Source: a virus
DNA: 31,867 bases
Strand: one strand, 5' to 3'
IMG/VR virus record: IMGVR_UViG_3300027796_000298
Location: 1 to 31,867 of that record
Position numbers and translations under genes: made by a program. Each line of letters begins with the position of its first letter. The stretch's first letter is position 1. Under the pieces are notes generated by a model, which was given only the letters and a program-made list of their open reading frames with translations, was not told the origin of the DNA and did no database searches. This document shows positions 1 through 31,867 of this stretch, one piece after another.

Positions 1-402
1 TCATTTGGTTTTATCCCCTTCTTTGCCAAAAAAAACCAATGATATTTTATACCCCTTGCGACTTAATCTTTCTGCAAGTGCTATTGATTTATGGTTGTCT
101 ACGTGCACCGACCAAATAAGGATGTCTCCATCTGCCGTATTGCGCCGCAGGAATTCCGACAACTCGCGGCAAACTAAACCTATGCCCCTAATATTTTTCG
201 ACGCGGCAACAAATATACTCATCTCTCCAAATCGCTCACTCAACGCGAAAGCCAGCGAGGGCTTACCACCAAAATATCTCAACTCCACTGTGTCGTTTTT
301 GAAGTTTTCAATTTTTGCACCATGCGGAAAAAACGCGGGTTTTTCTCGGTAAATGCTTTTCAAAAACCTTTCAAAGTCTTTTAAAAACTTAAAGCCTTTC
401 AT
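1..402 (-). CDS. Small GNAT-like protein (putative)
   Basis: This 133-residue protein is read from an ATG that forms an ATGA overlap with the stop of the preceding gene. Residues 72-75 read RGIG, followed by a predicted helix, and residues 101-113 have the pattern V-x-N-x-x-S-I-A-L-A-E-R-L followed by G-Y. Together these resemble motif A (acetyl-CoA pyrophosphate loop) and the N-x-x-S-x-x-L-x-x-x-G-F/Y segment of GNAT N-acetyltransferases. The N-terminal third (basic, Phe-rich) is not recognisable. A short phage GNAT-fold protein is the best guess, but no substrate can be named. It is the last early-operon gene in the window, and its TGA stop lies at the very first bases. Confidence 0.7.
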   Translation of the reverse strand: MKGFKFLKDFERFLKSIYREKPAFFPHGAKIENFKNDTVELRYFGGKPSLAFALSERFGEMSIFVAASKNIRGIGLVCRELSEFLRRNTADGDILIWSVHVDNHKSIALAERLSRKGYKISLVFFGKEGDKTK

Positions 403-623
403 TTGCCGCCCTCCATCATTTTGCGCAGTGCATTAAAAGCTCTGTCGTTTTGATATGTTGTAGCTTCATCGATTAGCGCGGTAACGCCTATATTCGCAAG
501 CATTGTAATAGTCTCAAGCCATGCGTCCCAATTGGTGCGCTTAAGCTCATCTAAAAGGCGGCTACGCGCCTCGACACTTTTGTTTCTATAAGCTTCTAAA
601 ATATTTTTTTGTTCTTTGTTCAT
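399..623 (-). CDS. Hypothetical small early protein
   Basis: A 74-residue, mostly helical, charged protein that I do not recognise. It is linked to both neighbours by 4-base ATGA overlaps, which argues that it is a genuine, translationally coupled member of the leftward operon rather than a chance frame. No cysteine cluster, signal peptide or membrane segment is visible. The C-terminus ends in a Lys/Met/Gly-rich tail. Confidence 0.65.
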   Translation of the reverse strand: MNKEQKNILEAYRNKSVEARSRLLDELKRTNWDAWLETITMLANIGVTALIDEATTYQNDRAFNALRKMMEGGK

Positions 624-898
624 TTCGCTTCCTCGCTTTCTTTCGCGTTGATACCACGCTTTTTCATTGTGTCGTAAGCTTCTTTTTTCGTCATATAAAA
701 ATAGCCGTCATGAATGTGATAGGTATTGCCAAGCTTTTCTTTTTTGAGCCTCTTGATAACTTCGTCGGCAATTTCGGACGAACTTGGGATGTTTAAGTAA
801 ATCGCGATAAGAAACATCACAACAGAAGCCGCGCTATCCCCATTATATACCCCAAAACAGGTTAACAAATAAAGTATTAGCATTAGAGCCGTCTTCAT
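620..898 (-). CDS. Small membrane protein, two N-terminal TM segments
   Basis: This 92-residue protein begins with two closely spaced hydrophobic stretches (about residues 3-19 and 24-37), followed by a soluble, charged C-terminal half containing a KRLKK cluster and a His/Tyr-rich patch. The first stretch could instead be a signal sequence. ATGA overlaps on both sides tie it to the operon. Small membrane proteins in phage early operons often act in host takeover or exclusion, but nothing in the sequence identifies a role here. Confidence 0.65.
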   Translation of the reverse strand: MKTALMLILYLLTCFGVYNGDSAASVVMFLIAIYLNIPSSSEIADEVIKRLKKEKLGNTYHIHDGYFYMTKKEAYDTMKKRGINAKESEEAK

Positions 899-1320
899 TT
901 CGCCCCCTCCATCACGCTTGCGCTCGGGTAGCCGTCCGATTCATCAAACGTAAAACCAAGTTGTTTTGACTGGCAATATACCCAATATTCCAAACAAGAA
1001 CCGCGAGATTCTTTCCAGTTCTCCAAGAAAAAAAGCGCATCACAAAGCCTCAATACGTCGAATAATGCGTTCATAAATTTGGCTTCATAAATCGGCTCAT
1101 TGAACTTTTGGGGCGACGCAACGAGTGTTGCATACCCAACCTGAAAGCCTAATTCTTCATTTTCAAAATCGGGCGCTTTCCCCTCGGCGATTTCAACGGG
1201 GCAGACAACCTCCCACCCGCGCTTGCGCAGCTCCTTAGCGGCGTTCGCAAACTTCGCTTTGTAGTCGGCAACGCCCGTGATTCCGCCGCTGATAAAGATT
1301 GTAGGCTTAGGCTTAGTCAT
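895..1320 (-). CDS. DUF4406-like (nucleoside 2-deoxyribosyltransferase-fold) protein
   Basis: From the ATG at 1320 the protein has 141 residues. It opens with a beta-strand and glycine turn (FISGGITG, residues 9-16) and later has a hydrophobic strand followed by N-W-x-x-S-x-G-S-x-x-E-Y (101-112). This is the pattern of DUF4406 and related nucleoside 2-deoxyribosyltransferase-like proteins, in which the Ser/Glu segment lines the nucleotide pocket. An insertion of about 30 residues (roughly 45-78) separates the two motifs and is longer than I would expect. A longer frame reaching 1401 exists, but the 1320 start gives a typical 8-base overlap with the upstream gene and has a GAAAGG-like ribosome site. 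A nucleotide-related role is inferred; no reaction is known. Confidence 0.75.
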   Translation of the reverse strand: MTKPKPTIFISGGITGVADYKAKFANAAKELRKRGWEVVCPVEIAEGKAPDFENEELGFQVGYATLVASPQKFNEPIYEAKFMNALFDVLRLCDALFFLENWKESRGSCLEYWVYCQSKQLGFTFDESDGYPSASVMEGAK

Positions 1321-1582
1321 TGTTTTGCCTTTCGTCTTTGAGTATTTCATTTGCCGCACGGGCAATCGCAAAAAAGAATTCTTCGCAAGCTTCTTGCGCA
1401 TCCTCTTTTGATTTCGCAGGCCTAATCATTGAGCCTCCGTTTTCCGCAATCCAACCCCATGGACGCTTTACGGCAGAAAAACTTGTGGGCATAAATTTTT
1501 TATCAACAACAACGCTGGCGGAATATTCTTCGCTTGCTGGGCTAAAAACTTTGCGCCAATTTAGTTTTAAATTATTGCTCAT
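1313..1582 (-). CDS. Hypothetical early protein
   Basis: An 89-residue protein from the ATG at 1582, overlapping the upstream stop by 11 bases. The longer frame reaching 1684 is rejected because it would run deep into the preceding gene. The sequence has a Trp/Pro-rich middle and an acidic, Ala-rich C-terminal helix. I do not recognise a family. The first seven residues (MSNNLKL) are the same as those of the small HTH protein encoded after the terminase; the rest is unrelated. It sits between the paralogous unknown upstream and the DUF4406-like gene downstream. Confidence 0.6.
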   Translation of the reverse strand: MSNNLKLNWRKVFSPASEEYSASVVVDKKFMPTSFSAVKRPWGWIAENGGSMIRPAKSKEDAQEACEEFFFAIARAANEILKDERQNND

Positions 1583-2045
1583 TGCCGCTCCTTTCGCTGT
1601 CCCACTCGACCGTGAGCACATCACCTTGCTCTGTGCGTTTAGGCGTGATGGGATTGTTGTTAATATATATTGCTGACAAATCATTGATGTTTAATACACC
1701 ATTAGCATCTACCTTGCGTTCCACTGTTTCACCGAGAAGATTTTTACACATAACACAATCACCAAGCTTGAGTGAGCGCGCTACTGTGAAAATCTCGTCT
1801 GTTATCGCCTTGATTACGCGCTCGAGATATTCGTCGCGGGCAGTATTGTCGTTAAAGGTAATGTATGAAGGGGATAAGTTCGTCTCTTTGAATTCTCCGC
1901 GCAAATGTATAGCGTTTGACCCCATAGTAGGATAATTTATAATTTTAACAAAGCCCTTATCTTTTTGTGCAGGTAGTCCCTTTTGTTCGAGCACCTGCAT
2001 GACGAGTGCCTTTTCAAATCTACAGAATTTAAGTTTTAGTTTCAT
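1572..2045 (-). CDS. Hypothetical protein, paralogue of the C-terminal half of the 4644-5483 gene
   Basis: The 157-residue product starts at the ATG at 2045, which has an AAGGAG site eight bases upstream; the longer frame to 2096 lacks this. Its sequence aligns by eye with the C-terminal half of the product of 4644-5483. Both share L-E-Q-K-G-L-P, then K-x-x-G, then P-x-x-x-S-N-A-x-x-L-R-G, then a helical region and a G-D-x-V/C-M/D turn, and both end in G-D-V-x-T-x-x-W/E. This indicates an ancestral domain duplicated within the genome. Its function is unknown. A 56-base gap with a terminator-like hairpin separates it from the methyltransferase gene, so it may have its own promoter. Confidence 0.7.
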   Translation of the reverse strand: MKLKLKFCRFEKALVMQVLEQKGLPAQKDKGFVKIINYPTMGSNAIHLRGEFKETNLSPSYITFNDNTARDEYLERVIKAITDEIFTVARSLKLGDCVMCKNLLGETVERKVDANGVLNINDLSAIYINNNPITPKRTEQGDVLTVEWDSERSGNEQ

Positions 2046-2097
2046 AATTTTTCTCCTTGATTTTTTTAGATTATTTGTTTTGGTAATTCTCAACACA

Positions 2098-2141
2098 CCC
2101 GCTAGGCCTCTTTACAATGCCCAAATGTAGCGGGTTTTTTT
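2098..2141 (+). terminator. Terminator-like hairpin pointing rightward, at the methyltransferase stop
   Basis: CCCGCTA (2098-2104) pairs with TAGCGGG (2128-2134) and is followed on the plus strand by a run of seven T. The hairpin includes the methyltransferase stop codon. The T-run is on the wrong side to terminate the leftward early operon, so it would block antisense rightward transcripts, or it may be a module-boundary relic. The loop of 23 bases is long. Confidence 0.35.
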
Positions 2142-2890
2142 ATGGGGCAAATTTTGTTAATTAAAATATTGAATGCTGTTGCCGCCACGATTGGAACTTG
2201 TCCGTTTCCAATGGCGCTAAATCTGTCCATGCCAAAGGCCACCCCATCGCCCATTCGTTCACCATCGGACTTAATCTCAAATTGTAATTTTTCATAAGCA
2301 AGTATGGCATAGAATTCAGCCTTCCTGAAAATTTGACTTTTTTGAGTTGGGCGACCTTGCACCTTAACTGTTGCGGGCTGCCGTCTGATTTTCGTGGAGT
2401 CGGAAGCCAAAATCCAAATTCGCTTTCGGTGGTGTGGCGCACCGCAATCGTCTGCGCCCAACACACACCATGTAGCATAATACCCCATTTCGGAAAGGTC
2501 TCCAAGCACTCGTCCAAGTCCGCGAATAGCGAGCATTGGAGAGTTTTCCACAAATGCGTAGCGGGGTCGAACTTCGCCAATGATTCTTGCAAATTCAGAC
2601 CATAGTCCGCTACGCTCGCCGTCGATTCCTGCGCCCTTTCCCGCAGAACTAATATCTTGGCAGGGGAATCCTCCGCAGACAATATCGACCTTTCCTCTCC
2701 AAGGGTTTCCGTCAAAGGTTCGCACGTCGTCCCAGATTGGAAATTTTGGCAAGATTCCATCGCGCTGACGTTGCAATAAAACTTGTCGGCAATAAGATTC
2801 AATTTCGACAGCACATACGCAGGTATGTCCGAGTAGCATACCGCCAAGGATTCCTCCCCCTGCTCCTGCAAATAAGTGTAGCTCATTCAT
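2102..2890 (-). CDS. DNA (cytosine-5) methyltransferase, phage Dcm type
   Basis: This 262-residue enzyme would methylate the C5 of cytosine in a specific DNA site using S-adenosylmethionine. Visible motifs are the N-terminal LFAGAGG loop (motif I, residues 6-12), G-G-F-P-C-Q with catalytic Cys77 (motif IV), E-N-S at 115-117 (motif VI, with Ser in place of the common Val), H-R-K-R-I-W (154-159, motif VIII) and G-N-G-Q-V-P (228-233, motif X). Only about 65 residues separate motifs VIII and X, so the target-recognition region is very short and the recognition site cannot be predicted. The ATG at 2890 has an AGGAGAT ribosome site and overlaps the upstream stop. Likely roles are protecting phage DNA from host restriction or pairing with the nearby HNH nuclease. 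A second open frame lies almost wholly inside this gene. Confidence 0.92.
   Translation of the reverse strand: MNELHLFAGAGGGILGGMLLGHTCVCAVEIESYCRQVLLQRQRDGILPKFPIWDDVRTFDGNPWRGKVDIVCGGFPCQDISSAGKGAGIDGERSGLWSEFARIIGEVRPRYAFVENSPMLAIRGLGRVLGDLSEMGYYATWCVLGADDCGAPHHRKRIWILASDSTKIRRQPATVKVQGRPTQKSQIFRKAEFYAILAYEKLQFEIKSDGERMGDGVAFGMDRFSAIGNGQVPIVAATAFNILINKICPIKKPATFGHCKEA
2161..2886 (-). CDS. Overprinted second frame within the methyltransferase gene; phage-family-like protein
   Basis: A 241-codon frame lies on the same strand as the methyltransferase gene, starting four bases after its ATG, so one ribosome site could serve both. It would normally be dismissed as a shadow, but its product resembles a phage protein family I recognise. 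Features are S-x-D-S/F-P-A near residue 70, F-D-P-x-T-x-x-W-K-T (106-115), a C-S-L-F segment, a P-x-W-G-x-M-x-x-G turn (132-140), W-L-P-T-P-R-x-S-D-G (160-169), and a tail with M-G-W-P-L-A-W-T followed by P-L-E-T-D-K-F. Such proteins are usually unnamed or loosely labelled methylase-associated. An internal Met at residue 43 is an alternative start. The function is unknown. The main alternative is that this frame stays open by chance and the family impression is an artefact. Confidence 0.5.
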   Translation of the reverse strand: MSYTYLQEQGEESLAVCYSDIPAYVLSKLNLIADKFYCNVSAMESCQNFQSGTTCEPLTETLGEERSILSAEDSPAKILVLRERAQESTASVADYGLNLQESLAKFDPATHLWKTLQCSLFADLDECLETFPKWGIMLHGVCWAQTIAVRHTTESEFGFWLPTPRKSDGSPQQLRCKVAQLKKVKFSGRLNSMPYLLMKNYNLRLSPMVNEWAMGWPLAWTDLAPLETDKFQSWRQQHSIF

Positions 2891-3296
2891 GTATCTCCTT
2901 TTTAAAGCCCTTCCAATGGTTGAGGTATCCGTGTATATTAACGATTCCGCGCTCGGCGTAGTGGTCATACATAAATTGCCCGAATTCCTCGAGCGACTCG
3001 AAGCCGTCTGCTTTTGCTAGGGCAATGCTTTCAAGTTTGCTTAACGTCCGACTGTCTAGTCGTATAACTATCCTCGCATAAGGATAAACCTCATAGGCGC
3101 TCCCACTGTAAAATACCTGCATGGGCTCGGAGCGCGTAGCTATCGCCGCCCCAAACTGCTTGCATTGAGGGGTGCGCCAACCAGTAAACATTTTGAGCGT
3201 CTCGCCCTCCTTAAAAGCTCTACGCCTAAACGTATGCGCCTTTAGCCCCGACTCGATAGCGGGGACGAATCCGTCTGCGAATCCTACCGCGCTCAT
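2883..3296 (-). CDS. ASCH/PUA-like domain protein
   Basis: A 137-residue protein whose first half has the phage ASCH-like layout: F-x-x-x-F-V-P-A-I-E-S-G-x-K (residues 6-19), H-T-F-R (21-24), a G-E-T turn, then M-F-T-G-W-R-T-P-Q-C (36-45). ASCH domains are PUA-related beta-barrels thought to bind RNA or modified bases; that role comes from the family and not from this sequence. The C-terminal half has a helical E-S-L-E-E-F-G-Q-F segment and a final aromatic/basic tail. It overlaps the HNH stop by ATGA, and its own TGA overlaps the starts of both the methyltransferase and the overprinted frame. Confidence 0.75.
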   Translation of the reverse strand: MSAVGFADGFVPAIESGLKAHTFRRRAFKEGETLKMFTGWRTPQCKQFGAAIATRSEPMQVFYSGSAYEVYPYARIVIRLDSRTLSKLESIALAKADGFESLEEFGQFMYDHYAERGIVNIHGYLNHWKGFKKEIHE

Positions 3297-3643
3297 TTAG
3301 CGTCCTTTCCAAAAACTTCAAAAAAGAATTTTTTAAAGGGCATTTCGATTACCATCTCGAACCTGCGCGCGGAGCGATAGATAAAGGATTTTTTAAGCCG
3401 TTCGTGCAGTGATTTTATAACCCCTCTAAATTGCTCCAAACTCAATGCGCCTTTGTAAAAGTTACATGAGCGGCAAGCGGGATTGAAGTTTTCTAATGTG
3501 TCCGCTCCAGATTTATATACGGGGTCGATATGGTCAACCTGCATGGTTTTTAGCGTCAGTTCGCACCCGCAATAAGCACATCGCCCAGAATATTTTTCCA
3601 AAACTTCTTGGCGCACTTTTTGAGAAATAGGCTTACGCTTCAC
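3293..3643 (-). CDS. HNH endonuclease
   Basis: This 116-residue free-standing HNH nuclease has C-A-Y-C (residues 22-25), the D-H-I core (37-39) followed by P-V-Y-K-S-G-x-D, and N-x-x-P-A-C-x-x-C-N-x-x-K-G (52-65). These provide two zinc-binding Cys pairs and the catalytic His/Asn. After the domain comes a basic, Phe-rich C-terminus of about 45 residues. The start codon is GTG at 3643, giving a GTGA overlap with the preceding stop. It acts on DNA; being next to an ASCH-like protein and a C5 methyltransferase suggests a modification-linked role, but a selfish or homing-type HNH is equally possible. Confidence 0.88.
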   Translation of the reverse strand: MKRKPISQKVRQEVLEKYSGRCAYCGCELTLKTMQVDHIDPVYKSGADTLENFNPACRSCNFYKGALSLEQFRGVIKSLHERLKKSFIYRSARRFEMVIEMPFKKFFFEVFGKDAK

Positions 3644-3882
3644 TTCGCGCCCCCTTCCTTTTCAAAAGAGTCTTGAATTTCTATGCGTTGAAGCAGTTTA
3701 TATTGTGTGCTATCGCCGTAACTCCCTAAACTTGGAGCATGAATGCGAGAATCCTTTTTTCCAGTTTTGACATATTCGCGAAAAATTTTGCGCGCTTGCT
3801 TTTCGTCTTCGGCGTCAATTTCAAAGTCTTCGTAGTAGTAACCCTTAACGGCAGAAATGGATACGCAGGAAAAGATTTTCAT
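3640..3882 (-). CDS. Hypothetical early protein
   Basis: An 80-residue protein from the ATG at 3882, chosen over the frame start at 3927 because it has a GGGGGAG ribosome site and an ATGA overlap with the preceding gene. It begins with a strand-rich segment and an acidic region (Y-Y-E-D-F-E-I-D-A-E-D-E), followed by K-Q-A-R-K-I-F-R-E-Y. This looks like the small phage proteins with a beta-hairpin and an E-x-x-A-R-x-x-F helix. No catalytic residues are evident. Confidence 0.65.
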   Translation of the reverse strand: MKIFSCVSISAVKGYYYEDFEIDAEDEKQARKIFREYVKTGKKDSRIHAPSLGSYGDSTQYKLLQRIEIQDSFEKEGGAK

Positions 3883-4409
3883 TTCTCCCCCTTTCCGCAG
3901 GCCGCGCGGACGAAGTCGCAAAGCCATGTGTAAGCCGCTTGCTTGGCGGCATCGAGTGAATTAAACTCATCCAAAATTCCATTTTCGGAAAGCTCGACAA
4001 CGTCACAATCAGCAAACCAAAGTTCGAGTATATAGATGTCTTCTTGTTTTTGGATTTTAAATATAATTTCTCCAGAATTAAAAGACGCCGTAGATATGTA
4101 ATATTGATAATCAACATCTTTCCACACCAGCGGCTTCACGAGCGCGCCAACGTCGATCTGTCGTCGCAAAAGCTCGCCATACTTATCTTCATAATGCCGC
4201 GCACGATTGAATCTCTCAATAAGTTCTCTCTTTTGGTCTTCAACAACGGCCTCAAGCTCCTCTATGCGGGCGTTTGCGACGGCAAGTGGAGTGAGTCCGT
4301 CCCCATTATAGCACTCGTGATATTCAGACTTATCGCTCCATCGCCCACATAATCGAAAGCGCTTACAATTGCCACAGTTAGCCAGTCCTATTCCGTTTTT
4401 ATCGTTCAT
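3879..4409 (-). CDS. Conserved-type phage protein with Cys cluster and coiled coil
   Basis: This 176-residue protein has three parts. The first is an N-terminal cluster of four Cys (C-G-N-C, then C-G-R-W and a further Cys near residue 33) that probably binds a metal. The second is a coiled-coil stretch (about 45-75, A-R-I-E-E-L-E-A-V-V-E-D-Q-K). The third is a domain beginning V-K-P-L-V-W and ending in S-L-D-A-A-K-Q-A-A. The last part resembles a domain seen in many phage early proteins (K-P-L-x-W ... S-L-E-A-A-K-x-A-A), whose function is unknown to me. An AAGGAG site lies seven bases before the ATG, and the start overlaps the previous gene by 11 bases. Confidence 0.7.
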   Translation of the reverse strand: MNDKNGIGLANCGNCKRFRLCGRWSDKSEYHECYNGDGLTPLAVANARIEELEAVVEDQKRELIERFNRARHYEDKYGELLRRQIDVGALVKPLVWKDVDYQYYISTASFNSGEIIFKIQKQEDIYILELWFADCDVVELSENGILDEFNSLDAAKQAAYTWLCDFVRAACGKGEK

Positions 4410-4647
4410 TTGTAAGCTCCTTGATTTTCTGTTTCAGTGTTTCGTTTTCAGCCTTGAGCGCGTCCTCAATCGGGCGCGTGTTCCAACGCTTAAGTATGTC
4501 CTCTTTCGATTCCGTAGATGGCACATCCGCCGTGCAGGCGATGCAGGCAATCCAAAACCTTTCTTTCGATAGATGATTAGATAGATAGTTAAATAACTCC
4601 GCTTTCCCCCCGCAGAACGGGCACGGCTTCAATTCTTCCTCGCTCAC
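4399..4647 (-). CDS. Lar-type restriction-alleviation-like zinc-ribbon protein
   Basis: An 82-residue protein with L-K-P-C-P-F-C-G-G-K-A near the N-terminus, a second C-x-x-C (C-I-A-C-T), and R-W-N-T-R before a C-terminal coiled coil. This arrangement is typical of Lar-like phage zinc ribbons. The original Rac prophage Lar protein alleviates type I restriction, but most family members are untested. I prefer the GTG at 4647, which has GGAGG upstream and a GTGA overlap with the preceding stop, like its neighbours. An ATG at 4662 in the same frame would add five residues. Confidence 0.78.
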   Translation of the reverse strand: MSEEELKPCPFCGGKAELFNYLSNHLSKERFWIACIACTADVPSTESKEDILKRWNTRPIEDALKAENETLKQKIKELTNER

Positions 4648-5483
4648 TTTCCCGCCCTCCATGTGTAGACGTCGCCGTCCTTTGTGAAGTTAATGCTCGA
4701 AGCAATTGGGCGCATTTGCCCCCAGTTGGTTGCTAGGTTTTCATTTTCGACACTTTCGCAAACATAAGCGTTCTTGTATTTGGATGGCAGTTGCATAACG
4801 AACCGCCTAGTCTTCCAAAATCCATGTGCCGTATCTCTTACGTCTACCATATCGCCCTGCTTAGGCTCTCTCGCCTCGAGCGCGAAAAGCTCCTTGCCGA
4901 TTGCGTCCAGAAAAAACTTGAGTGCATCCTCGGCGGCTTCGAGCGTGGAATAACGTTGTTTGCTAACATGGTTATCATCCTCACGTTTAACGCCGCGCAA
5001 AAATAACGCATTCGAAAAGACGGCTGGGCAACCAACAATACTAATAATACCTTCCTTTTTTTCCTTCGGTAATCCCTTTTGCTCAAGCACCGCGAATACA
5101 AGCGTCGAGTGAATGCGCTTTAGGTATATGCTCAAAACCTTCTCTTCGGGCTTCGGCTCTTCCTTGACTTCGGGCGCGGCCGCAACCTTAGGCTCAACGG
5201 CCGTCTTCTTCTTGTGGCTACGCTTCGGGGCGCGCAATTCCTCGACCGTGAAAAGCGTCTCGCGCCAGTCGCAAGTAAGGGCGATTTCGCCAAAGTTATC
5301 ATACCGACCTAAACCCATCGGCAACCAAGATACTACTGCCCTTTGGGGGTCAAGCTTGGGGCGTGACACATAGGCGTAAACTTCACCGTCTTCATCCACC
5401 GCCACGAACCTTGCCCACTTCGGAAGCTCGAACTTCGCAAGCTGCGCGCGCAGCGACTCTCTTTCTTTTTTTGTAATGCTCAT
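4644..5483 (-). CDS. Two-domain phage protein; C-terminal half shared with the 1572-2045 product
   Basis: A 279-residue protein. Residues about 1-85 form a domain containing P-K-W-A-R-F-V-A-V-D-E-D-G, aromatic strands and C-D-W-R-E-T-L-F-T-V-E-E-L, a layout I have seen at the N-terminus of phage early proteins of unknown role. A Pro/Lys/Glu linker (about 88-118) follows. The C-terminal domain (about 120-279) aligns by eye with the 1572-2045 product, sharing V-L-E-Q-K-G-L-P, S-N-A-L-F-L-R-G and a terminal G-D-V-Y-T-W. The linker architecture suggests a fusion of two domains, one of which also exists alone. A TAGGAG site precedes the ATG. No enzymatic motif is visible. Confidence 0.75.
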   Translation of the reverse strand: MSITKKERESLRAQLAKFELPKWARFVAVDEDGEVYAYVSRPKLDPQRAVVSWLPMGLGRYDNFGEIALTCDWRETLFTVEELRAPKRSHKKKTAVEPKVAAAPEVKEEPKPEEKVLSIYLKRIHSTLVFAVLEQKGLPKEKKEGIISIVGCPAVFSNALFLRGVKREDDNHVSKQRYSTLEAAEDALKFFLDAIGKELFALEAREPKQGDMVDVRDTAHGFWKTRRFVMQLPSKYKNAYVCESVENENLATNWGQMRPIASSINFTKDGDVYTWRAGK

Positions 5484-5510
5484 TTTGTTTTCTCCTATTT
5501 TTGTTTTAAA

Positions 5511-6281
5511 TTAAAACGCGCTCGATTTGGTTTCTTCCCAGATTCTCAAGCCCGCCACGGTCTCGCTTGCGCTCGGCAAGCCCTTTACAAATGCGCCTAT
5601 CGCGCTTTCGTTAGGCATAAAAAGTTCGGGGTGTGTGGCGAGTAGGGCGGCCGCATCGACAACCTCAAACTTGCGGTATGTCTGTGTGCGCACACCCGCA
5701 ACTTTGACAAGCTTCGGCACTACAACCTCAACGGGTGCCGCCAAATTCAGCTCCGCCGCAAGCTTTGCGTTGTTTGCGGCATCAAGCTTTTCTTGCGCCG
5801 CGCAGAATTCTTCAAAAGATTCTCCGCCCTGCGTTAATGCGGCTTCGGCGGCCTTGCGCTCTTCCTCCGCCTTGCGCAAGCGTTCTTCTTCTTCTTTGCG
5901 GATACGCTCGGATTCGACGCGCGCTTTCTCTTCGGCCTCGCGTTGTATGCGCGCTTGCTCGGCATTGTATGCGCCGATTTTTAGCGATAGCGCATTTTTT
6001 ATAATGTTCAAATCGCCCGCGACTTTGTCGGCGATTCCGTCAACGTCCTTACCCATCTTCAAGATGGGCGCTTTAGCCTCTTTGCGCGCGGCTTCAAGCT
6101 CTTTTAAAAAGCCCGAAACATCTCGCAATGATGCCGCCGCAAGCTCGCAATCCGCGGGCGTTTTGATGTCTGTTATGTTTTGCGCAACGGCCAAAATTTC
6201 TCGCTTGCGCGCAAGCGCGCTGGGCTCGATTGTAATTTTTACCGTGGATATATTTGTTGTTGTTATTATCTGTTCGTTCAT
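5511..6281 (-). CDS. DUF1351-like coiled-coil early protein
   Basis: A 256-residue protein dominated by a long charged coiled coil (about residues 100-180, rich in E-E-x-R-x-R-K-A-E-E repeats). An N-terminal helical region contains K-E-L-E-A-A-R-K-E-A-K-A-P, and the C-terminal domain begins near V-V-V-P-K-L-V-K-V-A-G-V-R and ends in a W-E-E-T tail. The layout resembles DUF1351-type and related phage proteins encoded among single-strand annealing and recombination genes, which fits its place after the helicase and SSB-like genes. The biochemical role is unknown. A TAGGAG site precedes the ATG by about 12 bases. Confidence 0.75.
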   Translation of the reverse strand: MNEQIITTTNISTVKITIEPSALARKREILAVAQNITDIKTPADCELAAASLRDVSGFLKELEAARKEAKAPILKMGKDVDGIADKVAGDLNIIKNALSLKIGAYNAEQARIQREAEEKARVESERIRKEEEERLRKAEEERKAAEAALTQGGESFEEFCAAQEKLDAANNAKLAAELNLAAPVEVVVPKLVKVAGVRTQTYRKFEVVDAAALLATHPELFMPNESAIGAFVKGLPSASETVAGLRIWEETKSSAF

Positions 6282-6302
6282 TTTTTTTGTTTCTCCTAAA
6301 AA

Positions 6303-7802
6303 TTATTTTGCCGCTTGCTTAGGTTTCCACCCCTGCGCGCGCGCCTCGATAAACGCCGAGGCCTCTTTAAATGTGGCTTGCGCCGGGTTCGGGTAATTGT
6401 GTTTTTCTAAAAAACGCAGTTGCTTTGGTGTGCATAATTCCTTTTCTCTGCGCAAAAATATAAGGTCTAAAATCTTTGATGCATAGCCCTTGCACATACG
6501 CGGGTCTTGCACATCAAAGCCGTTTTTTTCTAAAATTTCTTTTTGCTTGTCAGACATCGCTTGACGCTCCCATTTGGCGATAGGCTCATACTCCGCTATA
6601 TCGTAGCGGTCGATAGACACCGCAAAGTCTAGAGCATCGACAAAGCGGGTCTTGCGCTGGCGCAATGCGCGCGCCTTTTCCAGCATTGATTCTTGGAGGT
6701 CTCGGCGCGTCGCTTCCATCTCCGCAAGCAAATCTCCGCCCTCCAAATCTAGGCTCGCTTGCAAAGACTTGGCTTCTTCGTCCGTGCGCGCAATCAGGCG
6801 GCTCGGACGAATGAGGCTCATGTCATCGCTCAAAAAAAGCGGGTCGAGCAAAAGCAAATTTTCCTTGCCCGGAAATGTGCGGGTGCCGCGTCCCACCATC
6901 TGCGAGTAAAGCACCGCGCTTTTTGTAGGGCGCAGAATATAAACACAGTCGACGCTCGGCTCATCCCATCCAGTTGTAAGCAAGCTCGCATTGCATATTA
7001 CCTGCCAATCGCCGCGCAAGGCCGCCCTGTCTTCGCCGTCCACATGGACTGCGTGTAGTCCGATTTTTTTGCAGCACTCGCAAAACATTTTGGATGTGCG
7101 GACTAGCGGCAAAAAGGCAACCGTGCGCCTGTGTGGCGCGTGTTCTTTGAGTAGCGCGGCTAATGCCATAAGCTCTGGCTCCAAAGCCTCGCCTAAGTCA
7201 TTTTCGCTATAATCCCCCGCAACCGTGCGCACCTTGCGCAAGTCAACCGTTGACGGCACCGCCTTGATTTTTATTGATGACAAATGCCCCTGCGCTATTA
7301 GGTTAATCAAATTTATTTCCGCGCTGATTTTTTCGTAAAAATCTAAAAGCTGTTTTTTGTCCGACCTAAAAGGTGTTGCGGTAATGCCCAATATGCGCGC
7401 GTTAAAATACTCTAAAACCCTCATTGCTTGCGCGCCCAATGTATTGCGGTGCGCCTCATCTACAATTATCAACCCGAAGTCATCTGGGCTGTATTTATCA
7501 AGTCTGCGCGCCATGCTTTGCGTAGTGCCGACAATTATTTTTGATGACGGGCAAGCGCGATTTAATCCCATCTCCACGTCGGCTATGAGCCCGCTGTGCG
7601 CTTGTATTTTATCTGCGGCTTGGCGCACCAATTCTTGCGCGTCTGCCAAAAACAAAACACGTCCGCGTGCCAAGCGGCAAAGCTCCGCCGCCATGATGGT
7701 TTTGCCCGCGCCCGTCGCGGCGACTCCAAGGAGTTTTTTAGACTCCTTAAAGTCGCCGATAACGGCGTTGACAAAGCGTTGCTGATAGTCTCGCAGTTGC
7801 AT
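6303..7802 (-). CDS. SF2 DEAD/DEAH-family helicase
   Basis: A 499-residue superfamily 2 helicase. Residue 2 onward reads Q-L-R-D-Y-Q (Q-motif-like), Walker A is A-T-G-A-G-K-T (29-35), motif II is V-D-E-A-H (114-118), motif III T-A-T-P-F-R (141-146), motif V L-L-T-T-G-W-D-E-P (274-282) and motif VI Q-M-V-G-R-G-T-R (301-308). It would use ATP to translocate on or unwind nucleic acid, probably for phage DNA replication. About 180 residues after motif VI form a helical C-terminal region without a motif I recognise. The ATG at 7802 overlaps the stop of the resolvase gene by one base (TAATG), so the longer frame to 7955 is rejected. No primase or polymerase is visible nearby, so replication probably relies on host enzymes. 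Confidence 0.93.
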   Translation of the reverse strand: MQLRDYQQRFVNAVIGDFKESKKLLGVAATGAGKTIMAAELCRLARGRVLFLADAQELVRQAADKIQAHSGLIADVEMGLNRACPSSKIIVGTTQSMARRLDKYSPDDFGLIIVDEAHRNTLGAQAMRVLEYFNARILGITATPFRSDKKQLLDFYEKISAEINLINLIAQGHLSSIKIKAVPSTVDLRKVRTVAGDYSENDLGEALEPELMALAALLKEHAPHRRTVAFLPLVRTSKMFCECCKKIGLHAVHVDGEDRAALRGDWQVICNASLLTTGWDEPSVDCVYILRPTKSAVLYSQMVGRGTRTFPGKENLLLLDPLFLSDDMSLIRPSRLIARTDEEAKSLQASLDLEGGDLLAEMEATRRDLQESMLEKARALRQRKTRFVDALDFAVSIDRYDIAEYEPIAKWERQAMSDKQKEILEKNGFDVQDPRMCKGYASKILDLIFLRREKELCTPKQLRFLEKHNYPNPAQATFKEASAFIEARAQGWKPKQAAK

Positions 7803-8272
7803 TATTGCAGTCTCGCTCCGTATTCCGCGATTAGTATTGCGTCGCTCGTTTGTTGCGTGGGGTTGAGCTGCGGAAAGCGTTGCTTGGCTATTGTGCAAAG
7901 CTTGCGCTTGCGCTCCGTATAGACCTTGCCGAGGTCTCCCAATCCCGTCTGCCACTTGGCGGGCGTTACAAAATAATGAGGTATTTTAAGAGCCTCTAAT
8001 GCCCCGCAGATTTTGCCGTAAGATGTGCCCATGACAAAGCCCTGCCTGCCTGTTATTTTGTATCCGCCGCTCACGCCGCTCAAAAGCTCGACGTATGCGA
8101 TAAGCTCCGCGCCCTCTATTTCTGCGGCTTCGCGGATATCGCGAAGCTCTTCAGAAAAACTGTGCTCCTTTTTGTAAGACACGGTTCTTTTTTTCCCGTC
8201 GGGGTAAAAAATCGCCATGCCGCCGCCCGCGCCCGGGTCGAGCCCGATTATTATTTTTGGTGTGCGTGTCAT
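7802..8272 (-). CDS. RuvC-like Holliday-junction resolvase
   Basis: A 156-residue protein with an RNase H-fold start: I-I-I-G-L-D-P-G-A-G-G-G-M-A (catalytic Asp12), a second acidic strand A-Y-V-E-L-L (Glu62), a middle region with F-V-M-G-T-S-Y-G-K and V-T-P-A-K-W-Q, and a C-terminal T-S-D-A-I-L-I-A-E-Y-G (Asp144, Glu150). These are the spaced acidic residues of RuvC-type nucleases, which cut branched DNA. Phage versions often resolve replication or recombination intermediates before packaging. I chose the ATG at 8272, with GAGG nine bases upstream; the upstream alternative start at 8287 is a TTG. Confidence 0.85.
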   Translation of the reverse strand: MTRTPKIIIGLDPGAGGGMAIFYPDGKKRTVSYKKEHSFSEELRDIREAAEIEGAELIAYVELLSGVSGGYKITGRQGFVMGTSYGKICGALEALKIPHYFVTPAKWQTGLGDLGKVYTERKRKLCTIAKQRFPQLNPTQQTSDAILIAEYGARLQ

Positions 8273-8283
8273 TTTGTTTATCC

Positions 8284-8808
8284 TCAAAAGGGCACGTCAT
8301 CATTTTCAAGGTCGGCCTTGCTTGCGGGCGGCGGCGTGACTCTAGCTGTTTGCTTCGGCGCGGGTGCCGACACCTGCCCCGCGCGGATTGCGCGGATGCG
8401 CGCCTTAAAACCGCTTAGGTCTTCAACCGCCTCTTTTGCTCCGCCGTTAATGCCGTTAATAAACTTTACCTTAACGGTTTCTTTTGCCTCGCCCTTGGCG
8501 CTCTCATACTTTTCTACATCGCAGACGATGCGGCACTTTGTGCCGGTAAGCGCCTTTAAGCGCGCGGGCTCCGTCATGGTCTCTATGGTGTCCGCGTCCG
8601 CAAAACCAAAGGCGTCACGCATCATTTTTTCGACAAATTCAACCGACCTGTCCGACGTCAAATATTGGCGCGCGTATTGGTAAAGGTCGGTTTCTGTCTT
8701 AAAAGAAAATAGCAAATAATATTTGCCGTTTTCGCTTTCGCACAGTTGGCATGATAGCAACTCGACATCGTATTTGCCGGGTCTGTCTATGTATTTTATT
8801 TCACTCAT
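8284..8808 (-). CDS. SSB-like single-stranded DNA-binding protein (DUF669-like)
   Basis: A 174-residue protein with a beta-rich N-terminal half, then K-C-R-I-V-C-D-V-E-K-Y, a Pro/Ala/Lys-rich linker (about 140-165), and an acidic C-terminus ending D-D-V-P-F. This linker-plus-acidic-tail ending closely resembles the D-D-D-I-P-F tip of bacterial SSB, which recruits partner proteins. With an AAA ATPase upstream and a resolvase downstream, an ssDNA-binding role in recombination-dependent replication is the natural reading. The N-terminal fold is not classic SSB by eye, so a DUF669-type phage protein is likely. The leader is A-rich with no Shine-Dalgarno sequence. Confidence 0.75.
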   Translation of the reverse strand: MSEIKYIDRPGKYDVELLSCQLCESENGKYYLLFSFKTETDLYQYARQYLTSDRSVEFVEKMMRDAFGFADADTIETMTEPARLKALTGTKCRIVCDVEKYESAKGEAKETVKVKFINGINGGAKEAVEDLSGFKARIRAIRAGQVSAPAPKQTARVTPPPASKADLENDDVPF

Positions 8809-8814
8809 AATTTT

Positions 8815-9849
8815 TTATTTTTTTGTGTTTTCGGTAAGTTTGTTTTTTGCCCACACAATAAACGCGGGCAACTTTTTGAGTGAGGCGGCCGCCTTGTCTG
8901 CGGGTATGTCCACCCATGTTTGCGCCGCGGTAATCCACCCGCCGGCAAGGGCGACGGCGTTAAGCGCATCCTCGCGCTCTTCGTGCTTCGGCCAAGTGGC
9001 CTCTAAGGCCGCGTAGAGCTGTTCGGCGGGCGTTGCTACGGGCTTTGCCGTTGCGGCGGGCTTGCTTGTCTGCGCGATGGGCGCGGCCTTTGTTGAGGTT
9101 GGCTCACGCTCTATAAACGGGCGCAACAACTCATAATCCGCAGCTATGCGCGGCGCTAAGCCCCAGCGATTTTTTGCATCGCAAAATGCCGTGTGTTGCG
9201 TGTAGATAACGCGCTCGCCCAAATCTCTTGCTTTTGTTTGCCCCGTGCGTTTGTCGGTGCTTACAACGGTCTCATAGTTTATAAACAGTTGCGCGTCGCA
9301 CCACTCTCCAATCAAATCGGGCAAGCCCTTTGAGCATTTGAGCTCGTATCTATCATAAGGGGATTTAAGGTTGTCGGGCGGGTCTATGCGGCGCACCTGC
9401 GAGTGCGCTATCAAGACAACGTGCATACGCTCTAAGAGGTCTTGCAGGCAGGGGCGTCCGGCTTTTGATTTTAAAAGGGAGGCAAACTCATTCTTTCGGA
9501 TAAATGCCCCCTGCCCAAAACCCATATCCTCAAGCCTCCCTGTCGGCGGCAAATCAAGGTCTTTGAGTAAATAGCTGTCAACAAGCGCTTCCGTCCAGTC
9601 GACCGTATCGATTACCAAAGTCTTGTAATCATGCGGCTCTGTTAACAAAGTTTTTATCGTTGCTTGCAGTTGCTCTAGCGTTGTTATGCCGTCGATGCGC
9701 GCCACGTCCATCTCTTGCGTCCCGTGCTCCATATCGATAAAAACGGGATTCGGAAAGTAAGCCGCAAAAGTTGTCTTGCCGACGCCCTTGGGACCATAAA
9801 TAACTATGCGCTGATTTTTGATGATTTTGCCTGTTACGATGTTTAACAT
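8815..9849 (-). CDS. AAA_24/Sak4-like ATPase, phage recombination protein
   Basis: A 344-residue protein with Walker A G-P-K-G-V-G-K-T-T (19-27), an early acidic strand F-I-D-M-E-H-G-T (37-44), Walker B L-V-I-D-T-V-D-W (78-85) and a sensor-like I-A-H-S-Q-V (147-152). This is the RecA-core layout of AAA_24/Sak4 phage proteins, which assist single-strand annealing recombination together with an SSB. After about residue 240 there is a Thr/Ala/Pro-rich linker and a C-terminal helical domain of about 75 residues containing W-P-K-H-E-E-R, possibly for partner or DNA binding. The next gene encodes the SSB-like partner. GAGGAGG stands before the ATG. Confidence 0.88.
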   Translation of the reverse strand: MLNIVTGKIIKNQRIVIYGPKGVGKTTFAAYFPNPVFIDMEHGTQEMDVARIDGITTLEQLQATIKTLLTEPHDYKTLVIDTVDWTEALVDSYLLKDLDLPPTGRLEDMGFGQGAFIRKNEFASLLKSKAGRPCLQDLLERMHVVLIAHSQVRRIDPPDNLKSPYDRYELKCSKGLPDLIGEWCDAQLFINYETVVSTDKRTGQTKARDLGERVIYTQHTAFCDAKNRWGLAPRIAADYELLRPFIEREPTSTKAAPIAQTSKPAATAKPVATPAEQLYAALEATWPKHEEREDALNAVALAGGWITAAQTWVDIPADKAAASLKKLPAFIVWAKNKLTENTKK

Positions 9850-9851
9850 AA

Positions 9852-10316
9852 TTATTCCTCCTCCGTGCGCTTCGCCTTGCGGCCGCGCTTTTTGGGTGCT
9901 TCTTCTTCTTCGGCGGGCTCTTCTTCAAAGGCCTCGCAACCATCGTCATCAAAGGGGAGGTCTGTTTGCAGGTCTACGGAGTCCATAGCCTCTATGGCTA
10001 TTTGCTCGCCCGTGTCTTTGCGCACAATGCGCTTAGAGCCTTTTTCGGGCTCGTTAAAAAACACGTCGCACTCGACGTGCTTCATATCCCAGCCCTGCGT
10101 GATGGCGATTGAGGCGCGCGAAATCTCGGCTTCGATTGAGTCCAGCTCGCTCTTAAATTGAGAGTTCGCGGCTTTCTTTTCTTCTTCTTTTGCGGCGCGG
10201 CGGTTATTTGCCTGCGCCAAATCTGACGCCAGCGCGATAATATCCGCGTCGGTAAAATTGCACCTCAAATATTTTTTCGTGGTGCGGTCTGCTACTTTTA
10301 TTTGTGTGTCTTCCAT
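9852..10316 (-). CDS. Conserved-type phage early protein with acidic/basic tail
   Basis: A 154-residue protein. It has a short strand-like start (K-Y-L-R-C-N-F-T-D-A-D) and a long helix with A-Q-A-N-N-R and E-E-K-K-A-A-N-S-Q-F-K. A beta region follows with C-D-V-F-F-N-E-P-E-K-G-S-K and R-K-D-T-G-E-Q-I. This matches a phage protein type I have seen next to recombination genes (F-T-D-x-E ... A-x-A-N-N ... S-Q-F-K ... V-R-x-D-T-G-E), with no known activity. The C-terminus is strongly acidic (about 120-140) and then basic (K-K-R-G-R-K-A-K-R), suggesting interaction with DNA or a basic partner. The leader lacks a Shine-Dalgarno sequence and is A-rich. Confidence 0.72.
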   Translation of the reverse strand: MEDTQIKVADRTTKKYLRCNFTDADIIALASDLAQANNRRAAKEEEKKAANSQFKSELDSIEAEISRASIAITQGWDMKHVECDVFFNEPEKGSKRIVRKDTGEQIAIEAMDSVDLQTDLPFDDDGCEAFEEEPAEEEEAPKKRGRKAKRTEEE

Positions 10317-10339
10317 TGTTTTTTTTTGCTGTTATTTTT

Positions 10340-10984
10340 TTAGTGGACTAAAATTAGGTTTTGCGGCCTTGCGTAAATGTGCAGTGTCCGCGTGGTCTTA
10401 CTGCATGAGTCTATTAACTCTTGCGGGGCGTTGAGACGCTTGGCTACGGTCCTCCAAGCCGTGGTGGTGCGCTCTTGTATGCGCACTACTACGCGCCCGC
10501 TTGCGTCCGTCATGGTGTGTGCGCCGTTAAGAGCGCCGTATATGGATGCGCGCAAAGCTTGCCTTTGGTCTTCAAGCTCCGCTATCGTTTGCGAGATGAG
10601 GCGGTATTGACCGAGCATCTCGCCCGTGCCTGACGCGGTATTTATGCTTGCTGTCTTACCCTGCATCCACTCAAACACCCATTTTGAGACCTGCACCGCG
10701 AATTTAGGCGATGCCCATTGTCCCAAATGTATTGCAACCTGCGGATGCACCCAGGTGCCTTGTTGCACTCCGAACCCTTTAATAATGCGGACTAGCTCGG
10801 ATATGGGATTTCCCATATCCGTAGAAAGTGCTCTCAAAAACGCCTTTGTAGTTGCCTGTCGGCGATAGTCCGCAAAAAGCTTGCCGCAAGCCTTGCAAAG
10901 GGCGGTAGCATTGATATAGCCGTCATCGCCGCGTTGCGCTACGGGAGCGCTGTCTATATGCCTATGGATTATTTGTGTGCTCAT
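10340..10984 (-). CDS. KilA-N domain protein (putative DNA-binding regulator)
   Basis: A 214-residue protein with a KilA-N domain over about residues 10-115: D-D-G-Y-I-N-A-T-A-L-C, a Y-R-R-Q helix, Q-Q-G-T-W-V-H-P-Q-V-A-I-H-L-G-Q-W, then S-K-W-V-F-E-W. KilA-N is a DNA-binding fold found in phage antirepressors and lytic regulators. The C-terminal third is a helical, Arg/Thr-rich region unlike the common ANT or BRO partner domains I know. It lies near the start of the early operon, after the small membrane protein, with GAGG before the ATG. A role in switching between lysogeny and lysis is likely but inferred. Confidence 0.85.
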   Translation of the reverse strand: MSTQIIHRHIDSAPVAQRGDDGYINATALCKACGKLFADYRRQATTKAFLRALSTDMGNPISELVRIIKGFGVQQGTWVHPQVAIHLGQWASPKFAVQVSKWVFEWMQGKTASINTASGTGEMLGQYRLISQTIAELEDQRQALRASIYGALNGAHTMTDASGRVVVRIQERTTTAWRTVAKRLNAPQELIDSCSKTTRTLHIYARPQNLILVH

Positions 10985-10989
10985 TTTAA

Positions 10990-11151
10990 TTACCTCGTAA
11001 GCTCAAAGGTTGCGTAGGCTATTACCGCGGCGCACAAAACAAGCGCTACGGCGCAAAAGCCCAAAATTGCCACGGTCTCAAGCGTCTCCAGCTGCTTTTG
11101 TCTGCGATGGCGGCGTTGCTCCGCTTGTATCTCTCTGCCATACTCAAGCAT
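10990..11151 (-). CDS. Small single-pass membrane protein (53 aa)
   Basis: This 53-residue reading frame starts at an ATG overlapping the stop of the HTH gene by eight bases and ends five bases before the KilA-N start. Residues 1-25 are charged and amphipathic (E-I-Q-A-E-Q-R-R-H-R-R-Q-K-Q-L-E). Residues about 27-46 form one hydrophobic helix rich in Ala, Val, Leu and Cys, followed by a short F-E-L-T-R tail. The overlap, spacing and clean topology argue that it is real despite its size. The function is unknown; small membrane proteins here may act on the host envelope or on incoming phage. Confidence 0.6.
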   Translation of the reverse strand: MLEYGREIQAEQRRHRRQKQLETLETVAILGFCAVALVLCAAVIAYATFELTR

Positions 11152-11338
11152 TGGTCGCCCCCTCCCTTTGCAAGCGCGCTACGTCGCTCTCATGCCAAAA
11201 AAATACGCGTATGCCGTTTGCCCTGCGCTCTATGCGTTGCGGGGTGTAGCGTTGCGTCAGGCGTTTTAAAGCCGTGCGCCTCGGTATGCCGAGCGCGTCG
11301 GCCGCCGCCTTAGTCGTTACTGTGCGTTTTAGTGCCAT
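11144..11338 (-). CDS. Small HTH DNA-binding protein (excisionase/MerR-like)
   Basis: A 64-residue protein with a compact winged-helix pattern: T-T-K-A-A-A-D-A-L-G-I-P-R-R-T-A-L-K-R-L (helix-turn-helix, residues 8-27), then a basic stretch and a strand pair G-I-R-V-F-F-W that ends in E-S-D-V-A-R-L. This matches small excisionase-like or MerR-like DNA-binding proteins. Its place near the head of the leftward operon, beside the divergent control region, fits a Cro-like or Xis-like regulator; the sequence alone does not decide. An AGGAGG site precedes the ATG by about 10 bases. Confidence 0.75.
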   Translation of the reverse strand: MALKRTVTTKAAADALGIPRRTALKRLTQRYTPQRIERRANGIRVFFWHESDVARLQREGATNA

Positions 11339-11450
11339 GTTTTTTAGCCCTCCTAATTTTTTGCTCCGAGACTGCGCGCATTATCACGGGCAGTTTCGCC
11401 GCCTCTCTCTTGAGGCCGTCTATTATTTTATTTTGTGTCTGTGTGCTCAT
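11310..11450 (-). CDS. Very small basic protein, first gene of the leftward operon (46 aa)
   Basis: A 46-codon frame from the ATG at 11450, overlapping the HTH gene by 29 bases. The product is helical and basic (Q-N-K-I-I-D-G-L-K-R-E-A-A-K-L, then K-I-R-R-A-K-K-H). No Shine-Dalgarno sequence is visible, so it could be a leader peptide, a leaderless gene or chance. It also covers the ribosome site of the HTH gene, so its translation could couple to that gene. Confidence 0.35.
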   Translation of the reverse strand: MSTQTQNKIIDGLKREAAKLPVIMRAVSEQKIRRAKKHGTKTHSND

Positions 11451-11475
11451 GTGTGCGTGTTTGTGTTAATGTGCC

Positions 11476-11489
11476 GCTAATGTATTAGC
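11476..11489. promoter_or_regulatory. Putative operator, GCTAA-4-TTAGC palindrome
   Basis: An inverted repeat with half-sites GCTAA and TTAGC, four bases apart, lies just upstream of the leftward operon's first start. The same half-sites, in the opposite order, recur about 60 bases away. Two related palindromes between divergent operons are what one expects of repressor operators in a lysis-lysogeny switch. Confidence 0.5.
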
Positions 11490-11516
11490 ATAGTTTATAA
11501 ATTTGCAATTTTAAAT

Positions 11517-11545
11517 TTGACATGGCGTAAACTTATTAGCATATT
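11517..11545 (+). promoter_or_regulatory. Rightward promoter of the repressor-candidate gene
   Basis: A perfect -35 box TTGACA (11517-11522), a 17-base spacer and a -10 box CATATT (11540-11545) precede the gene at 11588 with a leader of about 35 bases that ends in an AGGAGA ribosome site. The -10 box lies inside the second TTAGC palindrome, so a protein bound there would block the promoter; autoregulation is implied. Confidence 0.6.
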
Positions 11546-11550
11546 GCTAA
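11536..11550. promoter_or_regulatory. Putative operator, TTAGC-5-GCTAA palindrome over the -10 box
   Basis: The half-sites TTAGC (11536-11540) and GCTAA (11546-11550) flank five bases and overlap the rightward -10 box. They mirror the palindrome at 11476-11489, so both could bind the same dimeric regulator. Confidence 0.5.
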
Positions 11551-11587
11551 CATAATCAAAAAAACATTTGCAATAGGAGATAAAAAT

Positions 11588-12079
11588 ATGAAGATTCAAA
11601 ACATGAAAAATAAACACCTGAAACGCGCCATCGAAAACGCCTGCGATGCCGAGAATACAACGATTCGCAAGTGGTGTTTGCGCGTTGGGGGCATTAGCAA
11701 TGTCCAGATATCAACCCTGCCTACACGCAACCTCGAACGTTCTACGCTAGCCATAGTTTGCGCAAGAGACAGCTGGGTAGATAAAGCGAGCGCAGATAAA
11801 ATAACTATAGCCGCATTAAATGATTTTATTGAGGATATAGGCCGCTCAACAGTTGAGTTTGACATCAAAGCCTCAGGCAAACCAAGCGATAACGCGCTAG
11901 CGCAAGACCTGCGCACATTGGAGCTGTTTGCGCAGGAATCGCCCGAAATCGTTAAACTCATCCACAATATGGCGGCATTGATTAACAAGCCGTCAAACAA
12001 GGACGCCGAGGCCGCCCTAACGTATAGAGCCGCCGCAAACGAGGCGGACGCCAAGAGCCGCCAAAAGCGCCGCGCGTAG
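11588..12079 (+). CDS. Candidate phage repressor/regulator (unrecognised family)
   Basis: This 163-residue protein occupies the cI position: transcribed away from the early operon, behind a strong promoter overlapped by a palindrome, and followed by its own terminator. The N-terminal 70 residues are basic and helical (N-K-H-L-K-R-A-I-E-N-A, T-I-R-K-W-C-L-R-V-G-G-I-S-N) and could hide a divergent helix-turn-helix; I cannot assign one with confidence. The middle contains D-F-I-E-D-I-G-R-S-T-V-E and the C-terminal part is helical and ends in K-S-R-Q-K-R-R-A. No LexA-type peptidase residues are evident, so it is unlikely to be a RecA-cleaved repressor. An AGGAGA site precedes the ATG. The regulator role is inferred from position only. 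Confidence 0.7.
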   Translation: MKIQNMKNKHLKRAIENACDAENTTIRKWCLRVGGISNVQISTLPTRNLERSTLAIVCARDSWVDKASADKITIAALNDFIEDIGRSTVEFDIKASGKPSDNALAQDLRTLELFAQESPEIVKLIHNMAALINKPSNKDAEAALTYRAAANEADAKSRQKRRA

Positions 12080-12217
12080 TCTCTCTGGCGTAGACAAAGC
12101 CCACTCTGCTATTTCGGGGTGGGCTTTTTTCGTCTCTAGCTCATCTATGAGCGTTTCAATCAAGTAAAAATCAAATGCCAGCTGCCGCGCGTCTTGCGGC
12201 TTTTTTGTGATGCGCAT
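12017..12217 (-). CDS. Possible small helical protein, convergent (doubtful)
   Basis: A 66-codon frame from the ATG at 12217 with protein-like composition: Q-L-A-F-D-F-Y-L-I-E-T-L-I-D-E-L-E, then E-I-A-E-W-A-L-S-T-P-E-R-L-R-A-A-L-L-A-A-L. It lies opposite the 3' end of the repressor-candidate gene, overlaps it by 63 bases, spans the terminator of that gene, and has no ribosome site. It may be a small gene read divergently from the zinc-ribbon membrane protein, or a chance frame. Confidence 0.3.
   Translation of the reverse strand: MRITKKPQDARQLAFDFYLIETLIDELETKKAHPEIAEWALSTPERLRAALLAALGVRLVCGGSIR
12096..12130 (+). terminator. Rho-independent terminator after the repressor candidate
   Basis: The arm AAAGCCCAC pairs with GTGGGCTTT across a loop of about 14 bases and is followed by a T-run. 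It lies 17 bases after the stop of the gene ending at 12079. Confidence 0.8.
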
Positions 12218-12262
12218 AATAGTGTTGCAATAAAGCTTAAATAATATCACAGTTAACCCCCT

Positions 12263-12592
12263 ATGAAAACAAACAATTCTATGCAAAAATATGAATGCGT
12301 AATTTGCCATAGGGGATTTAATAAGCCCGCTAAGCAGTCTATTGTTGTTAAATCCTTGGGATATATCTTGAGGGTTTTTATTTTGGGAATCGCATTTATT
12401 GCGGGTCTCATAATGCTCATAAGTGGAAGCATGGAAGAAAACTATATTGTCGCGGGGATTGGTGCGGCGATTATGGTTGTCGGTTTTGTAGTATCCAAAA
12501 TCTTAAGCGGCGAAAACTTTTTTGGTAAGGGCAAGGCGCGCCACCCACATTGCCCGCACTGCGGAAGTGAAAACTTTGTCAAAAATTATTAA
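12263..12592 (+). CDS. Membrane protein with zinc ribbon split across two TM helices
   Basis: A 109-residue protein with C-V-I-C (residues 12-15) at the N-terminus and C-P-H-C (97-100) at the C-terminus, which together could form one zinc ribbon. Between them lie two hydrophobic helices (about 33-54 and 61-81) joined by a short turn containing S-M-E-E-N, so both Cys pairs would face the same side, probably the cytoplasm. It lies in the accessory slot after the repressor's terminator, typical of genes expressed in the lysogen. Its 3' end is overlapped by the exported nuclease-like gene. No clear Shine-Dalgarno sequence precedes the ATG; an internal Met at residue 7 is an alternative. The function is unknown; superinfection exclusion is one possibility. 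Confidence 0.75.
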   Translation: MKTNNSMQKYECVICHRGFNKPAKQSIVVKSLGYILRVFILGIAFIAGLIMLISGSMEENYIVAGIGAAIMVVGFVVSKILSGENFFGKGKARHPHCPHCGSENFVKNY

Positions 12593-12962
12593 ACTCCTGA
12601 TTACTGGTGCGTTTTTGGTGCCGCTATGCGCGTTCGCGTTGGTTGAACGCGATTATCAACGCGCATTTGCCGCAATGTTGAGCGTTGCACAGACGGAGGT
12701 TGTTGCCGTAGACGGCTCGCGTTGCGATATTTTAACGCCCGAATACGCTATCGAGGTGGATTATGCCAACAAGTGGGCAGAGTCCATAGGACAGGCGCTG
12801 CACTACGCGCTAATGTTTAATCGACGTGGCGGCATCGTTTTAATACTACGCAAACCCGAAGACTCGCACCATGTTGAGCGAGTAAAAAATATTATATCGC
12901 AATATAATTTGCCGCTAATTTTATGGACTATGGACGCCACTAAAACGCCACCCGCAAACTAG
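12567..12962 (+). CDS. Exported PD-(D/E)XK-nuclease-like protein
   Basis: From the GTG at 12567 this 131-residue protein begins with a good signal peptide: Lys-rich start, hydrophobic core about residues 8-20, and a possible cleavage after C-A-F-A. The mature part has E44, D54 (C-D-I-L-T), then Y-A-I-E-V-D (E63, D65) with K69, and G-Q-A-L-H-Y (Q76, Y80). The order E ... D ... E-x-D/K ... Q-x-x-x-Y is that of PD-(D/E)XK nucleases. I recall similar short exported proteins of unknown role. The longer frame start at 12522 would lie before the signal peptide and inside the upstream gene, so the GTG is preferred. It overlaps the membrane-protein gene by 26 bases, suggesting the two act together in the envelope. 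Confidence 0.75.
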   Translation: MKTLSKIIKLLITGAFLVPLCAFALVERDYQRAFAAMLSVAQTEVVAVDGSRCDILTPEYAIEVDYANKWAESIGQALHYALMFNRRGGIVLILRKPEDSHHVERVKNIISQYNLPLILWTMDATKTPPAN

Positions 12963-13032
12963 CGTCCGCTAAGTGTCTATTTATGCGGTTTTGCGTCTAT
13001 TAAAAATGTTTTAAATATTTTGATTTTTTATA

Positions 13033-13060
13033 TTGACAAATCAAAAATAATGCGCATGAT
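13033..13060 (+). promoter_or_regulatory. Promoter of the small operon at 13.1-13.9 kb
   Basis: TTGACA (13033-13038) and CATGAT (13055-13060) with a 16-base spacer form a plausible promoter. The region also carries A-rich direct repeats, the first of which overlaps the -35 box. Confidence 0.5.
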
Positions 13061-13102
13061 AGGCGTTACAAAATCAAAAACTTGATTTAACAAAATCAAA
13101 AA
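13036..13102. repeat. A-rich direct repeats, ACAAAATCAAAAA, spaced by helical turns
   Basis: Two perfect 13-base copies start at 13068 and 13090, and a copy lacking one A starts at 13036. The start-to-start distances are 32 and 22 bases, close to three and two turns of the helix. A palindrome AAATCAA-4-TTGATTT (13071-13088) joins the two perfect copies. This looks like a cooperative binding array for a small regulator; the ribbon-helix-helix-like protein of the same operon is a candidate. Confidence 0.5.
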
Positions 13103-13120
13103 AAATAGGAGACACAAAAC

Positions 13121-13390
13121 ATGAGCATAGATATTAAAATCGCAAAAAGCGGCAACGTTATTATTGACCACACAGACACCATACATGGTTGCTTAGAGCA
13201 GGGGGGCGTCTGTGGGCGCAAGGTAAGTGTTGACTCTGCCGCCGTTAAAAAAATGTTTAAAGTCGACGATGTCCGACAGATAAAGTGGAGCGGCGCGTAT
13301 AATGATTGCACAACAAACAAGGCCGCTTTGCTTTACTACCTAGATACTTTGCCGCATAAAGTTTTGAGCAAGGGGCAAATAATACAATAA
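13121..13390 (+). CDS. Hypothetical protein, first gene of a small regulated operon
   Basis: An 89-residue protein that I do not recognise. The N-terminal half is strand-rich with three Cys-containing turns (H-G-C-L-E-Q-G-G-V-C-G-R), the C-terminal half has K-W-S-G-A-Y-N-D-C-T-T-N-K-A-A and a final helix. An AGGAGA site stands 9-10 bases before the ATG, and a promoter with repeats lies upstream. The next two genes follow closely and share one terminator. Confidence 0.65.
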   Translation: MSIDIKIAKSGNVIIDHTDTIHGCLEQGGVCGRKVSVDSAAVKKMFKVDDVRQIKWSGAYNDCTTNKAALLYYLDTLPHKVLSKGQIIQ

Positions 13391-13404
13391 TTGGAGATAA
13401 AAAA

Positions 13405-13653
13405 ATGAAATACATAATAAATTTAACGGCGACCGTAAATGGCCGCGAAATTGTTGGGTTTATCAACACCGACGGCAACGTAGAGTCCGATATCGCTCAC
13501 GAAAACGACGGCGAACAATCGCGACCGATGTTATTTAACACACCTCAAGAGGGGTGGAATTTTATTAAAAAAATATTTCCGCCGGCAGACCCGCTCGATT
13601 TACATTCGGATGATGTCAGGTATTGCAAGGTTGTCCCTCATGCGGAGCAATAA
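13405..13653 (+). CDS. Hypothetical protein
   Basis: An 82-residue protein with a strand-rich start (I-I-N-L-T-A-T-V-N-G-R-E-I-V-G-F-I), an acidic middle, W-N-F-I-K-K-I-F-P and a short C-terminal D-V-R-Y-C-K-V-V. No family is recognised. A TTGGAGATAAA ribosome site precedes the ATG. It lies between the unknown at 13121 and the ribbon-helix-helix-like gene, in the same transcription unit. Confidence 0.65.
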   Translation: MKYIINLTATVNGREIVGFINTDGNVESDIAHENDGEQSRPMLFNTPQEGWNFIKKIFPPADPLDLHSDDVRYCKVVPHAEQ

Positions 13654-13657
13654 TAAT

Positions 13658-13855
13658 ATGTCCGACTCGATTATTGGCAAGCGGGGCGGTAAACGCCCCA
13701 ATGCGGGCAGACCGCGCAAATCTGACGGCGAGCAACCTACTAACTGCGCGTCGCTCTACATTACCCCGTCACAACTGGCAGAGCTAGACCGACAGGCAGG
13801 GGACATTGGACGCTCTCGGTATGTGGTAAAACGTTTAAAGCTAGACCGCAGGTAG
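13658..13855 (+). CDS. Ribbon-helix-helix-like small regulator
   Basis: A 65-residue basic protein. Residues 8-21 read K-R-G-G-K-R-P-N-A-G-R-P-R-K, the G-R-P-R/K-type leader common in small phage and plasmid DNA-binding proteins. A strand A-S-L-Y-I-T-P-S-Q-L follows, then two helices (A-E-L-D-R-Q-A, S-R-Y-V-V-K-R-L), as in CopG/Arc ribbon-helix-helix proteins. The ATG at 13658 has GGAG upstream; the longer frame from 13610 overlaps the previous gene and is not preferred. It may control its own operon through the A-rich repeats at 13.04-13.10 kb, though no sequence feature proves this. Confidence 0.68.
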   Translation: MSDSIIGKRGGKRPNAGRPRKSDGEQPTNCASLYITPSQLAELDRQAGDIGRSRYVVKRLKLDRR

Positions 13856-13859
13856 GCAT

Positions 13860-13893
13860 AAGCCCGCTTTTATAACAAAGGCGGGCTTTTTTT
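13860..13893 (+). terminator. Rho-independent terminator
   Basis: AGCCCGC pairs with GCGGGCT across a 12-base loop, followed by a long T-run. It closes the operon of 13121-13855. Confidence 0.85.
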
Positions 13894-13968
13894 GTGTCTA
13901 TATGTCGCAAATGCCTTATATATAAACCCTTATAACCATATAAACCATTGTCTAAAATCGCGCTTTTG

Positions 13969-14048
13969 TAAGTGCCTTAAAATCAATTAATTCTCACATT
14001 CGTGCGCAAATTTAAAGTAGTGAGAATTAACTCTCTATCAAGCACTTA
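13969..14048. repeat. Two-tier inverted repeat sharing one dyad axis
   Basis: The inner arms TTAATTCTCAC (13987-13997) and GTGAGAATTAA (14020-14030) and the outer arms TAAGTGC (13969-13975) and GCACTTA (14042-14048) have the same centre, with exactly 11 unpaired bases on each side between tiers. Both 11-base spacers end in ATCAA. Confidence 0.6.
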
Positions 14049-14161
14049 TGCAATATACGCTTTTTGTAATATTATGTAACAAATCGTATCTTTGTTGTAA
14101 GTTGCTATTTATTATAGTCTTATGTCATTTTAAGCCGGGTATGCTTAGGCGTCTATTTGAC

Positions 14162-14204
14162 CCCCCTTATATTATTATTATATAAATATAATAATATAAG
14201 GGGG
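14162..14204. repeat. Perfect 17-bp inverted repeat (long hairpin)
   Basis: The arms at 14162-14178 and 14188-14204 are exact reverse complements: five C/G pairs at the base, then twelve A/T pairs, with a nine-base loop. No T-run follows on either strand, so it is not a standard terminator. Confidence 0.7.
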
Positions 14205-14463
14205 CAATAGCCTGACATGCACACCCGTATTTTTTGATTTTTGATTTTTTTTTAACGCGTGATATAAAAAATAAAAATATATCACACCCTTAAAAAGAAA
14301 ATGCCCTAGGATTGTTTTTGAGGGCTGGGGTATACTAACCCTCGGACGGATAGCTAAACGCCAAGCCTAGGCCATCCTCGCATTAAAGCGCCCTGTTGCA
14401 AATAATCATAAAACCCCACTTTTTGCTATTTACATTTGGACACCCCCGTTTTACAACGGTCGC

Positions 14464-14919
14464 ATGACCGGCGCCCACAAAAGACAACCTATGCCCAAAT
14501 ACAAAAGCCAAGCCCGCAATTTTAGGAGCTCGGCCGCTTGGCAGGCCATATCCGCACAGGTGCGCACTGCACATCCCCTTTGCCAAGACCCTTTTGGTTG
14601 GCATGCTGCAACAGGCCGCTATGCACCAAGCACAGATGCGCACCATGTCAAGCGCCTCGCAGACGCACCAGAGGCCTCTAGGGATGCCGACAACCTCATG
14701 GCCGTATGCAAAACCTGCCATGCAGCCCTGCACGGCTCCAGAGGGGCGCTCATGCGCATGGTCGACGATGGTATGCCCATAGACGCCCTCAATAACACCC
14801 GAGGGGGGGGCAAAAAGTTTCAAAAAAAACCTCCCGACCGTTTCCATGTCCTCGATTCAAAAATGCGCGGGGTTTTTACGGGGGTAGGAGTAAAAATTAA
14901 AAACGGCGAAATTTTATGA
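14464..14919 (+). CDS. HNH endonuclease, packaging-associated
   Basis: A 151-residue HNH nuclease directly before TerS, the usual position of HNH proteins that assist cos cleavage by HK97-type terminases. It has P-L-C-Q-D-P-F-G, then A-H-H-V-K-R-L (catalytic His), D-N-L-M-A-V-C-K-T-C-H-A-A-L-H-G, supplying the Asn and the Cys/His metal ligands. The C-terminal tail is basic. The ATG at 14464 sits inside a small CGGTC-GCAT-GACCG hairpin and lacks a ribosome site; the Met at 14491 is an equally good start. A run of eight G (14803-14810) lies in the C-terminal part. The stop overlaps the TerS start by ATGA. Confidence 0.85.
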   Translation: MTGAHKRQPMPKYKSQARNFRSSAAWQAISAQVRTAHPLCQDPFGWHAATGRYAPSTDAHHVKRLADAPEASRDADNLMAVCKTCHAALHGSRGALMRMVDDGMPIDALNNTRGGGKKFQKKPPDRFHVLDSKMRGVFTGVGVKIKNGEIL

Positions 14920-15386
14920 AAAAAAAATCCGTAAAAAAAATAAAAACGACGGGCGACGCAATCCGCGCGCTTGAATCTCGACGCACATACATCAGCGCCG
15001 AGGCGCGAAAAATCTTTGAGACGCAAAAGCGCGCGCTTGAAACGGTGCTCATAATCGAGCTTGACGAAACCATCCTTGCGATGTTTGCGCAAGCCAAGGC
15101 CGAAATTTCGGAGATAAATAAAATTATGGAGCGCGGAGAGACCTCGATACGCGTTAGCGACAATGGCGCTTATTACATAAACCCGTATTTGACATTGCGC
15201 TCTATGTTGCAAAAAACTTTGCTCGAGTGCTCGGCGAGATTAGGGCTCTCCCCGGCAGACCGCGCCCGAATGAAGGCGCAACCGACCGAGGGATGGGCGG
15301 CATCCGAAATGACAACGGGCAGAAAAAAGAGCAAGACGCAAAAGGCGCTTGAAGACGCCGCAGACAAAGAGGCGGAATTTTGCTAA
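14916..15386 (+). CDS. terS: Terminase small subunit, P27 type
   Basis: A 156-residue protein with a basic N-terminus, a long helical middle, N-P-Y-L-T-L (89-94) and L-G-L-S-P-A-D-R-A-R-M (109-119). This is the signature of P27-family small terminases, which bind the packaging site and regulate the large subunit. The C-terminus is basic and then acidic. It lies between an HNH nuclease and TerL with tight spacing, as expected. The ATG overlaps the HNH stop. Confidence 0.85.
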   Translation: MKKKSVKKIKTTGDAIRALESRRTYISAEARKIFETQKRALETVLIIELDETILAMFAQAKAEISEINKIMERGETSIRVSDNGAYYINPYLTLRSMLQKTLLECSARLGLSPADRARMKAQPTEGWAASEMTTGRKKSKTQKALEDAADKEAEFC

Positions 15387-15389
15387 ACA

Positions 15390-17051
15390 ATGTCGAGACT
15401 CACACAGACCGCAGCCTATAAGTGGGCGCGCAAAAACCAAGACAACGAAAAGCAATGCTTGCCTGTGCGCCAAGCGTGTCGCCGTTTTTTGGCAGACATA
15501 GAGCGCAAAGACTTGACGTTTGATTTAAAAATTTATGAGCGCATAGTGAGCTATCCGCAGATGTTTAGGCACTTCAAGGGCATTTGTGCGGGGCAAAGTT
15601 TTATCTTAAGACCAGACCAAGAATTTTTTTTAGGACAACTTTTTGCGTTTAAAAATAAAGAAACTGGGTTGCGACGCTTTACTGATTTTCATAAAACTAT
15701 GCCGCGCAAAAACGGTAAAACGGCAGAGTGCGCTTTGCTCGGCGGCTATTGCTTTAGCGCGGACAAAGAGGCCGCGCCCGAAGTTTACTCGATTGCGAGC
15801 GCCGAGAAACAGGCGCGCGAATGCTGGACGGCATTTAAACGCTTTGCGCTATCAACGGAGCGCTATAAAAAAACTTTAAAATTCCGCACCGACTATATCG
15901 AGCACGAAAAAAGCGGAGGCAAGTTTGAGCCGCTGCCGTCCGATGCGGCGACCCTTGAGGGTCGCAATCCCTCTTGCGTAATCTTTGACGAATCGCATAC
16001 CTACCGCAACGCCGACCACGTGGACGCCCTTATACAGGGGATGGGCGGACGCGCGCAGCCAATATCGGGCGACATTACAACAGCGGGCGACAACAAAACG
16101 AGCTACGGCTATGAGCGCTTTAAATACGCCCGCGCAGTGTTAAGCGGGGAGGTTGTCGCAGATAATTTTTTGCCAATGATTTTTACAATAGACGATGGCG
16201 ACGATCCGTTTGACATAGAGGCTTGGCACAAAGCAAATCCCGCACTTGGCATAAGCAAGACCGTTATATTTATGGAGGGGCTGGCGGCCAAAGCGCGTAT
16301 GAGCACACGTGCATTAAATACCTTTTTAAGCAGGCAGCTTTGCGTGTGGACAAGCCCCTCCACTCTTTGGCTACCGCTCGACCAATGGACAGCGCTCATC
16401 AAGCCGCAGCCCGTATTAGACGGTAAGACCTGCATCCTTAGCATAGACGCTTCGGCGACGCGCGACTTAACCAGCATAAACCTTTTATTTATGCCGCAGG
16501 CCGGGCTTGATAAATTTTACACAATCCCATTATTTTATGTGCCGGCAACGGCAGCGCGCGAAAAAGAAACCCTCGACAGAGTGCCGTATGAAACATGGCA
16601 GCGCGACGGACACGTGTATATTTGCAACGGCGGTTTTGTAAATCGCGATTTTTTATTTGATGAAGTTTTGCGTCTTTGCAAAAAATATAATGTGATAGAG
16701 GTTGCGGGCGACCCGTGGGGACTGCGTGAAACTTTTGCAAAACTTGGCGCGCTCGAAATCAAGACCCGCAATGTCAGACAGGGCTATCAAACCATATCCC
16801 CCGCCATCAAGCGCGCCGAAGAATTGATTTTGAGCGGAGACCTAAACCACAATGGCAACCCGTGTTTTGAGTGGAATTTTCAAAACGTAGTTTTGACAAC
16901 AGACCCCGCGGGCAATGTCAAACTCGACAAGGCAAAATCGCGCGACCGCATAGACGGCGTCGCCGCATTTATAGACTCTGTCGCGGCTTTAATCGAAAAC
17001 GGAATAGAGACACCCAAAGAATCGGAGGCGCCATCATGTCTAATAATTTAA
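15390..17051 (+). CDS. terL: Terminase large subunit
   Basis: A 553-residue DNA-packaging motor of the HK97/Terminase_1 type. The ATPase has a Walker A variant P-R-K-N-G-K-T (about 105-111) and Walker B V-I-F-D-E-S-H (about 197-203); a following T-T-A-G-D-N segment fits the coupling motif. The nuclease domain starts with L-S-I-D-A-S-A-T-R-D (about 350) and continues with a later acidic V-A-G-D-P-W and the D-R-I-D-G-V-A-A segment near the C-terminus. It cuts concatemers and drives DNA into the prohead. It starts three bases after the TerS stop and its end overlaps the next gene by 16 bases. Confidence 0.95.
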   Translation: MSRLTQTAAYKWARKNQDNEKQCLPVRQACRRFLADIERKDLTFDLKIYERIVSYPQMFRHFKGICAGQSFILRPDQEFFLGQLFAFKNKETGLRRFTDFHKTMPRKNGKTAECALLGGYCFSADKEAAPEVYSIASAEKQARECWTAFKRFALSTERYKKTLKFRTDYIEHEKSGGKFEPLPSDAATLEGRNPSCVIFDESHTYRNADHVDALIQGMGGRAQPISGDITTAGDNKTSYGYERFKYARAVLSGEVVADNFLPMIFTIDDGDDPFDIEAWHKANPALGISKTVIFMEGLAAKARMSTRALNTFLSRQLCVWTSPSTLWLPLDQWTALIKPQPVLDGKTCILSIDASATRDLTSINLLFMPQAGLDKFYTIPLFYVPATAAREKETLDRVPYETWQRDGHVYICNGGFVNRDFLFDEVLRLCKKYNVIEVAGDPWGLRETFAKLGALEIKTRNVRQGYQTISPAIKRAEELILSGDLNHNGNPCFEWNFQNVVLTTDPAGNVKLDKAKSRDRIDGVAAFIDSVAALIENGIETPKESEAPSCLII

Positions 17052-17251
17052 AACTTTTGTCTGCGGGCGAAATCGCAATCGGACTAGGCCGCAGCTTGGT
17101 CTATGTTTATTTTATGCGCAACGCGGGTTTTCCTATGCCGGGCAAACGCGCGACGCTAGAGGCGGCGCTTGATTGGTTGCGCGCAAATCCTGATTTTGTA
17201 GCGGGGCGGCATCGAAAAAAGCCGCAGTTAATAAACGTTAATAAACGTTAA
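17036..17251 (+). CDS. Small helix-turn-helix protein after TerL
   Basis: A 71-residue protein from the ATG at 17036 with GGAGG upstream. It has L-S-A-G-E-I-A-I-G-L-G-R-S-L-V-Y-V-Y-F-M-R-N-A-G-F-P, which reads as a helix-turn-helix with a following G-F-P-x-P turn, like small excisionase or Nu1-type DNA-binding domains. The rest is basic. Its place between TerL and portal is uncommon for a regulator; a role in packaging initiation or late-gene control is possible. Its last codons lie in a 10-base tandem repeat. Confidence 0.65.
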   Translation: MSNNLKLLSAGEIAIGLGRSLVYVYFMRNAGFPMPGKRATLEAALDWLRANPDFVAGRHRKKPQLINVNKR

Positions 17252-17256
17252 TAAAT
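17227..17256 (+). repeat. Three tandem copies of a 10-base unit (GTTAATAAAC)
   Basis: Two perfect copies and one with a final T cover the last codons and stop of the small HTH gene. The unit is not a multiple of three, so copy number would shift the C-terminus. Confidence 0.7.
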
Positions 17257-17308
17257 CGCCAATGTAAAAAAACACAAAGGCGTGTGAAAAAAGTCTCATA
17301 GAAAAACT

Positions 17309-18484
17309 ATGGGACTTTTTGATTTTTTAAAGAGCAAGCGACCCGAAGCGCCATATCGCGACTCCGTTTTATGGGACATGATTTCCAGCATCAGCGGCGG
17401 CGCGGTAAATGAAAAGACGGTGCTCGGCGTGGCCTGTATCTTCGGCGCTTTGCGCGTTCGCGGCAATCTCATTGCGGGGTTGCCCATCCATCTTTACGAT
17501 GGCGACAAGCGCACCACAAAACCCACCGCTTTAAATAATCTACTCAAATATCGCGTAAGCGACGGCATCAATACTTTTAATTTTATCCAAGCGATGCAAT
17601 CAAGCGCCGACCTGCACGGCGACGCATACGCGCAGATAGTGCGCAACCAACTTAGCGAGCCGCTCGAATTGGTAAAGCTGCCTAACTTTAGTTTTAGGGG
17701 CATGGAGTATAAGGGCGCGAAACTCTTTTACCAATTTGGCAATGCGCAATATCAGAGCGACGAAATCCTGCATATAAAAGGGGTTTCGGTCGACGGCATG
17801 AGGGGATTGCCGCTCACAAAGAATTTTAAAACGGTGCTCGGCATAGCAATCAACTTAGACCGCGAGCTTGAAAAGTTTTTTGAAAACGGTTGCGCAAGCA
17901 ACGCCGCTGCGACCACAGACGCGAAGCTCACGAAAGACCAGCTTGTCGATATGCGCAAGCTTTTGAAGGAGGAATATTCGGGCGTCCACAATGCGGGCAA
18001 ACTTTTGTTTTTTGATAATGGCGTAAAAATAAGCAGCTTGCGCATGAGCAACAAAGACGCCGACACCATAGCGTTTAAAAAGCAAATGGTAAACGATGTA
18101 TGCGCATATTTTGGTTTAACGCCCGATATGCTCGGAGACTTCGAGCGCGCCACTTACGCAAACAGCGAGCAAGGCCGCAGAACCTTTTTTCAACTTACCG
18201 CCCTACCGCTCATCAAGAACTGGGAGACTGAATTAAATATAAAACTAATCTCTGACACGGAGCGCGCGGGCGGGCTATTTGTAAAGTTTAATGAAAAGGG
18301 TCTTTTGCGCGCAGATACAACCGCGCAAAAAGATTACTACGCCGCCGCCATCACAAACGGATGGATGAGCCGCAACGAAGTGAGGGAGTGCGAAAACCTT
18401 CCGCCTTATGAGGGCGGAGATGAATTTTTAACGCCGCTAAATATGACCACCGAAAAACAAAAGGCCGCAAATGGAGCAGGATAA
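17309..18484 (+). CDS. Portal protein, HK97 family
   Basis: A 391-residue portal that forms the twelve-fold DNA channel at one head vertex. It begins M-G-L-F-D-F-L-K, has A-L-R-V-R-G-N-L-I-A-G-L-P, D-L-H-G-D-A-Y-A-Q-I, an I-L-H-I-K-G strand and F-G-L-T-P-D-M-L-G-D followed by A-T-Y-A-N-S-E-Q, all typical of the HK97/Phage_portal family. The C-terminus R-N-E-V-R-E-C-E-N-L-P-P is also family-typical. The length fits. The gene follows a 57-base gap and overlaps the protease gene by 14 bases. Its ribosome site is weak. Confidence 0.93.
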   Translation: MGLFDFLKSKRPEAPYRDSVLWDMISSISGGAVNEKTVLGVACIFGALRVRGNLIAGLPIHLYDGDKRTTKPTALNNLLKYRVSDGINTFNFIQAMQSSADLHGDAYAQIVRNQLSEPLELVKLPNFSFRGMEYKGAKLFYQFGNAQYQSDEILHIKGVSVDGMRGLPLTKNFKTVLGIAINLDRELEKFFENGCASNAAATTDAKLTKDQLVDMRKLLKEEYSGVHNAGKLLFFDNGVKISSLRMSNKDADTIAFKKQMVNDVCAYFGLTPDMLGDFERATYANSEQGRRTFFQLTALPLIKNWETELNIKLISDTERAGGLFVKFNEKGLLRADTTAQKDYYAAAITNGWMSRNEVRECENLPPYEGGDEFLTPLNMTTEKQKAANGAG

Positions 18485-19058
18485 AAAAATAGAATTGAGG
18501 GAATTTTTAAACCCCGTAGAAGCGCGCGCTGCCGACGGTAAGAAAAAAATCGGCGGCCTTGCGGTGCCCTATAATAAAGACAGCGCCGTCATGGGCGACT
18601 TTGTAGAGCGCTTTGCTAAGGGCGCATTTACCGAGTCTTTGAAGACGCGCGATGTGCAATATCTTTACGCGCATAATAGCGAGCAAATAATCGCGCGGAC
18701 AAGCGCGGGCAATCTGCGGCTTACCGACACGGACGAAGGTTTAAGCTTTGAGGCCGACCTGCCGAATACGCAAAGGGCGAATGACCTTTACGAAGACATC
18801 GCCGTAAAAAATATCACAAAAAACTCATTCGGGTTTTTTCCAATTTCCACGCAATGGGATAAAGACGAAGCGCGCGGTCTTTGGATTCGCACGATTTTGC
18901 AGGCCGAGCTTTACGAAATAAGCGCAGTCTCCAATCCCGCATATTTAGACACTTCGCTGGCGCATAGGTCTTTAAATAATTTTCAAAAAAGCGCGGGCAT
19001 GCCCGTTGAAGTAGCCCGTCGCGCAATCGAAATAATAAAAATCAAAGGAAGTATATGA
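18471..19058 (+). CDS. Prohead protease, HK97 family (S78)
   Basis: A 195-residue protease that trims the capsid scaffold domain during head maturation. It has G-L-A-V-P-Y near the start, F-V-E-R-F-A-K-G-A-F, the catalytic His in Y-A-H-N-S (His68), Ser119 in K-N-S-F-G-F, and E-L-Y-E-I-S-A-V-S-N-P-A-Y (146-158), the conserved third motif of this family. It lies between portal and capsid with a four-base overlap into the capsid gene, as expected. Confidence 0.92.
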   Translation: MEQDKKIELREFLNPVEARAADGKKKIGGLAVPYNKDSAVMGDFVERFAKGAFTESLKTRDVQYLYAHNSEQIIARTSAGNLRLTDTDEGLSFEADLPNTQRANDLYEDIAVKNITKNSFGFFPISTQWDKDEARGLWIRTILQAELYEISAVSNPAYLDTSLAHRSLNNFQKSAGMPVEVARRAIEIIKIKGSI

Positions 19059-20407
19059 CTATATCCGAAATGTTAGAAAAACGCGCGGCGAAGGTTACCG
19101 AAATGGAAACCTTGACAAAACCCGCAGACACCGACAAGCGCTGCCTCAACGCCGACGAACAAAAAAAGTTCGGCGAGATTCGCGCAGAAATCGAAGGCCT
19201 TGATAAAGATATTGAATTGCGCCGTGCGCAAGACGGTATCGTATCTCACGGCGCGGCTCTTGCGGCCGCCGCAAAGACGGCAACGAGAGAGCCCCAGCGC
19301 AATTTTTCGCAAAAAGAAATGCGCGACCTTGAGGGCTTCAATATCTGCAAATTTCTTAAGGGCGCAAGCGGCGCTCGCCTCGACGGTATCGAGGCCGAAA
19401 TGGCGCAGGAAGGCGCGGAGGAACGTCAGCGCGCTTGCGTAAGCGGCGGCACTGCGCAGCTCATCCTGCCCTCTTTTGTTGCATCCTTTTTGTCACGCCG
19501 CGAAAAGCGCGCTATGAGTGTAACAGGCGATACCGCGACGCTCGGCGGCAAGACGGTTGCAACTCAACTCGGCGAACTCTCCGAAGTTGTGCGCGATGAG
19601 ACCGTATTGGGCCCTCTCGGCGTGACCGTGATGAGCGGGCTTGTCGGCAATCTCGATATGCCCGTGCAAACCTCCGTCGGCGGCACTTTGGCAGCTAAGA
19701 GCGAAACAGGCTCTGCGGTCAAACTCTCGCCCGTAATCGCGAAGGTATCATTTACCCCGAAGCGCATCCCCGGCCAGACGGAAATCTCCAACCAGTTGCT
19801 GGCGCAATCAAGCCTTGACGCGCAGGGCTTTGTAAGCCGCAACCTTAACGAGACCATCATGGGCTTGTTGCAGCGCAACGTGATTGGCGGAGACGGCTCA
19901 ATCTTTACAGGCTTGCTCGGAGAGACAGGGCTCGGCTCTGTAACCACGGGCTCGACACCCGCCGCTTTGACATGGGCTAAGGTTTGCGAATTTATCGGCA
20001 AGGTAGACTCGCTTAACGGCTCTAAGCTTGGCTGGCTCATCAACAACGCCACCTTGGCCGCCCTTATGGGCAAGGCAAAGGGCACGGGCGAAGGCTACGT
20101 AATCGGCGACACCATCACCGGCGCGGGCTCTCGCATTTTGGCGGGCTATCAGGCCGCGGTATCAAACTGCACCCCGAACTCGTTGACTGTGGGCTCCGGC
20201 GAAACTTTGGTCGAAGACCTCTCGGCTGTCATCTTTGGCGATTGGTCAAAGCTTATGGTCGGTATGTGGGGAGGCATAGGCCTCATAGTAGACCCCTACA
20301 CCAAGGCGGGCGACGGCACTACGGTAATAACTGCTGAGCTTTTTGCCGACTCCCACGCTTTGAGACCCTCGGCTTTTGCTGTCTGTAAGGATGTCGTAAC
20401 ATCCTAG
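19055..20407 (+). CDS. Major capsid protein, HK97 fold
   Basis: A 450-residue capsid protein. Residues about 1-110 form a charged, helical delta (scaffold) domain with M-L-E-K-R-A-A-K-V and L-D-K-D-I-E-L-R-R-A-Q, which the upstream protease probably removes. The core has V-P-K/T-P-K-R-I-P-G-Q-T-E-I-S-N-Q-L-L, R-N-V-I-G-G-D-G and, near the end, F-G-D-W-S-K-L-M-V-G-M-W-G-G, the classic HK97-family C-terminal segment. An AAGGAAG ribosome site precedes the ATG. A strong hairpin follows the stop, in keeping with high expression. Confidence 0.94.
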   Translation: MTISEMLEKRAAKVTEMETLTKPADTDKRCLNADEQKKFGEIRAEIEGLDKDIELRRAQDGIVSHGAALAAAAKTATREPQRNFSQKEMRDLEGFNICKFLKGASGARLDGIEAEMAQEGAEERQRACVSGGTAQLILPSFVASFLSRREKRAMSVTGDTATLGGKTVATQLGELSEVVRDETVLGPLGVTVMSGLVGNLDMPVQTSVGGTLAAKSETGSAVKLSPVIAKVSFTPKRIPGQTEISNQLLAQSSLDAQGFVSRNLNETIMGLLQRNVIGGDGSIFTGLLGETGLGSVTTGSTPAALTWAKVCEFIGKVDSLNGSKLGWLINNATLAALMGKAKGTGEGYVIGDTITGAGSRILAGYQAAVSNCTPNSLTVGSGETLVEDLSAVIFGDWSKLMVGMWGGIGLIVDPYTKAGDGTTVITAELFADSHALRPSAFAVCKDVVTS

Positions 20408-20431
20408 TTTGTTGTGTGTGTTCTCCTAATC

Positions 20432-20457
20432 GGGTTGCCGTCTTCGGACGGCAGCCC
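20432..20457 (+). promoter_or_regulatory. UUCG-tetraloop hairpin after the capsid gene
   Basis: An 11-base-pair stem (GGGTTGCCGTC against GACGGCAGCCC, one G-U pair) closed by TTCG lies between the capsid stop and the next gene. No T-run follows, so it is more likely an mRNA stabiliser or partial attenuator that sets the high capsid to low connector ratio than a full terminator. Confidence 0.6.
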
Positions 20458-20483
20458 TCCACTAAAAAAACAAATTAAATTTT

Positions 20484-20702
20484 ATGAAAATAAAAATAAT
20501 CGAAGATACAACGATACGCGGTAAAGTAGTTGCGCGCGGCGCGATTATAGATACGGCATTGGGTGCGGACGAAAACGACGTGAAGCTTTTGCTCGATATA
20601 GGCAAAGCAATCGCCGTCAAGGACTCTCCTAAGGTCGAGACCGCCGAAGCGCCTAAAAAAGCGGTAGAGACGCCCGAACCGAAAAAGCCGAGGGTAAAAT
20701 AA
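20484..20702 (+). CDS. Small head-region protein with Lys/Pro/Glu tail
   Basis: A 72-residue protein. The first 50 residues form a small beta-rich unit (K-I-I-E-D-T-T-I-R-G-K-V-V-A-R-G-A-I-I, then D-V-K-L-L-L-D-I-G-K-A), the shape of short phage proteins found between capsid and connector. The rest is a low-complexity tail rich in Lys, Pro, Glu and Ala, ending P-R-V-K. It may decorate the head or help assembly; this is inferred from position. Its stop shares a base with the next start. Confidence 0.65.
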   Translation: MKIKIIEDTTIRGKVVARGAIIDTALGADENDVKLLLDIGKAIAVKDSPKVETAEAPKKAVETPEPKKPRVK

Positions 20703-21229
20703 TGCAATACCCGCTCGACACAAAGCGGATCACAATCGGAGAGCAAGCGCTAATAACGCTTGACGAAGCAAAGGCGCAGTTGCGTATTTTGGACAGTGAG
20801 CTCGACTCAAAAATCACGGCTACGATAGGCGCTGCGATTGAGTTTGCCGAGCGTTTCACGGGGCTTTCTTTGAGGCCATCCACATGGATGGCCTCTTACG
20901 CCCATTGCAGATGGCTAAAGATTTTACGCCGTCCGATAACGGCGGTAAGCAAAATTGAAATTATAAACTATGACGGAGTCGCAACTGAAATCGAAACGTC
21001 AAAATATCGCGTTGATTTAGACGCGGGCGAAATTGTGTTTGTGGACTTGCCCAGCACGGACTCTTATTTGAGCGCGCCGTTGCGCGTATATTTTTCAACG
21101 GGCTACGCAACGGGCATGACGCCCGAAGCCCTAAAACAGGCGGTGCTTATAATCCTGTCGCAATTTTTTGACGAGCGCAACGCGCCCGATACCGAGGCGA
21201 TGGAAAATGTTTTAAAACTTTACAGGTAA
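20702..21229 (+). CDS. Head-tail connector protein, gp6/phiE125 gp8-like
   Basis: A 175-residue protein starting with I-T-L-D-E-A-K-A-Q-L-R-I (18-29), then A-A-I-E-F-A-E-R-F-T-G, R-P-I-T-A-V-S-K-I-E-I, Y-F-S-T-G-Y, and A-L-K-Q-A-V-L-I-I-L-S-Q-F-F-D-E-R near the C-terminus. This is the layout of the gp6-like adaptor (phiE125 gp8 group), which docks beneath the portal ring. It follows the capsid module directly; the other connector genes come only about 3.2 kb later. Confidence 0.82.
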   Translation: MQYPLDTKRITIGEQALITLDEAKAQLRILDSELDSKITATIGAAIEFAERFTGLSLRPSTWMASYAHCRWLKILRRPITAVSKIEIINYDGVATEIETSKYRVDLDAGEIVFVDLPSTDSYLSAPLRVYFSTGYATGMTPEALKQAVLIILSQFFDERNAPDTEAMENVLKLYR

Positions 21230-21232
21230 CAT

Positions 21233-23368
21233 ATGGCAAACGAAAAACAAATACGCATAGCTTGCGACTTTTTAACAAATGCGCCGCGCGCGGTTGTCGA
21301 CCAGATGACCGACGCCAAGCCGTTTTTTTATAGGGCAAATGCTTTGCGTTTTGATTTTGCATTTTTTAATGGCGCCGCGCTTGCGGATACGGCGGACATA
21401 CAAAAGGTTGAGCTTTTAATCAAGCCCGCAAAAAACGGAGATGTGCCCGTGCCGACCGATAGTTACGAGTGGAACGAAATCAAAGGGACGGATGGCGCGG
21501 CCGCCGAGATAGGCGCGCTCACGCTCGAAACATGGGCGGCTAAGAGCGCGCAGCATATCACTTTTGCGCTTACGCCCGCGCAGTCCGTTGATATTGCCGA
21601 GGGCGAAAAATGGATAGTGCTTGCTATTACCTACTCCGATGGCGCGGTAAAAACTTTTTTGGCGGGCATCATTGGTTGCATAGAAGATGGGCTTGGCGCT
21701 ACCACTCCGCCCGAAACGGTGTCGCAGATACGCGATGAAATTTTTCAAGCGGTCGAGGATGTCCAAGATGCCGCGCAAATTTTAACCGATAACGCCGAAA
21801 CGATAGCGGGCTTGCCCGCGCTATTAGAGGCCGCTCAAGACGCTAAGACGGGCGCAGAGGCTGCGCAAAGCGCGGCCGAGACTGCTGCGGCTGATGCAAG
21901 CACCGCAAAGGGCGGGGCGGAAACGGCACAAAGCAACGCCGAATCCGCGGCATCAGATGCGGAGACCGCGGCATCAGAGGCGGCGGCAAGCGCGGCTCTT
22001 GCGCTCTATCGCACTAACCCCACGCCATGTATACAAATATCTAGCGGGTGCGGCACATTGGCGCGCGCTATCAACGGAGGCGCGGGCGCAATATCAATAT
22101 TTGTAGATTGCGATTTTGCAAGCTTTGTAAATCAGCCCATTTGGCAAAGCAACGCTTGGTGCGGGTTTGAGACAGCCTCAAGCTTTAGGTTTGAGGGCAC
22201 GGACACAATAACACTCTCCGAGCCGTTTGTGCGCGGAGATAAACTTTGCGCAGTATTGACGCCGACGTCCGCAAAGATTTACCGCAACTCAACGCTTGTA
22301 GGCTCGGCATCCACGGGGCATGCGTATAACTATTTGAGCTCAATATTTGGCGTCTACGGCGGACAGCTCGCAAGCAACATTTTTTGCTCTCGCTTTTACG
22401 TCGCAAACTTTGATGCCTCGGCAGGCGGTGCGGCATATACACCAACGGATTTTGCAAATAATAGACCGGTGCCGCTTGCTCTCAAATACGGCGGCATACA
22501 ATTTGCAAACGACCCCACGGCATACCCCGTAATAGGCGGCGGCACTACAATAACAGGTCGCGTCAACGCCTACGCAACCGCGTATTATGCACTCGCATAC
22601 AATGCTGGCAAATACCGCCTAACGCTCTCCGCAACGCTGGCGACATCCCTGATGCTCCGATATCGCTTTAATACCCCCATTCCCGCGGGCGTAGCAATTA
22701 CAACGACTATTGGGGCGTCTACATCAAATAAAACGGGCAATACGATTGCCGCCATATTTGGCTATACGGACGGCACATCAAGCGGCGGCTATGGCTTGGG
22801 CACATACGCAGGCGGCACTCGCACAGATACGCTGGCTAAAAATGTTGCCGAGATTTATTTTAGCGCGACAGTTTCGGGCGGCACATGGGAGGCCGCGGAC
22901 TACGTAGAGTTTGGTAACATCAGTGTTACTTGCAGTGGCTTTGAGCTTATTTGCCAAGGCGCGGCGGATTACAAGCAATGGCGCAACGCGGCGCGCAATG
23001 CGTATCAAAATCACGTATCGCTCGAGGGCGTAGTATCATCATACCCCGCGCCGCTTGAGTATACAAACAGCGCGGTAATGAGCTGGGCGGGCACAGCAGA
23101 CACAAAATATTTTATCAGCTCTACGCAAGAGCGCGTGCCTATGTATTGCCGCTACATAATCTATGCGCGCTCAAGCGCGGCTATCAATATAGACATAGGC
23201 TCGGAAAGCTCGACAACCACCTATGCCTCTAATGTTGCGCTCACGGCAAATACATGGGCGGCCGTGGCGACAGCCTTTAAAAACGGTATAAACAACAAGA
23301 CAACAATTACCCCGAAGAGCACCTATACGGGGGTTATAGAGGTAATGGAAAAAGTGGAGTTAATCTAA
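21233..23368 (+). CDS. Large fibre-like virion protein with Ala-rich coiled coil
   Basis: A 711-residue protein. Residues about 1-165 form a beta-rich N-terminal domain. There is then a helical part with D-A-A-Q-I-L-T-D-N-A-E-T and an Ala-rich coiled coil of heptad-like repeats (about 196-256; A-E-A-A-Q-S-A-A-E-T-A, A-S-D-A-E-T-A-A-S-E), as in trimeric phage fibres. The remaining 450 residues are Gly/Ser/Thr-rich beta-structure with repeated T-x-T-T-I and G-x-Y patterns, suitable for a receptor-binding or carbohydrate-binding tip. The protein family is not recognised. The gene lies between connector and lysis genes instead of after the tape measure, so it may be a head fibre or a relocated tail fibre. 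Confidence 0.72.
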   Translation: MANEKQIRIACDFLTNAPRAVVDQMTDAKPFFYRANALRFDFAFFNGAALADTADIQKVELLIKPAKNGDVPVPTDSYEWNEIKGTDGAAAEIGALTLETWAAKSAQHITFALTPAQSVDIAEGEKWIVLAITYSDGAVKTFLAGIIGCIEDGLGATTPPETVSQIRDEIFQAVEDVQDAAQILTDNAETIAGLPALLEAAQDAKTGAEAAQSAAETAAADASTAKGGAETAQSNAESAASDAETAASEAAASAALALYRTNPTPCIQISSGCGTLARAINGGAGAISIFVDCDFASFVNQPIWQSNAWCGFETASSFRFEGTDTITLSEPFVRGDKLCAVLTPTSAKIYRNSTLVGSASTGHAYNYLSSIFGVYGGQLASNIFCSRFYVANFDASAGGAAYTPTDFANNRPVPLALKYGGIQFANDPTAYPVIGGGTTITGRVNAYATAYYALAYNAGKYRLTLSATLATSLMLRYRFNTPIPAGVAITTTIGASTSNKTGNTIAAIFGYTDGTSSGGYGLGTYAGGTRTDTLAKNVAEIYFSATVSGGTWEAADYVEFGNISVTCSGFELICQGAADYKQWRNAARNAYQNHVSLEGVVSSYPAPLEYTNSAVMSWAGTADTKYFISSTQERVPMYCRYIIYARSSAAINIDIGSESSTTTYASNVALTANTWAAVATAFKNGINNKTTITPKSTYTGVIEVMEKVELI

Positions 23369-23571
23369 TGGCAAAAAATATCACAATATCCGACAGCTTT
23401 AAACTCAATATTACGCGCGTTGAAATCGTCGGCGACCTTACGGACGCAAACGGCGACGCCGTAGACAGCGGTAAAACCCGCGTAGTATTTGACGAAGAGT
23501 CAATAAACGAAACTTTTGTAATACCGGCAGACGCCTTAGCGGGCGCAATTTTGCCGCAAGAACAGGAATAA
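23368..23571 (+). CDS. Small hypothetical virion-region protein
   Basis: A 67-residue acidic protein with N-I-T-I-S-D-S-F-K-L-N-I, D-L-T-D-A-N-G-D-A and R-V-V-F-D-E-E-S-I. It looks like a single small beta-sandwich and has no cysteines or membrane segment. It starts in the last base of the fibre gene, so it may be a fibre chaperone or tip protein; this is inferred from position. Confidence 0.6.
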   Translation: MAKNITISDSFKLNITRVEIVGDLTDANGDAVDSGKTRVVFDEESINETFVIPADALAGAILPQEQE

Positions 23572-23576
23572 AAAAC

Positions 23577-23762
23577 ATGAACAAAATCATAAAAATCATA
23601 TTGGCAGTATTGGCGTTTTTGGGCGCAGCCACCACGGCAACGTGGTATGCGTTTGACGGCGACGATGCCACCACCTCCGACATAACGGGTGTAGTGAATA
23701 GCGGTGTTGACGTTTATAACGCCATAACCGCCGACACCGCAACCACCGAGGCGGCTAAGTAA
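23577..23762 (+). CDS. Small membrane or exported protein in the lysis cluster
   Basis: A 61-residue protein with Lys-rich start, a hydrophobic helix (about residues 4-25, I-I-L-A-V-L-A-F-L-G-A-A) and a Thr/Asp/Ala-rich acidic tail. It is adjacent to the spanin and holin genes, so a lysis role (second holin, antiholin or signal-anchored protein) is possible. The tail is not like any endolysin. Its stop shares a base with the i-spanin start. Confidence 0.6.
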   Translation: MNKIIKIILAVLAFLGAATTATWYAFDGDDATTSDITGVVNSGVDVYNAITADTATTEAAK

Positions 23763-24028
23763 TGCTAGCGGCCGTCACAGCTTTTTTACAGGCTTTGGCG
23801 GCCGCTTTGACCGCCTACGCAAAACATATAGAGTTTGAAATCAAATATAAACCCGTAGAGCTATACCAAAATTATGTCGCACAAATCGAAAAAATCGAAT
23901 CGGAAATTTACGCACTGCGCGCTGCGGGCGGCGCTAATGCTAACAGCCGCGCTGACTCTTTGCGCTTGCGCGTCGAGCAACTCAACGCCCAGCTTAAACA
24001 TATATCAGGCCTCATCCCTAACGATTGA
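23762..24028 (+). CDS. Inner-membrane spanin (Rz-like)
   Basis: An 88-residue protein with an N-terminal hydrophobic helix (about 2-19) and a long periplasmic coiled coil (V-E-L-Y-Q-N-Y-V-A-Q-I-E-K-I-E-S-E-I, then L-R-L-R-V-E-Q-L-N-A-Q-L). This is the shape of an i-spanin. The outer-membrane partner starts inside this gene in another frame, exactly the Rz/Rz1 arrangement of Gram-negative phages. The pair disrupts the outer membrane at the end of lysis. Confidence 0.72.
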   Translation: MLAAVTAFLQALAAALTAYAKHIEFEIKYKPVELYQNYVAQIEKIESEIYALRAAGGANANSRADSLRLRVEQLNAQLKHISGLIPND

Positions 24029-24149
24029 GGCGGGCACACAAATACAAACGGTCGACGGCGTATATACCGCGCAGACCCGCGAGACATGGTATAGCGCAAG
24101 CAATTATTTAACGCTCGAAGAAAAATATTTGAAGCTACTCGCCCAATGA
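23874..24149 (+). CDS. Outer-membrane lipoprotein spanin (Rz1-like), nested in the Rz frame
   Basis: A 91-residue frame with a basic start, a hydrophobic core (about 17-29) and a lipobox-like L-C-A-C, so Cys32 would be lipidated (Cys30 is less likely). The mature part contains I-E-A-G-T-x-I-x-T-x-D-G-V-Y-T-A-Q-T-R-E-T-W-Y-S-A, a pattern I recognise from phage Rz1-like lipoproteins (D-G-x-Y-x-A-x-x-x-E-x-W-H/Y-S). It overlaps the i-spanin gene by 155 bases in another frame and ends in the start of the holin gene. It would connect to the i-spanin across the periplasm. Confidence 0.78.
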   Translation: MSHKSKKSNRKFTHCALRAALMLTAALTLCACASSNSTPSLNIYQASSLTIEAGTQIQTVDGVYTAQTRETWYSASNYLTLEEKYLKLLAQ

Positions 24150-24388
24150 AAGCAGACATCGCAATAATTTTTGGCAATATAACAACCACGGGAAGCGCGG
24201 TATTTGCCACACTTAATGCCGCGGATTACCGCGCATGGTTTGGCGTATTGGTTGGACTCGCTATAACAGCGGTGCCCGTATATTACAAGCGCAAGACCGC
24301 AAGGAGAGAGCTTGATGAAGCGGACGCGCGGGCAGAATTAGCGCGGCTCAAGCTCGAAGACTGGCGCGCGAATCGCGAAAAAAAATGA
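24146..24388 (+). CDS. Holin candidate
   Basis: An 80-residue protein with a soluble N-terminus, one clear hydrophobic helix (about 31-47, W-F-G-V-L-V-G-L-A-I-T-A-V-P-V-Y-Y) and a highly charged C-terminal half (K-R-K-T-A-R-R-E-L-D-E-A). This resembles the T7-like class II holins and sits right after the spanins. It would permeabilise the inner membrane at lysis time. Both ends overlap neighbours by four bases. Confidence 0.75.
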   Translation: MKADIAIIFGNITTTGSAVFATLNAADYRAWFGVLVGLAITAVPVYYKRKTARRELDEADARAELARLKLEDWRANREKK

Positions 24389-24702
24389 ACACCTCTACTA
24401 CATATAAAACAAAAGTCATATTTAAGCGCACCACAAGCGAAGATGCAAACGGTGCGCCCATATGGAGTGTGTTTTATACGGAGTATGCAAATGTTAAATA
24501 TGGCAGCGCAACAGAATCATTTAGCGATGAGAGCGCGCGAAGATACAGGGAGCTAACCGCAGACGCAACGCTGCGCAAAACCGCAAAGGCTTTGCAGCTT
24601 ACCAATCTTGATAAGGCGCAAATAGGCGCAAATGAATTTGATATCTTGGCGGTTTGCGAAGACGAAAACGAAGTGAAGATATTTTTAAAGACGTGCAAAT
24701 AA
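24385..24702 (+). CDS. Head closure / head-tail adaptor
   Basis: A 105-residue, beta-rich protein with T-Y-K-T-K-V-I-F-K-R, A-N-G-A-P-I-W-S-V-F-Y-T-E-Y-A-N-V-K, and A-N-E-F-D-I-L-A-V-C-E-D. The size, the T-x-D-A-N-G-x-x-x-x-x-W opening and the position match the SPP1 gp16-like adaptor family. It would close the portal channel below the connector. It overlaps the holin gene by four bases. Confidence 0.75.
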   Translation: MNTSTTYKTKVIFKRTTSEDANGAPIWSVFYTEYANVKYGSATESFSDESARRYRELTADATLRKTAKALQLTNLDKAQIGANEFDILAVCEDENEVKIFLKTCK

Positions 24703-24703
24703 A

Positions 24704-25204
24704 ATGTCCGACTATATTAAAGTTAATTTTGTCATACCGGCCGAAGTAAAGGCGGCTTTTAAAAAGTTGCCGCTTAAGGCCGCAGTGCATTGCGTAAAAG
24801 AGGGGGTAACCCCGATATTAACAGACACGCGCAAAACCGCGCGCGCACTAGCCCCCCGCAAATCAGGCCTTTTAAAAAAATCAATCACTCGCAAAATCAA
24901 AATTTATACAGATTTTAATTCTGTGATTTCTGGCTTTTATGGCGGGGTGGGTATAGACTCATCTGTAAGCGGCAAGGTCAATCGCGGCAAACGCAAGGTG
25001 TTTGCGCGTCCGTCTAAATACGCGCATTTGGTAGAGGATGGGCACGTCATCGTGCGCAATAAAAAAGTTGTAGGACAAGTCGCTCCTAAACATTTTATGC
25101 GTCCTGCGGTTGCGCAACTCGGCGAAGACTTGGGCGCGGGTCGTTTGATGGATAAATTTATAGAGGGCGTTAAAAAAACAATCGCAAAAAGCGGAGCAAA
25201 ATAA
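24704..25204 (+). CDS. HK97 gp10-like head-tail joining protein
   Basis: A 166-residue basic protein with A-A-F-K-K-L-P, A-R-A-L-A-P-R-K-S-G-L-L-K-K-S-I (47-62), Y-A-H-L-V-E-D-G-H and A-P-K-H-F-M-R-P-A-V near the C-terminus. These are the hallmark segments of the HK97 gp10 family (A-P-x-x-T/S-G-x-L-x-x-S-I; Y-A-x-x-V-E-x-G; F-x-R-P-A). It takes part in joining heads and tails. It is preceded by the adaptor and followed by a DUF3168-like gene, the normal order. Confidence 0.88.
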   Translation: MSDYIKVNFVIPAEVKAAFKKLPLKAAVHCVKEGVTPILTDTRKTARALAPRKSGLLKKSITRKIKIYTDFNSVISGFYGGVGIDSSVSGKVNRGKRKVFARPSKYAHLVEDGHVIVRNKKVVGQVAPKHFMRPAVAQLGEDLGAGRLMDKFIEGVKKTIAKSGAK

Positions 25205-25590
25205 TGATAATTTTGGAGACAGTCATAGGCGCATTAAAGGCCGACGCGCAATTAAGCGCGATAGTCGGCGCTCGCATTTATGCGTCTCAGGCGGCACAAA
25301 ATGCCGCGCTCCCTTGCATCGTGGCCGACGTTGTAAGCGATACTCTCTTTGAGCGCTACTTAGACCGCAAGGGCAGCGGACACCGCGCAGCATTGCGCAT
25401 CAAGTGCATTGCCGACGGTTACAAGCAGCGCCTCGCTTTGGGCGATCACGTCGAGCGCATAATAAACGCTCTCGAAAGTAACACAGAAAACATTTTGCGT
25501 TCAGAGGCCGAAGGTCCCGCGTCGTCATGGGACGACGACACCGAACACTATACGGCGGCTCTTGACGCGGAAATCGATTATAACAAATAA
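25204..25590 (+). CDS. Tail completion protein, DUF3168-like
   Basis: A 128-residue protein with a helical opening (V-I-G-A-L-K-A-D-A-Q-L), G-A-R-I-Y, a buried Leu/Pro-C-I-V-A-D-V strand, R-A-A-L-R-I-K-C and a terminal A-A-L-D-A-E-I-D-Y. This fits the DUF3168/gp9-type tail terminator, which caps the tail tube before it joins the head. It overlaps the previous gene's stop by one base. Confidence 0.8.
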   Translation: MIILETVIGALKADAQLSAIVGARIYASQAAQNAALPCIVADVVSDTLFERYLDRKGSGHRAALRIKCIADGYKQRLALGDHVERIINALESNTENILRSEAEGPASSWDDDTEHYTAALDAEIDYNK

Positions 25591-25604
25591 ATCAAAGGTA
25601 TACC

Positions 25605-26036
25605 ATGAGCAAAATAGGTAATAAATCAAAGTTGTACATCTCCGAAAATCCCAGCAACGCAACGCCGACTTGGACACAAATCCTCGGCGCTATAAACATC
25701 ACGCCGCCCGCGCAAGACCGTAATGCGGTGGACTTGCCGGTGCTTGACCAAGAAGATGACTTAATGCAGCGCACCCTCGGCTCTCGCAACGGCGGAGACC
25801 TCGCGTTTTCGGTGGGCGAAGTCGCCAGCGATACGGGTTTTGCGGCCTTGCAAGATGCGCTCGAATCGGGCGACGTTGTCGGTTTTAAAATCGTCGGCAG
25901 CGACTCAAAAAATGTATCTTATCTTAATTGCGAGGTGCAAAAGGTTGCCGAGGGCGAACGCAGCACGGACGGCCGCGTAACCTTTGAATGCGGCGCAATC
26001 GTCAACTCGCTGGGTGTTGCCGGCACGGAGGCATAA
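25605..26036 (+). CDS. Major tail (tube) protein
   Basis: A 143-residue protein with G-A-I-N-I-T-P-P-A-Q-D-R-N-A-V-D, a G-G-D-L-A-F-S-V strand, and G-R-V-T-F-E-C-G-A-I near the end. Its size, beta-sandwich pattern and place between tail completion and chaperone genes suit a siphophage tube protein. No sheath gene follows, so the tail is non-contractile. An AAAGGTA ribosome site stands before the ATG. Confidence 0.75.
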   Translation: MSKIGNKSKLYISENPSNATPTWTQILGAINITPPAQDRNAVDLPVLDQEDDLMQRTLGSRNGGDLAFSVGEVASDTGFAALQDALESGDVVGFKIVGSDSKNVSYLNCEVQKVAEGERSTDGRVTFECGAIVNSLGVAGTEA

Positions 26037-26040
26037 TTTT

Positions 26041-26304
26041 ATGCAAAAGATAAAAATCAAATATAAGGGCAAGGCGCAAGAAGTTGAATTGCGCCGCTCA
26101 ATACTCTTGCGCTTAGAGGCGCAAGGGATAACGCTTGCGACGTTTCAAGAGGCGCCGATAAAAGCGACGGCAACTTTGGCAAAGTTGCTTTTAGGCACAG
26201 ATGACAGCCTCGAAGATGTCTACGACAACGCCGACATGGGCGACGTCCAAAAGGCGATTGAGGCGCTTTTTTCGCCCGCAAATTTTGCGCCTGCGCGAAA
26301 GTAG
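26041..26304 (+). CDS. Tail assembly chaperone, short form (gpG-like)
   Basis: An 87-residue protein with a beta-hairpin start (I-K-I-K-Y-K-G-K-A-Q-E-V-E-L) and a helical rest (L-A-K-L-L-L-G-T-D-D-S, Q-K-A-I-E-A-L-F). It precedes a longer frame that has no good start, followed by the tape measure: the classic gpG/gpGT arrangement. The last codons before the stop are C-G-A A-A-G T-A-G, which contain an A-AAG slip site. Confidence 0.72.
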   Translation: MQKIKIKYKGKAQEVELRRSILLRLEAQGITLATFQEAPIKATATLAKLLLGTDDSLEDVYDNADMGDVQKAIEALFSPANFAPARK

Positions 26305-26717
26305 AGGGGCGTGATACTCTCGCGTATGAAAGGGCTTTTGCGCTCGTAGAGTTGGGGCTTAGTCTCGACTCCTACGACGCGCTTGAGTCGCGCGATTTCG
26401 CAACACTCATACAGGTTTTTAATGAGCGTGAAGCCCGCAAGCAGGCGGCGGCTAATGCGCAGACAGAGGCCTTGATGGGGTTGATGGATGCGCATTTTGC
26501 ATTGTTACGCAGGGACTTTTCTTTGGCAAATTTCAAAGGCGCGGAGAAAAATATTGAAAAATATTTGTTGATAAAACCGAAAGGCGCGCCGCAAAAAAAA
26601 GGTTGGAGCGACAAACAAATAGACGCATGGATAGCGTCGGTGCACCGCGTGGCGGAAAAACGTAAAAAGGGAAAAATACAAAATGGCAAAAATAAAAATA
26701 GCTACGCTAAACTTTGA
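26301..26717 (+). CDS. Tail assembly chaperone extension (gpT part), reached by -1 frameshift
   Basis: This frame is open from 26262 to 26717, but its only start-like codon is a TTG at 26352 with a poor ribosome site. A ribosome slipping back one base on the AAG codon before the short form's TAG would continue here as V-E-G-R-D-T-L-A-Y-E-R-A-F-A. The 138 residues after the slip are helical, with F-N-E-R-E-A-R-K-Q-A-A, Q-I-D-A-W-I-A-S-V and a basic end. The gpGT product brings the tape measure and tube subunits together. It overlaps the tape measure start by 35 bases. Confidence 0.65.
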   Translation, partial: VEGRDTLAYERAFALVELGLSLDSYDALESRDFATLIQVFNEREARKQAAANAQTEALMGLMDAHFALLRRDFSLANFKGAEKNIEKYLLIKPKGAPQKKGWSDKQIDAWIASVHRVAEKRKKGKIQNGKNKNSYAKL

Positions 26718-29199
26718 TATCAAGGCGAACACAAGCGGCTTTAACCGCGCCATGGCGCACACGATCAAGACGCTCGGCAATGTCGAAAAACAAGTAAATA
26801 AGCTTGGCGGCTACATGATGCGCAACTTTACCGCGCCGATAGTTGCTGCGGGTGCTCTCGCGACAAAAGCATTTGCGGATTTTGAAAGCGGCATAAGCAA
26901 CGTGCAAACGCTTTTGTCAAAAAGTGAAATCGGCAAATACGGGGACGATTTAGAGCGCCTCACAAAAAATGCTTTGAAAAACGGCTTTGCCATGGCCGAC
27001 GCAAACAAGGCCTTGTTTGACTCCGTCTCCGCATTGGGTGCGGGGCGCGTGGCTTTTGAAACTTTTGAAACGGCTCAAAGACTTGCGATAGGCGGTGCGG
27101 CCGATATGTCGGTTGCGCTCGACGGTTTGACCTCCGTAGTCAACGCATACGGCCGCGATACCACAAGCGCCTCGGATGTTGCCAATGCCTTGTTTACCGC
27201 GCAGAAACGCGGCAAAACAACGGTTGCCGAGCTATCATCTAACATAGGCAAAATCGCGCCGGTCGCAAAAATGGCGGGCGTGGGATTTAAAGAGTTGTCG
27301 GCATTGATGGCGCAGTTGACGCTTGGCGGCCTCTCTACGGATGAGGCTACAACGGCCTTGCGCGGCACAATGCAAGCTTTGATAAAGCCGGGCGAGGAAG
27401 CACAAAAAACGTTTACACGGCTTGGCATCCCCTTTGGCGCTACGGCTTTGCAGGCAAACGGTTTTGTAAATGTTTTAAAAAAGCTCTCTCTTGCTACGGG
27501 CGAAAACAAGGATATCATCGCGGAGGCCGTGCCGGAGATACGCGGTATGCTTGCGGCGTCGACGCTGACAACGGAGGCGCTCGCAAGCGTTGATGCCATA
27601 GTGCGCGAAATAAATACGGACATAGCAAACGGCACTGGTTTAAACGAGGCTTACGCGCTTAAGACGCAAGACATAACCTTTAAACTCAAGCAGCTTTGGG
27701 GCGCGTTGAATGTAGTCGCTATCCAAATCGGGGAGGTCTTAGCGCCCGTTGTATCCTATATGACCGAGCGGTTACAAGCCCTTACGGATTGGCTCGAGCA
27801 GGTAGATAAAGATACTTTAAAATGGATAGTAGGTGTCGCCGCAATTACGGCGGCGATAGCCCCAATGCTACTGGGCTTAGGCATGATTATAGGCGCGCTG
27901 AAAACAACGCTCGGCGTAGTTGCGTTACTCAATGTTGCGCTCTCTCCGCTGATAATAGCGTTTAGCGTTTTGGGCGTAGGTCTTGCGGCGGTAGCCCTAA
28001 CATTTGCTGCCTTTAGTGATGGCGTTGCCGACTTTGCGCGCAGGACAGGTTTTGAGGCGCAATTGCTCAAATTACAAATATCAATTTTAAAGGTCTTTGA
28101 CGGCATAGGTTATTACGCAAATCAAGCGTGGGCGTATATCAAATACGGCTTTGTAACCGCCGCCGGCGCGATAATCGCGGCGGTTGAATATTTGGGCAAC
28201 ATGATAAAGACAACCTTTATTAAGGCGATAAATTTTGTCATAGACAAAATCAACTCGCTTGTTGAGCAAATCAATGATGTGAGGGCAAAGCTTGAAGACG
28301 CTTTTGGTTTTGGCGGCGGCAAGTTTGATATAATCGCAAAGGTAGCGGTCGACGAAAAAAGTTTTGGAGATTTAAACAAGCGCTTTGCCGACTACGCAAA
28401 TTTGACATTTGACAAAACGGTCGGTGCGGATGCCGCCGACCAAGCGAAAAGCGCAAGCGCTATAGCCGCCCTTGAAACTCGATTAAAAGAGGTAGAGGGC
28501 GCGGAGGGTGTGGCGGCCAAGGTCGCCGAAATTACGGAGCCTGTAAATAATTTAGCGTCGAAATTTGAGCCCCTAACAAAAAGCGTTGTAGACCTTAAAA
28601 GCGCGATGGAATTAAAGGAGGTTAAATACTCCGATGAGGCTATAAAAAAAGCAAAGGATGTTGTCGACGGCAAGGGCTCATACAGTAAAACAACCCGCGC
28701 CGAGGCCGAGGCAATCTTGCGCGGCGAGCGTATAGCGGGCGACTCTAAGCGGTTTGAAAAATATGCAAACACTCCGCAGGCGAGCGAAGAACGAGACCGC
28801 GCTCTTAAGTCTAGGCAAGACTACTCCAAGGCGACGGGCGGCATAAATGAGGGCACAGGAAATGCCGACGTGCAGGGATATTTAGATGGTGCGCAATCTC
28901 CGCAGGTAACGCCTCCTACAGCACCGCAAATGCCCGCCCCCAGCGTTGCGTCCTTTGGCGGGCTTGGAACTACGGTTGCGCCTTTTGGCGGCATGGCGTC
29001 TAGCATAGCCAGTGGCGGCAGCAAAAGCCCGCGCGCACCAAAGCCGCCCACGCCCCCGCGCGCACCGAGGGATGCGGCGAAAGATACACCCGCACCTAAC
29101 GCATCCGCGCAACAGGGCGGAGATAACGGGCGGCTTGTAAAAACGCTTGAAGATTTAATCAAACGCATAGAGCGCATATTCGCGCCGCAGGAAGCTTAA
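26683..29199 (+). CDS. Tail tape measure protein
   Basis: An 838-residue protein. The first 350 residues have the TP901-type tape measure core: G-F-N-R-A-M, A-F-A-D-F-E-S-G-I-S-N-V, A-M-A-D-A-N-K-A, R-G-K-T-T-V-A-E-L-S-S-N-I-G-K-I and L-S-T-D-E-A-T-T-A-L-R-G-T. A hydrophobic stretch (about 380-443) could insert in the inner membrane during DNA entry. A long helical, charged region follows and a Pro/Ala/Gly-rich part (about 745-810) precedes the C-terminus. At roughly 0.15 nm per residue the tail would be about 125 nm. No lytic transglycosylase motif is obvious. Confidence 0.9.
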   Translation: MAKIKIATLNFDIKANTSGFNRAMAHTIKTLGNVEKQVNKLGGYMMRNFTAPIVAAGALATKAFADFESGISNVQTLLSKSEIGKYGDDLERLTKNALKNGFAMADANKALFDSVSALGAGRVAFETFETAQRLAIGGAADMSVALDGLTSVVNAYGRDTTSASDVANALFTAQKRGKTTVAELSSNIGKIAPVAKMAGVGFKELSALMAQLTLGGLSTDEATTALRGTMQALIKPGEEAQKTFTRLGIPFGATALQANGFVNVLKKLSLATGENKDIIAEAVPEIRGMLAASTLTTEALASVDAIVREINTDIANGTGLNEAYALKTQDITFKLKQLWGALNVVAIQIGEVLAPVVSYMTERLQALTDWLEQVDKDTLKWIVGVAAITAAIAPMLLGLGMIIGALKTTLGVVALLNVALSPLIIAFSVLGVGLAAVALTFAAFSDGVADFARRTGFEAQLLKLQISILKVFDGIGYYANQAWAYIKYGFVTAAGAIIAAVEYLGNMIKTTFIKAINFVIDKINSLVEQINDVRAKLEDAFGFGGGKFDIIAKVAVDEKSFGDLNKRFADYANLTFDKTVGADAADQAKSASAIAALETRLKEVEGAEGVAAKVAEITEPVNNLASKFEPLTKSVVDLKSAMELKEVKYSDEAIKKAKDVVDGKGSYSKTTRAEAEAILRGERIAGDSKRFEKYANTPQASEERDRALKSRQDYSKATGGINEGTGNADVQGYLDGAQSPQVTPPTAPQMPAPSVASFGGLGTTVAPFGGMASSIASGGSKSPRAPKPPTPPRAPRDAAKDTPAPNASAQQGGDNGRLVKTLEDLIKRIERIFAPQEA

Positions 29200-29203
29200 A
29201 AAA

Positions 29204-30223
29204 ATGAAAATAGATTATAATAAACCGCAGTATCTAGATAACGCCGAACACGTCCGCCCCTTTGCGGCGCGTGGCGACAGCTCTATTGTATGGCTAGAGA
29301 CGCGCTATAATATCGCGCGTGATAAATATGTGCGCTCGCCCGTCGGCACAGCGTTAAATAAAAAAACTATCTCCGCTTCGGGCAGACTTATTTTTCGCAA
29401 AGTAAAAAAGTTTTTAGACGCAAACACTTACCATCTTTTAGAGCAACGCTTGGAGCAATCGGGCATACCGCGCGTCGATACGGTTGTTGAGTTATGGGGC
29501 TACCTGCCTACGCGCACATTTAAAGACGGCGGCACAATATCATGGACGCGCCCGGGCTACAAGCTCGCCTATCAGCGCGGCGACGATGCGGCGTTAGAGG
29601 GCGCAATCGAACCGGTGGAATATAACGGAGAGTTGAGCGAGATGACCTTGAGTGTTACCGATGCTTCAATATTTCCGGCAGGGACTCTTGTAAGATTGCA
29701 CAATAATTACTACCATGTGGAGAGCGGCACGGGCGAGATTTACGAGCAAATGAGCACGGAGACCGTTGTTGTAAAATCCGACACGTCAACAAATCAAATT
29801 ACGGTATCAACCCTAGATATGTCCTTTACTGCGACCGACCCGATTTCGGGCGACACAAATTCGGGCGTGTCGAACGCCGAAACATATTTTGGGCAGCTAG
29901 AAGATTATCCGCTTGATGCTGTTGTTTATATAGCGGGCGTTGAGAGAGACCCGCTTACCACAGATTTCCCCTGCATAATGGAGACCGAATTTTTTATTTA
30001 TGACGCGGAGGCCTCGGATGTTTTGCCCGAAATTATTGAGCCATTTGGCATATACTATGGGCGCACATTGCGCACACAGGCGACCATGACAACGACGCCT
30101 ACATCTGCAGAGTATCTCGCAATGATAGAGGCGGGCGATATTTTAATAGCGCAGCAACCGCAAATAAGTAAAGTTGCTGGCGACATCTGGCAGCGCATAA
30201 CCCCTAAGGTGCTTGCTCAATGA
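29204..30223 (+). CDS. Unrecognised tail-tip protein
   Basis: A 339-residue, beta-rich protein directly after the tape measure, where the distal tail protein usually lies. It has W-L-E-T-R-Y-N-I-A-R-D, V-E-L-W-G-Y-L-P-T-R-T-F-K-D-G-G, a beta-domain with S-V-T-D-A-S-I-F-P-A-G-T-L-V-R (a loop typical of fibronectin- or Dit-like domains) and a C-terminal W-Q-R-I-T-P-K. I do not recognise a family. Distal tail or baseplate hub is the positional guess. Confidence 0.68.
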   Translation: MKIDYNKPQYLDNAEHVRPFAARGDSSIVWLETRYNIARDKYVRSPVGTALNKKTISASGRLIFRKVKKFLDANTYHLLEQRLEQSGIPRVDTVVELWGYLPTRTFKDGGTISWTRPGYKLAYQRGDDAALEGAIEPVEYNGELSEMTLSVTDASIFPAGTLVRLHNNYYHVESGTGEIYEQMSTETVVVKSDTSTNQITVSTLDMSFTATDPISGDTNSGVSNAETYFGQLEDYPLDAVVYIAGVERDPLTTDFPCIMETEFFIYDAEASDVLPEIIEPFGIYYGRTLRTQATMTTTPTSAEYLAMIEAGDILIAQQPQISKVAGDIWQRITPKVLAQ

Positions 30224-30786
30224 GTTTGCGCAGTATACAGCGGCTCTATAATAAAGCGGTTTTAAGCGGCGTTATGCCGCTTAAAATGTATAAGGCATTA
30301 TATCCCATTGCTAAATCTTTTATTTTTAACATCGATTTTAACGAGCCCGAAAACGAATCAACTCCAAACTATACTATCCATCTAAACGGTAAAGAGATAT
30401 TTAGTTTAACTAGTCCAAGAGTTTTAAATATTACAAATGCGGATTATAGTTTAACGCGACTCGACGGCGAGGCTCGGCAATGTAAGATGCAATACGGCGA
30501 CCGCATAGAGGTTTGGGCGCACGTAAAAAAATATACCGGTTACTCAAACACGCCGACTTTTAATATCGTTTTTAAATACGCGGGCAAAAAAACGGCAACC
30601 ATAGTTGCGGATGAACATTGGTTAAGCGGTGTGTGGCAGTCCAGCGTAGATGTCAAGATAGCGGCGTTTGCGCTGCCTATGCCGCAGGGATGGTATTACG
30701 ATATAGACGCCGCAAAAAAAATGCGCGTCAATACCGATACCTACAATGTAAGCTCATATCCGCCGTGCCGCATTAGAGGGGTCTAA
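30220..30786 (+). CDS. Unrecognised late protein, last gene of the late operon
   Basis: A 188-residue protein with a basic helical start (S-I-Q-R-L-Y-N-K-A-V) and a beta-rich rest with Y-T-I-H-L-N-G-K-E-I, aromatic strands V-W-A-H-V-K-K-Y and W-Y-Y-D-I-D-A-A-K-K. It overlaps the previous gene by ATGA and the integrase end by 14 bases on the other strand. It is probably a tail-tip protein; no lysozyme or amidase motif is present. Confidence 0.65.
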   Translation: MSLRSIQRLYNKAVLSGVMPLKMYKALYPIAKSFIFNIDFNEPENESTPNYTIHLNGKEIFSLTSPRVLNITNADYSLTRLDGEARQCKMQYGDRIEVWAHVKKYTGYSNTPTFNIVFKYAGKKTATIVADEHWLSGVWQSSVDVKIAAFALPMPQGWYYDIDAAKKMRVNTDTYNVSSYPPCRIRGV

Positions 30787-31867
30787 TCTCAAAATATCGC
30801 GCGGCCAAATCTTTTGACACCAATGCGCCGAAGTAATGGTTTTGCAGCGTCTGTGTTGACCTGTGGCGCGTAATCATGGCCGTGCGCTGCGGGTCATGGT
30901 ATAGGCTCAAATGATATGTCGCAAACGAGTGTCGGGCAAAATTATGAGGCATAGCTACCCCGCTTTGTTTTGGCATCAAATTGCGCTGCGTCATAGTCGG
31001 CGCGCGTAGCTCTGGGTATTTGTCGAGCCATGCCCAAAGATTATTTGGTAAAGTCTCAAGTGTCCATGCGTCTTGCGTTTTAACGATAGCGCGCGGCATG
31101 ATTATTTTACGCTCTGCCGTTAAAATGTTTTGCGGAGTCATGCGGGGTATCTCGGCAATACGTATCCCTGCAAATAGGGCGAGCGCATAAAACCGCACAA
31201 ACTGCGGGCGGTGCGCCTCTAGCCATGCCATGAGGGCTTGTGTATCAGGCACGGACAAAAAGCCCACTTGCGGCCGTATAATGCGGGGCAAATCGTCTCT
31301 CGTTATTTTGTCCATCGGATTGAGCGCGCAGTAATCGCGCCTGATACAAAAGGCAAAAAACGAGTGCAGCAACCCGCGCCAATGCGATATTGTTTTGCCG
31401 CTCATGGGCAAACCATTATGTTTTAAACCGCGCAAAAATTTTATAATCGCGGCAGGTGTTATTTCGCCGAAAGAAAAAAATGCTGCTTTGAATTGCTTTA
31501 GGCGGCAATCGGTTACTTGCAGCTGGACTCGGTGCAACTCGGCGGATTTCTTTTGCTCAAAAAACTCATCAAGCGCGGCGTGTAGGTCTACACTTGCGTC
31601 CATAGCAAAAGCCCGCTTGACGGCCTCTGTAAGGCTTTGTCCGTGCGGCAGAGCTTGCATGGCGCTTGCTATGTCGGCGAGTTGCTTTAGGGTGTAGTTT
31701 GCAGACAGCACCCTATTTGTTGAGTGCCTGTCGAGCGTGGCTTGCATCGCGCAATAATCTTGCGCCTCAATCTCGGTTTTAAAAAACTTACGCTTGCGCC
31801 GCCCGCCTATTGTATGCTCTACAATAAAGCGCGTCTGTCCGTTATGTATCGTTTTGCGGTGTGTCAT
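30773..31867 (-). CDS. int: Tyrosine recombinase (phage integrase)
   Basis: A 364-residue integrase. It has an N-terminal arm-binding-like part with R-R-K-R-K-F-F-K, a SAM-like core-binding domain (about 95-185) and a catalytic domain with Arg236 (L-F-A-G-I-R-I-A-E-I), Lys263 (V-K-T-Q-D-A-W), R312 (P-H-N-F-A-R-H-S-F-A-T-Y), His335 and the nucleophile Tyr345 (N-H-Y-F). The His usually three residues before the second Arg is Asn309, while His308 precedes it; I recall H-N-x-x-R-H-S-F-A in integrases from the PVC group. It would insert the phage at an attachment site; none can be located within the window. The start codon is the last three bases of the window, so its promoter or upstream gene lies outside. 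Confidence 0.93.
   Translation of the reverse strand: MTHRKTIHNGQTRFIVEHTIGGRRKRKFFKTEIEAQDYCAMQATLDRHSTNRVLSANYTLKQLADIASAMQALPHGQSLTEAVKRAFAMDASVDLHAALDEFFEQKKSAELHRVQLQVTDCRLKQFKAAFFSFGEITPAAIIKFLRGLKHNGLPMSGKTISHWRGLLHSFFAFCIRRDYCALNPMDKITRDDLPRIIRPQVGFLSVPDTQALMAWLEAHRPQFVRFYALALFAGIRIAEIPRMTPQNILTAERKIIMPRAIVKTQDAWTLETLPNNLWAWLDKYPELRAPTMTQRNLMPKQSGVAMPHNFARHSFATYHLSLYHDPQRTAMITRHRSTQTLQNHYFGALVSKDLAARYFEIRPL

Follow-up and report, generated by a model that had tools for sequence, protein, structure and literature searches.

Locus and start region

The window analyzed here is the whole of a 31,867-nucleotide stretch of viral DNA (IMG/VR record IMGVR_UViG_3300027796_000298, positions 1 to 31,867). 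On its minus strand lies a C5-cytosine methyltransferase open reading frame at 2102-2968 if the ATG at 2968 assigned by the open reading frame tool is taken; the ATG at 2890 is the likelier start, because of the spacing from its Shine-Dalgarno sequence and the evidence of homologues. The frame that runs from 2890 to 2102 is referred to below as alpha. A 241-codon, ATG-initiated frame, beta, is nested inside it on the same strand in the +1 register, from 2886 to 2161, exactly where the preliminary description of this DNA had placed a second open frame (Table 1).

The start region reads AAGGAG-ATAC-ATGAATGAG, with a single Shine-Dalgarno sequence ahead of two ATGs that are 4 nt apart. The stop codon of the upstream gene (TGA, 2885-2883) overlaps the beta ATG. 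Among distinct homologous loci, 57 of 88 also had an ATG at +4 from the alpha start position. In several members that are without the N-terminus, internal Met43 of beta is the first ATG.

Table 1. Positions of the two overlapping frames, their motifs and their start region in the window
Feature	Positions	Strand	Basis
Alpha: C5-methyltransferase, proposed large-domain subunit, 263 codons including stop	2102..2890	-	PF00145, phrog_363, Shine-Dalgarno spacing, homologues
Alpha motif I, FAGAGG	2855-2872	-	
Alpha motif IV, PCQDIS	2648-2665	-	
Alpha motif VI, VENS	2540-2551	-	
Alpha motif VIII, GAPHHRKRIW	2414-2443	-	
Alpha motif X, AIGNGQVP	2192-2215	-	
Beta: proposed nested +1-frame subunit, 241 codons, putative target-recognition region and motif IX	2161..2886	-	
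Beta residues 43-157: conserved extension over alpha catalytic region (FDPxTxxWKT, PxWGxMxxG)	2416..2760	-	
Beta residues 158-204: variable LPTP-type region, putative target-recognition region	2275..2415	-	
Beta residues 205-222, LSPMVNEWAMGWPLAWTD: motif IX	2221..2274	-	hhalign chain, lowest beta dN/dS
Start region	2883..2901	-	Shine-Dalgarno AAGGAG (about 2895-2900), alpha ATG 2890-2888, beta ATG 2886-2884

The methyltransferase shares its minus-strand gene block with a ResIII/DEAD helicase and an AAA-domain protein. Two genes upstream of it, a small minus-strand ORF (3293-3643) has a CAYCG...DHIDP...N...C..CN pattern that looks HNH nuclease-like by eye. On the plus strand, the sole Rfam match in the window was an abiF RNA (RF03085, 2098-2135, 44.4 bits against a gathering threshold of 37), which faces the 3' end of the methyltransferase gene and has a T-run after it. 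Possibly the phage carries a copy of this defence-linked small RNA; no such RNA was found at 20 related methyltransferase loci searched.

Occurrence of the two frames in phages and bacteria

A methyltransferase-led search of viral contigs, which was blind to beta, yielded 80 loci. In most of them beta was open over nearly the whole methyltransferase, and the third frame usually contained many stops; in a more distant group (among L089-L100), beta was retained only in a more downstream portion. Beta-led searches of viral and bacterial contigs found a methyltransferase overlapping in the +1 register at 121 of 121 loci, with betas that have no N-terminal start under-sampled because the scan pattern was taken from the beta N-terminus. 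When these data were pooled, an overlapping beta was present in all 186 of 186 distinct alpha ORFs, and the register was cleanly +1 in 183. Many of the loci are metagenome contigs. At one locus (L223), beta matched in short stretches only. Partway along the overlap, an apparent indel exchanges the frames of the two chains in L221 and L086, which may reflect either assembly error or decay.

Stand-alone betas of the nested type were not found in the viral and bacterial contig searches. The preliminary description had regarded a lack of homologues away from methyltransferase genes as grounds for rejecting the second gene. Such a lack is what we observed for nested beta, yet the gene is not thereby refuted, because beta is probably a piece of the methyltransferase and is hence located on it.

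Among Pseudomonas species, 21 of 299 genomes had a match to the beta profile. Distant beta matches in Pseudomonas genomes (L323-L326 and L328) again lay on frames of distant methyltransferases, which suggests that the arrangement extends beyond the close family. In a betaproteobacterial metagenome-assembled genome (L187, 1426-2215), the alpha frame has a stop straight after motif VIII, with motif X next in the same frame, and the beta frame reads through where the alpha frame stops. Certain variable-region cassettes of beta, such as GRLDEWGGSSNPFR, were seen by eye to recur in phages of different hosts (e.g., L002, L009, L017 and L020), as if recognition modules had been exchanged.

Relationship of beta to methyltransferase C-terminal halves

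Four sequence blocks previously attributed to the second frame are all present in beta, as FDPATHLWKT, PKWGIMLHG, WLPTPRKSDG and MGWPLAWT, and its proposed membership in a widespread phage family agrees with our searches: the window beta matched phrog_1008 (E 1.7e-16), as did 20 of 20 aligned betas, and beta was found by tblastn in 61 phage records. Alpha matched PF00145 (E 3.5e-34) and phrog_363 (E 1.3e-63). In the database search of both frames that had been proposed, beta matched no Pfam or NCBIfam model, HNH included.

The relatives of beta suggest that it belongs to the same enzyme. In Mycobacterium phage Zimmer, gp81 contains motifs I-VIII and then ends, and gp80, which overlaps gp81 in the +1 register, contains the beta-like blocks FSETFPTSGTMRAG, LLPTASARDHKG and RFSEWMMGWDEGWVTD, followed by motif X. 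Sebastisaurus gp34/gp35 and RedFox gp42/gp43 are likewise split methylases. In gp17 of Mycobacterium phage prophi104-2 and gp72 of Mycobacterium phage Tweety, all motifs occur within one frame. Matches to phrog_1008 were obtained with the window beta, with its Paenibacillus phage Shelly counterpart SHELLY_56, with the C-halves of split enzymes and with single-frame methyltransferases, in the latter over the C-terminal half (residues 209-412 of prophi104-2 gp17, E 9.5e-63); phrog_363 and phrog_116 matched these single-frame enzymes along their length.

Direct hhalign comparison of beta with canonical methyltransferases gave its best alignment on motif IX at E 0.3, equal to the reversed control. 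Homology of beta to canonical enzymes consequently rests on a two-step chain. In the first step, the alignment of the beta profile with the C-halves fell exactly on LNPxWVEWLMGWPxGWT (E 1.6e-10; none of eight column-shuffled controls was better than 0.3). In the second step, the C-halves aligned to canonical methyltransferases over motifs IX-X, with RRLTPRECARLMGFPDTF as the partner segment (E 1.2e-4 in a single-pair search). This chain implies that beta carries motif IX. Two AlphaFold models of beta alone had low confidence (mean pLDDT 57 and 62) and gave no usable match to solved structures; Foldseek against viral models returned a few low-TM matches, one of them named as a methyltransferase.

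Beta could alternatively be a separate partner with another job (an inhibitor, regulator, nuclease or anti-restriction protein) that was overprinted on the methyltransferase. Consistent with this idea, its N-terminal 160 residues had no recognized homologue outside the family, searches of Pfam, NCBIfam and solved structures being empty. However, the beta C-terminus matches the very motif that alpha is without, and single-frame methyltransferases are matched over their C-terminal half by the beta family profile; we consider a separate partner very unlikely. An unrelated overprinted phage protein was set aside in favor of a methyltransferase small domain once the split and single-frame relatives had been read. 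The phrog_1008 matches to single-frame and two-gene phage enzymes do not support the earlier view, in which overprinting of a dcm-type gene would by itself have produced a separate partner. Part of that view stands, in that the upstream part of beta is probably overprinted, whereas the C-terminal core is, by the two-step profile evidence, the small domain of a C5-methyltransferase in another frame.

Division of motifs and constraint between alpha and beta

Alpha has the features of a C5-methyltransferase (the PF00145 match, motif I, the PCQ loop of motif IV, and motifs VI and VIII), but motif IX, expected of a single-chain enzyme, is missing from it. The division recurs across the family: the motif IX pattern was found in 0 of 89 alphas and 64 of 89 betas, and the motif X pattern in 68 of 89 alphas and 0 of 89 betas. 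We place the putative target-recognition region in beta residues 158-204, because they lie between motifs VIII and IX and because split relatives hold the equivalent region in the C-half chain.

The selection profile tracks this domain boundary, alpha being relaxed where beta is constrained. In 21 disjoint pairs, alpha dN/dS was 0.04-0.33 over motifs I-VIII and 0.12-0.29 at motif X, with higher values across the recognition region (0.60-0.76) and in the region of motif IX (0.44-0.59). Beta dN/dS was 0.37-0.47 over the recognition region and reached its lowest values, 0.22-0.30, at motif IX. Upstream of motif VIII (alpha codons 86-147), beta dN/dS was 0.29-0.44.

These upstream values bear on programmed frameshifting, by which ribosomes translating alpha would shift to the beta frame once past motif VIII and produce a fusion with the recognition region and motif IX. 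N- and C-halves do overlap in different frames in some actinophage relatives, and single-frame relatives hold both halves in one chain. Nevertheless, purifying selection on beta upstream of motif VIII argues that beta uses its own start and disfavors frameshifting as the sole route to it; moreover, most loci have the separate beta ATG described above, and an alpha-beta fusion would be without motif X. Frameshifting therefore appears very unlikely.

Selection on the second frame

The beta frame evolves like a protein-coding gene under purifying selection and is kept in many phages and bacteria. A second frame of this length rarely arises by chance on such a gene. When synonymous codons were shuffled within the methyltransferase, at least 241 open second-frame codons occurred in 5 of 20,000 trials (median 99), and when the gene was recoded with the codon usage of the window, they occurred in 0 of 5,000. 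The same relative frame in nine other genes of the window (280-839 codons) had at most 108 open codons. Most other C5-methyltransferases drawn from Pseudomonas genomes had 6-35 stops in the frame equivalent to beta; the exceptions, with 2-3 stops (L347 and L350), both already held a distant beta according to the beta profile.

In 52 sequences less than 70% identical, the beta frame contained 63 stops, whereas shuffling of synonymous codons within each sequence predicted 301±11 (Z -21.7). Identity between sequences was 0.327 in beta against 0.232 expected, and 0.277 against 0.222 expected in the third frame, which has the same ancestry as beta. At 70-90% protein identity, differences at 4-fold sites were 0.19-0.26 in the methyltransferase loci versus 0.40-0.48 in terminase genes, the latter taken from other phages.

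The control that we rate best is internal, and uses homologues in which beta is closed at its ends. Differences at 4-fold sites numbered 24/59 where beta is closed at the 5' side, 7/24 where it is closed at the 3' side and 16/304 where it is open (Fisher 1e-11 and 5e-4 for the 5' and 3' contrasts, disjoint pairs); a comparison over all pairs likewise gave relaxed synonymous constraint where beta is closed. Thus, within the same genes, synonymous change was about 8-fold lower with beta open than with beta closed (5% versus 41%). OLGenie-style estimates of two-frame dN/dS were 0.34 and 0.28 for beta and 1.6 and 1.2 for the third frame; the class of changes synonymous in both frames is small, which makes single ratios rough, and their direction was consistent. 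In the closed 5' part the beta SN/SS ratio was 0.96, and the first 38 codons of beta were under weaker constraint than the remainder. The analysis of synonymous sites in aligned homologous loci, which the preliminary description had put forward as a check, therefore revealed protein-level selection on beta on top of that on the methyltransferase.

It is extremely unlikely that conservation of the methyltransferase protein and its codon usage alone explains why beta is open and appears conserved: some beta motifs do overlie conserved alpha residues (e.g., MGWP over DGVA), but alpha-preserving shuffles, the stops in this frame of most other Pseudomonas enzymes and the relaxed synonymous constraint where beta is closed all contradict such a shadow-frame artefact, as do the third-frame and terminase controls.

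Proposed enzyme and its possible origin

Computational comparison shows that both frames are conserved, that motifs IX and X are split between them and that beta is homologous at motif IX to methyltransferase C-halves. The two overlapping frames very probably specify a C5-cytosine methyltransferase made of two subunits, an enzyme of the M.EcoHK31I type, in which beta is predicted to be translated, to form a heterodimer with alpha and to recognize the target. Alpha would act as the large catalytic domain and contains motifs I-VIII and X, including the Pro-Cys-Gln catalytic loop. The small domain would come from beta, which would supply target recognition and motif IX behind an N-terminal extension lying over the alpha catalytic region. 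Both chains would be made from neighboring start codons of a single mRNA, beta 4 nt after alpha and with a shared Shine-Dalgarno sequence, and would bind each other, beta placing alpha on its DNA target. The enzyme may act as an orphan phage methyltransferase that shields phage DNA from restriction.

The existence of single-frame, split and nested forms suggests an order of origin. The C-terminal half of a single-frame enzyme may have come to lie in the +1 frame and then extended upstream over the catalytic region, after which alpha may have acquired motif X in its own frame. Overprinting would then probably hold for the upstream part of beta and perhaps for the motif X end of alpha, the core of the family being the enzyme's own domain. 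We are somewhat inclined to a broader view, that a large phage C5-methyltransferase family carries both domains on the same DNA (catalysis and motif X in alpha, recognition and motif IX in beta), that it descends from a single-frame enzyme via split forms, and that its recognition cassettes are exchanged as units that have to remain readable in both frames.

The GenBank record of Paenibacillus phage Shelly lists beta (SHELLY_56) as "g55 internal gene". In the phage records inspected, mostly one frame is annotated, alpha in most and beta in some, and actinophage records list the split pairs. We found no paper in the open-licence literature describing the dual coding, its spread or its selection. 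Annotation of one frame implies that half an enzyme may be missing from many records, and orphan phage methyltransferases assayed as alpha alone could appear dead. In addition, these findings suggest a likely role for a common phage family labeled "hypothetical" or "DNA methyltransferase". The locus also represents a long, whole-gene, same-strand overlap conserved over many phages, in which selection can be measured against natural internal controls that few overlapping genes offer. With single-frame, split and nested forms all available, the steps by which an overlapping gene arose can be tested one at a time.

Comparison with known systems

In M.EcoHK31I, too, beta is reportedly encoded in an alternative frame within alpha. 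M.EcoHK31I (YGGCCR; Lee, Kam & Shaw 1995, as cited in PMC3404938) is a natural two-polypeptide C5-methyltransferase with motifs I-VIII and X in the large subunit and motif IX in the small subunit (PMC3404938), and the motif split is the same as here. Its recognition domain was predicted in the large subunit (PMC3404938), whereas selection and split relatives favor beta in the present case. Furthermore, M.EcoHK31I is part of a restriction-modification system, whereas the window locus looks like an orphan phage gene. M.AquI is also one enzyme made from two chains. However, its small subunit contains motifs IX-X together with a portion of the variable region (PMC3404938), whereas here motif X is found in alpha and the overlap of the genes is almost complete.

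A second protein out of frame within a phage methylase gene has been described for the hidden HNH endonuclease of the ShiLan insertion (PMC11855218). That protein is encoded by a patchy mobile insertion, in contrast to the whole-gene overlap in all 186 alphas and the absence of an HNH match in beta. The phrog_1008 family, annotated "DNA methyltransferase", and SHELLY_56 belong to the same family as beta, with no function or subunit role given in those records. The actinophage split methylases of Zimmer, Sebastisaurus and RedFox resemble the window locus in pairing a catalytic half with a C-half that matches phrog_1008, in overlapping +1 frames in Zimmer and Sebastisaurus, but their C-half also holds motif X and their overlap is partial or absent.
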